From NCBI GenBank assembly GCA_016869975.1, contig VGCZ01000007.1:1-64000 (forward strand): a stretch of 64,000 nt of DNA, in the 5' to 3' direction. Position numbers and translations under genes: made by a program. The stretch comes from Alphaproteobacteria bacterium. GTDB lineage: Bacteria; Pseudomonadota; Alphaproteobacteria; Reyranellales; Reyranellaceae. This document shows positions 1 through 64,000 of this stretch, in pieces. The stretch's first letter is position 1. Each line of letters opens with the position of its first letter. The notes under the pieces are model-generated. The model saw only the letters and a program-made list of their open reading frames with translations, had not been told where the DNA came from and did no database searches.

Positions 1-129
<129 letters not shown>

Positions 130-186
130 GGGGAATAGGGCGCCGGCGCGGGCAACCGCGCCGCACTCTGTTTGGGAGCAGCGGAC

Positions 187-504
<318 letters not shown>

Positions 505-518
505 GAGGGAACGGGGCG

Positions 519-1223
519 ATGCGTACCGGATTGGTCGCACAGAAGCTGGGCATGACCCGCGTCTTCAATGACGCCGGCGAGCATGTGCCGGTCACCGTGC
601 TGAAGCTGGACAATGTCCAGGTCGTGGCCGTGCGAACCGAGGAGAAGGATGGCTACAACGCCGTCCAGCTCGGAATCGGCGCCGCCAAGGTCAAGAACGT
701 CAGCAAGCCGCAGCGCGGCCACTTCGCCAAGGCGAAGGTCGAGCCCAAGCGCAAGCTGGTCGAGTTCCGCGTCGGCAAGGACGGCTTGCTGCCGGTCGGC
801 GCCGAGATGTCGGCCAACCACTTCGTCGCCGGCCAGATCGTCGACGTCACCGGCACGACCATCGGCAAGGGCTTCGCCGGCGCCATGAAGCGGTGGAACT
901 TCGGCGGCCTCGAGGCCTCGCACGGCGTGTCGGTCTCGCATCGCAGCCACGGCTCGACCGGCAACCGCCAGGATCCCGGCCGCACCTTCCCGAACAAGAA
1001 GATGGCCGGCCATCTCGGCTCGGAGCGGGTGACCACGCAGAACGTCAAGGTCGTGTCGACCGACGAGGCCAAGGGCCTGATCTTGATCCAGGGCGCGGTG
1101 CCCGGCCACAACGGTGCCTGGGTGCTGGTGCGCGACGCCGCCAAGCGCAAGGCGCCCAAGGGTTTGCCGTTCCCGGGCGCCGTGAAGGCAGCTCAGGCCG
1201 CGGCTGCAGAGAACAAGGGCTGA
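519..1223 (+). CDS. rplC: Ribosomal protein uL3
   Basis: The 234-residue product starts [16 protein letters not shown] and carries the conserved segment with [20 protein letters not shown] at about residues 145-164. This loop reaches towards the peptidyl-transferase centre, and its Gln is the residue methylated by PrmB in other bacteria. uL3 is an early 50S assembly protein. A short Ala/Lys-rich tail ([14 protein letters not shown]) extends the usual C-terminus, as is common in alphaproteobacteria. It lies 5 bases before rplD. Confidence 0.97.
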
Positions 1224-1228
1224 TCGCC

Positions 1229-1849
1229 ATGAAGCTCAACGTCAAGACGCTGGACGGCGCGGCGGCCGGTGAGATCGATCTCGCCGACGCCATCTTCGGC
1301 CTGCCGGTGCGCGCCGACCTGCTGCAGCGCTGCGTCGTGTGGCAGCTCGCCAAGCGCCGCGCCGGTACGCACAAGACCAAGATCCGCTCCGAGGTCAAGG
1401 CGACCTCGAAGAAGATGTGGGCCCAGAAGGGCACCGGTCGCGCCCGCCACGGCAACGAGGCGGCGCCGCAGTTCCGCGGCGGCGGCAAGGCCTTCGGCCC
1501 GGTCAATCGCAGCCACGAGATCGATCTGCCCAAGAAAGTCCGCAAGCTGGCGCTGAAGACCGCGCTGTCGGCCAAGGCGGCCGAGGGCAAGCTGGTCGTG
1601 CTCGAGAACACCGCCGTGGCTGAGCCCAAGACCGGCAAGCTGGCCGCCTCGCTCAAGGGCCTGGGCATCAAGAATGCGCTGTTCATCGACGGTCCCACGG
1701 TTGGCGAGAACTTCGCCCGCGCCGCGCGCAACATCCCGCTGGTCGACGTGCTGCCGCAGCAGGGCGCCAACGTCTACGACATCCTGCGTCGCGACACGCT
1801 GGTGCTGACGCGCGATGCCGTGAAGCATCTCGAGGAGCGCCTGCAATGA
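1229..1849 (+). CDS. rplD: Ribosomal protein uL4
   Basis: The 206-residue protein starts [20 protein letters not shown] at the ATG at 1229. It contains the basic loop (around residues 45-95, with [20 protein letters not shown]) that lines the peptide exit tunnel. uL4 is a primary 23S rRNA binder. In E. coli it also represses the S10 operon through a leader RNA, but no equivalent leader was recognised here. Its stop overlaps the rplW start by 4 bases (ATGA), which implies translational coupling. Confidence 0.97.
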
Positions 1850-2166
1850 GCGCAGCCAAGAAGCCCGCCGCGATCTCGCGCGCGCGCATGTACGAGGTCA
1901 TCCGCGCGCCGCTGGTGACCGAGAAGTCGACGCACCAGAGCGAGCACAGCCAGATCTCGTTCAAGGTCGCGCTGGACGCCACCAAGCCCGAGATCAAGCA
2001 GGCCGTCGAAGGCCTGTTCAAGGTCAAGGTCAAGGCGGTCAATACGCTGCGCGTCGAGGGCAAGAACAAGGTGTTCCGCGGCATGCGCGGTCGCCGCAGC
2101 GACTGGAAGAAGGCGATCATCTCCCTCGTCGAGGGCGAGAAGATCGACCTGACGACAGGCCTGTGA
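1846..2166 (+). CDS. rplW: Ribosomal protein uL23
   Basis: This 106-residue protein contains the family core [20 protein letters not shown] and [18 protein letters not shown]. uL23 lies at the tunnel exit, where trigger factor and the signal-recognition particle dock. The start ATG overlaps the rplD stop. About ten N-terminal residues ([10 protein letters not shown]) precede the usual start of the fold. Confidence 0.97.
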
Positions 2167-2182
2167 GCGGGGAGCGTCGGAC

Positions 2183-3013
2183 ATGGCATTGAAAACCTAT
2201 AAGCCGGTCACGCCGTCACTGCGCGGCCTGGTGCTCGTCGACCGCTCGGAGCTGCACAAGGGCCGGCCGGTCAAGGGCCTGACCGAGGGCAAGCACAACA
2301 CTGGTGGCCGCAACAACCACGGCCACACCACCGGCCCGCATCGCGGCGGCGGCCACAAGCGCCGCTACCGCACGATCGACTTCAAGCGCCGCAAGTTCGA
2401 CCAGGTCGCGACCGTCGAGCGTCTGGAGTACGACCCCAACCGCACCGCCTTCATCGCCCTGGTGAAGTATCCCGACGGCGAGCTCGCCTACATCCTGGCG
2501 CCGCAGCGCCTGAAGGCGGGCGACCAGGTCGTCTCGGGCGAGCGCGTCGACATCAAGCCGGGCAACGCCATGCCGCTGGCTAATATGCCGGTGGGCACGA
2601 TCGTCCATAACGTCGAGATGAAGCCCGGCAAGGGTGGTCAGATCGCGCGCTCGGCCGGCACCTACGTCCAGCTGGTCGGCAAGGACCAGGGCATGGCGCA
2701 GCTCAAGCTCAGCTCCGGCGAGGTGCGCATGGTGCGCGCCGAGTGCCTGGCGACGATCGGCGCCGTGAGCAACCCGGACCAGCAGAACATCAACTACGGC
2801 AAGGCCGGCCGCATGCGCTGGCTGGGCTACCGCCCGGTCACCCGCGGCGTGGCCATGAACCCGATCGACCACCCGCACGGCGGCGGCGAAGGCCGTACCT
2901 CGGGCGGTCGTCACCCGGTCACGCCTTGGGGCAAGCCCACGAAGGGCAAGAAGACCCGCAAGAACAAGGCGACCGACAAGATGATCATCCGGCGCCGTCA
3001 CGCGACGCGCTGA
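2183..3013 (+). CDS. rplB: Ribosomal protein uL2
   Basis: The 276-residue protein starts [20 protein letters not shown] and has the full family length. The highly conserved C-terminal segment ([20 protein letters not shown], about residues 222-241) contains the histidine region implicated in peptidyl-transferase centre assembly and subunit association. The C-terminus is very basic. It follows rplW by 16 bases. Confidence 0.98.
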
Positions 3014-3040
3014 TAGGCGACGGATCGAAGGAGGACGAAC

Positions 3041-3322
3041 GTGTCACGTTCAGTTTGGAAAGGACCGATGGTCGACGGCTATCTGCTGGACAAGGCGGAT
3101 GCCGCGCGGCAGTCGACGCGCAACGAGGTCATCCGGACCTGGTCGCGGCGCTCGACCATCCTGCCGCAGTTCGTCGGCCTGACCTTCGGCGTCTACAACG
3201 GCCAGAAGTTCATCCCGGTGAACGTCACCGAGGAGATGGTCGGTCACAAGTTCGGCGAGTTCTCGCCCACCCGGAACTTCCACGGGCACTCCGGTGCCGG
3301 TGACAAGAAGGTGGCGAAGTAG
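3041..3322 (+). CDS. rpsS: Ribosomal protein uS19
   Basis: This 93-residue protein has the family signature [19 protein letters not shown] followed by FHGH. It binds 16S rRNA in the 30S head near the A-site finger. Translation begins at a GTG ([20 protein letters not shown]) preceded by GAAGGAGG with suitable spacing, so the GTG is well supported. Confidence 0.97.
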
Positions 3323-3330
3323 GTCCGGCC

Positions 3331-3717
3331 ATGAGCAAGAAACCCAACGAGCGCCGCGAGGCGGAGAACGAGGCCAAGTCGGTCCTGCGCGTGCTGCGCG
3401 TCAGCCCGCGCAAGCTCAACCTGGTCGCCCAGCAGATCCGCGGCATGGGCGCTGGCAAGGCGCTCAACGAGCTGGCCTTCTCGCGCAAGCGCATCGCCGC
3501 CGACGTGCGCAAGGCGCTGCAGTCGGCGGTCGCCAACGCCGAGAACAACCACCAGCTCGACGTCGACCGCCTCTTCGTGTCCGAGGCCAGCGTCGGCAAG
3601 GGCATCGTGATGAAGCGCTTCCACACCCGCGCCCGCGGCCGCAGCGCCGGCATCGAGAAGCCGTTCAGCCAGTTGACGATCGTCGTGCGCGAGCGCGCGC
3701 AGCAGGAGGCCAAGTAG
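3331..3717 (+). CDS. rplV: Ribosomal protein uL22
   Basis: The 128-residue product contains [20 protein letters not shown] and the C-terminal hairpin region [20 protein letters not shown], whose tip lines the exit tunnel and is a known site of macrolide-resistance mutations. The sequence shows no unusual insertion there. It starts 8 bases after rpsS, and its TAG stop sits one base before the rpsC ATG. Confidence 0.97.
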
Positions 3718-3718
3718 C

Positions 3719-4399
3719 ATGGGCCAGAAAGTCAACCCGATCGGGCTCCGCCTCGGCATCAACCGCACCTGGGATTCGCGCTGGTACGCCGGCGAGGGCG
3801 CCTACGCCCGGCTGCTGCACGAGGACATCCGCATCCGCGATTTCCTGCGTGACCGTCTGCGCCAGGCCGGCGTCAGCAAGATCGTCATCGAGCGGCCGGC
3901 CAAGAAGGCGCGCGTGACCATCCACACCGCGCGCCCCGGCGTCGTCATCGGCAAGAAGGGCGCCGACATCGAGAAGCTGCGCGCCGAGCTCGGCAAGATG
4001 AGCCAGGCCGAGGTCAGCCTGAACATCGTCGAGATCCGCAAGCCGGAGATCGACGCCACGCTGATCGCCGAGAACATCGCCCAGCAGCTCGAGCGCCGCG
4101 TCGCCTTCCGCCGCGCCATGAAGCGCGCCGTGCAGTCGGCCATGCGCCTGGGCGCGCTCGGCATCCGCATCAACTGTTCGGGCCGCCTGGGCGGCGCCGA
4201 GATCGCGCGCATGGAGTGGTACCGCGAGGGTCGCGTGCCGCTGCACACGCTGCGTGCCGACGTCGACTACGGCACCGCGACAGGCTTCACCACCTTCGGC
4301 ACCTGCGGCGTCAAGGTCTGGGTGTTCAAGGGCGAGATCATGGTCCACGACCCGATGGTCCAGGACAAGCGTCTCGAAGAAGCCCAGGCCGGGCGCTGA
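3719..4399 (+). CDS. rpsC: Ribosomal protein uS3
   Basis: The 226-residue protein starts [20 protein letters not shown]. An N-terminal KH domain with the GXXG loop [14 protein letters not shown] lies near residues 76-90, followed by the conserved C-terminal domain ([20 protein letters not shown]). uS3 forms part of the mRNA entry channel and helicase site of the 30S subunit. Confidence 0.98.
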
Positions 4400-4418
4400 G
4401 ACGGGATAGGGCAGTGTC

Positions 4419-4841
4419 ATGCTGAGTCCGAAGCGAACCAAATACCGCAAGGCCTTCAAGGGCCGCATCCGGGGCCAGGCCAAGGGCGGCACGACGCTGG
4501 CCTTCGGCGAGTACGGCCTGAAGGCTCTCGAGCCGGAGCGCGTCACCGCGCGTCAGATCGAGGCCGCCCGCCGCGCCATTACGCGTCACATGAAGCGCGC
4601 CGGCCGCGTCTGGATCCGCATCTTCCCGGACCTGCCGGTGTCGTTGAAGCCGGCCGAGGTGCGCATGGGCTCCGGCAAGGGCTCGCCGGAGTTCTGGGCC
4701 TGCCGCATCAAGCCGGGCCGGGTGATGTTCGAGATCGGCGGCGTGCCGGTCAACGTGGCGAGGGAGGCCTTCGACCTTGCCGCCGCCAAGCTGCCGATCA
4801 AGACCAAGTTCATCGCTCGCATGAGCGGAGGAGGCGCGTGA
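4419..4841 (+). CDS. rplP: Ribosomal protein uL16
   Basis: The 140-residue protein begins [20 protein letters not shown] and contains [20 protein letters not shown] followed by [14 protein letters not shown]. uL16 positions the A-site tRNA near the peptidyl-transferase centre, and its conserved Arg in this region can be hydroxylated by YcfD-type oxygenases. Its TGA overlaps the rpmC ATG by one base. Confidence 0.97.
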
Positions 4842-5047
4842 TGAAGGCCAACGACATGCGCGCCAAGACGGCCGACGAGCTCAAGACCCAGCTCGGCGAC
4901 CTGCGCAAGGAGGCGTTCAACCTGCGCTTCCAGCAGGCCAACGGGGTGATCGGTCCGCAGTCGGGCAACACGGCCCGCGTGGAGGCGGTGCGTCGCGACA
5001 TCGCGCGCATCATGACCGTGCTCAAGCAGAAAAAAGCCGCCTCCTGA
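4841..5047 (+). CDS. rpmC: Ribosomal protein uL29
   Basis: The 68-residue protein ([20 protein letters not shown]...) is a helical hairpin containing [15 protein letters not shown], which is diagnostic. uL29 sits beside uL23 at the tunnel exit. A GTG three bases upstream is also in frame. The ATG overlapping the rplP stop is preferred because GGAGGAGG lies just upstream and the overlap would couple translation. Confidence 0.95.
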
Positions 5048-5058
5048 GGAGCAACGAG

Positions 5059-5304
5059 ATGCCGAAGCGAATTCTCGAGGGTGTGGTCGTCAGCGACAAG
5101 ATGGACAAGACCGTCGTGGTCGAAGTCGAGCGCCGCGTGCAGCACCCGGTCTACAAGAAGTTCATCCGCCAGTCGAAGCGCTACCACGCGCACGACGAGT
5201 CGAACGCCGTCAAGACCGGCGAGACGGTGCGGATCATCGAGAGCCGGCCGCTGTCGAAGACCAAGCGGTGGGTCGTGATCACCGAGGGCCAGCAGGCGTC
5301 CTGA
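5059..5304 (+). CDS. rpsQ: Ribosomal protein uS17
   Basis: The 81-residue OB-fold protein starts [20 protein letters not shown] and includes the family motif [17 protein letters not shown]. It is a primary 16S rRNA-binding protein of the 30S body. A 56-base spacer with a 7-bp GC hairpin (CGGCGGG/CCCGCCG near 5332-5348) separates it from rplN. Confidence 0.97.
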
Positions 5305-5360
5305 CGGACGGGCGGGCAAAGCATTTTGGGAGCGGCGGGTCACCCGCCGGATAGGCAGAC

Positions 5361-5729
5361 ATGATCCAGATGCAGACGAACCTCGACGTCGCCGACAACT
5401 CCGGCGCCAAGAGGGTGCAGTGCATCAAGGTGCTGGGCGGATCGAAGCGCAAGTTCGCGACCATCGGCGACGTCATCGTCGTCGCGGTCAAGGACGCGAT
5501 CCCGCGCGGCAAGGTGAAGAAGGGCGAGGTGGCCCGCGCCGTCATCGTGCGTACCGCCGCGGCGATCCGCCGTCCCGACGGCAGCGCCATCCGTTTCGAC
5601 CGCAACGCCGCGGTGCTCGTCAACAAGCAGGACGAGCCGGTCGGCACCCGTATCTTCGGGCCGGTCACCCGCGAACTGCGCGCGCGCAAGTTCATGAAGA
5701 TCATCTCCCTGGCACCGGAAGTGCTGTGA
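5361..5729 (+). CDS. rplN: Ribosomal protein uL14
   Basis: This 122-residue protein begins [20 protein letters not shown], an almost invariant start for the family. It contains [20 protein letters not shown] and ends IISLAPEVL. uL14 lies on the subunit interface and is the docking site of the silencing factor RsfS in other bacteria. Seven bases separate it from rplX. Confidence 0.98.
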
Positions 5730-5736
5730 GGACGCG

Positions 5737-6060
5737 ATGCCGAAACTGAAGATCCGCAAGGGCGACCGGGTGGTCGTCATCACCGGCCGCGACAAGGGCA
5801 AGCAGGGCGAGGTCGTCCAGGTCCTGCCCGAAGCCAGCCGCGTCGTCGTCCAGGGCGTCAACATGATGAAGCGACACCAGAAGGCGCGCCGCGCCGGCGA
5901 GGAGAGCGCCATCATCGCCAAGGAAGCCTCGATCCACGTCTCCAACGTGGCTCACATTGACCCGTCGAGCGGCAAGCCGACGCGGGTCGGATACAAGTTC
6001 CTCGAAGACGGCCGCAAGGTGCGCGTGGCGCGCGCCTCCGGCGAGTCGATCGATCGCTAG
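5737..6060 (+). CDS. rplX: Ribosomal protein uL24
   Basis: The 107-residue protein has an N-terminal KOW motif ([20 protein letters not shown], residues 7-26) and the conserved [10 protein letters not shown] stretch. It initiates 50S assembly on the 5' domain of 23S rRNA. It is followed by rplE after 13 bases. Confidence 0.97.
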
Positions 6061-6073
6061 GGGAGTGGGAAGG

Positions 6074-6616
6074 ATGCCCGCCCGTCTTCAAGAGCACTAC
6101 GAGAAGGTCGTGCGCGCCGAGCTGCTCAAGCAGTTCGGCTATGGCAACCCGATGGAGGTGCCGAAGCTCGACAAGGTCGTGATCAACATGGGCGTCGGCG
6201 AGGCCGTCGCCGACCGCAAGGCGGTGGACAACGCCGCCGTCGAGCTCGCCCGCATCTCCGGCCAGAAGCCGGTGATCACCAAGGCGCGCAAGTCGATCGC
6301 CACCTACAAGGTGCGCGAAGGCATGGCGCTGGGCTGCAAGGTCACCCTGCGACGCGACCGCATGTACGAGTTCGTCGACCGCCTGGTGAACATCGCGCTG
6401 CCGCGCGTGCGCGACTTCCGCGGGCTCAACGGCCGTTCCTTCGACGGCCGCGGCAACTACGCCATGGGCCTCAAGGAGCAGCTCGTGTTCCCCGAGATCG
6501 ACTATGACAAGGTCGACCAGGTCCGCGGCATGGACATCATCATCTGCACCACGGCGAAGACGGACGCCGAAGCCAAGGCGCTGCTGCGTGGCTTCGACTT
6601 CCCCTTCTACAACTGA
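6074..6616 (+). CDS. rplE: Ribosomal protein uL5
   Basis: The 180-residue protein starts [20 protein letters not shown] and contains [20 protein letters not shown] together with the signature [19 protein letters not shown]. uL5 binds 5S rRNA with uL18 in the central protuberance and contacts P-site tRNA. The ATG at 6074 follows GGGAGTGGGAAGG. A longer in-frame extension into rplX is not needed. Confidence 0.97.
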
Positions 6617-6632
6617 GGGGCTGGAGGCTCAC

Positions 6633-6938
6633 ATGGCCAAGACCAGCATGGTCGAGAAGAACAAGAACCGCGCGGCGTTGGTCAAGCGGTTTGCCGCCAA
6701 GCGCAAGGCGCTCAAGGAAGTGATCATGGATCGCTCCCGCCCGGTGGAGGAGCGCTTCGAGGCGCAGCTCACGTTGAACGAGCTACCGCGCAATGGCTCG
6801 AAGGACCGGCTGAACAGCCGCTGCGAGCTGAGCGGCCGCCCGCGCGCGGTCTATCGCAAGTTCAAGCTCTCGCGCATCGCGTTGCGCGACCTTGCCTCGC
6901 GTGGGCAGCTGCCCGGCGTGGTCAAGTCGAGCTGGTGA
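6633..6938 (+). CDS. rpsN: Ribosomal protein uS14, zinc-independent form
   Basis: The 101-residue protein starts [20 protein letters not shown] and contains the core motif [20 protein letters not shown]. Its length and the lack of paired CXXC motifs (only one Cys) place it in the long, zinc-free class that is usual in proteobacteria. uS14 helps assemble the 30S head. The ATG at 6633 follows CTGGAGG. Confidence 0.97.
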
Positions 6939-6957
6939 GTCGAAGGAGACGACGGTC

Positions 6958-7356
6958 ATGGCACTGAGCGATCCTGTCGGCGATATGTTGACCCGCATCC
7001 GCAACGGTCAGGCGGCGCGGCTCGACAGCATCACGATGCCTGCGTCCCGCTTGCGGGCGAACGTCCTCGACGTGCTGCAGCGCGAGGGCTACATCCGCGG
7101 CTATTTCGAGGAAGAGATGCGCGCTGGGATCAAGGAGCTGCGCGTCGAGCTGAAGTACGACAACGGCAAGCCGGTGATCCGCGAGGTCCATCGCGTGTCG
7201 ACGCCGGGCCGGCGCATCTACTCCAAGATCTCCGACCTGCCGAAGGTCTACAACGGCCTCGGCATCTCCATCCTGTCGACGCCGCGAGGCGTCATGTCGG
7301 ACAGCGAGGCCCGCACCGCCAATGTCGGCGGCGAAGTCCTCTGCAAGGTGTTCTGA
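6958..7356 (+). CDS. rpsH: Ribosomal protein uS8
   Basis: The 132-residue protein starts MALSDPVGDMLTRIRNGQAA and has the C-terminal signature GLGISILSTPRGVMSDSEAR. It is a primary binder of the 16S central domain. In E. coli it represses the spc operon by binding rplE mRNA, but conservation of that control here was not assessed. GAAGGAGACGACGGTC precedes the ATG. Confidence 0.97.
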   Translation: MALSDPVGDMLTRIRNGQAARLDSITMPASRLRANVLDVLQREGYIRGYFEEEMRAGIKELRVELKYDNGKPVIREVHRVSTPGRRIYSKISDLPKVYNGLGISILSTPRGVMSDSEARTANVGGEVLCKVF

Positions 7357-7358
7357 TC

Positions 7359-7892
7359 ATGTCGCGCGTCGGAAAGAACCCCGTGCCGGTGCCCGCCGGC
7401 GTCACGGTCGATATCAAGGGCCAGGCGCTCAAGGCCAAGGGCAAGAAGGGCGAGCTGTCGATGGTCGTCCACGACGACATCGAGGTGGTCCGCGAGGGCA
7501 ACCTGATCTCGCTCAAGATGCGCCACGACAACCCGCGCTCGCGCGTGCTGTGGGGCACCAACCGCAACCTCGTGCGCAACCTGGTGCAGGGCGCGGGCGA
7601 AGGCTACACGGTGAACCTCGAGATCACCGGCGTCGGCTATCGCGCGGCGGCGGACGCCAAGCAGCTCAAGCTGCAGCTCGGCTTCAGCCACGACGTCGAG
7701 ATCCCGATCCCGGCCGGCATCACGATCAAGACGGCCAAGCCGACCGAGATCGAGATCAGCGGCGCCGACAAGCAGAAGGTCGGTCAGATCGCCGCCGAGA
7801 TCCGCGGGCTCAAGCCGCCGGAGCCCTACAAGGGCAAGGGCATCAAGTACGCGGGAGAGAAGATCCTGCGTAAAGAAGGCAAGAAGAAGTAG
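7359..7892 (+). CDS. rplF: Ribosomal protein uL6
   Basis: The 177-residue protein starts [20 protein letters not shown]. Its C-terminal signature [20 protein letters not shown] contacts the sarcin-ricin loop region. It has full length with two repeated alpha/beta domains. Only two bases separate it from rpsH. Confidence 0.97.
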
Positions 7893-7906
7893 GAACGGGG
7901 TCGACC

Positions 7907-8266
7907 ATGACCACGACGGTTCAATTCGCGCGGCGCCAACGCCGCACCCGCCACGCGCTGAAGCAGCGCGGCGGCGGACGTCCGCGCTTGAGCGTGTTCC
8001 GCTCGGGCAAGCACATCTACGCCCAGGTGATCGACGACCTGAAGGGTCACACGGTCGCCTCGGCCTCGTCGGCCGACGAGTCGTTGAAGGGCAAGCTGAA
8101 GACGGGCGCCGACAAATCGGCGGCGACCGAGGTCGGCAAGCTGATCGCCGAGCGCGCGATCAAGGCCGGCGTCAGCACCGTCGTGTTCGATCGCGGCGGT
8201 TACATGTTCCATGGCCGCGTCAAGGCGCTGGCCGATGCCGCCCGAGAGGGCGGCCTGTCGTTCTAG
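7907..8266 (+). CDS. rplR: Ribosomal protein uL18
   Basis: The 119-residue protein contains [20 protein letters not shown] and ends [17 protein letters not shown], the typical uL18 tail. It binds 5S rRNA with uL5. The N-terminus ([20 protein letters not shown]) is basic, as expected for the rRNA-binding extension. rpsE follows after 10 bases. Confidence 0.97.
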
Positions 8267-8276
8267 GAGCAGGCAC

Positions 8277-8921
8277 ATGGCACGTGCACCGGGTGGTTCG
8301 AGCCGCGGTCCGCGCGACGGCGAGGGCGGCGGTGGCCGCGGTCGGCGCGATCGTGACGGCGGCGGGCGCGGCGGTCAGCAACGCGGCGCCGGCGGCGATC
8401 GCGAGGAGAGCGAGCTCGTCGACAAGCTCGTCGGCATCAATCGCGTGTCGAAGACGGTGAAGGGCGGCAAGCGCTTCGGCTTCGCCGCGATCGTCGTCGT
8501 CGGCGACCAGCGTGGTCGCGTCGGCTACGGCACCGGCAAGGCGCGCGAGGTGCCCGAGGCGATCCGCAAGGCGACCGAATCGGCCAAGCGCGGCATGATC
8601 CGCGTCGCGCTGCGCGAGGGGCGCACCCTGCATCACGACGTGCTCGGCCATTTCGGCGCCGGCCGTGTCGTGCTGCGCGCCGCGCCGGCGGGCACCGGCA
8701 TCATCGGCGGCGGCGCCATGCGCGCCGTGTTCGAGACCTTGGGCCTGAAGGACGTGGTCGCCAAGTCGGTCGGCACGTCCAACCCGCACAACATGATCAA
8801 GGCGACCTTCGACGCGTTGTCATCGGTCCAGTCGCCGCGCATGGTGGCCAACCGCCGCGGCAAGAAGGTGGGCGACATCCTCGGCCGCCGCGACGACCAG
8901 GCCGCCGAAGCCGCCGCCTGA
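8277..8921 (+). CDS. rpsE: Ribosomal protein uS5 with Gly/Arg-rich N-terminal extension
   Basis: The conserved uS5 fold begins at about residue 46 ([20 protein letters not shown]) and carries the double-stranded-RNA-binding and translational-fidelity domains, with the [15 protein letters not shown] motif near residues 140-154. The ATG at 8277 gives 214 residues. Residues 1-45 form a low-complexity tail rich in Gly and Arg, with repeated RG and GRG units. E. coli uS5 is about 166 residues and lacks such a tail. Some other alphaproteobacterial uS5 proteins also carry charged N-terminal extensions. Confidence 0.96.
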
Positions 8922-8932
8922 GGAGCGTTCCC

Positions 8933-9124
8933 ATGCCCGATCAGAAGACGATCAAAGTCACGCAGACCGGCAGCCCGATCGGCCGCCGCCACGATCAGCG
9001 CGAGACCCTGGTCGGCCTTGGCCTCAACAAGCGCCACCGCAGCAAGGTCCTCAAGGACACGCCCGAGGTGCGCGGCATGATCGGCAAGGTGCAGCATCTC
9101 GTGCGCGTCGAAGACGCCAAGTGA
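8933..9124 (+). CDS. rpmD: Ribosomal protein uL30
   Basis: This 63-residue protein contains the uL30 signature [20 protein letters not shown] and [20 protein letters not shown]. It is a small 50S surface protein. It starts 11 bases after rpsE and is followed by rplO after 7 bases. Confidence 0.96.
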
Positions 9125-9131
9125 GCCAGCG

Positions 9132-9611
9132 ATGAAACTCAACCAGCTTTCCGACAACCAGGGTGCCCGCAAGTCGCGCATGCGCGTCGCGCGCGGCATC
9201 GGCTCGGGCAAGGGTAAGACCGCCGGCCGCGGCGGCAAGGGCCAGAAGGGCCGCTCGGGCGTCGCCATCAAGGGCTTCGAGGGCGGCCAGATGCCGCTCT
9301 TCCGCCGCCTGCCCAAGCGCGGGTTCAACAACCCGTTCCGCAAGGAATACGCGCTGGTCAACCTCGGCACGCTGCAGAGCGCGGTCGAGGCGGGCAAGCT
9401 CCAGGCCGGCAAGCCGGTCGACGCCGCTGCGCTGCAGAGCGCCGGCATCGTCCGTCACCTGCGCGACGGCGTGCGCCTGCTCGGCAAGGGCGAGATCAAG
9501 GCCGCCCTCCAGATCACCGTGACCGGCGCGTCGAAGTCCGCGATCGAGGCGGTCGAGAAGGCCGGTGGCAAGGTGACCGTTCTGGCGCCCGTCGAGGCGG
9601 CAGCGGCCTGA
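9132..9611 (+). CDS. rplO: Ribosomal protein uL15
   Basis: The 159-residue protein has the Gly-rich basic N-terminal half ([20 protein letters not shown]) and the family signature [19 protein letters not shown]. It is a late 50S assembly protein. It precedes secY by 72 bases, the conserved spc-operon order. Confidence 0.97.
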
Positions 9612-9683
9612 GCCTGGCCGTACCCCGCCCGCGATCGATGATGCGCCGGCGGCTCGCCGCCGGCTGCCGGAGGATCGGAAGCC

Positions 9684-11030
9684 ATGTCCTCAGCCGCCGA
9701 ACAGCTCGCCCGTAACCTCAACTGGGGCAATCTCGGCAAGGCGACCGAGCTCAAGAAGCGCCTGTGGTTCACCCTGGGCGCTTTGATCATCTATCGCATC
9801 GGCTCCTACATCCCGGTGCCGGGAATCGATCCCGTGGCACTCGCCGATGTCTTCCAGCGCCAGGCGGGCGGCCTCGCCGGGCTGCTCGACGTGTTCTCGG
9901 GCGGTTCGATCGGCCGCATGTCGATCTTCGCGCTCAGCATCATGCCGTACATCTCGGCCTCCATCATCATGCAGATCCTCACGACGGTGGTGCCGTCGCT
10001 CGAGGCGCTGAAGAAGGAGGGCGAGGCCGGCCGCAAGAAGATCAACCAGTACACCCGCTATGGCACCGTCGTCCTGGCAGCGGTCCAGGCCTACGGTATC
10101 GCCGTGGGGCTGGAGTCGCAGACCAGTACCCTCGGCAACGTGGTGCACGATCCCGGACTCTATTTCCGCTTCGTCACCGTCGTCACGTTGATCGGCGGCA
10201 CGATGTTCCTGATGTGGCTGGGCGAGCAGGTGACGGCGCGCGGCGTCGGCAACGGCATCTCGCTGATCATTTTCGCCGGCATCGTCGCGGCCATGCCGGG
10301 CGCCATGGTGCAGACCCTGGAGCTGGGCCGCACCGGCTCGCTGTCGGCGCTGTTCATCATCGGCCTCATCATCGGCATCATCGCCGTGGTGATCTTCGTC
10401 GTCTTCATCGAGACCGCGCAGCGCCGCATCCTGGTCCAGTATCCCAAGCGCCAGATGGGCAACCGGGTCTATGGCGGCCAGGCCAGCTACCTGCCGCTGA
10501 AGATCAATACCTCGGGCGTCATCCCGCCGATCTTCGCATCCTCGCTGCTGCTCTTCCCGGCCACCATCGCCGGCTTCCAGGGCACGGGCGCCAGCGACTG
10601 GGTGCAGTGGGTCTCGGTCTATCTCGGCCACGGCCAGCCGCTTTACCTGGCCATCTATATCGGCCTGATCGTCTTCTTCTGCTTCTTCTACACCACGGTT
10701 GTGTTCCAGCCGGCCGACACGGCGGAGAACCTGAAGAAGTATGGCGGCTTCCTGCCCGGCATCCGGCCCGGCAAGAACACCGCCGAGTACCTCGAATACG
10801 TGCTGACCCGCCTGACCACGATCGGCGCGGCCTATCTCTCGGTGGTCTGTATCATCCCCGAGCTGCTGATCGCCCAGGGTGGCGTGCCGTTCTACTTCGG
10901 CGGCACCAGCCTGCTGATCGTGGTCTCGGTGACGCTCGATACCGTCACCCAGATCCAGTCGCATCTGCTCGCCTACCAGTACGGCGACCTGATCGGTCAG
11001 GCGCGGCTGAAGGGGGGCAAGAACAAATGA
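9684..11030 (+). CDS. secY: Preprotein translocase channel subunit SecY
   Basis: The 448-residue integral membrane protein has ten predicted transmembrane helices and the SecY signatures [19 protein letters not shown] (near helix 2) and GMQ-type cytoplasmic loops with [20 protein letters not shown]. SecY forms the protein-conducting channel with SecE and SecG and accepts nascent chains from the ribosome or SecA. Full length, no frameshift. Its TGA overlaps the adk ATG by two bases (ATGA), so adk is probably translated by coupling. Confidence 0.98.
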
Positions 11031-11677
11031 AGCTGATCCTGTTGGGGCCGCCGGGCGCCGGCAAGGGCACCCAGGCGCAGCGGCTCCAGGACGAGCTCGG
11101 CCTGAAGCAGCTGTCGACCGGCGACATGCTGCGCGCCGCCGTCGCCTCGGGCAGCGAGTTGGGCAAGAAGGCCAAGGGCATCATGGAGAGCGGTGGGCTG
11201 GTGCCCGACGACCTCATGGTCGGCCTGATCGAGGACCGCATCGGCCAGCCCGATTGCGCCCCGGGCTTCATCCTCGACGGCTTCCCGCGCACCACGGCCC
11301 AGGCCGAGGCGCTCGACCGGATGCTGGGCAAGCGCGGCTGGAAGCTCGACCATGTCGTCGAGATGACGGTGGACGAGCAGGCGCTGACCCAGCGCATCGT
11401 CGGTCGTTTCTCCTGCGCCAAGTGCGGCGCCGGCTACCACGACACGTTCAAGCGGTCGAAGAAGGACGGAGTCTGCGACGTTTGCGGCGCGACGGAGTTC
11501 ACCCGGCGCAAGGACGACAACGCCGAGACGGTGACGGCGCGCATGGCCGCCTACCGGTCCCAGACCGCCCCGTTGCTGCCCTACTACGCGGCGCGAGGGG
11601 TGCTGCGGAAGGTCGACGGGATGGCGTCCATGGACGAAGTGTACCGCCAGTTGAAGGCGGTACTGGGAAAGGCTTGA
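11027..11677 (+). CDS. adk: Adenylate kinase, long form with zinc-type LID
   Basis: The enzyme interconverts ATP + AMP and 2 ADP. The 216-residue protein begins [20 protein letters not shown] with the P-loop at residues 7-15 and contains the AMP-binding motif DGFPRT. The LID domain (about residues 120-160) carries two CXXC pairs, CAKC and CDVC, the four ligands of a structural zinc. E. coli Adk lacks these cysteines. The start overlaps the secY stop. Confidence 0.98.
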
Positions 11678-11693
11678 CAAATTCGGCAGACGG

Positions 11694-11721
11694 TTGACTC
11701 GCGAGGCTCGATCCCTATAAT
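11694..11721 (+). promoter_or_regulatory. Sigma-70-type promoter for rpsM-rpsK-rpoA-rplQ
   Basis: TTGACT at 11694-11699 and a perfect TATAAT at 11716-11721 are separated by 16 bases. This is the closest match to the vegetative consensus noticed in the window, in an otherwise GC-rich background. It lies just after the adk stop and about 77 bases before the rpsM start codon, so it should drive the alpha operon independently of read-through from secY-adk. Transcription would begin near 11728. Confidence 0.85.
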
Positions 11722-11744
11722 CGCGCGCTTTCCAGAAATAGCCG

Positions 11745-11774
11745 AAGCGCGACCGTTAGGTTACGGCCGCGCTT
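11745..11774 (+). promoter_or_regulatory. Leader hairpin upstream of rpsM
   Basis: AAGCGCGACCGT (11745-11756) and ACGGCCGCGCTT (11763-11774) can pair over 12 positions with one mismatch around the loop TAGGTT. No U-tract follows, so it is unlikely to be a terminator. It sits inside the predicted 5' UTR, 23 bases before the TTG start. It could be an autoregulatory element or an RNA-stability structure, but the function is not known. Confidence 0.5.
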
Positions 11775-11797
11775 AACGTATTGAAGGAGCTGGGAAA

Positions 11798-12172
<375 letters not shown>

Positions 12173-12190
12173 GCCAAGAGGTTCGAAGTC

Positions 12191-12601
12191 ATGGCGAAAG
12201 CACCTGCCGCCGGCACCGCCGCGGCCGCGCGTCCCCGGCGTCGCGAGCGCAAGAACATCACGTCGGGCATCGCCCATGTGAACGCGTCGTTCAACAACAC
12301 GGTGGTCACCATCACCGACGTGCAGGGCAACACGATCGCCTGGTCGTCGTCCGGCACGCAGGGCTTCAAGGGCTCGCGCAAGTCGACGCCGTTCGCGGCG
12401 CAGATGGCGGCCGAAGATGCCGGCCGCAAGGCCATGGAGCACGGCATGCGCACTGTCGAGGTCGAGGTGCGCGGTCCGGGCTCGGGCCGCGAGTCGGCCC
12501 TGCGCGCGCTGCAGGCCGTGGGCTTCGCCGTCACCGCGATCCGCGACGTGACGCCGATCCCGCACAATGGCTGCCGCCCGCCCAAACGCCGTCGCGTCTG
12601 A
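12191..12601 (+). CDS. rpsK: Ribosomal protein uS11
   Basis: The 136-residue protein has the uS11 core [20 protein letters not shown] and the C-terminal signature [18 protein letters not shown]. It lines the 30S platform at the mRNA exit. The N-terminal 20 residues are Ala/Arg-rich. rpsD does not follow, unlike in E. coli, and rpoA is next after 116 bases that contain only GC-rich inverted repeats. Confidence 0.97.
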
Positions 12602-12717
12602 TCATCGCCTGTTGTCCACAGCACGCCGCGGTCGGTCGCCGTGGCGCCCAGTCATCGAGGCCGCCGCGCCGGTTCGCGGCGCCCAGGCCGACAAGCCGAT
12701 CCGAAAGGTAGCCCCCC

Positions 12718-13734
12718 GTGCTTCAGAAGAATTGGCAGGAACTGATCAAGCCGAACAAGCTGCAGGTCGAGGCCGGGGGTGACGCCATGCGCGTCGCCAC
12801 CATCGTCGCCGAGCCGCTCGAGCGCGGCTTCGGCCTGACGCTCGGCAACGCACTGCGCCGCGTGCTGTTGTCCTCGCTGCAGGGCGCCGCCGTGACGTCG
12901 ATCAAGATCGACGGCGTGTTGCACGAGTTCTCCTCGATCCCCGGCGTCCGCGAGGACGTCACCGACATCGTGCTCAACATCAAGTCGATGGCGGTGAAGA
13001 TGCAGAGCGACCGGGCGCATCGCCTGGTGCTGCGCGCCACCGGCCCCGGCGAGGTCACCGCCGGCATGATCGAGACCACCGGCGACATCCAGATCATGGA
13101 TCCCAAGCACCTGATCTGCACGCTCGACGACGGCGCCTCGCTGCACATGGAGCTCACGGTCTCGACCGGCAAGGGTTACGTGCCGGCGACGGCCAACCGT
13201 CCGGCCGACGCGCCGATCGGCCTGATCCCGGTCGACGCGCTGTTCAGCCCGGTGAAGAAGGTCGCCTACAAGATCGACAACAGCCGCGTCGGCCAGGTCA
13301 CCGACTACGACAAGCTGTCGATGAGCGTCGAGACCAACGGCACGGTCAGCCCCGACGACGCCGTAGCGATCGCCTCGCGCATCCTGCAGGACCAGCTGCA
13401 GCTCTTCATCAACTTCGAGGAGCCGCAGGCGGTGAAGGCCGATGTCGTCGCCGACGACATCCCGTTCAACCGCAACCTGCTGCGCAAGGTCGACGAGCTC
13501 GAGCTGTCGGTACGCTCCGCCAACTGCCTGAAGAACGACAACATCATCTATATCGGCGACCTCGTGCAGAAGACCGAGGCCGAGATGCTGCGCACGCCGA
13601 ACTTCGGCCGCAAGTCGCTCAACGAGATCAAGGAAGTCCTCGCCCAGATGGGTCTGCATCTCGGCATGGAGATCCCCAACTGGCCGCCGGAGAACATCGA
13701 GGAGCTCGCCAAGCGTCTCGAGGAGCCATACTGA
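12718..13734 (+). CDS. rpoA: DNA-directed RNA polymerase subunit alpha
   Basis: The 338-residue protein has an N-terminal dimerisation/assembly domain with the hallmark [20 protein letters not shown] at about residues 32-51. A flexible linker leads to a C-terminal domain with [20 protein letters not shown] and [13 protein letters not shown], the helix-hairpin-helix that binds UP elements and activators. Start is GTG ([16 protein letters not shown]) with GAAAGG upstream. Full length. Confidence 0.98.
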
Positions 13735-13820
13735 GCTTTCGCCTGCCGGGGCCCCTGGGCCCCCAACGCGGCCGCGCAATCGCAAGCGGCCGTCGATAAA
13801 CACAACATTGGAGACCGACG

Positions 13821-14246
13821 ATGCGACATGGAATGAGCGGACGGAAGTTCAACAGGAACTCGTCCCAGCGCAAGGCGCTGTTCAAGAGCCTCTCGCTCGC
13901 GCTGATCAAGCACGAGCAGATCCGCACCACCCTGCCCAAGGCCAAGGACATCCGCCCGATCGTCGAGCGGCTGGTGACCCTGGGCAAGCGCGGCGACCTG
14001 CATGCGCGGCGCCAGGCGCTGGCGCAGCTGGGCGACGAGGCCATCGTGCAAAAGCTCTTCTCGACCATCGCCGAGCGCTACAAGACCCGCGCCGGCGGCT
14101 ATACCCGCGTGTTGAAGGCCGGTTTCCGTTACGGCGACGCTGCCCCGATGGCGCTGATCGAGTTCGTCGACCGCGACGTCGAGGCCAAGGGCCAGGACAG
14201 CGGACCGTCGGCTGAGAAGAACGACGAGGAAGCGGCCGCCGCGTAA
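13821..14246 (+). CDS. rplQ: Ribosomal protein bL17
   Basis: The 141-residue protein begins [20 protein letters not shown] and contains [20 protein letters not shown], which is diagnostic. bL17 lies near the tunnel exit. The acidic Ala-rich tail ([10 protein letters not shown]) extends slightly beyond the common fold. It is the last gene of the alpha operon and is followed by an intrinsic terminator. Confidence 0.97.
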
Positions 14247-14272
14247 CGGCGTGTGACCGGCGTTGAGATCGC

Positions 14273-14307
14273 GAGGGGCGGCCATCGTGCCGCCTCTTTC
14301 CTTTTCT
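14273..14307 (+). terminator. Intrinsic terminator after rplQ
   Basis: GGCGGC (14277-14282) pairs with GCCGCC (14289-14294) around a CATCGT loop, and the stem can be extended by GAG/CTC after a small bulge. The pyrimidine-rich tract TCTTTCCTTTTCT follows immediately. It separates the translation operon from the downstream protease gene. Confidence 0.75.
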
Positions 14308-14355
14308 ACGCGAGCCCGTCGAGGTCTACACTGTGCCCATGGGAGCGAGCGTCAC

Positions 14356-15741
14356 ATGAACGCCAGAATCGCCGCCTTGTCCGCGGCCGTGATCGCATGT
14401 CTGGTGACGGCGACGCCTGTGACGGCGCAGCAGACGCCCAACACGCGCGACCAGATGCAGATGTCGTTCGCGCCCCTGGTCAAGCGCGTCTCGCCGGCGG
14501 TGGTGAACATCTACGCCCGCACCCGGGTGAAGCAAGAGGTGCCTCCCTTCCTGCGCTTCTTCGGCGACGAGTTCCTGCGCCAGCTGCCCAAGGAGCGGGT
14601 GGCGCAGTCGCTCGGCTCCGGCGTCATCGTGCGCCAGGGTGGCCTGATCGTGACCAACAACCACGTCGTGCGCGGCGCCACCGAGATCAACGTCGTGCTC
14701 GCCGACCGGCGCGAGTTCGCCGCCACGGTGCTGGCGACCGACGAGCGCTACGACCTCGCGATCCTCAAGCTCGACGGCGAGCCCGGCGCCATGCCCTATC
14801 TCGAGCTGCGCGATTCCGACACACTGGAGGTCGGCGACCTGGTGCTGGCGATCGGCAATCCCTTCGGCCTGAACCAGACCGTCACATCGGGCATCATCTC
14901 GGCGCTCGCGCGCAGCGGCAGTGGCGTCACGGAGAACGGCTTCTTCATCCAGACCGACGCGGCGATCAACCCCGGCAATTCCGGCGGCGCGCTGGTGTCG
15001 ATGGACGGCCGCCTGATCGGCATCAACACCGCGATCTTCTCGCGCTCGGGCGGATCGATCGGCATCGGTTTCGCCACGCCCTCGAACATCGTCGCGCGTA
15101 TGATCGAGGCGGGCGAGAAGGGCGGGCGCATGGTGCGCTCCTGGATCGGCGCCAACGTGCAGCGCGTCAGCGCCGACATCGCCACATCGCTCAACCTGTC
15201 CAGGCCGCAGGGCGTGATCCTGCGCGCGGTGGCGCCCGACGGGCCGGCCGCCAGGGCCGGGCTGCGCGTCGGCGACGTGCTGCTGAGCATCAACGAGCAG
15301 GCGGTCGACGACGAGGCCTCGCTGCGCTTCCGGCTGGCCACGTCGCCGATCAACAGCGTCGCCAATATCCGCGTGTTGAGCCGCGGCGAGGAGCGTTCGG
15401 TGCAGGTCAGGCTGACCGCGCCGCCGGAGAGCCCGGCGCGCGACCGCTCGCAGCTCGCCGGCCGCAATCCGCTGGCCGGCGTCACCGTGATGAACATGTC
15501 GCCGGCGGTGGCCGACGAGCTGGGTGTCGACGCCTGGACCCAGGGCGTCGTCGTGGCCGAGATCGCCCAGGGCGCGCCGATCGCGCGCGTCATGTTGCCC
15601 GGCGACTACATCGTCTCGATCAATGGCCAGCCCATCGACTCGGTCGCCACCTTGCGCTCGGCGCTGGGCGAGGAGAAGCCGGGCTGGTCTGTCACGGTGC
15701 GCCGCAAGGGCGAGGAACGCACCTTTACCTTCCGCGGCTGA
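14356..15741 (+). CDS. DegP/DegQ-like periplasmic serine endoprotease (S1C)
   Basis: This 461-residue protease/chaperone of the HtrA family should act in the periplasm on misfolded envelope proteins. A signal peptide covers residues 1-25 (cleavage after PVTAQ). The trypsin-like domain has His103 in TNNHVV, Asp133 in RYDLAILKLD and Ser209 in NPGNSGGALV. Two PDZ domains follow (about 265-355 and 375-461), the second containing GDYIVSINGQPI. The ATG at 14356 follows GGGAG and gives the signal sequence directly. The gene lies between rplQ and rarA. DegP, DegQ and MucD cannot be separated by sequence alone. Confidence 0.93.
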   Translation: MNARIAALSAAVIACLVTATPVTAQQTPNTRDQMQMSFAPLVKRVSPAVVNIYARTRVKQEVPPFLRFFGDEFLRQLPKERVAQSLGSGVIVRQGGLIVTNNHVVRGATEINVVLADRREFAATVLATDERYDLAILKLDGEPGAMPYLELRDSDTLEVGDLVLAIGNPFGLNQTVTSGIISALARSGSGVTENGFFIQTDAAINPGNSGGALVSMDGRLIGINTAIFSRSGGSIGIGFATPSNIVARMIEAGEKGGRMVRSWIGANVQRVSADIATSLNLSRPQGVILRAVAPDGPAARAGLRVGDVLLSINEQAVDDEASLRFRLATSPINSVANIRVLSRGEERSVQVRLTAPPESPARDRSQLAGRNPLAGVTVMNMSPAVADELGVDAWTQGVVVAEIAQGAPIARVMLPGDYIVSINGQPIDSVATLRSALGEEKPGWSVTVRRKGEERTFTFRG

Positions 15742-15752
15742 GGACGAAGCCG

Positions 15753-17081
15753 GTGGCGGCGAGGAAGGGACGCGCCGAGCCGCCGGGCGACTCGCTGTTC
15801 ACCGGCCTGGCGCCGGCGCCGCTGCCCGACCGCCTGCGCCCGCGCGGCATCGAGGAGGTCGTCGGCCAGGACCACGTGCTGGCGCCGACGGCGCCGCTCG
15901 GCCGCATGCTGGCGAGCGGCCGGCTGGGCTCGCTGATCCTCTGGGGCCCGCCGGGCTGCGGCAAGACCACGATCGCGCGCTTGCTGGCCGACCGCGTCGA
16001 CCTGCATTTCGAGCCGCTCTCGGCGGTGTTCTCCGGCGTCGCCGATCTCAGGAAGGTGTTCGAGGCCGCGCGCGGCCGGCGCGCGGCGGGGCAGGGCACC
16101 TTGCTCTTCGTCGACGAGATCCACCGCTTCAACCGCGCCCAGCAGGACGGATTCTTGCCGTACGTCGAGGACGGCACCGTGACCCTGGTCGGCGCCACGA
16201 CCGAAAACCCGTCCTTCGAGCTCAACGCCGCGCTGTTGTCGCGCTGTCAGGTTCTGGTGCTGCGCCGTCTCGACGACGCGGCGCTGCGACTGCTGATCGC
16301 CCGCGCTGAACAGGCGATGGCCAGAACGCTGCCGCTCGACGAGGCCGGCCGCGACGCGCTCTGCGCCATGGCCGACGGCGATGGCCGCTACCTGCTAGGC
16401 ATGGCCGAGCAGCTTTTCGAGCTGAAGGACCAGACGCCGCTCGACGCCCAGGGGCTGGCGGCGCTGATGCAGAAGCGCGCGCCGATCTACGACAAAGCGC
16501 AGGAGAGCCACTACAATCTGATCAGCGCCTTGCACAAATCGCTGCGCGGGTCGGACGTCGACGCGGCGCTGTACTGGTTCGCGCGCATGCTGCAAGGCGG
16601 CGAGGATCCACTCTATGTCGTGCGCCGCCTCGTGCGCTTCGCGTCAGAGGATATCGGCATGGCCGATCCGCAGGCTCTGCCGCAGACCCTGGCCGCCTGG
16701 GACGCCTATGAGCGCCTTGGCTCGCCCGAAGGCGAGCTGATGATCGCCCAAGCGGTGATCTATCTCGCCACCGCGCCCAAATCGAACGCCGCCTATGTCG
16801 CGCAGGGCGAGGCCAATCGCGCGGCCAAGGAAACCGGCTCGCTGATGCCGCCGATGCACATCCTCAACGCGCCGACCCGGCTGATGAAGGAGATCGGCTA
16901 CGGCAAGGGCTACGACTACGATCACGACGCACCCGACGCCTTCTCCGGCCAGAACTATTTCCCCGACGGCATGGCGCGGCGGCAGTTCTATCGCCCGGTC
17001 GAGCGTGGCTTCGAGCGCGACATCCTCAAGCGGATCGAGTACTGGGCACGCTTGCGCGCCCAGCGCGACTCGTCATCCTGA
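15753..17081 (+). CDS. rarA: Replication-associated recombination protein RarA (MgsA)
   Basis: RarA is an AAA+ ATPase of the clamp-loader type that acts at stalled forks. The 442-residue product has Walker A GPPGCGKT (residues 65-72), Walker [12 protein letters not shown] (residues 117-127) and the family-specific C-terminal stretch [20 protein letters not shown]. Start is a GTG 12 bases after the protease stop. The reading frame stays open upstream through the protease gene, but that part is out-of-frame overlap. It ends just before a palindromic repeat and faces the L,D-transpeptidase gene. Confidence 0.95.
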
Positions 17082-17084
17082 ACT

Positions 17085-17113
17085 GGGACCGCCGGCGGGA
17101 CGGCGGCGGTCCC
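17085..17113. repeat. GGGACCGCCG palindrome between convergent genes
   Basis: GGGACCGCCG (17085-17094) and CGGCGGTCCC (17104-17113) form a perfect 10-bp stem around a 9-base loop. It lies between the convergent rarA and L,D-transpeptidase stops and could stop transcription from both sides, although no strong T-tract is present. It belongs to the GGGACCGCCGGCG repeat family seen at four other sites in this window. Confidence 0.75.
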
Positions 17114-17114
17114 A

Positions 17115-18779
17115 TCAAGAGGAGCGCCGCTCCATCGCGCGCGTGCGCTTCATCGCGGCTGAAACCTTGCGGTCGCGGCCGTAGACATCGTCGCGAAAGT
17201 GGACGTTGCCCGCCTCGTCGGCGAACACGGTCTGGTAGGTGACGTGGATGGCGATCGGCTGGTTGAAGCCGAAGCTCGCCTGCTGGCCGGCATTGGCCAC
17301 GCCGGTGACCCGAGCCTTCATCGCGCTGCTCTTGAACGCTGCCTCGACGAAGCCGAAGGGGTTCTGCAGCCTGATGCAGCCATGGCTGAAATTGCGACTG
17401 CCTTCGCCGAACAGGAAGCGCGACGAGGTGTCGTGCATGTAGATGCCGTACTTGTTCTGGAAGCCGAAGAAGATGTAGCCCAGCGCGTTGCCCGCCCCGG
17501 GCTGCTGGCGGATGCGGTAGGGGAAGGCCTTGGGATTGACCGTGCTCCAGTCGACCGTACCGGGATCGAGCTCGGTGTCGCTCGACCAATCGGCGAAGAT
17601 CTTCATGTTCGACTTCTGCAGCGCGTAGGGATCGCGGCGCAGCATCGGCAGGTACTCCTCGCCGGCGATCGAGCTGGGCACCGTCCAATAGGGATTGGTC
17701 TGGAAGGTCACCAGCGTGCTGGTGATCTCCGGCGTCTGGTCCTTGGGCGTGCCGACGATGACCCTGCTGCGGAAGGCGATCTTGCCCTCGTCGAAGAAGT
17801 ACATCGAGTAGTCCGCGGCGTTGATCATCACGAAGCGCTCGCCCGGGATCTCGGCCGCCCAGCGGCGGCGGTCCAGATTGACCACGACCTGCTGCACGCG
17901 CTCCTCGATCGGGATATTCAGGGAGGCGACGGTCTTGCCGCCGATCACGCCGTCGACGCTGAGATTGTGTTGCTCCTGGTAGCGCTTCACGGCGGCGACC
18001 AACTGATCGTCGTAGAAATTCGCGCCTTGCGGGCCGGGCGCCGGCACATCGGGCTCGGTCTCGGCCAGGCGCTTGCGGATGATGGCGATACGCTCGTCGG
18101 TAGCGCCGGGCTTGATCAGGCCGGTGACCGGCGGCACGGTGGTGTAGCGTACCGTCTTGGCCTTCTCCCGCCACTCCGCCAGCGCCTTCTTCAGCGCCGG
18201 ATACTGAACGCCCCTCGGCATGAGGGTCTCGAAGAAAGCCTTGGGATCGGCATGCGCCGCGCCGTCGCGCAGCAGGGCGGCGTAGTCGGCCTTGCGCTGG
18301 ACCGGCGACATTTCCTTGTCGATGGAGTTGGCGTTGACCCGACCGGTCGACAGATCGGCGGCCGCAAGGACCAGGCCGCGGGTCAGCAGGAACTCTGCGC
18401 GGGCGTGATCGACCGCGGCCTGGGAATCCAGCAGCCTCTCGGCAGTCGAGACGTCGTAGTCCTCAGGTTCGAGGCCGTCGGTGGTCAGACCTCGCAGGGC
18501 CGCGAGCAAGGCGGTCGCCTTGTCCGTGCGGCGACCGTCCCGGTGCCACATGGGCTCGAAAGAGCGGTCCTGGTAGTGCTTTTCAATCGCGGCGTGGATC
18601 GGTGCGGCGAAGTCCGTCGAAGCCTGCACGGCCTGCTTGACCCGCTCGCGCAGGGCCGAGGACACCGCGTCGCTCTGTGCGGCCGCCGAGGCGGCCAGGA
18701 TGACCACGAAACTGGTGGCCGAGACACCTAGTTGCACGAGGGATGCAACATAGGCCGCCACGCCAGAGAAGAGCCTCAA
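17115..18779 (-). CDS. YcbB-type L,D-transpeptidase
   Basis: This 554-residue periplasmic enzyme should form 3-3 peptidoglycan crosslinks. The N-terminus has a hydrophobic signal/anchor (about residues 7-34, ending ASAAAQS). A scaffold region contains DLSTGRVNANSIDK. A peptidoglycan-binding helical domain (about 225-290) is followed by a YkuD catalytic domain with SHGCIRLQNP and the catalytic Cys468. Start is taken as TTG because GGGGGAG lies 8 bases upstream. A GTG six codons later is the alternative. Domain order fits YcbB (LdtD) rather than the short ErfK class. Confidence 0.92.
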   Translation of the reverse strand: MRLFSGVAAYVASLVQLGVSATSFVVILAASAAAQSDAVSSALRERVKQAVQASTDFAAPIHAAIEKHYQDRSFEPMWHRDGRRTDKATALLAALRGLTTDGLEPEDYDVSTAERLLDSQAAVDHARAEFLLTRGLVLAAADLSTGRVNANSIDKEMSPVQRKADYAALLRDGAAHADPKAFFETLMPRGVQYPALKKALAEWREKAKTVRYTTVPPVTGLIKPGATDERIAIIRKRLAETEPDVPAPGPQGANFYDDQLVAAVKRYQEQHNLSVDGVIGGKTVASLNIPIEERVQQVVVNLDRRRWAAEIPGERFVMINAADYSMYFFDEGKIAFRSRVIVGTPKDQTPEITSTLVTFQTNPYWTVPSSIAGEEYLPMLRRDPYALQKSNMKIFADWSSDTELDPGTVDWSTVNPKAFPYRIRQQPGAGNALGYIFFGFQNKYGIYMHDTSSRFLFGEGSRNFSHGCIRLQNPFGFVEAAFKSSAMKARVTGVANAGQQASFGFNQPIAIHVTYQTVFADEAGNVHFRDDVYGRDRKVSAAMKRTRAMERRSS

Positions 18780-18809
18780 GGTTGTTACTCCCCCTTGTCT
18801 TGTCAGTGT

Positions 18810-18839
18810 TTTATATGTGATTGCGTCGGCGCCTGCAAA
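18810..18839 (-). promoter_or_regulatory. Possible promoter of the L,D-transpeptidase gene
   Basis: Read on the minus strand, TTTGCA (18834-18839) and TATAAA (18810-18815) are separated by 18 bases, 31 bases upstream of the proposed TTG start. The AT-rich -10 stands out in this GC-rich region. The -35 match is only partial. Confidence 0.4.
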
Positions 18840-18850
18840 GGCGCGCAGCG

Positions 18851-19762
18851 CTATTGCCCGAAGTTTTCGGCCAGGAAGGACAGCAAGTCGTCGGTGGCAC
18901 GGTCTCTCAGAGCCACCGACCCGCCGCCGGCATGCGCCCCGACATCGAGAAGGCCGTTATCGCGCACCCAAACCCGGTACTCGGCCTCGCTCATCGCCCG
19001 GCCGGCCGCCGCCACGTAATGGCGGCCATCGTCCTCGATCAGGTTGGCGCAGCGGGAGTAGTTCTGGGCGTTGGCGATGGCATAGACCGGCCCGATCGAT
19101 TCCCAGCCATGGTGTGCAGTGTATATCTTGACGCGGATTCGTCCGTTTCCGGTCGCGCGCATGCGCTGCGCGTAGTCGACGGCGAAGCGGGCCGGCGTGT
19201 AGTCGTCGTGCCGCGCCAGCATGAAGAACACGGGCCGACCGGTGGTCGAGGCGTCGCGGTGCTGGGCGACGCAGCCCGGACAGATGCCGACGTGCAGGTC
19301 GAAGACCGCGTCGACGCCACGCCAGGCTTGGCGCACGGCGATGGCGCTGTTGATCGCCGCGACGCCGCCTTTCGAGACGCCCATGATACCGATGCGCCCA
19401 CCGTCGATCTTCGGATCGTCGCGCAGCAGGCGTAGCGCGGCCACAGCGTCGCACTCCATCTGGAAGGCCGAGACCCGGGACTGGTCGGCCACCGTCGAGC
19501 GAACGTCGCGCGGCCCGAAGCTGTCGATCACACAGGCGGCGATGCCCGCCGCCGCTAGGCGCTGGGCGTAGTAGATCTCGCGATGACGCTGCACGCCAGC
19601 GCTGCTGCTGAGGATCACCATCGCCGGCGTGGGCCGGCTGGCGCCATCGGGCCGGTACAGCCGCGCGGTGATGCGCGCCGCCGGCGGCGCCAGCGGCGTG
19701 GCCGGAGTCAGCGTATCGAAGGTGAGCCGCTCGATGTCGGCGGCCAGCGCGATGTCGCTCAT
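18851..19762 (-). CDS. Dienelactone-hydrolase-like alpha/beta hydrolase
   Basis: A 303-residue alpha/beta hydrolase. The nucleophile elbow is GVSKGG with Ser130, the acid is probably Asp186 in ARHDDYT, and His218 in TAHHGWE completes the triad. The pattern resembles the dienelactone hydrolase family, although that enzyme usually has a Cys nucleophile, so this is more likely a general esterase. No signal peptide is evident. Two CXXC-like Cys (GICPGC, about 159-164) are noted without known meaning. The ATG at 19762 is preferred over an upstream extension that would run into the divergent start 47 bases away. Confidence 0.8.
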   Translation of the reverse strand: MSDIALAADIERLTFDTLTPATPLAPPAARITARLYRPDGASRPTPAMVILSSSAGVQRHREIYYAQRLAAAGIAACVIDSFGPRDVRSTVADQSRVSAFQMECDAVAALRLLRDDPKIDGGRIGIMGVSKGGVAAINSAIAVRQAWRGVDAVFDLHVGICPGCVAQHRDASTTGRPVFFMLARHDDYTPARFAVDYAQRMRATGNGRIRVKIYTAHHGWESIGPVYAIANAQNYSRCANLIEDDGRHYVAAAGRAMSEAEYRVWVRDNGLLDVGAHAGGGSVALRDRATDDLLSFLAENFGQ

Positions 19763-19809
19763 CGGCCGACGATAGCCGGCGGGCGCCGTCCGTGCGATAT
19801 CCACCGGCC

Positions 19810-20811
19810 ATGAACGACACAGTCTCGTCGGGCGTGCGTCAGGTCACCGTCGAGGTCGACGACGCCGACATACGCCTCGACCGATGGTTTCGCCGCCACC
19901 ATCCCGAGCTGACCCACGGCCGGTTGGAGCAGTTGCTGCGCGGCGGACAGATTCGCTTGGACGGCAAGCGGGCCAAGTCGGGCGATCGGGTGGCGGCCGG
20001 GCAAGTGATCCGTATCCCGCCCATCGCGGCGCGACCCGTGGACAAGCCTCGACGCGCCATCGCCGCGCCTGCCGGCTTGGTCGAGGACCTCAAGGCCCGC
20101 ATCGTGCATCGCGACCCGTTGGTGCTGGCGCTGAACAAGCCGCCCGGCTTGGCCGTACAGGGCGGCAGCCGAACCTCGGTGCACGTCGACGGCCTGCTCG
20201 ACGCGCTCCAGTTCGAAGCCAAGGAGCGTCCACGCCTCGTGCATCGGCTGGATCGCGACACCAGCGGCTTGCTGGTGCTGGGCCGCACATCAGGGGCGGC
20301 GGCGAAGCTGGCGGAGTCGTTCCGCCGTCGCGACACGATGAAGCTCTACTGGGCGATCCTGGTCGGCGTGCCCAAGGCCGAGAAGGGCCGCATCGACCTG
20401 CCGCTGGCCAAGACCGCCGTGGGCCGCCACGGCCGCGAGTCGATGGCGGTGGACCACGAGGAAGGCGACGACGCCGTCACCGACTATGTGGTGGCCGACA
20501 CGGTGGGCAAGCATGTCGCCCTGGTGGTCCTGCGGCCGCTGACCGGGCGGACCCATCAGTTGCGCGCCCACTGCGCCGCGCTGGGCACGCCGATCCTGGG
20601 TGATACCAAGTACGGCGTGCGGCCGGGCGACGAGGGACTGCCCGAGGAGGCCGAAGCGGGTTTGCACCTGCACGCCGCCCGCCTCGTCATGCCGCATCCC
20701 GGCAGCGGCCGGCTCGACCTGTTTGCCGAACCACCGCCGCATTTTCGGAGTACAATGAAGCTATACGGGTTCTCGTCGCCACGCGATGTGACGGTCGGCA
20801 GCACCCGCTAA
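19810..20811 (+). CDS. RluC/RluD-type 23S rRNA pseudouridine synthase
   Basis: The 333-residue protein has an N-terminal S4 RNA-binding domain (about 15-75, with LDRWFRRHHPELTHGRLEQL) and a RluA-family catalytic domain with HRLDRDTSG (residues 145-153). Asp148 is the catalytic aspartate. GRTHQLRAHCAALGTPILGD is the second conserved block. It should isomerise uridines in 23S rRNA. RluC is likely from similarity of layout to other alphaproteobacteria, but the target positions cannot be read from sequence. Confidence 0.9.
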   Translation: MNDTVSSGVRQVTVEVDDADIRLDRWFRRHHPELTHGRLEQLLRGGQIRLDGKRAKSGDRVAAGQVIRIPPIAARPVDKPRRAIAAPAGLVEDLKARIVHRDPLVLALNKPPGLAVQGGSRTSVHVDGLLDALQFEAKERPRLVHRLDRDTSGLLVLGRTSGAAAKLAESFRRRDTMKLYWAILVGVPKAEKGRIDLPLAKTAVGRHGRESMAVDHEEGDDAVTDYVVADTVGKHVALVVLRPLTGRTHQLRAHCAALGTPILGDTKYGVRPGDEGLPEEAEAGLHLHAARLVMPHPGSGRLDLFAEPPPHFRSTMKLYGFSSPRDVTVGSTR

Positions 20812-20856
20812 CCAAGACAAGCGCCGCCAGCCCCCGGCAGGCGCATTCGGCGGACG

Positions 20857-22914
20857 ATGGGACGTCTTAGACGCTGGCTGATCATCGCGGGCGCGATCCT
20901 CCTGGTGGCGCTGCTGACGCCGGCTGGCCTGTATGTCTGGGCCAGCACGCGCGACCTCAGCCGCTACCAGAGCCAGATCGTCGATCAGGTTCGTCGCGCG
21001 ACCGGGCGCGAGCTCGCGATCAGGGGCCAACTCAGGATTAATTTTACCCTCTCGCCGTCGGCGGTGGCCGAGAACGTCACCCTGTCGAATATGGAGGGCG
21101 GCACGCGCCCGGAGATGGCGCGCATCAGCCGGCTGATCCTTCACCTCGACCCCGTCTCGCTGCTGCTGGGCGAGTTGCGCATCGGCCGCGTCGAGCTCGT
21201 GGGTGCCGACATCCTCGTCGAGCGCGACGCCAACGGCCGCTCGAATCTCGAGATGGCGCCGCCGGTGGAGGGCTCCGGCCCGCATCCCAGCGAGCGCCGC
21301 TCGCTGCGTGTGCGCACCATCCCGACTCTGCCGTGGATCAACCGCATCGAGGCGCGCAATTCCACGCTGACGCTGCGCGAGACGTCGGACCGCTTGACCC
21401 TGGTAATCGCCATCGATCGCTTCCTGGGCACGGCCTCGGCGCCGAACTCGCCCTTCACCGTCGAGTTCGCCGGCAAGGTCAACGGCAGCGAGCCGATCGT
21501 GCTCGCCGGCCGCGCCGGCACCTTCGACGGCTGGATGCGTGGCCTGCCCGGCGAATTGAAGCTCGACGGCAAGTTCGGCGCCGGCAGCGTGTCCATCAAC
21601 GGGTCCGCGACCAGCAAAGCGGTGAATGTCGGTGGTTCGATCGAGGCGCGATCGATGGCGGCGTTGGCACCGCTGTTGGGCTTCCCTTTCCCGGAGACAG
21701 CACCCGTCGCGATCGCTTTCAAGCTGTCCAATCCGCGCGCCATCACCAAGGTCGAGATTTCCGAGCTACGCATCGGCTCCAGCGTCGCCAAGGGCGATCT
21801 CACCTTGCGGCAGGATCGGCAAAATCGGCCGGTGCTGGCGCTCAACCTCACCGCCGACAAGCTGGAACTGGCCGATCTGCGCGCGCGGCCACCGCAACCC
21901 CAGGCCGCTCCGCCCGGCGTCAGTCCCATCGTGCCGCCCGGGTCGACCATCCCGGCGCCCCCATCGCCCGATCAGCGGGTGATCCCGGCCGATCCCTATC
22001 CCCTCGACATGATCCGTCGCTGGAACGCGTCGGTCAGCGTCAAGGTCGCCGAACTCGGCGGCATGTCGGTGAAGGTCCAGGATCTCTCGATCGCGTTGGC
22101 GCTGGCCAACGGCAAGCTCACCTTGCGTCCGGCGGCCACGATCGGCGGCGGCCAGGCCAGCTTCGACCTGCAGATCGACGTCGCGCCGAACAACCCGGTC
22201 ACCACGATCAACGCCACCTCGTCCCGCGTGCCGATCAACGAGATTCTGACTCTGCTGGGCTTCGGCACTGGATTCACCGGTCTGCCGATCGACATCGATC
22301 TGCGCCTGCGCGGCACCGGGCGGTCGCTGCGCGACGCTATGGGCGTGGCCACGGGCAGTGTTGATTTCGCGGCCTCCTCTGGCGTCATGGCGCCCGACGC
22401 GCTCCCCGTGTTCGCAGGGCAATGGACGAAGCTGCTGGCCTTCGGCGAGCGCGACAGTGGCCGCGTCAACTGCGTTGGCGGCCGTCTCGACATCACCAAC
22501 GGCGTCGTCAACATGCGCCGTTTCGCGTTGGACTCGTCGCGCTTCACCGCCGTAGGCGGCGGTTATCTGCATCTGCGCAACGAGCAGATCGAGATCGTCC
22601 TGTGGCCCGAGCCGCGCGAGGTGGGGCTCTTGCAGATCGCCGTCCCGCTGCGCATCAAGGGCAATCTCGCGCGCGTCTCGGGTGAGATCGATCTCAACGC
22701 CAACAAGTTGCCGCCTGGCGTACCACCGCCCGCGCGCGTTCCGAGCCTGACCGCGGCGATCGCAGCCGCCGGGCGCGCGCCCGCCGGCGCCGCGCCGCCC
22801 AACGCCTGTGCGCGGGTCGCTGCGCAGATCGAAGGTCTTCGGCCGCTGATGCGCCTACAACTGCCGCAGCCGCCGGTGATCCCTGTCGACCGCCCACCGC
22901 GACGGCCGCGATGA
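20857..22914 (+). CDS. AsmA-family envelope protein
   Basis: The 685-residue protein has one N-terminal transmembrane helix (about 8-28) followed by a large periplasmic region. The AsmA N-terminal pattern is clear: GRELAIRGQLRINFTLSPSA then VTLSNMEGG. The C-terminal part contains LRGTGRSLRDAMGVATGSVD, the AsmA_2-like repeat region, and ends in a Pro/Arg-rich tail. AsmA-like proteins span the periplasm and are linked to lipid transport and outer-membrane homeostasis. It lies between the pseudouridine synthase and the ATP12 gene without obvious functional linkage. Confidence 0.88.
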   Translation: MGRLRRWLIIAGAILLVALLTPAGLYVWASTRDLSRYQSQIVDQVRRATGRELAIRGQLRINFTLSPSAVAENVTLSNMEGGTRPEMARISRLILHLDPVSLLLGELRIGRVELVGADILVERDANGRSNLEMAPPVEGSGPHPSERRSLRVRTIPTLPWINRIEARNSTLTLRETSDRLTLVIAIDRFLGTASAPNSPFTVEFAGKVNGSEPIVLAGRAGTFDGWMRGLPGELKLDGKFGAGSVSINGSATSKAVNVGGSIEARSMAALAPLLGFPFPETAPVAIAFKLSNPRAITKVEISELRIGSSVAKGDLTLRQDRQNRPVLALNLTADKLELADLRARPPQPQAAPPGVSPIVPPGSTIPAPPSPDQRVIPADPYPLDMIRRWNASVSVKVAELGGMSVKVQDLSIALALANGKLTLRPAATIGGGQASFDLQIDVAPNNPVTTINATSSRVPINEILTLLGFGTGFTGLPIDIDLRLRGTGRSLRDAMGVATGSVDFAASSGVMAPDALPVFAGQWTKLLAFGERDSGRVNCVGGRLDITNGVVNMRRFALDSSRFTAVGGGYLHLRNEQIEIVLWPEPREVGLLQIAVPLRIKGNLARVSGEIDLNANKLPPGVPPPARVPSLTAAIAAAGRAPAGAAPPNACARVAAQIEGLRPLMRLQLPQPPVIPVDRPPRRPR

Positions 22915-22939
22915 CGGGTGATCAGCATCCGCATATCGG

Positions 22940-23086
22940 TCCCTCGCCCCGCCTGCGCGGAGAGGGAGGGGCCCGTCGCGCGCAGCGCTATGTGAAGGTG
23001 AGGGGCCGGCGCGACGAACCGCAGCCGACGTCGAACAATCAGCAACGCCTCGCCCCGACCCTCTCCCCGCAGGCTGGGAGAGGGGG
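22940..23086. repeat. Inverted pair of CCCTCTCCC-type palindromic repeats
   Basis: A copy at about 22940-22971 and a second at about 23049-23086 are roughly inverted relative to each other. The right copy alone forms a perfect 9-bp hairpin (CCCTCTCCC / GGGAGAGGG) followed by GGAAAAAC. The pair fills the 181-base gap between the AsmA-like and ATP12 genes. It resembles the REP/BIME elements scattered in many proteobacterial genomes and may slow transcription or protect mRNA ends. Confidence 0.7.
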
Positions 23087-23095
23087 AAAAACGCA

Positions 23096-23809
23096 ATGAA
23101 ACGCTTCTACACCACCGCCGGCACGTCCGCCGTCGAAGGCGGCTTCGATGTACGTCTCGACGGCAAGTCGATCCGCGCGCCCGGTGGCACTTTCCTCGTC
23201 GTGCCGAACGAAGCGCTGGCGCGCGCTATCGCCGATGAATGGCAGGCGCAGCCCGCGGGCGGCGAGATCAAGCCGACGAACATGCCGCTGATGCGGCTGG
23301 CGGCGACAGGGTTGGAGCGGGTGCCGGGCCAGCGCGACAAGGTGATCGCCGATACGGCGAAGTACGCCGGCTCCGACCTGCTCTGCTATCGCGCCACCGA
23401 TCCTGATTCATTGGTCGCTCGGCAATGCAAGATCTGGGACCCGTTGCTGGCCTGGCTTGGCGAGCGCCATGGCGCGCGACTTGAACCGGCGGCGGGCGTG
23501 ATCCTGCGACCACAGCCGCCGGAGTCGATCGAACGCGTGCGGTTGGCCGTGGCGGCGCATGGCGATCTGGCGCTGGCGGCGCTCTACAACCTGACGACCT
23601 GGATGGGCTCGGTGGCGCTGGCGCTCGCCGTCTCCGACCGACACCTCGACGGCGCCGCGGCCTTCGCCGCCGCTGAGCTCGACGCGTTGTTCGAGATCGA
23701 GCGCTGGGGCGCCGACTCGGAAGCTACGTTGCGTCATCAGCGCCTGCGGGCCGACATCGAGGCCGCGGCGCGTTTTCTCGAGTTGCTGGGCGATGCGCGG
23801 CTGCGTTAG
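23096..23809 (+). CDS. ATP12-family F1-ATPase assembly chaperone
   Basis: The 237-residue protein begins MKRFYTTAGTSAVEGGFDVR and contains VLLDGKSIRAP-like and GSDLLCYRATDPDSLVARQC segments followed by LTTWMGSVALALAV, all features of the ATP12 family. In mitochondria ATP12 protects the F1 alpha subunit during assembly. The bacterial homologues are mainly alphaproteobacterial and are inferred to do the same. Start ATG follows GGGAGAGGGGG, which is part of the palindromic repeat. Its end overlaps the next gene by 17 bases. Confidence 0.92.
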   Translation: MKRFYTTAGTSAVEGGFDVRLDGKSIRAPGGTFLVVPNEALARAIADEWQAQPAGGEIKPTNMPLMRLAATGLERVPGQRDKVIADTAKYAGSDLLCYRATDPDSLVARQCKIWDPLLAWLGERHGARLEPAAGVILRPQPPESIERVRLAVAAHGDLALAALYNLTTWMGSVALALAVSDRHLDGAAAFAAAELDALFEIERWGADSEATLRHQRLRADIEAAARFLELLGDARLR

Positions 23810-24620
23810 GGCGTTGATATTGGTCGCCGGCTTTCTGCTACCCGGCGCGGTACCGGCTCAACAGCTCACGACCAGCGTCATTGACCTGTCGAGCCACAAC
23901 GAGGTCACGGTCGATTCGCGCATGCGCGCGCGCCACGACGTGTCGCTCATCATCCATCGCGCCACCATCGGGCTCGACATCGGCAATTTCAGCGACTCCG
24001 ACTTCCGGTTCGAGGAGCGCCTGGCGCAAGCGGCGGCGCACGGTATCGGCCTGGGCGCCTACCACGTCGGCACGCGCACCGGCAGCGGCGCGCAGCAGGC
24101 CGACGACTTCCTGAAGGTCGTGAAGGCGGCGTGTGATCGCCTGCCGCCAGCGAGCCGTCGCATCCTGCTGGCGGTCGACTGGGAGCCGACCAGCAGCGAT
24201 CCCGACAACTACATGTCGGCGGCCGAACTCGGCGGCTTCATTCGCCGCGCCATCGCCCGCACCGGCAAGCCAATCCTGGTCTACAGCTACGAGAATTTCC
24301 TGAAGGAACGGCGCGGCGACATCGCCGAGCGGCCTGGTCTTTGGCAATTGCTGGGTAGCCAGCCGCTCTGGATCGCCAGCCTGCGCACCGAGGGCAGCGG
24401 GTTGCTGCGAGATGGCTCAGGGCCTCGGCTCGATGGCACGCCGTGGCGCAACTTCGTCCTGTGGCAGTACACCGACGGCGATCGCTCGGCGAGCGCGCTG
24501 TTGCCCCAGTCCCGCATCGACGGCAAGCCGATCGACCGCAACGCCTTCAACGGCAATCGGGCGGCGCTCGACGCCTTCAAGCGCGCGCATGTCTGGGACT
24601 GCGTCTATCGCGCGCGCTGA
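23793..24620 (+). CDS. Secreted GH25-family muramidase
   Basis: A 275-residue protein with a signal peptide (residues 1-23, ending GAVPAQQ) and a glycoside hydrolase 25 fold. Asp31 in the first strand (VIDLSSHN) and the pair Asp129/Glu131 in LLAVDWEPTS match the GH25 active-site pattern, and FVLWQYTDGD near the end is also typical. It should cleave the MurNAc-GlcNAc bond in peptidoglycan. It overlaps the ATP12 gene end by 17 bases and is probably co-transcribed with it. Its biological target (own wall or competitor) is unknown. Confidence 0.88.
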   Translation: MRGCVRALILVAGFLLPGAVPAQQLTTSVIDLSSHNEVTVDSRMRARHDVSLIIHRATIGLDIGNFSDSDFRFEERLAQAAAHGIGLGAYHVGTRTGSGAQQADDFLKVVKAACDRLPPASRRILLAVDWEPTSSDPDNYMSAAELGGFIRRAIARTGKPILVYSYENFLKERRGDIAERPGLWQLLGSQPLWIASLRTEGSGLLRDGSGPRLDGTPWRNFVLWQYTDGDRSASALLPQSRIDGKPIDRNAFNGNRAALDAFKRAHVWDCVYRAR

Positions 24621-24623
24621 CCC

Positions 24624-25820
24624 TCAGACCCAGCCGAGCACCGAAGCGACGGCGAACGCCGTGATGGTGATCATGATCAGCATCTGCGCCCACGCGGCTT
24701 GCCGTGGCGGCAGGGCGACGGAACCGGGCGAAGACGCCGGCTCGCGCGCGACACCGCGGCTGACCGCCGTCTGCAGCGTGGCGATGGCGAGGCCCACGAC
24801 CAGGATGTCGGCGGGCACGCCGCCGCCATAGGCGGCGCTGATCATCAGCAGCACGATCGCCACGCTGACCACCGGCGTGGCGAAGGACGCGACGACGATG
24901 TAGGCGATGAAGGTCAGCGCCAGCATCGCCGTCGGCACCACGCCGGCAAGCATCCGCTTGGCATCGACGATCCAAGGGATCGCGACCAGCAGTAGGGCGA
25001 CGAGCTGCAAGGCGATCAGCGCAAGGATCAGCCCGCCGAGATCGGCCACCACGCGTTCCAGCCAGGCGCCGCGTACGGGCGGCGCTGCACCGAGGTAGCC
25101 TAAGCTCCCGACGGCGATCGCCGGCACCAGCAGTAACGCCGCTAGCTCGGTGGGCGTCGCCAGGCCGGTAAACAGGATAGCGGCGAAGGCAGCGACGCTG
25201 GCGGCACCCGCCGGCCAGATCGCCAATGCAGGTTGGCGACCAACGAGTACCGCCGGCAGGAGCGCGCCAGCGCATAGCAACATCGGCAGGCTGGCGGTCA
25301 GGGTGGATCCCGTGACGCTCACCTCGAGGGTCAGCGCCAGCAGGCTGATCATGACCATGGGGGCGGCCAGGAGAGCGCCGGCCGCCGGGCCGGCGCGTCC
25401 AGCCAGCGCCAGCAGGCCGGCCAGCAGCAGCATGACGGGCAGGGCGCCGATCGTGTCACCCAGGTTCATCCAGATCTCGATCCCGGCGGTCAGCAGCAGC
25501 TTCTCGCCACCGTGCAGGCCGAGTACGGCGAGGGATACGGCGATCAGCAATATGGCGAACAGCGCGCCGGGGCCGGCGAACAGCCAGGGCCGGCCCGCGT
25601 CGGTGGCATCGGCCGCCATGCGGATCTGCAGCGGCAGGCCGAGCGCGGCGCCCGCCGCAAACAGAATCGCGGCTCCCTTCTCCAGCCACTCAGGCTCCTC
25701 GGTGAAAGGCAGGTCGGCGAAACGCGAAACGAGGGCGAACAGGTCGGCGCCGAAACGCAGCGCCGCGCCAGCGCCAATTAGCAGTCCGCACCCCACGGCC
25801 AGCGCACGTATTCCGCTCAT
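24624..25820 (-). CDS. Multi-spanning membrane protein related to TRAP permeases
   Basis: A 398-residue very hydrophobic protein with about 11-12 predicted transmembrane segments. The segment GLATPTELAA (residues 219-228), and AGVVPTAMLALTFIAYI (about 292-308) resemble signature parts of DctM/SiaM large TRAP permeases (GIFTPTEAAA and the IPGLL-type loop). No DctP or DctQ partner gene is adjacent and the protein is shorter than a fused QM permease. It converges with the GH25 gene and diverges from the carboxylase operon. GGAGGACCC precedes the ATG. Function unknown. Confidence 0.7.
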   Translation of the reverse strand: MSGIRALAVGCGLLIGAGAALRFGADLFALVSRFADLPFTEEPEWLEKGAAILFAAGAALGLPLQIRMAADATDAGRPWLFAGPGALFAILLIAVSLAVLGLHGGEKLLLTAGIEIWMNLGDTIGALPVMLLLAGLLALAGRAGPAAGALLAAPMVMISLLALTLEVSVTGSTLTASLPMLLCAGALLPAVLVGRQPALAIWPAGAASVAAFAAILFTGLATPTELAALLLVPAIAVGSLGYLGAAPPVRGAWLERVVADLGGLILALIALQLVALLLVAIPWIVDAKRMLAGVVPTAMLALTFIAYIVVASFATPVVSVAIVLLMISAAYGGGVPADILVVGLAIATLQTAVSRGVAREPASSPGSVALPPRQAAWAQMLIMITITAFAVASVLGWV

Positions 25821-26008
25821 GGGTCCTCCGTTCCACTGTTCCCTCGCACAGTGCCACAGACCGGATACCGGCGTCCGCAGCGCGGTCCGGTGTGGCTGGC
25901 GCTTCCCCTGCGGCGATGCTATGGGCAGGCGTTTTTTCGCCGGGCCACCAATGGCATAGCGTGTGCTGCTAGGTGCCGGCGCGGGGTTGTCAGGATCGGG
26001 GATCGCTC
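25821..26008. other. Divergent intergenic region before the carboxylase operon
   Basis: These 188 bases separate the minus-strand membrane protein from the plus-strand carboxylase operon and must contain both promoters. A T-rich patch (GCGTTTTTTCGCC near 25931-25943) stands out, but no convincing -35/-10 pair was found. An in-frame extension of the carboxylase (start near 25973) is less likely than the ATG at 26009. Confidence 0.5.
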
Positions 26009-27537
<1,529 letters not shown>

Positions 27538-27541
<4 letters not shown>

Positions 27542-29625
27542 GTCGTTTCCGTCAGTCTGCCTTCGCGCCGCCGCCGAAAGCGGCGCAGCTGCCGTATCGC
27601 CATGCCGACGGGCGCGGCGATCCGTGGCACTGGCTTCGCGATCCCGGCTATCCCGACGTCAAGGACGAGCGGGTGCTCTCGCATCTGCGTGCCGAGAACG
27701 CCTATTGCGAGACGGTGCTGGGCGGTGAGGGCGATGTCCGGCCGGCGCTGCTGGAGGAGTTCAAGGCGCTGGTGATCCCCGACGACAGCGCGCCGCCGGA
27801 ATGGCTGCACGGCCGCTGGTACGGCCATCGCTTCGTGCCGGGTAAGGAATACCCGCTGTGGTACCGCCGTACGACGCTTAGCGATCCTGAGCATGTCTTC
27901 CTCGACGCCAATGTCGAGGGCGAGGGGCAATCATTCTACGCAGTGCGCGACTGGGCGGTGTCGCCCGATCATCGCTGGCTCGCGATCCTCGATGATCGCG
28001 ACGGCTCAGAGCGCTTGCGCCTGCGCATCCGCGATCTCGACACGGGTGCCGATGTAGAGACGTTGAATGTCGCATGCTCGCCTGGCCTGGGCTGGTCGAG
28101 CGATTCGCGCACCGTCTTCTACATCCGCCAGGACGACAAGCAGCGGCCGCGCTGGTTGCACCGGCATGAGCGAGGCACGACGGGCGAAGACCCGATCGTC
28201 TACGAGGAGAGCGATCCGGGTTTCTTCATGGGCATCGGCGAGAGCGCGTCCGGGCGCTTCCTGATCGTCGAATCGGCGGCCAAGAACAGCTCCGAGACGC
28301 GGCTCATTCCGCTCGATGCGCCGACAAGCGCGGCGCGGCTGATCCTGCCGCGCCGCGCCGACCACGAATACGACGTGACGGATCGCGGCGAGGAACTGCT
28401 GATCCGCACCAACGACAAGCATCTCAACTTCCGCATCGTGCGCGCGCCACTTGCCGATCCGGCCGAGGCCAATTGGCGCGAGATCGTGCCACCATCCGAC
28501 GACGTCTTCATCGCCGGCTACGGTGCGGCGCGCGATTTCTGGTGGATGGTCGAGCGCGCCGACGGCCTGAAGCGCGTGCGCGTTGTGCCGGGCGGGCACG
28601 ACAACGCCACCGCCGGCCGCGTGGTGACGTTCCCCGATGCGGCATTCACTGTCTCGGCGATGGGCGGTCACCAATGGGACCGGCCGACCCTGCGGCTGGT
28701 CTACGAGTCTCCGGCGCGCCCCCGCACCTGGTACGATTATCACGTCGCCGCCGCGCGCCTCGACATGGTGCAGGAGACCAAGGTCCCGGGCCACGATCCA
28801 GCGCGCTACGTCGTCGAGCGGCTATGGGCCACGGCGAAGGACGGGGTGAAAGTGCCGATCTCGCTGGTGCGTCATCGCGATACGCCGACGCACGGCCAGG
28901 CGCCGCTTCTGCTCTACGGCTACGGCTCCTACGGCATGTCGATGGATGCGGGATTTGCTGCCAACCGCATTCCCTTCCTGCGCCGCGGCATGGCCTGGGC
29001 GATCGCCCATATCAGAGGCGGGCAGGAGATGGGCCGTGCCTGGTACGAGACGGGCAAGCTGCTCAACAAGCGCAACACCTTCGACGATTTCATCGCCTGC
29101 GCCGAACACCTGATCGAGACCAAGTGCACGGCGCCCGGCCGCATCGCGGCGATGGGCGGCAGCGCCGGCGGCATGCTGATGGGCGCGGTCGCCAACATGC
29201 GGCCCGAGCTGTTCGGCGCCGTGCTGGCGATGGTGCCGTTCGTCGATGTGCTCTCGACCATGCTCGATGCGACCCTGCCGCTGACGCCGCCGGAGTTCGT
29301 GGAGTGGGGCAATCCCGCCGAGCCCAGGTTCTACGACTACATGAAGACGTACAGCCCCTACGACAACGTCACGGCGCAGACTTATCCGCCGATTCTGGTG
29401 TCGGCCGGGCTGAACGATCCGCGCGTGACGTATTGGGAACCGGCGAAGTGGGTGGCAAAGTTGCGTGCCACCAAGGCCGACGACAACGTCCTGCTGCTGC
29501 ACACCGAGATGGAAGCCGGCCATGGCGGCGCCTCCGGTCGCTACAAGATCCTGATCGAGGTCGCCGAGCGCCTGGCCTTCGTGGTCCGCGCGCTCGACCT
29601 GCCCGCTCAGCCCAATCCGGTTTGA
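27538..29625 (+). CDS. ptrB: Oligopeptidase B-like S9 serine peptidase
   Basis: This 695-residue protein has an N-terminal beta-propeller (about 70-410) and a C-terminal alpha/beta hydrolase domain. The catalytic triad is Ser542 in GGSAGG, Asp627 in GLNDPRV and His662 in [29 protein letters not shown] is the oligopeptidase B signature. Such enzymes cut short peptides after basic residues in the cytoplasm. No signal peptide is present. GTG start overlaps the pccB stop, and pccA starts 11 bases after its stop, so it is translationally embedded in the carboxylase operon. Confidence 0.9.
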
Positions 29626-29636
29626 GGGAGAGCCTG

Positions 29637-31703
29637 ATGGCCGCCGCCAAGAAGAAGACCGCCAAGGCGCAAGCCGCCACGAGCGACGCCTCGACGACAG
29701 CCGCGGCGAAGAAGGCCGCCGCGACCCGCCCGACCAAGCCGCCGTTCGACAAGATCCTGATCGCCAATCGCGGCGAGATCGCCTGCCGCGTGATCCGCAG
29801 CTGCAAGGCGATGGGGATCAAGAGCGTCGCCGTCTATTCCGAGGCCGATGCCGACGCGCTGCACGTGCGCGAGGCCGACGAGGCGGTGTTCATCGGCCCG
29901 CCGCCTTCGGCGCAGAGCTACCTGCTGGTCGATCGCATCGTCGAGGCCTGCAAGAAGACCGGCGCGCAGGCGGTGCACCCCGGCTACGGCTTCCTCTCGG
30001 AGAAGCGGGAGTTCCAGGCGGCGCTGGCCAAGGCCGGCATCGTCTTCATTGGCCCGGATGCGCACGCCATCCATGCGATGGGCGACAAGATCGAATCGAA
30101 GATCCTCGCCAAGAAGGCCGGTGTCAGCACCGTGCCCGGCCATCTCGAAGCGATCCCCAACGCCGACGAGGCGGTGAAGATCGCCAAGTCGATCGGCTAT
30201 CCCGTAATGATCAAGGCCTCGGCCGGCGGTGGCGGCAAGGGCATGCGGCTGGCATGGAACGATGCGGAGGCCAAGGAAGGCTTCGTGTCGGCGACCAACG
30301 AGGCCAAGGCGAGCTTCGCCGACGATCGCGTGTTCATCGAGAAATACGTCGAGGAGCCGCGCCACATCGAGATCCAGGTGCTGGCCGATGGCCACGGCAA
30401 CTGCGTCTATCTCGGCGAGCGCGAGTGCTCGATCCAGCGCCGGCACCAGAAGGTGATCGAGGAGGCGCCCAGCCCCTTCCTCGACGAGAAGACGCGCAAG
30501 GCGATGGGCGAGCAGGCGGTCGCGCTCAGCAAGGCGGTGAACTACAAATCGGCCGGCACGGTCGAGTTCATCGTCGACAAGAATCGCAAGTTCTACTTCC
30601 TGGAGATGAACACCCGCCTGCAGGTCGAGCATCCGGTGACGGAGTTGGTCACCGGTCTCGATCTCGTCGAGCTGATGATCCGCGTCGCTGCAGGCGAGAA
30701 GCTGCCCTTCACGCAGAAGGACGTCGAGCTCAAGGGCTGGGCGGTCGAGGCGCGCGTCTACGCCGAAGATCCGTTCCGTGGCTTCCTGCCATCGACCGGC
30801 CGCCTGGTGCGCTACCTGCCGCCGCCGGCCAGGGCTGACGTGCGCGTCGATACCGGCGTCTACGAGGGCGGCGAGATCAGCATGTTCTACGATCCGATGA
30901 TCGCCAAGCTGGTGACCTATGGCGCCACGCGCGATCAGGCGGCGGACCGCATGCTGGAGGCGATCGACGAGTACTATGTGCGCGGCCTCAATCACAACAT
31001 GAGCTTCCTCGCCGCGCTGGTCGGCCATCCGCGGTTTCGCGCCGGCAAGCTCACCACCAACTTCATCGCCGAAGAGTTCAAGGGCGGCTTCACCACGGCG
31101 CATCTGCCGCCGCGTGATCCGGCGATCCTGGTCGCGATCGCCGCGACCATCGACCGGATCACCACCGCGCGCCATGGCGGGCCTGAGGCCGGCGCGGTCG
31201 TGGTCGTGCTCAACGGTGAACATCACGACGCGTCCGTTTCGATCGAGGAGCTGTTCGGCAGCGTCGAGGTCACGGTCGATGGCCGCGCGATGAAGGTCGC
31301 CACGCGATGGTCGCCCGGCCAGCCGCTGTTCGATGCCAAGATCGACGGCGCGCGAGTCGTCGCCCAGGTCGACGCCAAGGGCGCCGGCTATACGCTGTTC
31401 CATGCCGGCGGACAGGCCGACGCGCTGGTGCTCAGCCCGCGTCGCGCCGCGCTTCTGAAGCTGATGCCGGTGAAGGCCGCGCCCGACACCTCGAAGTTCC
31501 TGCTCTCACCCATGCCCGGCCTGCTGGTCTCGCTGGAGGTCGCCGAGGGCCAGGAGGTCAAGGCGGGTGAGGCGCTGGCCAAGGTCGAGGCGATGAAGAT
31601 GGAGAACGTGCTGCGCGCCACCCGCGACGGCACCATCGCCAAGCTGCACGCCCAACCCGGCGAAAGCCTGCGCGTCGACCAGAAGATCCTTGAGTTCGCG
31701 TAG
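29637..31703 (+). CDS. pccA: Propionyl-CoA carboxylase, alpha (biotin carboxylase/BCCP) subunit
   Basis: The 688-residue subunit carboxylates its own biotin with ATP and bicarbonate. Order of parts: a 36-residue Ala/Lys-rich tail, biotin carboxylase domain starting KILIANRGEIACRVIRSCKA, ATP-grasp Gly loop ASAGGGGKGMR, catalytic EMNTRLQVEHPVTE, a PCC-type BT domain, and a C-terminal biotinyl domain with the biotin Lys654 in EAMKMEN. The tail (MAAAKKKTAKAQAATS onward) is absent from most bacterial PccA proteins. Starting at a downstream codon would lose the SD (GGGAGAGCCTG), so the tail is probably real. Confidence 0.94.
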   Translation: MAAAKKKTAKAQAATSDASTTAAAKKAAATRPTKPPFDKILIANRGEIACRVIRSCKAMGIKSVAVYSEADADALHVREADEAVFIGPPPSAQSYLLVDRIVEACKKTGAQAVHPGYGFLSEKREFQAALAKAGIVFIGPDAHAIHAMGDKIESKILAKKAGVSTVPGHLEAIPNADEAVKIAKSIGYPVMIKASAGGGGKGMRLAWNDAEAKEGFVSATNEAKASFADDRVFIEKYVEEPRHIEIQVLADGHGNCVYLGERECSIQRRHQKVIEEAPSPFLDEKTRKAMGEQAVALSKAVNYKSAGTVEFIVDKNRKFYFLEMNTRLQVEHPVTELVTGLDLVELMIRVAAGEKLPFTQKDVELKGWAVEARVYAEDPFRGFLPSTGRLVRYLPPPARADVRVDTGVYEGGEISMFYDPMIAKLVTYGATRDQAADRMLEAIDEYYVRGLNHNMSFLAALVGHPRFRAGKLTTNFIAEEFKGGFTTAHLPPRDPAILVAIAATIDRITTARHGGPEAGAVVVVLNGEHHDASVSIEELFGSVEVTVDGRAMKVATRWSPGQPLFDAKIDGARVVAQVDAKGAGYTLFHAGGQADALVLSPRRAALLKLMPVKAAPDTSKFLLSPMPGLLVSLEVAEGQEVKAGEALAKVEAMKMENVLRATRDGTIAKLHAQPGESLRVDQKILEFA

Positions 31704-31707
31704 AATT

Positions 31708-31765
31708 GGGACCGCCGGCGTCCCGCCGGCTCATGACGAGAGGCCGGCGAGACGCCGGCGGTCCC
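31708..31765. repeat. 58-bp GGGACCGCCGGCGTC inverted repeat
   Basis: GGGACCGCCGGCGTC (31708-31722) is a perfect 15-bp complement of 31751-31765. After one mismatch the stem extends by seven more pairs to enclose a short loop (TCATGACGAG). The element fills the gap between pccA and the next gene and can act as a strong hairpin at the end of the carboxylase transcript. It is the most complete member of the repeat family seen at 17085, 38167, 49246 and 59467. Confidence 0.85.
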
Positions 31766-31772
31766 AAAGACC

Positions 31773-32525
31773 ATGACCACGGGCCATCTCGTACTATTCC
31801 TCGCCGGAGCGTTCACGGCCGCGTTCGTCTCCGGCCTCTCGGGCTTCGCCTACGCGCTGGTGTCGCTGGCGTTCTGGATCTGGCTGTTCCCGCTCGCCGA
31901 GGCGACGCCGCTGGTGCTGTTCGGCGCCGTCGTGTCGCAGGCGGTCGCGGTGCCCTCGGTGTGGCGCACGGTCGATTGGCCCACCCTGTGGCCAATGCTC
32001 GGTGCCTCGCTGGTCTGCCTGCCGCTCGGTGTCTGGCTGATCGCGCACACCGATCTCGATGTCTTCCGGCTGAGCTTCGGCCTGCTGCTGATCGTCTACG
32101 CGACGTTCCAGCTCGCCATGGGCACGCGGCTGCGCATCGACGGCGGCGGCAAGGCGGCTGACGCCGCGATCGGCGCGGTGGGCGGGGTGATGGGCGGATT
32201 GGCCGGACTCACGGGCGCGGTGCCCGCCGTGTGGGGCGTGCTGCGCGGCTGGGACAAGCAGCGGCATCGCGGCCTGATGACCATCCTCAATTCGGCCAGC
32301 CAGCTCGTCGCGTTGGCGATGGTGGCCGTCGCCGGCTACATCACCGCGACCACGCTCCTGCGCTGGGCGTGGATGCTGCCCTGCCTGATCATCGGCGCCT
32401 GGCTCGGCAATATCGCCACACGACGGATTTCGCCCGCCTCGTTCCGCAACGTCGTGCTCGGCCTGTTGCTGGCCTCGGGCATGGTGCTTACGCTGCAGAA
32501 CGGCTGGCGCGCGATCGCCGGCTGA
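31773..32525 (+). CDS. TauE/SafE-family permease
   Basis: A 250-residue membrane protein with about seven transmembrane segments in two repeated halves. FVSGLSGFAYALVSLAFWIW (first half) and GAVGGVMGGLAGLTGAVPAV (second half) are the Gly-rich internal repeats of the TauE/SafE family, which exports sulfite, sulfoacetate or other organic anions. Substrate unknown. It is the first of three closely spaced genes, with acyP 13 bases downstream. Confidence 0.88.
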   Translation: MTTGHLVLFLAGAFTAAFVSGLSGFAYALVSLAFWIWLFPLAEATPLVLFGAVVSQAVAVPSVWRTVDWPTLWPMLGASLVCLPLGVWLIAHTDLDVFRLSFGLLLIVYATFQLAMGTRLRIDGGGKAADAAIGAVGGVMGGLAGLTGAVPAVWGVLRGWDKQRHRGLMTILNSASQLVALAMVAVAGYITATTLLRWAWMLPCLIIGAWLGNIATRRISPASFRNVVLGLLLASGMVLTLQNGWRAIAG

Positions 32526-32538
32526 TCGGAGAAGCGGC

Positions 32539-32808
32539 ATGAAGAGGCTGCGCATCCGCGGCCGCGTGCAGGGCGTCGGCTACCGCTACTGGGCGGTCGG
32601 CCAGGCGCGGGCACTGGGCCTGCGCGGCTGGGTGCGCAATCGCAGCGACGGCTCGGTCGAGGTGGTCGCAGCAGGCCCCGGCAACGCGCTCGACATCTTC
32701 ATCGTCGCCTGCCGCCGAGGCCCGCGCGCCGCGCGCGTCGAGGCTGTCGACATCGAGGATGCCGACGAGACGGTGGGCGAGGGCTTCGCCGAGATCGCGA
32801 CGCTGTGA
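32539..32808 (+). CDS. acyP: Acylphosphatase
   Basis: The 89-residue protein has both family signatures: GRVQGVGYRYW (phosphate-binding loop with catalytic Arg) and GWVRNRSDGSVEVVAAG (with catalytic Asn). It hydrolyses acyl phosphates such as acetyl phosphate or carbamoyl phosphate in the cytoplasm. It starts 13 bases after the permease gene and ends 16 bases before the next gene, consistent with an operon. Confidence 0.95.
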   Translation: MKRLRIRGRVQGVGYRYWAVGQARALGLRGWVRNRSDGSVEVVAAGPGNALDIFIVACRRGPRAARVEAVDIEDADETVGEGFAEIATL

Positions 32809-32824
32809 GCAGGAGGAGGACGTC

Positions 32825-33310
32825 ATGACCGAGATTGCATCCCCGGTATCGCTGATGGACGAGGTGAAGGCGCAGGCGCGCGTGCTGGTACCGGTTCTCC
32901 GGGCCTTGCGCGCCGAGCTGGGCGCCGAGCGCGCCAACCGCCTGATCGGCGAAGCGCTGCGCGACTGGTCGAAGAGTCTCTATCACCGAATCGGCGCGCA
33001 AGAGCCGGGCGGGCCGAAGCAGAAATTCGACGCCATCTGGACCGACCTGCGCCCGCGCATCGGCGATTCGGTCGAGCGCGATCTGCTGCGCGACGACGCC
33101 GAGGCGCGCGATTACAACATCACGCGCTGCCGCTACGCCGAGTTCTTCAAGGAGTTGGGCGAGCCCGATCTCGGCACCATCCTGTTGTGCGAGATCGACT
33201 TCCACATCGCCGATGTCGGCGGCCCGGAGATCGAGTTCACCCGTACCCAGACCATCATGAAGGGCGCGCCGTATTGCGATTTCCGCTACCGGATGAAGAC
33301 GGGCGCCTGA
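32825..33310 (+). CDS. L-2-amino-thiazoline-4-carboxylate hydrolase-like protein
   Basis: The 161-residue protein contains NITRCRYAEFFKELGEPDLG and LLCEIDFHIADVG, resembling the ATC hydrolase family. The founding enzyme opens the thiazoline ring in bacterial conversion of ATC to L-cysteine, but most homologues are uncharacterised. No signal peptide or membrane segment. AGGAGGAGGACGTC precedes the ATG at 32825. It ends the permease-acyP operon and converges with lipB. The family assignment is from memory of conserved blocks, and substrate is unknown. Confidence 0.65.
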   Translation: MTEIASPVSLMDEVKAQARVLVPVLRALRAELGAERANRLIGEALRDWSKSLYHRIGAQEPGGPKQKFDAIWTDLRPRIGDSVERDLLRDDAEARDYNITRCRYAEFFKELGEPDLGTILLCEIDFHIADVGGPEIEFTRTQTIMKGAPYCDFRYRMKTGA

Positions 33311-33320
33311 CCAGCGATCC

Positions 33321-33383
33321 CGTCATTCCGAGCGCAGCGACGAGTCTTCAACGCCTGGATTCCTCGCTACGCTCGGAATGACG
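33321..33383. repeat. CGTCATTCCGAGCG inverted repeat overlapping the lipB 3' end
   Basis: CGTCATTCCGAGCG (33321-33334) and CGCTCGGAATGACG (33370-33383) are perfect 14-bp complements, and pairing continues after one mismatch (AGCGA/TCGCT). The element lies between the convergent ATC-hydrolase-like gene and lipB but extends into the lipB reading frame. This is a type of dispersed palindrome found in many proteobacterial genomes. Confidence 0.85.
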
Positions 33384-34018
33384 GAAACGGGAGCGAACAC
33401 CTCCTCGAACGTCTGCCGCAGCGCCACGTCGAGATCGGCCATGGTGACCGGCAGGCCGAGATCGACCAGCGAGGTCACGCCATAGCCCTGGATGCCGCAG
33501 GGCACGATGCCCTGGAAGTGGCTGAGGTCGGGATCGACGTTGATCGAGATGCCGTGGAACGCCACCCAGTGGCGCACCCGCACGCCGATGGCGGCGATCT
33601 TGTCCTCCGCCGGGGCCGGGCGGTCGGGCCGCACCACCCAGACCCCGATGCGGTCCGACCGGCGCTCGCCTTTGACATTGAAGCGGGCCAGGGTACGGAT
33701 GATCCATTCCTCGAGGTCATGCACGTAGCGGCGCACGTCACTACGGCGGCGGCGCAGATCGATCATGGCGTAGGCCACGCGCTGTCCTGGCCCGTGATAG
33801 GTGTACTGCCCACCGCGGCCGGCGGCGTAGACCGGGAAGCGCCCGGGGGTCAGCAGATCGGCCGGCTTGGCACTGGTCCCTGACGTGTAGAGCGGCGGAT
33901 GCTGGAGCAGCCAGACCATTTCGGGAGCGGTGCCGGCGCGGATCGCCGCGACCCGGGCTTCCATTGTCGCCAGCGCCTCGGGGTAGGGCACCAGCCGGTC
34001 CTCGACCCGCCATTCCAT
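33323..34018 (-). CDS. lipB: Octanoyl-[acyl-carrier-protein]:protein octanoyltransferase
   Basis: LipB transfers octanoate from ACP to lipoyl domains, the first step of lipoate synthesis. The 231-residue protein has the conserved [19 protein letters not shown], Lys140 in [14 protein letters not shown] and the acyl-thioester Cys174 in [11 protein letters not shown]. Residues 213-231 ([19 protein letters not shown]) are encoded by the palindromic repeat at 33321-33383 and are not part of the family fold. The ATG at 34018 is chosen over a TTG three codons upstream. No lipA is adjacent. Confidence 0.94.
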
Positions 34019-34056
34019 GACGCTCAAATAGGCGTGGAATGGGGGCCGGTCAAACG

Positions 34057-34085
34057 TTGCCTCGCGGGGGGCGATTTGCTATTCC
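34057..34085 (+). promoter_or_regulatory. Possible tRNA-Leu promoter
   Basis: TTGCCT (34057-34062) and TATTCC (34080-34085) are 17 bases apart, about 60 bases upstream of the tRNA. A GC hairpin (GGCCGGTTTGGCC region, 34088-34102) lies between. The -10 is weak, so this is tentative. Confidence 0.3.
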
Positions 34086-34142
34086 CCCGGCCGGTTTGGC
34101 CGACAGGCCCAACCGGGCATCCAGGCCGGCCGATCGGTGTTT

Positions 34143-34227
34143 GCGCCCGTGGCGGAATTGGTAGACGCACTAGCTTGAGGTGCTAGCGGGTAACACCGTG
34201 GAAGTTCGAGTCTTCTCGGGCGCACCA
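34143..34227 (+). tRNA. tRNA-Leu (anticodon GAG)
   Basis: GCGCCCG (34143-34149) pairs with CGGGCGC (34217-34223) as the acceptor stem, and the 3' ACCA is encoded. The anticodon arm is CTAGC-TTGAGGT-GCTAG, giving anticodon GAG for CUC/CUU. A long variable arm (CGGGTAACACCG) marks it as a class II tRNA, and TTCGAGT forms the T loop. This tRNA reads CTC, a common Leu codon in this GC-rich genome. Confidence 0.96.
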
Positions 34228-34261
34228 ATCATCCGTTCGTACCGGCACGATGCGACAAGGA

Positions 34262-34293
34262 GGCCGCCCCCACGAGGGGCGGCCGCTTTGTTT
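34262..34293 (+). terminator. Intrinsic terminator after tRNA-Leu
   Basis: GGCCGCCCC (34262-34270) and GGGGCGGCC (34276-34284) form a perfect 9-bp stem with a CACGA loop, followed by GCTTTGTTT. It lies 35 bases after the tRNA and 24 bases before the malic enzyme start. Confidence 0.85.
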
Positions 34294-34316
34294 GGGCAAA
34301 CCCGGGAGGAGCCGAA

Positions 34317-36599
34317 ATGGCCGACGAACTCGCCGACGCCGCGCTGCGCTACCACCGCCTGCCGCGTCCCGGAAAGATCGAGGTCGCGCCGATCAAGCCG
34401 CTGGCGACCCAGCGCGACCTCTCGCTCGCCTATTCGCCCGGCGTCGCCGCCGCCTGCAACGCTATCGTCGCCGACCCGGCCGAAGCCGCCACCGTCACAT
34501 CGAGGGCCAATCTGGTGGCCGTGATCACCAACGGCACCGCCGTTCTGGGGTTGGGCGATATCGGCCCGCTGGCCGCCAAGCCGGTGATGGAAGGCAAGGG
34601 GGTGCTGTTCAAGAAATTCGCCGGCATCGATGTCTTCGACCTGGAGATCGCGGAGAAGGACCCGCAGCGGCTGATCGATATCGTCGCCGCACTGGAGCCG
34701 ACCTTCGGCGGCATCAACCTCGAGGACATCAAGGCGCCGGAGTGCTTCACCGTCGAGCGCGCGCTGCGCGAGCGCATGAAGATTCCGGTGTTCCACGACG
34801 ACCAGCACGGCACGGCGATCATCGTCGGCGCCGCCGTGACCAACGGGCTGAAGCTGGTGGGCAAGAATATCGCCGATGTGAAGCTGGTGTGCTCCGGCGC
34901 CGGCGCCGCGGCGCTCTCCTGCCTCGACATTCTGGTGAAGCTTGGCCTGCCGATCGCGAACATCTGGGTCAGCGATATCGAGGGCGTGGTCTACGAGGGG
35001 CGCACCGCGCTGATGGATCCGTGGAAGGCGCGCTACGCGCGTCCCACCGAGAAGCGCACTCTGGGCGAGGTCATCGACGGCGCCGACATATTCCTGGGTC
35101 TGTCGGCGGGCGGCGTGCTCAAGCGCGACATGGTTACGCGCATGGCGAAGAAACCGCTGATCCTGGCCTTGGCCAATCCCAATCCCGAGATCATGCCGGA
35201 CGACGTCAAGGCGGTGCGCGACGACGCCATCATCGCCACTGGTCGCAGCGACTATCCCAACCAGGTCAACAACGTCCTGTGCTTCCCCTTCATCTTCAGG
35301 GGCGCGCTCGACGTTGGCGCCACGACGGTGAACGACGAGATGAAGGTGGCGTGCGTGCGCGCGCTCGCGCGGCTGGCGCACGCCGAGACGTCGGAGGTGG
35401 TGGCCAAGGCTTTTGGCGACAGCGCCGCTGGCTTCGGCGCCGAGCAGATCATCCCCAAGCCGTTCGATCCGCGGCTCATCGTCGAGCTGGCGCCGGCCGT
35501 GGCCCAGGCGGCGATGGACACCGGCGTGGCGACGCGCCCGATCGCCGACATGGACGCCTATCGCCACCGTCTGGAGCAGTTCGTCTTCCGCTCCGGCCTG
35601 ATCATGCGGCCGGTCTTCGACCAGGCCAGGCGCGATCCCAAGCGGGTGATCTTCAGCGCCGGCGAGGACGATCGCGTGCTGCGCGCGGTACAGGTGCTGC
35701 TCGACGAGAAGCTGGCGCTGCCGATCCTGATCGGGCGGCCTGAGGTGATCGAGCATCGTGCGCATCGCCTGGGCCTACGCTTCAGGCCCGGGCTGGATGT
35801 CGATCTGGTCAACCCGGCGAGCGACCCGCGCTTCGATTCCTACTGGTCGACCTATCACGAGATCATGGAGCGGCGTGGCGTGACGCCGGTGGCGGCGCGC
35901 AACCTCGTGCGCTCCAGCCCCACCTTGATCGGCGCGCTGGCGGTGCGCAAAGGCGACGCCGACGCGCTGATCGCCGGCACCTTCGGCAGGTACCGTACGC
36001 ATTTCAACCACGTGCGTGACGTGATCGGCCTGCGCGAGGGGATCGAGCGATTCGCTGCGGTCAGCCTGATCGTGCTGCCCAAGATGCCGCTGTTCATCTG
36101 CGACACCTACATCAACGAGAACCCCGATCCCGAGGAGATCGCCGACACCACGGTGCTGGCCGCCGAGGAGGTGCGCCGCTTCGGCATCGAGCCCAAGGTG
36201 GCGCTGCTCTCGCACTCCAACTTCGGCAGCGCCGATTCGGCCTCGGCCGAGAAGATGCGCGCGGCGCTGAAGCTGATATGGGAGCGCGCGCCGGAGCTGG
36301 AGGTCGACGGCGAGATGCACGGCGACTCCGCGCTCGACGAGGACATCAGGCGCGAGCTTTTCCCACGCTCGAAGCTGCGCGGGTCGGCCAATCTGTTGGT
36401 CTGCCCGTCGCTGGATTCAGCCAACATCGCCTTCAACCTTCTGAAGTCCGCGGCCGATGGCCTCCATGTCGGGCCGATCCTGCTCGGGCCGCGCCTGCCG
36501 GCGCATATCCTGACTCCATCAGTGACGGCGCGCGGCATCGTCAACATGAGCGCGCTCGCCGTGGTCGACGCGCAAGAGGCCGCGCGACGCGGCGGATGA
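34317..36599 (+). CDS. maeB: NADP-dependent malic enzyme with C-terminal phosphotransacetylase-like domain
   Basis: The 760-residue MaeB-type enzyme decarboxylates malate to pyruvate. The malic domain (about 1-430) has [14 protein letters not shown], the Lys-bearing [18 protein letters not shown] and the metal site [11 protein letters not shown]. The nucleotide-binding domain contains [15 protein letters not shown]. Residues of about 440-760 form a phosphate acetyltransferase-like regulatory domain (starting [20 protein letters not shown]), which in E. coli MaeB mediates acetyl-CoA inhibition and oligomerisation. GGGAGGAGCCGAA precedes the ATG. Full length. Confidence 0.95.
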
Positions 36600-36606
36600 A
36601 ACACTA

Positions 36607-36730
36607 CCTTCCCCCGGAGGGGGGGAAGGTGCCCGAAGGGTGGATGGGGGATGTCGAAGACGGACTCCTGCGTTCGTCTTCAGCATCCGCCGTCCGTCGC
36701 TCCGCGACACCTTCCGCCTCCGGGGGAAGG
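36607..36730. repeat. 124-bp cruciform element with 14-bp inverted ends
   Basis: CCTTCCCCCGGAGG (36607-36620) is a perfect complement of 36717-36730. Inside it GGAAGGTG (36624-36631) pairs with CACCTTCC (36708-36715), and a central GATGTCGAAGACG / CGTCTTCAGCATC stem pairs at 11 of 13 positions. The whole gap between maeB and mgtE can fold into one long imperfect hairpin. It carries no gene. It could be a MITE-like or palindromic repeat, and mgtE must be expressed through or beyond it. Confidence 0.75.
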
Positions 36731-36750
36731 GAAACAGGGACAAGACTGCC

Positions 36751-38133
36751 ATGGCCGACACCGCGCGCGCTCCGGGCGAGGGGAGCGAGAACCTGGAGGA
36801 GGTGACCGAGGCGCTGCTGCGGACCGTGCTCGAGCATCTCGAATACGGCCGCATCGACGAGATCCGCGCCATCGCCCACGACCTCAGCCCGGCGGGCGCC
36901 GCCTACCTGCTGGAGCAGGTCAATCCCGAGGCGCGCACGCAGCTCGTCGGCATCCTCAAGCGCGACCTCGATCCGGAGACGCTGGTCGAACTCGATGAGG
37001 ACGTGCGCGAGGAGGTGCTGGAGGCGCTCGAGCCCAAGGACATCGCCGAGGCCGCGCACGAGCTCGATACCGACGACGCCGCAGACATCCTCGAAGACCT
37101 GCCCGACGAGGAACGGCGCGAGGTGCTGGCGGCGCTGCCGGCCGACGAGCGCGCGGCGATCGAAGAGACGCTGGCCTTTCCGGAGTATACCGCCGGCCGC
37201 CTGATGCAGCGCGAGCTGGTGGCAGTACCCGCCACGTGGACCGTCGGGCAGGTCATCGACTACTGCCGCGAGGCGTCCGATCTGCCCGACGACGTCTACG
37301 ACCTGTTTGTCGTCGACGAGCGGCGCCGCCTGATGGGGTCGGTGGCGCTGGGGCGCATGCTGCGCACCAAGCGGCCGGTGCCGATCACCGAGATCATGGA
37401 CCCGGAGATCCCGTCGATTCCCGTGACGGCCGAGCAGGAGGAGGTCGCGCACATCTTCCGCGACCAGAACCTGGTGTCCTGTCCGGTGGTCGATCCGTCC
37501 AACCGGCTGCTGGGCGTGATCATGGTCGACGACGTGCTCGACGTCATCGACGAGGAAGCCGAGGACGACCTCTTGAAGATGGGCGGCGTGCGCGAGGACG
37601 ACGTTCATGCGCCGGTCGTGCGCACCGCGCGCCAGCGCTTCTGGTGGCTGCTGGTGAACCTCGGCACGGCGCTGCTGGCCTCCGCGGTGATCGGCCAGTT
37701 CGAGGAGGAGCTGCAGAAGATCGTGGCGCTGGCTGTTTTGATGCCGATCGTCGCCTCGATGGGCGGCAACGCCGGCACGCAGACCGTCACCGTCGCGGTG
37801 CGCGCCTTGGCGATGGGCGAGCTGACCATCGCCAACATCGCGCGCTTCGTGGTCAAGGAGATCTTCGTCGGCGGCGCCAACGGCCTGATCTTCGCGCTGA
37901 TCCTCGGCGTGATCACCTGGGCGTGGTTCCACGACCCGCGCATCGGCCTGATCATCGCCGCCGCTATGGTGATCAACCTGGTTTGCGCCGCGCTGGCCGG
38001 TACGCTGATTCCGCTGGGCCTGCAACGCGCCGGCGTCGATCCGGCGGTGTCCTCGACGGTGTTCCTCACCACCGTCACCGACGTCGTTGGCTTCCTCGCG
38101 TTTCTCGGATTGGCGGCGGTGTTTCTGCTCTGA
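36751..38133 (+). CDS. mgtE: Magnesium transporter MgtE
   Basis: The 460-residue protein has an N-terminal superhelical domain (about 25-135, with DDAADILEDLPDEERREVL), paired CBS domains (about 140-265, with GRLMQRELVAVPATWTVGQV) and five transmembrane helices at the C-terminus. The pore segment ALAVLMPIVASMGGNAGTQT contains the conserved GGNAGTQ. The cytoplasmic domains gate the channel in response to Mg2+. The ATG at 36751 begins MADTARAPGEGSENLEEVTE. An in-frame extension upstream lies in the palindromic repeat and is rejected. No M-box-like leader was recognised. Confidence 0.93.
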   Translation: MADTARAPGEGSENLEEVTEALLRTVLEHLEYGRIDEIRAIAHDLSPAGAAYLLEQVNPEARTQLVGILKRDLDPETLVELDEDVREEVLEALEPKDIAEAAHELDTDDAADILEDLPDEERREVLAALPADERAAIEETLAFPEYTAGRLMQRELVAVPATWTVGQVIDYCREASDLPDDVYDLFVVDERRRLMGSVALGRMLRTKRPVPITEIMDPEIPSIPVTAEQEEVAHIFRDQNLVSCPVVDPSNRLLGVIMVDDVLDVIDEEAEDDLLKMGGVREDDVHAPVVRTARQRFWWLLVNLGTALLASAVIGQFEEELQKIVALAVLMPIVASMGGNAGTQTVTVAVRALAMGELTIANIARFVVKEIFVGGANGLIFALILGVITWAWFHDPRIGLIIAAAMVINLVCAALAGTLIPLGLQRAGVDPAVSSTVFLTTVTDVVGFLAFLGLAAVFLL

Positions 38134-38166
38134 CGGTGCCCTCCACCCCGTAGGTTCTTCTCACAG

Positions 38167-38184
38167 GGCTGGCGAGACGCCGGT
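38167..38184 (-). repeat. Degenerate fragment of the GGGACCGCCGGCG repeat
   Basis: On the minus strand the fragment reads ACCGGCGTCTCGCCAGCC, matching the right half of the complete element at 31708-31765 at most positions. It lies in the 90-base gap between mgtE and the acyl-CoA dehydrogenase gene. Confidence 0.45.
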
Positions 38185-38223
38185 TATGATCCCACTCCAG
38201 CGAACCAAGGAAGCGCCCCGATC

Positions 38224-39396
38224 ATGATTCCCAACCGCATGCCGCCCTTCGATTTCATGCTGGGCGAGACCGCCGACGCGATCCGCGAGACGGTGCAGCG
38301 TTTCACCGCCGATGAGGTGGCGCCGATCGCCAACGAGCTCGACAAGACCGACCGCTTTCCGCGCGAGCTGTGGCCCAGGATGGGCGCGCTGGGCCTGCTC
38401 GGCATCACTGTCGAGGAGGAGTATGGCGGCGCTGGGCTCGGCTATCTCGAGCAGGCGATCGCGGTCGAGGAGATCAGCCGCGGCTCGGCGGCGGTGGGGC
38501 TGAGCTACGGTGCGCATTCCAATCTCTGCGTCAATCAGATCCGCCGCAACGGCAGCGACGACATCAAGAAGCGCTATCTGCCCAAGCTGATCTCGGGCGA
38601 GCACGTCGGCAGCCTGGCAATGAGCGAGACCGGCGCCGGCTCCGACGTGGTGTCGATGAAGCTGCGCGCCGAGAAGAAGGGCGATCGCTACATCCTCAAC
38701 GGCACCAAGATGTGGATCACCAACAGCCCGGACGCGCAGGTGATAGTCGTCTACGCCAAGACCGATCCGGCGGCGGGACCGCGCGGCATGACGACCTTCG
38801 TCGTCGAGACCGGCTTCAAGGGATTCAAGGTGGCGCAGAAGCTCGACAAGATGGGCATGCGCGGATCCTCGACCGGCGAGCTGGTCTTCGAGGATGTCGA
38901 GATCCCCGAGGAGAACGTGCTGGGCCAGGTCGGCAAGGGCGTCAACGTGCTGATGTCCGGCCTCGACTACGAGCGCGCGGTATTGGCGGCCGGTCCGCTG
39001 GGCATCATGCAGAGCTGCATGGACGTGGTCGTGCCCTATATCCACGAGCGCAAGCAGTTCGGCCAGCCGATCGGCACGTTCCAGCTCATCCAGGGCAAGG
39101 TCGCCGATATGTATACGGTGATGAACGCGGCGCGCGCCTACGTCTATGCGGTCAACCGGGCCTGCGACGCCGGCAAGACCACGCGCAAGGACGCCGCCGG
39201 CGCCATCCTCTACGCCGCCGAGAAGGCGACGCTGATCGCGCTGGACGCCATCCAGATCCTGGGCGGCAACGGCTACATCAACGACTACCCGACCGGCCGT
39301 TTCCTGCGCGACGCCAAGCTCTACGAGATCGGCGCCGGCACCTCGGAGATCCGCCGCTGGCTGATCGGCCGCGAGCTGTTCGAGGAGACGGCTTGA
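38224..39396 (+). CDS. ivd: Isovaleryl-CoA dehydrogenase
   Basis: The 390-residue flavoenzyme oxidises isovaleryl-CoA in leucine breakdown. It has the acyl-CoA dehydrogenase FAD motifs [16 protein letters not shown] and [10 protein letters not shown]. The catalytic base is diagnostic: Glu250 in [18 protein letters not shown] corresponds to the helix-G Glu of IVD. The position used by other acyl-CoA dehydrogenases is Gly here ([12 protein letters not shown]). It stands alone; no methylcrotonyl-CoA carboxylase or HMG-CoA lyase gene is nearby. Confidence 0.9.
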
Positions 39397-39409
39397 ACGA
39401 CGCGTTGGG

Positions 39410-39892
39410 CTAGGCGGCGCCGGCTTGGCTGAGCAGCATGCCCAGCCGCAGCCCCATGGCGATGTCGTCTTCCTGCCCGAAGCCCTGGTAGGCGATATCG
39501 CCGTCGCGATCGATGAGCACGGTCGAGGGCGTGCCCTGGAAGCGATAGGCCCGCATGGTCAGCGGGATGGGATCGTTGTCGCCGGCCATGTCGACGCCGA
39601 CCGGGAAGGTGATGCCGTATTCGTGGATGAACGCCTCCAGCGACACCGGCGTCATCGCCGCGTGGTGCTCGAACACGGTGTGCAGGCCGATGACGGCGAG
39701 GTCGGTCCGCTGGAGCATCGTCGCGACCTTGCGCGCCTGCGGGATCGCGTGAGAGACGCATCCCGGGCAGAGCATCTGGAAGCTATGCAGAAGCACCGGC
39801 CGGCCGCGCAATCCTGCAAGCGTGACCGGCTCCTTGGTGTTGAACCAGCGGGAGACCTGCAATTCCGGCGCGCGCTGTCGGTTCGTTTCCAT
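39410..39892 (-). CDS. AhpC/TSA-type redoxin with CPGC motif
   Basis: A 160-residue thioredoxin-fold protein with active-site pair Cys42 and Cys45 in FQMLCPGCVSHAIPQ. No signal peptide or membrane anchor, so probably cytoplasmic. The sequence GTPSTVLIDRDGDIAYQGFG contains the cis-Pro loop of TlpA/AhpC-like proteins. It could be a peroxiredoxin-like or disulfide-handling protein. The ATG at 39892 is 29 bases after the upstream secreted-protein gene, so the two are probably one transcript. A longer upstream frame is an overlap artefact. Confidence 0.8.
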   Translation of the reverse strand: METNRQRAPELQVSRWFNTKEPVTLAGLRGRPVLLHSFQMLCPGCVSHAIPQARKVATMLQRTDLAVIGLHTVFEHHAAMTPVSLEAFIHEYGITFPVGVDMAGDNDPIPLTMRAYRFQGTPSTVLIDRDGDIAYQGFGQEDDIAMGLRLGMLLSQAGAA

Positions 39893-39921
39893 GGTGGTAC
39901 CTTGTGCTCCAGTTCCGGAGG

Positions 39922-40641
39922 TCACCGGCTCGCCGGCACCGCCTTGCCGGGAAGCGACAGATCGCCAGAGCCGACCTTGAAGATGTCGCTCACGCAAAGC
40001 AACGGTGCATGCAGGTTGCCATTGACCTTGAGCGCTGTCGTGACGCCGTCGAACTGCACGCTCTGCGCGGTCTCGGCGCTGTCGAAGGGGACTGTCACAC
40101 GGACCGTCTTCGCGTCGAAACGCGGTTTGTAGCCAGGGCTGTCGATGAGAATTGGCGCGCCGGGCCAGGTCTTCGGGAGCTTCGGGCGCGTGCCCGGCTC
40201 GATGTCCTTGACCTTGAGAGCCCCGGGACCGCAGGCATCGTCCTTGGTCAGAACGACCCAGTGGAAGTGCCACTGGGAGCCATCGTTTTCGAACAACGGC
40301 TCGTCATTGAAGTCGGGGTGGGCGGTCACGGCGGCGGCGAGGATACCGGAGCCCTTCTCGAAGCCGACGGCTTCGGGGTCGATCTTGGTCGGCCAGACAT
40401 AAGCATAGACTCCGGCGCCGGCGAACTTGCCGGTCTTGGGCGGCTTTTCGGTGCCGGGCTCTCCCCGGGTCGTCATGATGAACGTGACCAGATTGCCCTT
40501 GGTCTCGGCGCGCGCCTGCAGGATGTCGAACGTGGCCTTGACCTTGTCGTTAGCGGAAGCCGTCACATCGTGGGCGGCGGTGGTCCCCGTGACCAGCGCC
40601 GCGACCAAGGCCCCGGCGCTCAAGATGTACCCCGGCTTCAT
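39922..40641 (-). CDS. Secreted protein of unknown function
   Basis: A 239-residue protein with a clear signal peptide (residues 1-29, cleavage after TGTTAAHD region). No family was recognised. Notable features are the aromatic/His motif QWHFHWVVL near residues 124-132, an acidic KIDPEAVGF segment, and only two Cys after the signal (in DDACGPG and LLCVSD), which may form a disulfide. GGGAGG lies 6 bases before the ATG. It is upstream of the redoxin gene and divergent from a Cys-cluster MarR regulator. Confidence 0.8.
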   Translation of the reverse strand: MKPGYILSAGALVAALVTGTTAAHDVTASANDKVKATFDILQARAETKGNLVTFIMTTRGEPGTEKPPKTGKFAGAGVYAYVWPTKIDPEAVGFEKGSGILAAAVTAHPDFNDEPLFENDGSQWHFHWVVLTKDDACGPGALKVKDIEPGTRPKLPKTWPGAPILIDSPGYKPRFDAKTVRVTVPFDSAETAQSVQFDGVTTALKVNGNLHAPLLCVSDIFKVGSGDLSLPGKAVPASR

Positions 40642-40666
40642 GCGATGCCTCCCATTGCTCAAATGA

Positions 40667-40729
40667 TATCGAGTCGATACTATTGAGCGGGCGCCAGGGC
40701 GTCAACGCATAATGTCGAGTCGCTACTAT
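40667..40729. promoter_or_regulatory. Operator-like repeats between the secreted-protein gene and marR
   Basis: A perfect 13-base palindrome, TATCGAGTCGATA (40667-40679), lies within the longer motif TCGAGTCGATACTAT (40669-40683). A direct copy with one change, TCGAGTCGCTACTAT, occurs at 40715-40729, 46 bases away and overlapping the 5' end of the MarR gene. The two copies flank the 70-base divergent promoter region and are good candidates for MarR binding and autoregulation. Confidence 0.6.
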
Positions 40730-41305
40730 ATGTCGACCAGAGGCTATGCGGCCGAGGCCGCTCAACTCATCGATCGCCTGGAGCGGCTGGCCCGCTCCGG
40801 TGAGGCCCGGCACGGCGTCAACCCGGCGCAATGGGAGGCGTTGCGCTATCTGGCGCAGGCCAACCGCTTCTCACGGACTCCGGCGGCGCTGGCGGACTAC
40901 CTTGCCTCCACCCGCGGCACGGTTTCCCAGACGCTGATCGCGCTGGAGGGCAAAGGGCTCGTGGCGCGGCGGCAGAGCGCGCGCGACAAGCGATCGGTCG
41001 ATCTCGACCTCACCGATGCGGGGCGCAGGGTCCTGGTGGACGACCCGCTGCAAGAGCTGGCGCGCGACCTGCGCAAGGGCGACAGTGACGAGGGTCTGGC
41101 CGCGGCGGTCGAGGTGTTGCGTGACGCCTTGCGACGGGCGCTGCGGCGCAACGGCAGCCGCCCGTTCGGCGTCTGCCATGCCTGCCGCCACTTCCAGAAG
41201 AACGCCTCGGGACGCGGCAGACATCATTGCGCGCTGATCGACGAGCCGTTGAGCGAGGAAGACAGCGGCTTGATCTGCACCGAGCAGGAGCCCGTGCCCG
41301 CCTGA
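40712..41305 (+). CDS. MarR-family regulator with C-terminal Cys cluster
   Basis: A 197-residue winged-helix protein. The MarR DNA-binding part contains LADYLASTRGTVSQTLIALE and GLVARRQSARDKRSVDLDLT (wing). After about residue 150 an unusual tail carries Cys155 and Cys158 (GVCHAC), Cys173 (HHC) and Cys189 (LICTEQE), plausible ligands for Zn or an Fe-S cluster or a thiol sensor. Two in-frame ATGs exist (40712 and 40730). Neither has a clear Shine-Dalgarno, so the start is uncertain. It diverges from the secreted protein/redoxin pair and probably controls it. Confidence 0.85.
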   Translation: MSSRYYMSTRGYAAEAAQLIDRLERLARSGEARHGVNPAQWEALRYLAQANRFSRTPAALADYLASTRGTVSQTLIALEGKGLVARRQSARDKRSVDLDLTDAGRRVLVDDPLQELARDLRKGDSDEGLAAAVEVLRDALRRALRRNGSRPFGVCHACRHFQKNASGRGRHHCALIDEPLSEEDSGLICTEQEPVPA

Positions 41306-41324
41306 TCGCCGGACGCGCTCTTCG

Positions 41325-41798
41325 CTACGTGGCGACCCGTATGCCGTTCAGCGCCACGATATCGCCGGGCTGGCCGGCGGTCAGGCGGGCGAGCAGGGAG
41401 GCGAGGGTGGCGATCTCCGCCTCTGTCCATCGGTCACGGAAGACGCCCTCGGCCATCCGCTCGAGCGATGCCCGGGCGTCGACGATCGCGCTTTGGCCGG
41501 CTTCCGTCAGCGTGACGTAGGCCAACCGCGCGTCGCGCGTGTTGGCTTGCCTTCCGACCATGCCGATCTTTTCCAGCGGTGTGGTCATGCGGGTGACGGT
41601 CGAGGGGCTGACGCTCAACCGCCGGGCCAGGTCGACCCGACTCAAGCGGCGCATCGGCGCACCCTCCAGATGCATCAGCAGCAGCACCTCGTTGAGGCCC
41701 AGGCCATGGATCGAGCCCAGGCCACGGCCGAACCGATCGGCGATGCCGGCATGAGCGTGCAGCAGGTGCAAGACGGCGGTGTAGGATGGGGTAGTCAT
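41325..41798 (-). CDS. MarR-family transcriptional regulator
   Basis: A 157-residue winged-helix protein with MarR features LARRLSVSPSTVTRMTTPLE (recognition helix) and MVGRQANTRDARLAYVTLTE (wing). It has no cysteine, unlike its neighbour. It converges with the Cys-cluster MarR and diverges from the GST-led operon, which it may regulate. The palindrome ATATAGGCAGTTATAT lies just upstream of its ATG. Confidence 0.88.
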   Translation of the reverse strand: MTTPSYTAVLHLLHAHAGIADRFGRGLGSIHGLGLNEVLLLMHLEGAPMRRLSRVDLARRLSVSPSTVTRMTTPLEKIGMVGRQANTRDARLAYVTLTEAGQSAIVDARASLERMAEGVFRDRWTEAEIATLASLLARLTAGQPGDIVALNGIRVAT

Positions 41799-41932
41799 AC
41801 GCTCATATAGGCAGTTATATTTCCGTACGCAAGCAAATCGGAATTAAATCGGCCAGACTTTGCTGCAGAACCATCTCAAACCATCTCATTTTCAACCTAC
41901 AGTGCCGCCGCCAACAGCCACGGAACGCGCCG
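41799..41932. promoter_or_regulatory. Divergent AT-rich region between marR and the GST operon
   Basis: Much more AT-rich than its surroundings. ATATA-ggcagt-TATAT (41805-41820) is an interrupted palindrome next to the MarR start, a plausible operator. CCATCTCA occurs twice in near-tandem at about 41871-41888. Promoters for both directions must lie here, but -35/-10 boxes could not be placed with confidence. Confidence 0.5.
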
Positions 41933-42628
41933 ATGACCCTCAAGCTCTACACCCTGCGCATCGCCGATGGCCGCGAGCCCAGCCCGTTCGTCTGGCGTGC
42001 GCGCATGGCGCTGGCGCATAAGGGGCTGGCGGTCGAGCGCGTGCCGATCGGCTATGGCGAGAAGCACAAACTGGCCTTCTCCGGGCAGGGCCTGGTGCCG
42101 GTGCTGGTCGATGGCGAGCGCTGGGTCAACGACAGCTGGGCGATCGCGCAGTACCTCGAAGATACCTACCCGGATCGGCCGACCCTGTTCGGTGGCGCCA
42201 AGGGCAGGGCGATGGCGCTGTTCATCAATCGCTGGGCCGATGTCGAAACCTTGGGCGCGCTGCGCCTGCTGCTGTGGCCGGCGACCTGGGATCACATCCC
42301 GGCGGCTGACCAGGCCTATTTCCGCGCCGATCGCGAGACGAAGGCCGGCATGACCCTGGAGGCGATGCGCGCCGAGCCGGAAGCCAAGATCGCCGCCTTC
42401 CGCCGCGTGCTGGAGCCGGCGCGACAGACGCTGGCGCGCCAGCCTTATCTCTGCGGCGACAAACCGGGCTATGCCGATTACTGCCTGTTCGGCGGCTTCA
42501 TGTGGGGCAAGACCGTATCGCCGCACCGCCTGCTGGCGGCCGACGATCCGATCCACCGCTGGCGCGCCGAGCTGCTGGCCGCGTTCGACGGCATGGCGGC
42601 GGCCGATCCCGGCTATCCCGTTGACTGA
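41933..42628 (+). CDS. Glutathione S-transferase-like protein
   Basis: A 231-residue protein with a thioredoxin-fold N-terminal domain (LYTLRIADGREPSPFVWRAR, then VPVLVDGERWVNDSWAIAQY containing the conserved cis-Pro and the glutathione gamma-Glu site) and an all-helical C-terminal domain (PYLCGDKPGYADYCLFGGF). It probably conjugates or reduces electrophiles with glutathione in the cytoplasm. It heads a run of five same-strand genes ending with a glutathione peroxidase. Confidence 0.87.
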   Translation: MTLKLYTLRIADGREPSPFVWRARMALAHKGLAVERVPIGYGEKHKLAFSGQGLVPVLVDGERWVNDSWAIAQYLEDTYPDRPTLFGGAKGRAMALFINRWADVETLGALRLLLWPATWDHIPAADQAYFRADRETKAGMTLEAMRAEPEAKIAAFRRVLEPARQTLARQPYLCGDKPGYADYCLFGGFMWGKTVSPHRLLAADDPIHRWRAELLAAFDGMAAADPGYPVD

Positions 42629-42654
42629 CCGTTCACGGTGTGAATTAAAGAGCC

Positions 42655-43296
42655 GTGCCCAAGATCCTGTCCGCCGAAGACATCCAGGATTTCCGCGCCG
42701 AGCTGTGCCGTGTCGCGACCGAGCGCTTCGCACGCTACGGCTATGATGGCGTGACCATGCGCCAGCTCGCCGACGATCTCGGCTGCAGCCCCAAGACGCC
42801 GTATCGCTATTTCAAGGACAAGGACGAGATCCTGGCGGCGGTGCGCGCCGATGCCTTCCGTCGTTTCGCCGACGCGCTGGAGGCCGAGGCCACACTGCAT
42901 CCCGACCCGGTGGCGCGTGCGCGCGCCGTGGGCCAGGCCTATCTCGACTTCGCGCTCGCCAACCCGGCGGCCTATCGCATCATGTTCGACGTCCATCGCG
43001 CCGAGGATACCGATCATCCTGAGCTGGCGCGCGAAGCGGCCCGCGCGCGTGTGTTCATCACGCGTCAGGCCGAGGATCTGGCCGCGGTCGGGCTGGTCGA
43101 CGGCGATCCGCGTGTCGTCGGCTATGCTATGTGGGCGGCGGTGCATGGTCTGGTCGTGCTGCGGCTGGCCGGTTTCCTGGCCGACGAGGCGGGCTTCCGC
43201 GACCTGCATGCCGAGACCATGCGTTTGATCGCGCGCGGCGCGCGAGCGGGCAAGGATGACACCCGAAAGGCCGCCAGCGGTGGGAGGAAACGGTGA
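42655..43296 (+). CDS. TetR-family transcriptional regulator
   Basis: A 213-residue protein with an N-terminal TetR helix-turn-helix (residues about 17-60: RFARYGYDGVTMRQLADDLG then CSPKTPYRYFKDKDEILAAV) and a C-terminal ligand domain of the WHG type. GTG start, 26 bases after the GST gene. The stop overlaps the acyl-CoA synthetase GTG by 4 bases. The overlap suggests it controls this operon, perhaps in response to an acyl-CoA. Confidence 0.88.
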   Translation: MPKILSAEDIQDFRAELCRVATERFARYGYDGVTMRQLADDLGCSPKTPYRYFKDKDEILAAVRADAFRRFADALEAEATLHPDPVARARAVGQAYLDFALANPAAYRIMFDVHRAEDTDHPELAREAARARVFITRQAEDLAAVGLVDGDPRVVGYAMWAAVHGLVVLRLAGFLADEAGFRDLHAETMRLIARGARAGKDDTRKAASGGRKR

Positions 43297-44825
43297 GCCG
43301 CATCATCTCGGGCGAACGCGAGCGTTCGCATGTCGCGTTGGCCGCGCGCGCGGCGCGTGCCGCCGGCGCGCTCAAGGCGCTGGGCGTGGGCGAGGACGAC
43401 TCGATCGCGCTGCTGCTGCGCAACGACTTCGAGCTGTTCGAAGTCAACATGGCGGCCTCGCTGCTGGGCGCCTACGCCGTGCCGCTGAATTGGCATTTCA
43501 CCGCCGAGGAGGCGGGCTACATCCTGCGCGACAGCGGCGCCAAGGCGCTGGTGGCGCACGCCGACCTGCTGGCCAAGGTGAAGGACGCGATCCCATCGGG
43601 CGTGAAGGTGCTGGCGGTCGATACACCTCCCGACATCGCCACGGCCTATGGCGTGAGCGCGGATCAGGCGAAGGCGCCTTCCGGCGTCGCGACCTGGGAT
43701 GCGTTCCTGAGCGATGCAACGCCGCACACCGCGCCGCCTCCAGCGTCGCGCGGCAGCATGATCTACACCTCAGGCACCACCGGTAAGCCCAAGGGTGTGC
43801 GCCGCCAGCCCACGCCGCCCGAGGTCCAGCAATCGATGATGGACCAGATCGCGGAGGTCTGGGGCCTGAAGGCCGGCCCCGACAACGTCGTGCTGATGAA
43901 CGGGCCGATGTACCACTCCGCGCCCGCCGCCTACGGCATGGTCTCGGCGCGACTGGGGCTCACCATCGTCTTGCAGCCGCGCTTCGAGGCCGAGGACATG
44001 CTGCGCCTGATCCAGCGCCACAAGGTCAGCCACATGCACATCGTGCCGACCATGTTCGTGCGTCTGACGCGGCTTCCCGACGAGGTGAAACGGAAGTACG
44101 ACGTCTCCTCGCTCCGCTTCCTCACCCATGGCGCGGCGCCCTGCGCGCCCGCCGTGAAGAAGGCGATGATCGAGTGGTGGGGCCCAGTGATCAACGAGTA
44201 CTACGGCGCCACCGAGACTGGCGTCGTGGTCTGGCACACCTCCGAGGAGGCGCTGAAGAAGCCCGGCACGGTGGGCCGCGTCGTGCCCGGCGGAGTCCTG
44301 CGCATCGTCGACGAGCAGGGGCGCGACGTGAAGCAGGGCGATGTCGGCGAGATCTTTCTCAGGGCGCCGGGCTTGAGCGACTTCACCTACAACAACGACG
44401 ACGCCAAGCGACGTGACGTGGCGCTGGGCGATCTCGTGACCGTGGGCGATGTCGGCTACATGGACGCCGACGGCTATCTGTTCCTGTGTGATCGCAAGCG
44501 CGACATGATCATTTCAGGCGGCGTGAACATCTACCCTGCCGAGATCGAGTCGGTGCTGATCCAGATGCCCGGCGTGCGGGACTGCGCCGTGTTCGGCATC
44601 CCCGACGAGGAGTTCGGCGAGGCGATCTGCGCCTACATCCAGCCGATCGGCGGCAACGCGATCAGCGCCGGCGACGTGCGCGTCTACCTGGCGGAACGGC
44701 TGGCGAAGTACAAGATTCCCAAGGTCGTCGAGTTCACGCCCGAGCTGCCGCGCGAGGATTCCGGCAAGATCTTCAAGCGCAAGCTCCGCCAGCCCTATTG
44801 GGAGAAGGCGGGCAGGGCGATCTGA
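43293..44825 (+). CDS. AMP-dependent acyl-CoA synthetase
   Basis: The 510-residue ANL-superfamily enzyme activates a carboxylic acid to its CoA thioester via an acyl-AMP. P-loop-like motif: MIYTSGTTGKPKGVRRQP. A5: NEYYGATETGV. A7/A8: VGDVGYMDADGYLFLCDRKRD, with hinge Asp. A10: PREDSGKIFKRKL with the catalytic Lys. Substrate cannot be read from sequence. Translationally coupled to the TetR gene (GTGA overlap) and followed 14 bases later by a molybdopterin oxidoreductase gene. Confidence 0.9.
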   Translation: MSRIISGERERSHVALAARAARAAGALKALGVGEDDSIALLLRNDFELFEVNMAASLLGAYAVPLNWHFTAEEAGYILRDSGAKALVAHADLLAKVKDAIPSGVKVLAVDTPPDIATAYGVSADQAKAPSGVATWDAFLSDATPHTAPPPASRGSMIYTSGTTGKPKGVRRQPTPPEVQQSMMDQIAEVWGLKAGPDNVVLMNGPMYHSAPAAYGMVSARLGLTIVLQPRFEAEDMLRLIQRHKVSHMHIVPTMFVRLTRLPDEVKRKYDVSSLRFLTHGAAPCAPAVKKAMIEWWGPVINEYYGATETGVVVWHTSEEALKKPGTVGRVVPGGVLRIVDEQGRDVKQGDVGEIFLRAPGLSDFTYNNDDAKRRDVALGDLVTVGDVGYMDADGYLFLCDRKRDMIISGGVNIYPAEIESVLIQMPGVRDCAVFGIPDEEFGEAICAYIQPIGGNAISAGDVRVYLAERLAKYKIPKVVEFTPELPREDSGKIFKRKLRQPYWEKAGRAI

Positions 44826-44839
44826 CCGGGAGACCAGCC

Positions 44840-45523
44840 ATGACGAGCGATAACGAGGGCGTTGGTTTCTTCGGCCGCATCAAGGACAAGCTGATCGACA
44901 GCAAGCAGAAGTGGGCCAGAGACGGCCGCCTGCTCACCGGCTCGGCCGATCTGCGCCGCGCCAATCGTTTACCGCCGGGCCAGCGCCTGGTTCAGAACTG
45001 GCCGGTGCTCGACCTCGGCGTCCAGCCCGACATCCCGACCAGCATCTGGCGCCTGACCATCGACGGGCTGGTCGAGCATCCCACGGTCTGGAAATGGGGC
45101 GAGTTCACCGACGAGCCGATGGTGAAGTACCGCAGCGACATCCACTGCGTCACCGCCTGGTCGCGCTACGACAACGACTGGGAAGGCGTCAGCGCGCGCC
45201 ACATCCTCGACGTGGTCAAGCCCAAGCCCCAGGCACGGCACGTGATCTTCTACTCATACGACACCTACACGACCAACGTGCCGCTCGAGGCCTTCGACGA
45301 TGACGACACGTTGCTGGCGATCAAATGGCATGGCGAGCCGATCAGCCAGGAGCATGGCGGGCCGGTGCGCGTGGTGATCCCGAAGCTCTATTTCTGGAAG
45401 AGCGCGAAGTGGATCAAACGCATCGAGTTCAGCGAGCACGACAAGCCGGGCTTCTGGGAAGTGCGCGGCTATCACAACAACGGCGATCCGTGGCTCGAGG
45501 AGCGCTACGATACCGAGGCGTAG
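44840..45523 (+). CDS. Sulfite-oxidase-like molybdopterin oxidoreductase
   Basis: A 227-residue protein consisting essentially of the sulfite-oxidase molybdopterin domain. Cys103 in SDIHCVTAWSRYDNDWEG is the expected Mo-ligating cysteine, and VRVVIPKLYFWKSAKWIKRI is the conserved C-terminal block. It has no signal peptide, haem domain or dimerisation domain, so it is a cytoplasmic single-domain member rather than MsrP or SorA. Substrate unknown. It lies between an acyl-CoA synthetase and a glutathione peroxidase gene. Confidence 0.87.
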   Translation: MTSDNEGVGFFGRIKDKLIDSKQKWARDGRLLTGSADLRRANRLPPGQRLVQNWPVLDLGVQPDIPTSIWRLTIDGLVEHPTVWKWGEFTDEPMVKYRSDIHCVTAWSRYDNDWEGVSARHILDVVKPKPQARHVIFYSYDTYTTNVPLEAFDDDDTLLAIKWHGEPISQEHGGPVRVVIPKLYFWKSAKWIKRIEFSEHDKPGFWEVRGYHNNGDPWLEERYDTEA

Positions 45524-45554
45524 AACGCCTCGACGAACCGATGGAGCGAGAACG

Positions 45555-46031
45555 ATGCCGGCGACCGATTTCAGCTTTTCCGACATCAACGGCGCGGACC
45601 TGCCGATGAGCCGTTTCGCCGGCAAGCCGGTGCTGCTGGTCAACGTCGCCTCGGCCTGCGGGTTCACGCCGCAGTATGCCGACCTGCAGAAGCTGCACGA
45701 GACCTATGGCCCCAAAGGCCTGGTCGTCCTTGGCGTGCCATCGAACGATTTCGGCGCGCAGGAACCGGGCACGGAGCAGCAGATCCGCACCTTCTGTGAA
45801 ACGCGCTTCGGCGTGACCTTCGCGATGACGGCGAAGCAGAAGGTGATCGGCGCGTCGGCGCATCCACTCTATCGCTGGATCGCGGCCGAGCTGGGCGAGG
45901 GCGCCGCACCGCGCTGGAACTTCCACAAGTACCTGATCGGCCGCGACGGTCGGTTGCTCGAGGCCTGGTCGAGCCGCGTCGGGCCGATGTCGAAGGACGT
46001 GACGGGCGCGGTCGAGAAGGCGCTGGCCTGA
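45555..46031 (+). CDS. Glutathione peroxidase
   Basis: The 158-residue protein has the three GPx motifs: VNVASACGFTPQYADLQKLH with peroxidatic Cys35 (in place of selenocysteine), GVPSNDFGAQEPG with the active-site Gln, and RWNFHKYLIGRDG with the Trp/Asn pair. It reduces hydroperoxides, probably using thioredoxin or glutathione. It ends the five-gene GST-TetR-synthetase-Mo oxidoreductase run. Confidence 0.93.
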   Translation: MPATDFSFSDINGADLPMSRFAGKPVLLVNVASACGFTPQYADLQKLHETYGPKGLVVLGVPSNDFGAQEPGTEQQIRTFCETRFGVTFAMTAKQKVIGASAHPLYRWIAAELGEGAAPRWNFHKYLIGRDGRLLEAWSSRVGPMSKDVTGAVEKALA

Positions 46032-46057
46032 TCGGGCCGCCATCGGTCCTCGGAAGG

Positions 46058-46645
46058 CTACTCCTGGAGCGCGCGCTGGAAATTGGCGCGGGCGATCGGC
46101 TCGAAGCGCTGGCGGAAATACGGCGTGTGGAAGACATGCGCGCGCGTCAGCATCGAGCGATAGAACTCCTTGCGCGCCAGCATGCAGGCGTCGCCCGGCG
46201 GGTAGAGGTGGCGGTACTCGCGGTCGATGTCGGCGCTGTGCCGCTGGAACTCCTGCCACGGCGCCGCCAGTCGCCACAGGTCGAGATCGCAGACGCGCTC
46301 AGCCGCGGGCGCGGGCGGGTCGATATGCGTGGTGGCCTCGATGATCACCGCCGCGTCGTCGACCATCCCGTCCGGCAGTGCGGTCATATCGCCCGTGCGC
46401 AGCAGGCTGGCCACTGTGGCGCGCATCAGCATCGCCGACAGCGTCTCGTTCATGCCCTTGGGCGCGCCCGGCACATAGACGGCGTCGTGGAACAGGATCG
46501 CCAGCCGCTCGGTCGCGGTCAGGTCCGGCGTGTGCTCGGCGGCGAGCGCCAGCAGCTCGAGCACGTGGCGCTCGTCGTGATAGGCGCGGTGTGGCTGGCG
46601 ATGATGCGACAGGGCCGCTTCCAGCAGGGGGTCTTTGGCGGACAT
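46058..46645 (-). CDS. HD-superfamily metal-dependent phosphohydrolase
   Basis: A 195-residue protein with HD-type metal ligands in YHDERH (residues 22-27), LFHDAVY (His53/Asp54) and EATTHI. Layout resembles the predicted HD phosphohydrolases of unknown substrate (COG4339-like). Two in-frame ATGs are possible (46645, and 46660 giving MLRSQ before it). Neither has a good ribosome-binding site. It is 35 bases downstream of the uracil-DNA glycosylase gene and probably co-transcribed. Confidence 0.82.
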   Translation of the reverse strand: MSAKDPLLEAALSHHRQPHRAYHDERHVLELLALAAEHTPDLTATERLAILFHDAVYVPGAPKGMNETLSAMLMRATVASLLRTGDMTALPDGMVDDAAVIIEATTHIDPPAPAAERVCDLDLWRLAAPWQEFQRHSADIDREYRHLYPPGDACMLARKEFYRSMLTRAHVFHTPYFRQRFEPIARANFQRALQE

Positions 46646-46680
46646 CTGGGATCGTAGCATACGCTGGCGCGCTCGCGTCG

Positions 46681-47334
46681 TCAGCCGGCCAGACGGCCGG
46701 CGATGGACCGGAAGACATCGTGGAACATGGCCTCGGTCAGCCGCCCGGTGTTCGTGTTGTAGCGCGAGCAATGGTAGCTGTCGGCCAGCGCCAGACCGTT
46801 GGGCAACTCGTGCATGCGGTTGTGGACGAAGGGGAACTTGCCGGCTGGCCGCACATTCAAGGCGCGCAGCGCCTGGTCGTGTGCGCCCTTGCCCAGCGCC
46901 AGCAGCACCTCGAGCTTGGGCATCGTGGCGATCTCGCTGACGAGGAACGGCCGGCAATGGCCGAACTCCTGGGGCAGAGGCTTGTTCTCCGGCGGCACGC
47001 AACGCACGGCGTTGGCGATGCGGCAATCCAGCAACTCCAGCCCGTCGTTCGGATCGGCGCGGAAGGTGCCGTGGGCCAAGCCGAACTTCAGCAGAGTCGA
47101 GTAGAGCAGGTCGCCGGCATAGTCACCGGTGAACGGGCGGCCGGTGCGATTGGCGCCGCGCAAACCCGGCGCCAGGCCGACGATCAGCAGCCGCGCGGTG
47201 ATCGGTCCGAAAGACGGTACCGGGGCGTTGTGCCAGTCGGCGTGCTGGGCGCGATGCAGGCGGCGGAAGTCCACCAGCCTCGGGCAAAGCGGGCAGTCGC
47301 GCGACGGTGGGACGAAAGCGGCTTGGTCTGGCAC
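46681..47334 (-). CDS. Family 5 uracil-DNA glycosylase (UDGb)
   Basis: A 217-residue base-excision-repair enzyme. Motif A is GLAPGLRGANRTGRPFTGD, with the Ala/Gly pattern of UDGb in place of the family-4 Glu. Fe-S ligand candidates are Cys14 and Cys17 (RDCPLC) and later cysteines in LLDCRIANAVRC. The C-terminal His motif is SYHCSRYNTNTG. It removes uracil and some hypoxanthine or xanthine from deaminated DNA. Start is uncertain: GTG at 47334 is preferred because the upstream TTG (47352) lies inside the T-tract of a terminator. Confidence 0.88.
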   Translation of the reverse strand: MPDQAAFVPPSRDCPLCPRLVDFRRLHRAQHADWHNAPVPSFGPITARLLIVGLAPGLRGANRTGRPFTGDYAGDLLYSTLLKFGLAHGTFRADPNDGLELLDCRIANAVRCVPPENKPLPQEFGHCRPFLVSEIATMPKLEVLLALGKGAHDQALRALNVRPAGKFPFVHNRMHELPNGLALADSYHCSRYNTNTGRLTEAMFHDVFRSIAGRLAG

Positions 47335-47349
47335 GGCGCGGACATTAGG

Positions 47350-47379
47350 CAAAAGAGAAGGGGGCCGCAGCCCCCTTCT
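47350..47379 (-). terminator. Intrinsic terminator after the NYN gene
   Basis: Read on the minus strand, AGAAGGGGGC pairs with GCCCCCTTCT over 10 perfect base pairs around a 4-base loop, followed by CTTTTG. It lies 21 bases after the NYN gene stop, so it should end that transcript before the glycosylase gene. Confidence 0.8.
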
Positions 47380-47399
47380 GGGATCGCGTCGGGATCGGC

Positions 47400-48017
47400 T
47401 CAGGCCGAGCGCACCATCTGCTCGTCGTCGGCGTCGATTTCGGGCCGCTGGATCGGGCCGCTCTGGCGCACCGGCCGGTCGGCCGCGGAGCGCGCGATCA
47501 GCGGCGCCAGCTCGGCCAGCTCAATGAACTCGTCGGCCTGCCGGCGCAGCTCGTCGGCGACCATCGGCGGCGCCGACTTGATCGTGCTGACGACCGACAC
47601 GCGCAGGCCGCGGCGCTGCACGGCCTCGACCAGGCGGCGGAAGTCGCCGTCGCCGGAGAACACCACGACATGGTCGAGATGCTCGGCCATCTCCAGGACA
47701 TCGATGGCCAGCTCGATGTCCATGTTGCCCTTGATCTTGCGCCGACCCATGGCGTCGGTGAATTCCTTGGTCGGCTTGGTCACCATCGTGTAGCCGTTGT
47801 AGTCGAGCCAATCGACCAGCGGGCGGATGGGCGAATACTCCTGATCCTCGACCAGCGCCGTGTAGTAGTAGGCGCGCACCAGCCGGCCGCGGTCGCGGAA
47901 GACCTTCAGCAGCTTGCGGTAATCGATATCGAACCCCAGGGCGCGGGCGGCAGAGTAGAGATTGGCACCGTCGATGAAAAGGGCGAGACGCTCTTCGGGG
48001 TAGAAATGATTTTTCAT
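47400..48017 (-). CDS. NYN-domain (LabA/DUF88-type) putative nuclease
   Basis: A 205-residue protein with a PIN-like NYN fold: LFIDGANLYSAARALGFDID (Asp16), MDIELAIDVLEMAEHLDHVV, and VFSGDGDFRRLVEAVQRRG, which together carry the acidic residues expected for a metal-dependent RNase. A C-terminal 40-residue tail is Arg/Asp-rich. The ATG at 48017 follows AAGGATTG; a longer upstream frame is rejected. Family members process or degrade RNA, but its target is unknown. Its own terminator and an AT-rich upstream region suggest an independent transcript. Confidence 0.85.
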   Translation of the reverse strand: MKNHFYPEERLALFIDGANLYSAARALGFDIDYRKLLKVFRDRGRLVRAYYYTALVEDQEYSPIRPLVDWLDYNGYTMVTKPTKEFTDAMGRRKIKGNMDIELAIDVLEMAEHLDHVVVFSGDGDFRRLVEAVQRRGLRVSVVSTIKSAPPMVADELRRQADEFIELAELAPLIARSAADRPVRQSGPIQRPEIDADDEQMVRSA

Positions 48018-48228
48018 CACGACAATCCTTATGAGTCCTGAGGGGCGGTAATTCTTGGTGGGCTGACACGGTGGGGTCCGTGACGCCGATAATAGGAAAC
48101 GCACACAAACTACCACAGAGTGTACGTGAGTCAATCATGAGCGGCAAGATATAGATGATTCGTCAACGGCTTCGCCGATTTTCGCAGTTCCTGTATATAA
48201 ATATCTGACGGCGCTTGGGAATTGATCA
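48018..48228. promoter_or_regulatory. AT-rich divergent region between the NYN gene and folK
   Basis: About 210 bases with clearly lower G+C than flanking genes. On the minus strand TTGACT (complement of 48129-48134) followed after 16-17 bases by TAGTTT/AGTTTG is a possible NYN promoter. On the plus strand the AT-rich TGTATATAAATATCTGA (48192-48208) just upstream of the folK GTG could hold its -10. Both assignments are tentative. Confidence 0.4.
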
Positions 48229-48732
48229 GTGAGCATCTACATCGGTCTCGGCGCGAACCTGCCGCACCCAGAATTCGGTCCACCGATCCGGACCTTGGCG
48301 CACGCCCTCGCTGTCCTGAACGACCGCGGTGTGCGGACCGTGCGGCGCTCGCCCTGGTATCGCTCGGAGCCGGTGCCGGTGTCGGACCAGCCTTGGTATG
48401 TCAACGCCGTGGCCCAGGTCGCCACTGGGCTCGGGCCCGACGCCCTGCTGGCCACACTACACGGCGTCGAGGACCTGTTCGGCCGCGAGCGCTCCGCACG
48501 CGACGGGCCACGCATCATCGATCTCGATTTGCTCGATTACGATTCATTCCATAACAATCTGAAAGATATAGGGATATCGGAAATTCCTCATGTAAGACTC
48601 AAAGATCGAGCGTTTGTCCTTCTGCCACTGCGGGATGTCGCGCCTGATTGGCGCCATCCGAGCACCGGCGCCTCGATCGACGCCCTGATCGCGGCCTTGC
48701 CGCCGGGCCAGATCGCCGAGCGACTGCCCTGA
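48229..48732 (+). CDS. folK: 7,8-dihydro-6-hydroxymethylpterin pyrophosphokinase (HPPK)
   Basis: The 167-residue folate-pathway enzyme transfers pyrophosphate from ATP to the pterin. It has GLGANLPHP at the N-terminus, the HPPK motif RDGPRIIDLDLLDYDSF with catalytic Asp pair, and RAFVLLPLRDVAP. Start is GTG. The stretch 48532-48608 is strikingly AT-rich and uses ATA, AGA and AAT codons rare in neighbouring genes. It encodes a loop (SFHNNLKDIGISEI) longer than in typical HPPK. folP and folB are not adjacent. Confidence 0.9.
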   Translation: MSIYIGLGANLPHPEFGPPIRTLAHALAVLNDRGVRTVRRSPWYRSEPVPVSDQPWYVNAVAQVATGLGPDALLATLHGVEDLFGRERSARDGPRIIDLDLLDYDSFHNNLKDIGISEIPHVRLKDRAFVLLPLRDVAPDWRHPSTGASIDALIAALPPGQIAERLP

Positions 48733-48809
48733 GCCCCCGAGAATCCTTGCCATCCGGGGCCGGCGCCGGTATCACCGCGCTCCCCCGTTTCCCGTGATGG
48801 AGGCCATCA

Positions 48810-49178
48810 GTGGCGCGCGTCACCGTCGAAGACTGCATCGTCCAGGTGCCCAACCGTTTCGATCTCGTCATGCTGGCCGCCCAGCGGGCGCGCGACATCT
48901 CTGCCGGCGCGCCGCTGATGCTCGATCGCGACCGCGACAAGAACCCCGTGGTGGCGCTGCGCGAGATCGCCGAGTCCAAGATGCAGCTCGACGTTTTGCG
49001 CGAGTCGATCGTCAAGGGCCTGCAGAAGCACTCCGATATCGACCGTCCGGAGGAGGGCGGCGAGATGCTTGAGCTCGAGCAGGAGCTGGCCGCAACCCTG
49101 GCGCAGCAGGGCGCCGAGGCGTCCCAGCCGCGTGCCCTGCCGGGCGCGGACGAGTACGACGACACCGATCAGCCGTAA
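48810..49178 (+). CDS. rpoZ: DNA-directed RNA polymerase subunit omega
   Basis: The 122-residue protein begins [20 protein letters not shown] and contains [20 protein letters not shown], the omega core that clamps the beta-prime C-terminus. The tail from about residue 75 is acidic and longer than in E. coli, as in other alphaproteobacteria. GTG start with GGAGG upstream. It precedes rsh, and in E. coli omega also forms part of the ppGpp site on RNA polymerase. Confidence 0.96.
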
Positions 49179-49203
49179 GGCGGTCACGGTCTTTCGCTCG
49201 CAC

Positions 49204-49242
49204 AAGCGCCGGTCGACCCCGTCGATCGGCGCTTTTGCTTTT
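49204..49242 (+). terminator. Intrinsic terminator after rpoZ
   Basis: AAGCGCCGGTCGA (49204-49216) and TCGATCGGCGCTT (49222-49234) pair at 12 of 13 positions around CCCCG, followed by TTTTGCTTTT. It should separate rpoZ from rsh, so rsh needs its own promoter within the next 90 bases. Confidence 0.88.
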
Positions 49243-49245
49243 CCG

Positions 49246-49271
49246 GGGACCACCGGCGTTCCGCCGGCTCA
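49246..49271. repeat. Half-copy of the GGGACCGCCGGCG repeat
   Basis: GGGACCACCGGCG followed by TTCCGCCGGCTCA matches the left half of the complete element at 31708 at 24 of 26 positions. It lies directly after the rpoZ terminator and 57 bases before rsh. Only a short internal hairpin can form. Confidence 0.7.
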
Positions 49272-49328
49272 ATGCAGGAGCCGACCGGCACGCGTGCGAT
49301 CCGGTGGCGCAGCGATTATAGTCGACGC

Positions 49329-51509
49329 ATGATTCGCCAGTTTGAACTGGTAGAGCGCGTCAAGGCCTACGATCCCGCCGCCGACGAGGATCTGCTGAAC
49401 CGCGCCTATGTCTACGGCCTGCGCAAGCACGGCGCGCAGAAGCGCGCCTCCGGCGATCCCTATTTCTCGCATCCCCTGGAGGTCGCCGGCATCCTCACCG
49501 ACATGCGGCTAGACAGCGCCTCGATCGTCACGGCGCTGCTGCACGACACGGTCGAGGACACCGACGCCACTCTGGAGGAGATCGAGCGGCTCTTCGGGCC
49601 CAAGATCTCCAAGCTGGTCGATGGTGTGACCAAGCTGTCGCGCCTGGAGCTGCAATCGGACCGCACCAAGCAGGCGGAGAATTTCCGCAAGTTGGTGCTG
49701 GCGATGTCCGACGACATCCGCGTGCTGCTGGTCAAGCTGGCCGACCGGCTGCACAACATGAAGACCTTGCACTTCATCAAGGACCCGGAGCGCCGCCGCC
49801 GCATCGCGCGCGAGACCATGGACATCTACGCGCCGCTGGCCTCGCGTATCGGCATGGAGCGGCTGAAGGACCAGCTCGAGGACCTCGCCTTCGCCGAGCT
49901 TAATCCCGAGGGCCGCCAGTCGGTGGTCGCGCGGCTGGAGTTCCTGCGCGAGAAGGGCCGCAGCGCCGTGCCGCGCATCACCGCCGAGCTCACGGCGAGC
50001 CTGAAGGAGCAGGGGCTGCGCGCCGAGGTCAACGGCCGCGAGAAGTCGCCGCATTCGATCTGGCGCAAGATGCAGCGCAAGAACGTCTCGTTCGAGCAGC
50101 TTTCCGACATCATGGCCTTCCGCGTCATCGTCGATACGCTGCCCGAGTGCTACCAGGCGCTGGGCGCGATCCATGGCCGCTATCGCGTCGTGCCCGACCG
50201 CTTCAAGGACTATCTCTCGCTGCCCAAGCCCAACGGCTATCGCTCGCTGCACACTGGCGTGCTGGGGCCGCTGAACCACCGCATCGAGATCCAGATCCGC
50301 ACCCGCGAGATGCACGACCAGGCCGAACACGGCGTGGCCGCGCACTGGATCTACAAGGACGGCGACAGCCACACCGAGGGCCGCCAGTACCGCTGGCTGC
50401 GCGAGCTGCTGGAGATCCTCGACAAGGCCTCGGGCCCGGAGGAGTTCCTCGAGCACACCAAGCTGGAGATGTTCCAGGATCAGGTGTTCTGCTTCACCCC
50501 CAAGGGCGAGCTGATCACCCTGCCGCGTGGCTCCACCCCGATCGACTTCGCCTACGCCGTGCACTCGCAGATCGGCGACACCTGCGTCGGCGCCAAGGTC
50601 AACGGCCGCATCGTTCCGCTACGCCACGAGCTGCGCAACGGCGACCAGGTCGAAATCGCAACCTCGAAAGCGCAGACACCGTCACCTGAATGGGAGCGCT
50701 TCGTCGTCACCGGCAAGGCCAAGGCGGCGATCCGCCGTTTCGTGCGTACTCGACAGCGCGAGCAGTATCTCAGCCTCGGCAAGTCGATGCTGTCGCGCGC
50801 GTTCACCGATAGCGGCGAGGCGCAGACCGAGAAGGGCCTGCAGGGCGTGCTGGCGAACTTCAAGCAGGCCACCGTCGATGATTTGCACGCCGCGGTCGGC
50901 GCCGGACTGGTCGCGGCGCGCGACGTGGTGATGGCGGTCTATCCTGGGCTGAAGACCCAGCGTACGCGTGGCGCCAAGGGCGCCGATGTGGTGCCGCTGG
51001 CACGCGCGCGCGCGAAGCTGCGCGACGCCGGTGACGGCGCCGCCGACGGCAAGAGCACGGCCATTGCGATCCGCGGCCTGATCCCCGGCATGGCGGTGCA
51101 TTTCGCGCGCTGCTGCCACCCGCTGCCGGGCGATCGCATCGTCGGCATCATCACCACCGGCAAGGGCGTGACGATCCACACGATCGATTGCGAGACGTTG
51201 GAGAGCTTCGCCGACACGCCGGAGCGCTGGATTGATGTCGGCTGGCAGTCCGGCGGCGAGAATGTCGGCAAGTATGTCGGCCGCCTGAAGATCACCGTCG
51301 CCAACCAGCCCGGCACCTTGTCGAGCATGACCACGGTGATCGCCAAGAACGACGGCAACATCAACAACCTGAAGATCGTCAACCGCTCGCCCGACTTCTT
51401 CGACATGATTGTCGACATCGAGGTCAACGACGTGCGGCACCTGGCGGAGATCACGGCGGCGCTGCGGGCGACGCCGGTGATCAACGCGGTGGAGCGGGCG
51501 AGGATGTGA
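49329..51509 (+). CDS. rsh: Bifunctional (p)ppGpp synthetase/hydrolase (RelA/SpoT homologue)
   Basis: The 726-residue stringent-response enzyme has all domains. Hydrolase HD domain (about 20-185): SHPLEVAGILTDM, LLHDTVEDT and LADRLHNMKTLHF. Synthetase domain (about 230-380): the RXKD motif RFKDYLS marks the bifunctional SpoT type rather than the EXDD RelA type, with NGYRSLHT and EIQIRT. TGS (from VFCFTPKGELITLPRGSTPI), a Cys-His conserved block (HFARCCHPLPGD) and a C-terminal ACT domain follow. It is the only RSH in the window, as expected for the single enzyme of alphaproteobacteria. Confidence 0.96.
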   Translation: MIRQFELVERVKAYDPAADEDLLNRAYVYGLRKHGAQKRASGDPYFSHPLEVAGILTDMRLDSASIVTALLHDTVEDTDATLEEIERLFGPKISKLVDGVTKLSRLELQSDRTKQAENFRKLVLAMSDDIRVLLVKLADRLHNMKTLHFIKDPERRRRIARETMDIYAPLASRIGMERLKDQLEDLAFAELNPEGRQSVVARLEFLREKGRSAVPRITAELTASLKEQGLRAEVNGREKSPHSIWRKMQRKNVSFEQLSDIMAFRVIVDTLPECYQALGAIHGRYRVVPDRFKDYLSLPKPNGYRSLHTGVLGPLNHRIEIQIRTREMHDQAEHGVAAHWIYKDGDSHTEGRQYRWLRELLEILDKASGPEEFLEHTKLEMFQDQVFCFTPKGELITLPRGSTPIDFAYAVHSQIGDTCVGAKVNGRIVPLRHELRNGDQVEIATSKAQTPSPEWERFVVTGKAKAAIRRFVRTRQREQYLSLGKSMLSRAFTDSGEAQTEKGLQGVLANFKQATVDDLHAAVGAGLVAARDVVMAVYPGLKTQRTRGAKGADVVPLARARAKLRDAGDGAADGKSTAIAIRGLIPGMAVHFARCCHPLPGDRIVGIITTGKGVTIHTIDCETLESFADTPERWIDVGWQSGGENVGKYVGRLKITVANQPGTLSSMTTVIAKNDGNINNLKIVNRSPDFFDMIVDIEVNDVRHLAEITAALRATPVINAVERARM

Positions 51510-51515
51510 CGAGGC

Positions 51516-51551
51516 GTTCGGGCCGCGCCGCTCTAGAGGCGCGGCCCGAAC
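51516..51551 (+). terminator. 14-bp hairpin after rsh
   Basis: GTTCGGGCCGCGCC (51516-51529) and GGCGCGGCCCGAAC (51538-51551) form a perfect 14-bp stem around GCTCTAGA. It begins 7 bases after the rsh stop. No U-tract follows, so it may block exonucleases or act with Rho rather than terminate alone. Confidence 0.65.
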
Positions 51552-51638
51552 ACATTCAACAATGCGGACAATGTGTCGGCGGACGCTGAACTATTGCATC
51601 CGTAGCATCGCCTCGGCCATCAACCTGCCGGACCCTCC

Positions 51639-52385
51639 ATGACCCCCGTCCATCAGCGCCTCGGGATCAATGTCGATCACGTCGCCACCGTGCGCAATGC
51701 GCGCGGCGGCGACAATCCCGACCCCGTGCGTGCGGCGTTGCTGGCGAAGCAGGCGGGGGCGGACGGCATCACGGCGCATCTGCGCGAGGATCGGCGGCAC
51801 ATCATCGATGGCGATATCGGCCGGCTGGTGAGCGAAGTCGCGCTGCCGCTGAATTTCGAGATGGCTGCGACCGAGGAGATGGTGGCGATTGCGCTGAAGC
51901 ACCGACCGCACGCCGCCTGCATCGTGCCGGAGAAGCGCGAAGAACGAACGACCGAGGGTGGTCTCGACGCGGTGGGCCAGCACAATCACCTCAAGCCGAT
52001 GGTGGCGCGCCTGCGCGACGCCGGCATTCGCGTATCGCTGTTCATCGCGGCCGATCCCCGACAGCTCGAGGCGGCGGTCTCGCTGGGCGCGCCGGTGGTC
52101 GAGCTGCACACCGGGCACTACTGCGAGGTCGAGGGCGCCGAGCGCGCGGCCGAGCTGGCGCGCATCCAGAAGGCGGCGGCGTTGTGCGAGTCGCTGGGGC
52201 TGGAGTGCCATGCCGGCCACGGGCTGAACTACGAGAACGTCGCGCCGATCGCGGCCATTCCCAATGTGCGAGAGCTGAACATCGGCCATTTCCTGGTCGG
52301 CGAGGCGATCTTCGTCGGCTTCGTCCCGGCGATCCGGGAGATGCGCCGGATCATGGACGTCGCACGCGGGGTGGCGAAAGCCTGA
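51639..52385 (+). CDS. pdxJ: Pyridoxine 5'-phosphate synthase
   Basis: The 248-residue TIM-barrel enzyme condenses 1-deoxyxylulose 5-phosphate with aminoacetone phosphate in vitamin B6 synthesis. It begins with the family hallmark [18 protein letters not shown] and contains [39 protein letters not shown] and [16 protein letters not shown]. Full length. It precedes acpS by 21 bases, the conserved alphaproteobacterial order. Confidence 0.97.
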
Positions 52386-52406
52386 GCTTCGCGCTATGGG
52401 CGGGCC

Positions 52407-52805
52407 ATGATCATCGGCATCGGCAGCGATCTGATTGACATCCGCCGCATCGAGAAGAGCCTTGAGCGCTTCGGCGATCGCTTCACGCATCGGGTGTTCA
52501 CCGATATCGAGCGCGCGAAGTCGGACGGCCGCGCGATGCGGGCGGCGAGCTATGCCAAACGCTTCGCCGTCAAGGAGGCCTGCTCCAAGGCGCTGGGCAC
52601 GGGCTTCCGCCGGGGCGTCTTCTGGCGCGACATGGGCGTGGTCAACCAGCGTGGCGGCAAGCCGACCGTGGTCATGACCGGCGGTGCGCTGGTCCGGCTC
52701 CAGGAAATCACGCCGCCGGGCATGCGGGCGGAGGTCCACGTGACGATCACCGATGACGGGCCGTTGGCCCAGGCCTTCGTGGTCATCGAGGCGCTGCCAA
52801 CCTGA
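52407..52805 (+). CDS. acpS: Holo-[acyl-carrier-protein] synthase
   Basis: The 132-residue protein attaches 4'-phosphopantetheine to ACP. It has both AcpS motifs: [20 protein letters not shown] (metal-binding Asp) and [17 protein letters not shown] (with the Glu/Lys pair). It lies between pdxJ and lepB, as usual. Full length. Confidence 0.96.
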
Positions 52806-52977
52806 CCGCTTGCCCGGAGGAGAGGGTATTGCGGAACCTGCGTTCGTCTGACGCAGGCGGAAATCCCCGGAAATGTCAGGGAAATCAGCAGGACTCGTCT
52901 GTCGATCCCTGTTATATCCGCGCTCCGTCGGCCGGTTGACCCCGTCCGGCCCGGCGCAGGCTATGGTGGACGGCGTA

Positions 52978-53874
52978 ATGGCGAGCAGGAACCGGGGCAG
53001 CAAGGACGAGGGCGGCTGGGGCGAGACCATCCGGACCGTCGTCTATGCCGTGCTGATCGCGCTGGTGGTGCGCACCTTCGCCTTCGAGCCGTTCAACATC
53101 CCCAGCGGCTCGATGATCCCGACCCTGCTGGTCGGCGACTACCTGTTCGTCTCGAAATATTCCTACGGCTACTCCAGGCACTCCTTCCCGCTGTCGCTGG
53201 CGCCGTTCTCGGGCCGCGTCCTGGAGAGCGCGCCCCAGCGCGGCGATGTCGCGGTCTTCAAGTATCCGGGCGACCAGGGCGAGGGCGTCAATCGCACCGA
53301 CTACATCAAGCGCATCGTCGGCCTGCCGGGCGACACGGTGCAGGTCAAAGGCGGCGTCCTGCACATCAACGACAAGCCGGCCGAGCGCGTGCGCATCGAC
53401 GACACGGTGCAGGGCAGCGGCGGCGGCACCACGCGCAGCACGCTCTATCGTGAGACGCTGCCCGGCGGCGCGACCCATCGCATCCTCGAGGAGTCCGACA
53501 ACGAGCGCTTCGACAACACCGAGGTGTTCAAGGTGCCCGCGGGCCACGTCTTCGTCATGGGTGACAACCGCGACAACTCCTCCGACAGCCGTAGCTTTCT
53601 GACCTCGATGGAGCGCATGCCTGACGGACGCATGCGCCAGGTCGAGACCCGAGTGCAGGGCTGGTACGTGCCGATGGAGAACCTGGTCGGCCGCGCCGAG
53701 TTCCTGTTCTTCTCCTACATCGAGACCGGCTACGAGCCCGGCTTTACCGAGCGCCTGTTGAGCGGCGTGTCGCTTGGGGCGATCGGGCGCATCCTCGATG
53801 GCATTGGCAATTTCGCCGTCGCGCCATTCGAGGGGCGCATCCGCTGGTCGCGCATCGGCCAAGCGATACGCTGA
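52978..53874 (+). CDS. lepB: Signal peptidase I
   Basis: The 298-residue inner-membrane protease removes Sec and Tat signal peptides. One N-terminal transmembrane helix (about 18-35) is followed by the periplasmic domain with catalytic Ser in FNIPSGSMIPTLLVGDYLFV, catalytic Lys in DYIKRIVGLPGDTVQ and box E VMGDNRDNSSDSR. Start is placed at the ATG 52978 (MASRNRGSKDEGGWGETIRT). ATG 52963 is an alternative. The 172 bases before it hold a small CCTGCGT/ACGCAGG hairpin and no gene. Confidence 0.95.
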   Translation: MASRNRGSKDEGGWGETIRTVVYAVLIALVVRTFAFEPFNIPSGSMIPTLLVGDYLFVSKYSYGYSRHSFPLSLAPFSGRVLESAPQRGDVAVFKYPGDQGEGVNRTDYIKRIVGLPGDTVQVKGGVLHINDKPAERVRIDDTVQGSGGGTTRSTLYRETLPGGATHRILEESDNERFDNTEVFKVPAGHVFVMGDNRDNSSDSRSFLTSMERMPDGRMRQVETRVQGWYVPMENLVGRAEFLFFSYIETGYEPGFTERLLSGVSLGAIGRILDGIGNFAVAPFEGRIRWSRIGQAIR

Positions 53875-53881
53875 GGCCCGC

Positions 53882-54604
53882 GTGGCAGCCGATCGCCGCA
53901 AGACCGCGCGCCGATCGGCCGATGCGCATGCGCGACTGGCCGGCCGGCTGGGCTACAGCTTCAAGAAGCCCGAGGTGCTCGACGAGGCACTGACCCATCG
54001 CAGTGCCGCCGAGCGCCAGCGCGTCGACGCGGCCTTTCGCTACGGCAACGAACGGCTGGAGTTTCTCGGCGATCGCGTGCTGTCACTGGTCGTGGCCGAC
54101 ATGCTGCTGGCGCAGTTCCCGACCGAGAGCGAGGGCGAGCTGGCGCGCCGCCACGCCGCCCTGGTGCGCGCCGGCGCGCTTGCGACGGTGGCGCGTGAGA
54201 TCGAGCTGGGCGCCGACCTGATCCTGGGCGAATCCGAGGACGCGACAGGCGGGCGAGACAAGTCGGCGATCCTCGCCGACGCCTGTGAGGCGGTGATCGG
54301 TGCGCTCTATCTCGATGGCGGCCTCGAGGCGGCGCGCGGCTTCATCGAGCGGCTGTGGCAGCCGCTGATCGCCGTGACGCCCAAGCCGCCACGCGATCCC
54401 AAGACCGAGCTGCAGGAATGGGCGCAAGGCCGCGGCCTGCCGCTGCCGGCCTATCGCGAGGTCGGCCGCGAAGGCCCGGCGCATGCGCCGAAATTCGTCA
54501 TCGAGGTCGAGGTCAGGGGCCATACGGCCGTGCGCGGCGCCGGCGGCAACAAGCGCGAGGCCGAGCGCGTCGCCGCCCAAAGCCTGCTGGAGGCCTTGCG
54601 GTGA
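53882..54604 (+). CDS. rnc: Ribonuclease III
   Basis: The 240-residue enzyme cleaves double-stranded RNA in rRNA and mRNA processing. Nuclease domain (about 15-160): signature NERLEFLGDRVLSLVVADML and the catalytic Glu in DACEAVIGALYLDGG. dsRNA-binding domain (about 165-240): PKTELQEWAQGRGLPLPAYR and GGNKREAERVAAQSLLEAL. GTG start 7 bases after lepB. Longer in-frame extension overlaps lepB and is rejected. Stop overlaps the era start. Confidence 0.96.
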   Translation: MAADRRKTARRSADAHARLAGRLGYSFKKPEVLDEALTHRSAAERQRVDAAFRYGNERLEFLGDRVLSLVVADMLLAQFPTESEGELARRHAALVRAGALATVAREIELGADLILGESEDATGGRDKSAILADACEAVIGALYLDGGLEAARGFIERLWQPLIAVTPKPPRDPKTELQEWAQGRGLPLPAYREVGREGPAHAPKFVIEVEVRGHTAVRGAGGNKREAERVAAQSLLEALR

Positions 54605-55515
54605 ATGGCACTCGTGTCGGCGTGGTCGCCGTGGTCGGCGCGCCCAACGCCGGCAAGTCGACTCTGGTCAACGCGCTGGTCGGCGCCAAGGTCTCGATCG
54701 TCTCGCGGAAGGTGCAGACCACACGTACGCGCATCATGGGTATCGCCATGCGCGACCTGGAGGGTGGCGAGCGCGCGCAGATCCTGTTTCTCGATACGCC
54801 CGGCATCTTCCGTACCCAGAGGCGCCGGCTCGAGCGCGCCATGGTCGCCGCGGCGTGGAAGGGCGCGGAGGAGGGCGATCGCATCCTGCTGGTGATCGAC
54901 GCCGCCAAAGGCCTGAGCGACGATGTGCGCGCCATCCTCGAACGTCTGGCGAGCCGGCCCGACCCGAAGATCCTGGTCGTCAACAAGATCGACCTGCTGG
55001 CGCGCGAGAAGCTGCTGGCGCTGGTGTCCGAGGCCAACCAGGCGCTGCCCTTCGAGCGCACCTTCCTGGTCTCGGCGATCAAGGGCGAGGGCGTCGGCGA
55101 TCTGCTCGACCATGTCGCGACGCAGGCTATGGCCGGCCCGTTCCTTTTCCCCGAGGACCAGACCACAGACATGCCGATGCGCCAGCTCGCGTCGGAGATC
55201 GTGCGCGAGCAGGTCTTCGAGCAATTGCACGAGGAGCTGCCCTACGAGATCGCGGTCGAGACCGAGGGCTGGCAGCAGAAGAAGGACGGCAGCGCGCGCG
55301 TCGAATGCACCATCCATGTCGCGCGCGAGAACCAGCGCTCGATCGTGCTGGGCAAGGGCGGCGCCAAGATCAAGTCGATCGGAGCGCGCGCGCGGCGCGA
55401 GCTGTCCGAGGTGGTCGGCCATCCCGTGCACCTGTTCCTGCACGTCAAGGTCAGCGCCAACTGGGCCGACGACCGCTCGCGCTATGCGGCGTGGGGGTTG
55501 GAGTACGATGCGTAG
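54601..55515 (+). CDS. era: GTPase Era
   Basis: The 304-residue essential GTPase acts in 30S maturation near the 16S 3' end. It has G1 GAPNAGKST (residues 12-20), G3 DTPGIF, G4 NKIDLL and a C-terminal KH domain with RSIVLGKGGAKIKSIGARAR. Start is the GTG whose last bases overlap the rnc TGA (GTGA), typical translational coupling of rnc-era. Confidence 0.97.
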   Translation: MNGTRVGVVAVVGAPNAGKSTLVNALVGAKVSIVSRKVQTTRTRIMGIAMRDLEGGERAQILFLDTPGIFRTQRRRLERAMVAAAWKGAEEGDRILLVIDAAKGLSDDVRAILERLASRPDPKILVVNKIDLLAREKLLALVSEANQALPFERTFLVSAIKGEGVGDLLDHVATQAMAGPFLFPEDQTTDMPMRQLASEIVREQVFEQLHEELPYEIAVETEGWQQKKDGSARVECTIHVARENQRSIVLGKGGAKIKSIGARARRELSEVVGHPVHLFLHVKVSANWADDRSRYAAWGLEYDA

Positions 55516-55547
55516 TCGTCCGGCCATCCTGACGGCGTGGCTGTAAC

Positions 55548-56273
55548 ATGGACTGGATCGACGACGGCTTCGTCCTGCACACGCGCGAGCATGGCGAGAA
55601 CGCCATCGTCGCGACCCTGCTAACGCGCGAGCGCGGCCGGCACGCGGGACTCGTCCATGGCGGAATGTCGTCGCGGCAGCGCCCGACCTGGCAGCCGGGC
55701 AACCTCGTGCGCGTGGAGTGGCGCGCGCGACTGGTCGAGCATCTCGGCACGTTCAAGGGCGAGGTGCTGGCAGCGCACGCCGCGCGCGCGCTCGACGATC
55801 CGCTGGAGCTTGGCGGCCTGAGCGCCGCCTGCGCGCTGATCGATGGCGCGCTGCCGGAGCGCGAGCCGCACCCGGCGATCTACGACGGTTTCGTCGCGCT
55901 CATGACCGCGATCGGCCACGAGGGCTGGCCCAGCATCTTGGTGCGGCTTGAACTCGGCCTGCTGCAGGAGCTGGGCTTCGGCCTCGACCTGGAGAAATGC
56001 GCCGCGACGGGCGTGACCGAGGGTCTGATCTACGTCTCGCCCAAGACTGCGCGCGCGGTGAGCGCGGAGGCCGGGGCACCCTATGCCGACCGGCTGCTGA
56101 AGCTGCCGCCCTTCCTGGTCGTGGGCGGCGCGGCGGGCATCGAGGACGTGCTGCTCGGCCTGGAACTCACCGGCTATTTCATCGAGCGCCACGTCTTCTG
56201 GCCGCATAATCGTCCATTGCCACCGGCCCGCGAGCGCTTCCTCGATCTGCTGCGGCGGCAGGCGCCGGGCTGA
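55548..56273 (+). CDS. recO: DNA repair protein RecO
   Basis: The 241-residue protein has an N-terminal OB fold (MDWIDDGFVLHTREHGENAI then GLVHGGMSSRQRPTWQPGNL) and a helical C-terminal domain (LGLLQELGFGLDLEKCAATG). RecO with RecR loads RecA onto SSB-coated gaps. The four-Cys zinc motif of some RecO proteins is absent, with only a single Cys at the usual site. It closes the lepB-rnc-era-recO run. Confidence 0.93.
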   Translation: MDWIDDGFVLHTREHGENAIVATLLTRERGRHAGLVHGGMSSRQRPTWQPGNLVRVEWRARLVEHLGTFKGEVLAAHAARALDDPLELGGLSAACALIDGALPEREPHPAIYDGFVALMTAIGHEGWPSILVRLELGLLQELGFGLDLEKCAATGVTEGLIYVSPKTARAVSAEAGAPYADRLLKLPPFLVVGGAAGIEDVLLGLELTGYFIERHVFWPHNRPLPPARERFLDLLRRQAPG

Positions 56274-56379
56274 AATATGCCCCTTGCCTCGGCTGCCGCG
56301 TGGACCTATTCAGTCGGGCAACATCCAGCACAACAACGAAACGGCGGCCGTCTTCAGCGGTCACCGGCCCCTCTAGAGC

Positions 56380-58620
56380 ATGGCGAAAAAGACGGTAACG
56401 GCCGCGCCGCCGCCACCCCCGGTCCGGCCTGTGGCGTTGGGCGAGGCGCTCTCCGAGCGCTACCTTTCCTATGCGCTTAGCACCATCATGGCGCGCTCGC
56501 TGCCCGACGTGCGCGACGGGCTGAAGCCCGTGCATCGCCGGCTGCTCTACGCCATGCAGCAGCTCAGGCTCGACGCCAACGGGCCATACAAGAAAAGCGC
56601 GCGCGTCGTCGGCGACGTCATCGGCAAGCTGCATCCGCACGGCGATCAGTCGATCTACGACGCGCTGGTGCGGCTGGCGCAGGATTTCGCCATCCGCTAT
56701 CCGCTGGTCGACGGCCAGGGCAATTTCGGCAACATCGACGGCGATAACGCCGCGGCCATGCGCTACACCGAGGCGCGGCTGACCGAGGTCGCCGAAGCGC
56801 TGCTGGCGGGCATCGACGAGGACGCGGTCGATTTCCGCGCCAATTTCGACGGCTCCGAGACCGAGCCTGTCGTGCTGCCGGCGGCGTTCCCGAATCTCCT
56901 GGCCAACGGCGCGGCGGGCATCGCCGTGGGCATGGCGACATCGATCCCGCCGCACAATGTCGGCGAGCTCTGTGACGCGCTGCTGCACCTGATCAAGACA
57001 CCCAACGCCCGAATCGAGACCTTGGTGCAGCACGTGCCGGGCCCGGACTTTCCGACCGGCGGCATCCTGGTCGAGCCGCGCGACTCGGTGATCGAGGCCT
57101 ACCGGACCGGCCGCGGTTCCTTCCGCATCCGCGCGCGCTGGACCAGGGAGCAGCTGCCGCGCGGCCAATACCGTATCGTCATCACCGAGATTCCGTACCA
57201 GGTGCAGAAAGCCAGGCTGATCGAGAAGCTGGCCGAGCTGGTCAACGGCAAGAAGCTGCCGATGGTCGAGGACGTACGGGACGAATCGGCTGACGACATT
57301 CGGCTGGTGATCGAGCCCAAGACCGGCAACGTGCCGGCCGACCTGCTGATGGAGCAGCTCTTCAAGCTCACCGACCTGGAGAGCCGCTTCCCGCTGAACC
57401 TCAACGTGCTCGACGCCGACCAGACGCCCAAGGTCATGGATCTGCGCGAGGCGCTGCAGGCTTTCCTCGACCATCGCCGCGTCGTCCTGCGGCGGCGCTC
57501 GGAGCACCGGCTGGCGGCGATCGAGCGGCGGCTGGAGGTGCTCGGCGGCTACCTCATCGCCTATCTCAACATCGACGCGGTGATCGAGATCATCCGCCGC
57601 GAGGACGAGCCCAAGGTCGAGCTGATGCGCCGCTTCAAGCTCAGCGATGCGCAAGCCGAGGCGATCCTCAACATGCGCCTGCGCAGCCTGCGCCGTCTCG
57701 AGGAAATCGAGATCAAGAAAGAGAACAAGGCGCTGAGCGAGGAGCGCAGGGGGCTGAAGGCGCTGCTCGCCGACGAGAAGGAGCAGTGGCAGTCGGTCGC
57801 CGGCGAGATCCAGGAGCTGCGCAAGAAGTACGGCGCCAAGACCGAGCATGGCCGGCGGCGCACCGAGGTCGCCGACGCGCCCGAGCCGATCGACGTGCCG
57901 ATCGAGGCCTTCGTCGAGAAGGAGCCGGTCACCGTCGTCTGCTCGGAGAAGGGCTGGATCCGCGCCGCCAAGGGCCATCTCGAGGCGACGGCCGCCGCCG
58001 AACTGAAATACAAGGAAGGCGATCGCGAGAAGTTCACCCTGCACGCGATGACGACCGACAAGCTGCTGGTGTTCGGCACCAATGGCCGCTTCTACACCGT
58101 GGGCGTCGACAAGCTGCCCGGCGCGCGCGGCCATGGCGAGCCGCTGCGCCTGATGATCGACCTCGCCAACGACCAGGACATCGTCGGGATGCTGGTGCTC
58201 AAGGGCGGCCGGCGCTTCCTGGTCGCCTCGCACGAGGCGCGCGGCTTTATCGTGCCCGAGGACGAGGTCGTGGCGCAGACCAAGAACGGCAAGCAGGTGC
58301 TGAACCTCTCGGAGGGCGAGGAGGCGGCGGTTTGCGCCGTCGTGCCACAGGACGCCGACCATGTCGCGGTCATCGGCGACAATCGCAAGCTGCTGCTGTT
58401 CCCGATCGAGCAGGTGCCGGAGATGACGCGCGGTCGCGGCGTCATGCTGCAGAAGCACAAGGACGGCGGGCTGTCCGACGCCAAGGCCTTCAAGCTGGCC
58501 GATGGCTTGGCCTGGCAGCACCGCACGATCACGGCGGCCGAGCTCAAGGAATGGGTCGGTGAACGCGCCCAGGCCGGTCGCCTGCCGCCGCCGAAGTCGC
58601 CGCAACTCAGGAAATTCTAG
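56380..58620 (+). CDS. parC: DNA topoisomerase IV subunit A
   Basis: The 746-residue type IIA topoisomerase subunit decatenates chromosomes with ParE. The catalytic Tyr is in [10 protein letters not shown]. The winged-helix region has [20 protein letters not shown], with Gln at the position equivalent to Ser80/Ser83 in the quinolone-resistance region. The coiled-coil segment contains [20 protein letters not shown], and a short C-terminal beta-pinwheel is present. No GyrA-box is obvious, which supports ParC over GyrA, as does the length. parE is not in the window. It starts 106 bases after recO. Confidence 0.93.
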
Positions 58621-58636
58621 GGGCGACGGAGGCGGC

Positions 58637-59455
58637 ATGGATATCCTGACCCTCCTCAAGGCCGCGCTACTCGGGATCCTCGAGGGCCTGACCGAGTTCC
58701 TGCCGATCTCCTCGACCGGCCATATCATCCTGATGGAAGAGCTGATCGGCTTCGAAGGCCCCAAGGGCAAGGTCTTCGAGATCGTCATCCAGCTCGGCGC
58801 CATCCTTGCGGTGTGCTGGCTCTATCGCGTGAAGATCTGGCATACGGTGGTGGGCATCCGCCGCGATCCGGTGGCGCGGCGCTTCGCCGCCAACATCGTC
58901 ATCGCCTTCGTGCCCGCCGTCGTGATCGGCGTTCTGTTCCACAAGCAGATCAAGGAAGTCCTGCTCAACGCCTGGGTCGTGTCGGTGGCGCTGATCGTCG
59001 GCGGCATCGCCATCCTGCTGATCGAACGCTTCGCGCCCAGACCATCGGTGAAGCGCGTCGACGATATGGACTGGAAGCTGGCGCTGAAGATCGGCATCTG
59101 CCAGTGCCTGGCCATGGTTCCGGGCACCTCGCGCGCCGCCGCCACCATCATGAGCGCGCGGGTCTTCGGCGCCGATCGCGCGACGGCGGCGGAATTCTCC
59201 TTCTTCCTCGCCATGCCCACCATGCTGGGCGCCGCCGTCTACGACACCTTCAAGAACCGTGCCTCGTTGAGCGCCGATGTCGGCGGCATCGTGTTGATCG
59301 CCATCGGCTTCGTGCTCGCCTTTATCACCGCGATGCTGGTCGTGCGCGCGCTGATCGGCTTCGTCAGCCGCTACGGATTCGGCGTCTTCGCCTGGTACCG
59401 CATCGCGCTGGGCAGCGTGGCGTTGAGCTTGCTCGCCGCGTCTCGCTACCTGTAA
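58637..59455 (+). CDS. uppP: Undecaprenyl-diphosphatase UppP (BacA)
   Basis: The 272-residue membrane enzyme dephosphorylates undecaprenyl diphosphate for peptidoglycan recycling. Motif 1 is GILEGLTEFLPISSTGH and motif 2 is MVPGTSRAAATIMSARVFGA, with about eight transmembrane segments. The second motif keeps the catalytic Ser-Arg and Thr, but the usual SRSGAT is SRAAAT here. ATG at 58637 follows GGAGGCGG. It sits 16 bases after parC and converges with bpt. Confidence 0.94.
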   Translation: MDILTLLKAALLGILEGLTEFLPISSTGHIILMEELIGFEGPKGKVFEIVIQLGAILAVCWLYRVKIWHTVVGIRRDPVARRFAANIVIAFVPAVVIGVLFHKQIKEVLLNAWVVSVALIVGGIAILLIERFAPRPSVKRVDDMDWKLALKIGICQCLAMVPGTSRAAATIMSARVFGADRATAAEFSFFLAMPTMLGAAVYDTFKNRASLSADVGGIVLIAIGFVLAFITAMLVVRALIGFVSRYGFGVFAWYRIALGSVALSLLAASRYL

Positions 59456-59466
59456 GGCGTTGCCCT

Positions 59467-59485
59467 GGGATCGCCGGCGGTCTCA
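59467..59485. repeat. Short GGGATCGCCGGCGGTC palindrome
   Basis: A degenerate member of the GGGACCGCCGGCG repeat family with an imperfect self-complementary core. It occupies the 33-base gap between the convergent uppP and bpt stops, the same type of position as the copy at 17085. Confidence 0.5.
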
Positions 59486-59488
59486 ATA

Positions 59489-60217
59489 TCACCCCAGCCG
59501 CTCCCAGCCCATCGCGCCCAGCGCTTCGATCGGGCGGTAACGCGCCTTGTAGGCCATCTTCTGCGAATCGTTGATCCAGTATCCGAGATAGACAAAGGGC
59601 AGGCGCCGCCGCGTCGCCTCGGCGATCAGCCACATCACCATGTATACGCCCAGCGCGCGGCGCGGCTGGCGCGTGTCGAAGAAGCTGTAGACCGCCGACA
59701 GGCCCGAACCCAGCGCGTCGATCAGGCAGGTGCCGACCAGCTTGCCCGCCGGACCGCCGTCGCGGAACTCGACCAGATGCGTATCGACCGGGCTCTCCTC
59801 GGTCATCGCGCGATAGTCGTCGAAATCCATGTCGGCCATGTCGCCGTCGCCGTGGCGGGCCGCGACATAGCGCGAGAACAGCGCGAACTGCTCGCTGGTC
59901 GCCATCGCCGGCACCACGGCGGCGTGCACGCCCTCGTTGGCGCGCCAGATGCGCTTCTGCGAGCGGCTGGGTGCGAACTCGACGGCCGGCACCCGCACTG
60001 GCACGCAGGCGCGGCAACCGTCACAGAGCGGCTTGTAGACAAAGTGGTGCGAGCGGCGGAACCCGGAATCGGTGAGGCGGTCGTGCAGATCGAGCACGTC
60101 GGGACCGGCCAGCTCGGTGACCAGCTTGGTCTCGAACTTGTGGGTGAGATACGGACAGCGCAAAGCCGGCGTGGTTCGGAAGAACCGCAACGGGGCCTGT
60201 GCTTGCCGGATGAACAT
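59489..60217 (-). CDS. bpt: Aspartate/glutamate leucyltransferase (Bpt)
   Basis: The 242-residue enzyme adds Leu from tRNA to proteins with N-terminal Asp or Glu, feeding the N-degron pathway. Conserved features: LRCPYLTHKFETKLVT near the N-terminus, SHHFVYKPLCDGCRACVPVR with the Cys cluster, and a GNAT-like C-terminal domain with YLGYWINDSQKMAYKARYRP. The ATG at 60217 gives the usual start; the ORF is open 16 codons further. ClpS and Aat are not in the window. Confidence 0.92.
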   Translation of the reverse strand: MFIRQAQAPLRFFRTTPALRCPYLTHKFETKLVTELAGPDVLDLHDRLTDSGFRRSHHFVYKPLCDGCRACVPVRVPAVEFAPSRSQKRIWRANEGVHAAVVPAMATSEQFALFSRYVAARHGDGDMADMDFDDYRAMTEESPVDTHLVEFRDGGPAGKLVGTCLIDALGSGLSAVYSFFDTRQPRRALGVYMVMWLIAEATRRRLPFVYLGYWINDSQKMAYKARYRPIEALGAMGWERLG

Positions 60218-60376
60218 CTGATACGCCGAAACGTGGTGGGCGACGATGAAGTTTAGGCATATCAATCGCGTTACGGCTAGCGCTTCGTCCGCGGCATGAC
60301 TCCGACATGCGGCGTCCTGTCAATGGCAATGACCGGTATTCGCACGCAAAGTCGCGGCAAGAACAGGAGGCGCTCC
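60218..60376. other. Divergent region between bpt and the DCC gene
   Basis: 159 bases separating divergent genes. It contains an AT-richer patch (ATGAAGTTTAGGCATATCAA, 60247-60266) that may carry promoter elements. No clear -35/-10 pair, hairpin or RNA gene was seen. Confidence 0.4.
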
Positions 60377-60829
60377 ATGTCGTCGCGACGGCGCGTGCCG
60401 CCGAACGGGACCATCCTGCCGCCGCCAGCGGTCGAAGGCCCGCTGATCCTCTTCGACGGTGTCTGCGTGATGTGCTCGGGTTTCGTCGCCTTCATCATCG
60501 AGCGCGATCCCGGGGCTCGCTTCCGGTTCGTCGCCGCGCAGACGCCGCTGGGCCAGTCGCTGCTGTCGCGGTTGGGCCTCTCGACCAGCGATCTCGAGAG
60601 CAGCATCCTCATCGAGGACGGCCGCGCCTGGTTCAAATCAGGGGCGTTCTTCGCGATCCTGCGCCATCTGCCCCGGCCCTGGCCATGGCTTGCGGCCCTG
60701 CGCGTCCTGCCCTTGGCGTTGACCGACCGCGTCTACAACCTCGTCGCCGACAACCGCTATCGCCTGTTCGGCAAGCGCGAGTCCTGCCTGGTGTCGACAC
60801 CCGACATCCGGCGCCGGTTCGTTGAATGA
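60377..60829 (+). CDS. DCC-family (DUF393) thiol-disulfide protein
   Basis: A 150-residue protein with the family motif LILFDGVCVMCSGFVAFIIE, giving the D-x-x-C-x-x-C signature at Cys30 and Cys33, and a hydrophobic segment around PWPWLAALRVLPLALTDRVY. DCC proteins have a thioredoxin-like fold and are mostly uncharacterised. The ATG at 60377 is fixed by AGGAGG six bases upstream; a 27-residue extension is rejected. Its stop overlaps the next ATG (ATGA), so the two genes are coupled. Confidence 0.85.
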   Translation: MSSRRRVPPNGTILPPPAVEGPLILFDGVCVMCSGFVAFIIERDPGARFRFVAAQTPLGQSLLSRLGLSTSDLESSILIEDGRAWFKSGAFFAILRHLPRPWPWLAALRVLPLALTDRVYNLVADNRYRLFGKRESCLVSTPDIRRRFVE

Positions 60830-62484
60830 AGGTCACGGTGCTGGGCGCGACCGGCCTGTTCGGCGCGCGCATCTGCCGGCTGCTGGCGCGCGATCCCGCG
60901 ATCGAGATCACCGCCGTCGCCCGCGACCGTGCGAAGCTGGAACGGCTGCGCCGGGAACTCGGAGTCGCGATCGCCGCCTTCGATCTCGCCGGCGATTGGC
61001 GCGCGGCGCTCGCCGCAACCACGCCTGACCTCGTCATCCATACCGCCGGGCCATTCCAGGGCCACAGTTACGCCGTCGCCGACGCCTGCATCGCGATGGG
61101 TGCGCATTACGTCGACCTAGCCGATGCGCGTGGCTTCGTCGCCGGTGTCGGCGCGCTCGACGACAAGGCGCGCGCCGCCAATGTGCTGGTAGCCAGCGGC
61201 GCCAGCTCGGTGCCCGCTTTGTCCGCGGCCGTCGTCGATCGCTTGCGTGACGGCTTCGCCGGGATCGAAGCGATCGACATCGCCATCACCCCGGGCAACC
61301 GCGCGCCGCGCGGCCGCGCCACGGTCGCCGCGATCCTGAGCTATGTCGGCCACACGCTGCGTTGGTGGCGCGCCGGTCGATGGGAGGAGGTCGTGGGTTG
61401 GCACGATCTGCATCGCCGGCGCTTGCCGACTCTCGGCCGTCGCTGGTTCTCGGCCTGCGATGTGCCCGACCTCGAACTCTTCCCCGGGCGGTACCAGGTC
61501 CGCGAGCGGGTACTGTTTCACGCCGGACTGGAGTTGCCGCTGCTGCATCTCGGCCTGTGGCTGCTGTCGTGGCCGGTGCGCTGGGGGTGGCCGCGCTCGC
61601 TGGCGCCGGCGGCGGGCTTGATCGCCTGGCTCGCCGACCGCGTGCGTGCGCTGGGCACCGATCGCGGCGGCATGGCGGTCGATGTCGCCGGCCGCCTGGC
61701 CGACGGTCGCGCCGTGACGCGGCGCTGGCGCCTGATCGCCGAGGCGGGCGACGGACCATGGGTGCCGGCCCTGGCGGCGGTCGCGCTGGCCAGAGGTCTG
61801 GCGCGCGGCGCCATCGCCGCGCGTGGTGCGCGACCCTGTGTCGGGCTGCTGACACTTGGCGACATTCTCGCGGTCGCCGACGGGCTGGCGATCCGTACAT
61901 CGGCGGACGAGATCGGTCCGGTCTACGAGACCGTTTGCGGGACGGATGCGATCACCGGCTTGCCCGCGCCGATCCGCGCCCTGCACGACAACGTGTCGCG
62001 TGCGTGCTGGTCCGGTCGCGCCGACATCACCGGCGCGTCGAATCCGCTGGCGTTCATCGCGGCCCGCATCATAGGCATGCCGCGCGCGGCGCGGGAAGTC
62101 GACGTCACCGTCGCGTTCGAGGTACGCGATGGCGTCGAGCGCTGGCGACGATCGTTCGCGCGACGGCCGTTCGTCTCGCTGCAGTACGCCGGCGAGGGGC
62201 TCGACACGGGCACCGTGATCGAGCGTTTCGGTGCGCTGTCATTCGCCCTGCGCAACACGTTGGACGACAAGGGCCTGTCGCAGGAGATCGCGGCAGCCTA
62301 TGTTCTGGGCATCCGCCTGCCACGCCCGCTGTGGCCACGTATTCGCGCGCGCGAACGCCTCGACGGGCAGGGCCGCTTCACCTTCGATGTCGCCATCGCC
62401 GTGCCGCTGCTCGGCCGGCTGGTCGCCTACAAAGGTTGGCTGATTCCCGATGACACCCGAGCACACGCTGAGGAGGCCGCGTAG
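60826..62484 (+). CDS. Saccharopine-dehydrogenase-like Rossmann protein fused to a DUF4166 domain
   Basis: A 552-residue protein. N-terminal Rossmann domain (about 1-130): VTVLGATGLFGARICRLLAR and VIHTAGPFQGHSYAVADACI, typical of saccharopine-dehydrogenase-like reductases. The middle (about 175-290) is hydrophobic with HLGLWLLSWPVRWGW. The C-terminal part from about residue 385 (LHDNVSRACWSGRADITGAS...) resembles DUF4166. Substrate unknown. It is coupled to the DCC gene by a 4-base overlap. Ends 96 bases before the acylase gene, a gap holding a palindromic repeat. Confidence 0.78.
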   Translation: MKVTVLGATGLFGARICRLLARDPAIEITAVARDRAKLERLRRELGVAIAAFDLAGDWRAALAATTPDLVIHTAGPFQGHSYAVADACIAMGAHYVDLADARGFVAGVGALDDKARAANVLVASGASSVPALSAAVVDRLRDGFAGIEAIDIAITPGNRAPRGRATVAAILSYVGHTLRWWRAGRWEEVVGWHDLHRRRLPTLGRRWFSACDVPDLELFPGRYQVRERVLFHAGLELPLLHLGLWLLSWPVRWGWPRSLAPAAGLIAWLADRVRALGTDRGGMAVDVAGRLADGRAVTRRWRLIAEAGDGPWVPALAAVALARGLARGAIAARGARPCVGLLTLGDILAVADGLAIRTSADEIGPVYETVCGTDAITGLPAPIRALHDNVSRACWSGRADITGASNPLAFIAARIIGMPRAAREVDVTVAFEVRDGVERWRRSFARRPFVSLQYAGEGLDTGTVIERFGALSFALRNTLDDKGLSQEIAAAYVLGIRLPRPLWPRIRARERLDGQGRFTFDVAIAVPLLGRLVAYKGWLIPDDTRAHAEEAA

Positions 62485-62525
62485 CGGCCGTCCTGAAGCA
62501 TGGGCGACAGACACCTTGTGCGTTG

Positions 62526-62568
62526 TCCAGCCTGCGAGACGCGCCTTCGGCGCTCCTCAGGGTGAGGT
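62526..62568. repeat. GCGCCTTCGGCGC palindromic repeat
   Basis: GCGCC-TTC-GGCGC (62541-62553), flanked by GAG/CTC, within the segment CCTGCGAGAC...CTCCTCAGGG. It matches a dispersed palindrome type often found in alphaproteobacterial spacers (recognised by general appearance, not by search). It lies between two convergent genes and may form an end-of-transcript hairpin. Confidence 0.6.
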
Positions 62569-62580
62569 CGAACGCAAGCG

Positions 62581-64000
62581 CTACTTCGCCGGCGGCGCGA
62601 GATTGATCGTGCCGATGCCCTGGTGGATCACGGCGAACCTGAATCCGGCGACTCGCACGTAGTCGAAACGGCGCCAGCCATCGACGAAGTTGCGATACCA
62701 CGGCGAGAGCACGTTGCCGGACTGCCCCAGCGGGATGGCGAAGCGGCTGTTGTCGAGGTCCTCGAAATCGTAGATCGCGCGCAGGGTCGCGCCGTGCACC
62801 GCGCCGAAGGGATCGCGCGCGCTGTAGGCGGCGCGGTTCAGCGTGTGCGGTCCACCGTCTGCGGGAAAGCGCACCGAGGCGGCGTTGCGCACCAGCGGCA
62901 GCGCGTCGAGCAGGGCGTGGCGGTGCACCGCCGGATGGGCGTCTCCCCAACGCCAGCGTTCCATGTTGGCGCCGTAGCGCGTCACGAGCTGCTCCAGCGC
63001 CGTGTCCAGCGATCGCGCGATGATATCGGCGCAGGTCTCGACCTCACGCGTGCGCGTGTCGTCGCACCAGGCGCTGCTCTCGCGCAGCGCCTTGACCAGG
63101 AAGGCGACGCTCTGACCGGAGACCTCGCGGTAGAGGTCCTCGCCAAGCTCATCGGCGTAGAGTGCGCGGTGCAGTTCGCGCAGCCAGGCGCTATAGATCA
63201 GCGGCTCGGGCCGGTCCGCGAGCATGCGCCGGTTCCAGGTGCGCAGCATGTCGATGGCCGCGGCCTGGCGGAAGCCGCGCGGCTCGACCGCCAGCATCAG
63301 GGGCAAAGTGTCGGCGGTGTCGGGCGAGACGTTGTCCTCCTGCATCGCGATCATGCTGCCGACGCCGTGGCGCTGGGTGGCCGCGAGCATCGCCGCGGCG
63401 CGGCGCTGGCGATAGGGCTCGACCCAATCCTTGGTGATGAAGTGGCGGTAGGCGGGGGGGGTGACTCGCGCATTGGCGTTGACGATCACGCCGCTGGGCG
63501 GATTGAAAGCGCGCGGCAGCTCCTCGAAGGGCACGAAGCCCGCCCAGTCGTACTCGCCGGTCCAGCCCGGGACCGGCAGGCTGCCGTCGCCCCGGCGGCG
63601 GATCGGCACGCGCGCCGGCGAGACGAAGCCGATGTTGCCCTCGATATCGGCGAACACCATGTTCTGCATCGGGCCGACGATCTTGCGTGCCGCCGCGAGG
63701 AATTGGTCCCAGTTGGTCGCCAGGCCGATCTCGAGGAAGCCCTCGGCGGAGGTGTCGGCGGGATCGAGCGCCGTGGCTGAGAGCGCCAGCACATGGCCCG
63801 CCGGCGTTGCCGCGGCGGTGGCTTTCGGGTCGAGCACGTCGGAGATCACTGGCCCGTGGCGCGTCTCGCGTACGCGCAGGCGCACGGGATCCTGGAAGCG
63901 GACGGTGATCACCTCCTCGCGCACGGCGAAGGCGCGCGAGCCCTCCGGCGTGACGTAGTTGTTGGGGTTGGTCGGATCGATCTTCTCGATGAAGAGATCC
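62581..64000 (-). CDS. Penicillin-acylase-family protein, 3' part (runs off window)
   Basis: The frame is open through the window edge, so only the C-terminal 472 residues are visible. They contain the Ntn-hydrolase beta-chain features NMVFADIEGNIGFVSPARVP, RRRGDGSLPVPGWTGEYDW, NARVTPPAYRHF and a C-terminal half ending LSPWYRNFVDGWRRFDYVRV. Penicillin acylases and related acyl-homoserine-lactone or amide hydrolases mature by self-cleavage before a catalytic Ser, which lies upstream of the window. The substrate is therefore unknown. An internal ATG at 63924 is not the true start. Confidence 0.88.
   Translation of the reverse strand, partial: DLFIEKIDPTNPNNYVTPEGSRAFAVREEVITVRFQDPVRLRVRETRHGPVISDVLDPKATAAATPAGHVLALSATALDPADTSAEGFLEIGLATNWDQFLAAARKIVGPMQNMVFADIEGNIGFVSPARVPIRRRGDGSLPVPGWTGEYDWAGFVPFEELPRAFNPPSGVIVNANARVTPPAYRHFITKDWVEPYRQRRAAAMLAATQRHGVGSMIAMQEDNVSPDTADTLPLMLAVEPRGFRQAAAIDMLRTWNRRMLADRPEPLIYSAWLRELHRALYADELGEDLYREVSGQSVAFLVKALRESSAWCDDTRTREVETCADIIARSLDTALEQLVTRYGANMERWRWGDAHPAVHRHALLDALPLVRNAASVRFPADGGPHTLNRAAYSARDPFGAVHGATLRAIYDFEDLDNSRFAIPLGQSGNVLSPWYRNFVDGWRRFDYVRVAGFRFAVIHQGIGTINLAPPAK

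Follow-up and report, generated by a model that had tools for sequence, protein, structure and literature searches.

Introduction

Thiol-switch regulators of the MarR family, e.g., OhrR, are known. In Corynebacterium, the winged-helix protein ArnR carries a C-terminal [4Fe-4S] cluster and senses nitric oxide (NO) (PMC12343034). In P. aeruginosa, RclR controls the AhpD-like protein RclX against HOCl/HOSCN (PMC7950407).

Here, we analyzed a divergent gene unit (divergon) in the window, i.e., the whole 64,000-nucleotide stretch of alphaproteobacterial DNA under study. An earlier note had described this unit as a small redox-responsive module made up of a secreted protein, a redoxin and a MarR-family regulator with a cysteine-bearing tail. 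Within the open-access papers that could be searched, no paper describing such a module was found. Like regulators of the OhrR, MarR and HpaR type, the window MarR has a winged-helix domain, a divergent arrangement and predicted palindromic operators, but it adds a C-terminal tail of approximately 45 residues with four near-invariant cysteines. The combination of a winged-helix DNA-binding domain with a C-terminal cysteine set is reminiscent of ArnR and SufR, when these are compared by features and not by homology; ArnR, however, has three conserved cysteines and regulates nitrate respiration and hmp.

Results

The redoxin and secreted-protein genes lie on the reverse strand of the window, divergent from the MarR gene (Table 1). 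All three genes bore out the motifs ascribed to them in the earlier note, i.e., LCPGC in the redoxin, QWHFHW in the secreted protein and the tail cysteines in the MarR. The closest relative of the locus, L048, encodes a secreted protein and a MarR that are 82% and 76% identical, respectively, to those of the window. The MarR gene had previously been read from an ATG at 40712, giving a product of 197 aa, but this start is not conserved: L048 has ATA at that position, whereas the ATG at 40730 is kept, and translation therefore probably begins at 40730. Judging from this alignment, the MarR is probably a protein of 191 aa with Cys149/152/167/183, and the intergenic region probably measures 88 bp. 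Unlike the window, L048 possesses an additional secreted-looking ORF (L048:10759-11183, HTGHFHLLID), which separates its redoxin gene from its secreted gene. The window itself contains a second MarR gene (41325-41798), which is convergent with the Cys-tail MarR gene and encodes a protein without the Cys tail (34% identity to the Cys-tail MarR, residues 25-112).

Table 1. Positions and supporting evidence for the features of the divergon in the window.
Feature	Coordinates	Strand	Basis
Redoxin, AhpC/TSA/thioredoxin-like, CPGC, 160 aa	39410..39892	-	Pfam PF00578 and PF08534 above cut-off
Secreted protein of unnamed family, 239 aa, signal-like N-terminus, WHFHW	39922..40641	-	Conservation over 100 sequences; AF2
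Operator 1 (predicted), 19-bp palindrome TGATATCGAGTCGATACTA	40664..40682	strandless	Matrix search and cross-validation
Sigma-70-like promoter TTGACG-17-TAGTAT for secreted gene (weak)	40677..40705	-	Sequence
Operator 2 (predicted), 19-bp palindrome TAATGTCGAGTCGCTACTA	40710..40728	strandless	Matrix search; start-codon comparison
MarR-family regulator with Cys tail, 191 aa	40730..41305	+	Pfam MarR_2/MarR; start by comparison with L048
Cys tail C-x2-C-x14-C-x15-C (Cys149 to Cys183, 191-aa reading)	41174..41278	+	Conservation in 94 relatives

The regulator scored 47.4 bits against PF12802 (cut-off 27) and 39.6 against PF01047 (cut-off 24.6), and Foldseek matched it to MepR, SlyA and other MarR structures. 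As claimed previously, its four cysteines (Cys155, 158, 173 and 189 in the 197-aa reading) are situated in a tail past the MarR fold, C-terminal to the Pfam domain at residues 34-96. Among solved structures, no match covered this tail, and AF2 modeled it as irregular structure with short strands. In 94 relatives from two deep clades, the four cysteines were approximately 97% conserved, while the flanks and one spacer varied (C-x2-C-x(8-24)-C-x15-C). They made up four of the seven invariant columns of a cross-branch alignment and were the most conserved feature of the protein. A conserved C-terminal cysteine ligand set, as found in Fe-S winged-helix regulators (ArnR/SufR-like), is thus present at the level of sequence, and a role for the Cys-tail MarR as a metal or Fe-S sensor is plausible.

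We favor an Fe-S cluster as the center that this tail would hold, and regard zinc as possible. The alternative that survives best is that the tail carries structural or regulatory zinc or forms disulfides, in which case the regulator would act as a thiol switch and hold no Fe-S cluster, and the physiology, i.e., an oxidant or electrophile response, would be the same. Four cysteines with one C-x2-C pair are a common zinc ligand set, the observed spacing is equally compatible with zinc, a point against our model, and the irregular modeled tail with its short strands, as well as the existence of OhrR-like thiol-switch MarRs, would be in keeping with this explanation. Against it, all four cysteines are kept while their flanks and spacing drift, although any metal site would fit this pattern, and one branch of Cys-tail MarRs lies among Fe-S assembly genes. 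We consider a thiol switch without a cluster unlikely, and an Fe-S cluster remains the favored center.

The earlier note had also reported two near-identical motifs in a 70-base gap. Both TCGAGTCG-TACTAT motifs are present (at about 40669-40683 and 40715-40729), but the second falls inside the 5' end of the MarR ORF as read from 40712. The limits given for the repeats were slightly off, in that each motif belongs to a 19-bp palindrome (consensus TAGTATCGASTCGATACTA); the two palindromes are spaced 46 bp, and the second stops 1 bp short of the likely MarR start. Matrix matches were found 5' of 50/51 Cys-tail MarR genes of the branch that includes the window, mostly as pairs 28-61 bp apart. A matrix derived from 17 loci with an rpoH context detected a site in 28/28 loci where the MarR gene accompanies the secreted gene, and in 26-27 of these 28 it detected a second one (shuffles, about 0.01 and 0), and the reverse cross-validation, using a matrix trained on secreted-context loci, matched 17/17 rpoH-context loci. 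Across 289 genomes, the exact operator pattern occurred at seven sites, every one of them at a Cys-tail MarR gene, as compared with one for the reversed control. Matrix and genome counts thus support the proposal that the repeats are regulatory sites, predicted here to form a conserved paired operator, with palindromes at the regulator's own divergent promoter as is typical of the MarR family.

In the window's genome, operators 1 and 2 were the only sites with at most one mismatch. A genome-wide search for a regulon beyond the divergon returned only sites with at least three mismatches, near the level of the reversed control; given that none was clearly above chance, the predicted regulon in this genome is the divergon alone. 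Operator 1 contains the -10 element of the sigma-70-like promoter of the secreted gene, a call that is weak because a conserved -35/-10 was sought in relatives and the spacing was not kept. No match was obtained in an Rfam search.

The MarR tree comprised two deep clades. The clade without the window wholly adjoins the secreted gene, a uniform context that partly reflects sample choice since the clade was sampled from secreted-gene loci. It possesses its own conserved palindrome, TTAGGASTCCTAA, which has the same GA-S-TC core as that of the window's clade (held-out test, 12/14 versus a null of 0.007). In the window's clade, the MarR gene lies beside the secreted gene at some loci and beside an rpoH-type sigma gene or genes of Fe-S assembly at others. 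An rpoH-type sigma gene adjoins the Cys-tail MarR gene in 17/29 loci of the class sample, with the sigma family confirmed for two. In Rhodobacter, RpoHII plays an important part in resistance to singlet oxygen (PMC7074977); the sigma genes found here are assigned as rpoH-type. At L007-L024 (e.g., L010, L013), the same paired operator accompanies a Cys-tail MarR gene and an rpoH-type sigma-32 gene that diverge from each other, and our literature search found no paper on a divergent pair of this kind.

The L026 MarR gene is surrounded by NfuA-type, Rrf2/IscR-type and Grx4 genes. Together, L026, L027 and L030 represent a branch of Cys-tail MarRs adjoining NfuA-type, Rrf2/IscR-type, Grx4 or Rieske-type genes. 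At L012 (L012:274-2088), the Cys-tail MarR frame continues in frame into sequence that was recognized by eye as NhaA-like antiporter, and the fourth Cys reads Ser. A further Cys-tail MarR gene (L129) is carried on a conjugative IncHI2A plasmid of Enterobacter hormaechei, where it is divergent from a glutaredoxin-domain gene, near tpx.

The secreted family has at least 590 loci in genome contigs, and neighborhoods were counted for the best 80 of these, using a distance of 2.5 kb for regulators. In this gene-neighborhood test, which had been set beforehand, the association recurred strongly across genomes: 49/80 loci had a Cys-tail MarR gene within 2.5 kb, lying divergent from the secreted gene in 27 cases, co-directional upstream in 21 and otherwise in one. 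A Cupin_6-AraC regulator was found in 21 others, divergent where examined, and none of the 80 loci carried both regulators. The best NCBIfam match of this AraC is RclR, often with an AhpD-like gene downstream, a likeness to the RclR-RclX pair; its score of 74, however, is far below the equivalog cut-off of 400, indicating that it is not RclR itself. The window locus differs from an RclR-type system in having a MarR in place of the Cupin_6-AraC, and the available part of the RclR-RclX account mentions no such secreted protein (PMC7950407).

A redoxin gene was present within 2.5 kb of the secreted gene in 38/67 loci with full flanks. Genes for an AhpD-like peroxidase-related enzyme were found in both the MarR and the AraC contexts, those for heme HTHP and a thioredoxin-like protein were also recurrent, and at a single locus (L110) a catalase gene was directly upstream. 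Divergon-type units recur in dozens of bacterial groups beside such oxidant-defense genes, suggesting that the unit probably senses oxidative damage. The genomic context (redoxin, AhpD-like, HTHP, catalase, RclR-like AraC, rpoH, Fe-S assembly) thus supports the module being redox-responsive, as first proposed.

The module may instead answer NO or the oxygen/respiratory state, and not peroxides or reactive chlorine. ArnR, an NO sensor (PMC12343034), would provide an analogy, and a few loci point in this direction: at L133, the MarR gene diverges from a gene annotated as protoglobin; at L132, Rrf2 and cbb3-oxidase genes are just downstream; and on a Phaeobacter plasmid, nirK is about 6 kb off. 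Each of these contexts is a single case, however, and redoxin, AhpD-like, HTHP or RclR-like partners occur far more often; we judge this possibility improbable as compared with a response to oxidants.

With regard to the effector proteins, the redoxin contains the AhpC-TSA and Redoxin domains of Pfam, both above cut-off, and a catalytic Cys pair, placing it in the AhpC-TSA/Redoxin group. FQMLC-x2-C was found in nearly all of 43 relatives, and CPGC in 34. The protein shares its Pfam domains and C-x2-C motif with AhpC-TSA and ResA-like thiol enzymes, but falls outside the named NCBIfam subfamilies, all of which scored far below cut-off, and it has no signal-like N-terminus. The redoxin and the secreted protein would therefore act in different compartments.

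Searches of Pfam, NCBIfam and PDB sequences with the secreted protein gave no match, and sequence, fold and profile searches detected no homolog of known function. The family was present in 14/289 sampled genomes of the class, and its members on Phaeobacter and Leisingera plasmids are annotated "hypothetical protein". On Phaeobacter inhibens plasmid p1 (L128), the secreted-family gene and Cys-tail MarR-MOSC diverge from each other, and nirK lies about 6 kb away. The window member begins with a hydrophobic signal-like stretch and has QWHFHW at residues 123-128. In 100 family sequences, WH-x-HW, His108, His125, His127 and Cys137 were invariant, while Cys216 and His211 were 99% and 97% conserved, respectively; the protein may have a metal site and a Cys137-Cys216 disulfide. 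A Ca-loop-like DENxDG is present in 74/100 members and absent from that of the window. The AF2 model is beta-rich (pLDDT 78), and the matches from a fold search were all weak and of the beta-sandwich type, none exceeding Z 6.3, amongst them 2ivf_C, the heme-b subunit of ethylbenzene dehydrogenase (Z 5.7, 140 residues), which tied with immunoglobulin (antibody) domains.

Two candidate assignments gained no support. Comparison with EB_dh heme-b (PF09459) gave an hhalign probability of 0.3% (E 0.22) in a rough test with a small control alignment and some out-of-frame rows. An N-terminal His-brace (signal cleavage before His) was dropped because, by a crude pattern, no more than roughly two thirds of the members had His at the presumed cleavage site. 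The weakest explanation, that the secreted protein binds a metal (copper, iron, calcium) or heme, with the divergon serving metal handling and the MarR sensing metal directly, could draw on the invariant His108, His125 and His127, the nearly invariant His211, DENxDG and the weak model-based 2ivf_C match, but is very doubtful given the negative EB_dh comparison, the tie with antibody domains, the window member without DENxDG and the finding of no recurrent metal transporter among secreted-gene neighbors.

Discussion

The gene set, its recurrence, the paired operators, the conserved cysteines and the neighbors are the observations from which we infer, with moderate confidence, that the MarR represses its own gene, probably carries a redox-labile metal center and, under oxidant stress, releases a periplasmic protein and thiol enzymes from repression. 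In this model, a MarR dimer would bind both 19-bp palindromes between the divergent units, probably covering the promoters, and would repress its own gene together with the secreted protein-redoxin unit. The four tail cysteines would hold the redox-labile center, most likely an iron-sulfur cluster and possibly zinc, and damage to this center by an oxidant, an electrophile or nitric oxide would lead to loss of DNA binding. Upon derepression, the periplasmic protein, with its conserved His/Cys set, and the cytoplasmic thiol enzyme would handle the oxidant or its damage. By analogy, ArnR may serve as a precedent for a C-terminal Fe-S cluster on a winged helix and RclR-RclX for the pairing of a regulator and an AhpD-like defense enzyme.

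Several further points count against the model. Recurrent neighbors include some without oxidant specificity, i.e., MOSC, DUF2024 and glutamine amidotransferase; the redoxin and the secreted protein belong to separate compartments; the latter has no homolog of known function; and the sigma-70-like spacing is unconserved in relatives. More tentatively, and with rather less than even confidence, we suggest that the Cys-tail MarRs may be Fe-S-sensing repressors of a family not described so far, with a conserved paired operator. Depending on the lineage, they would control an rpoH-type sigma factor, genes of Fe-S assembly, or a periplasmic oxidant-defense family that is itself new and that switched regulator at least once (MarR versus RclR-like AraC).

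Across many Proteobacteria and in Bdellovibrionota, the secreted family, for which neither Pfam nor NCBIfam has a name, is linked with oxidant-type regulators from more than one family, thereby providing a first testable function for it. The Cys-tail MarRs have a defined operator and make a concrete prediction possible, namely a redox-labile metal center, through which one type of sensor would connect periplasmic defense and Fe-S assembly with an rpoH-type sigma factor.
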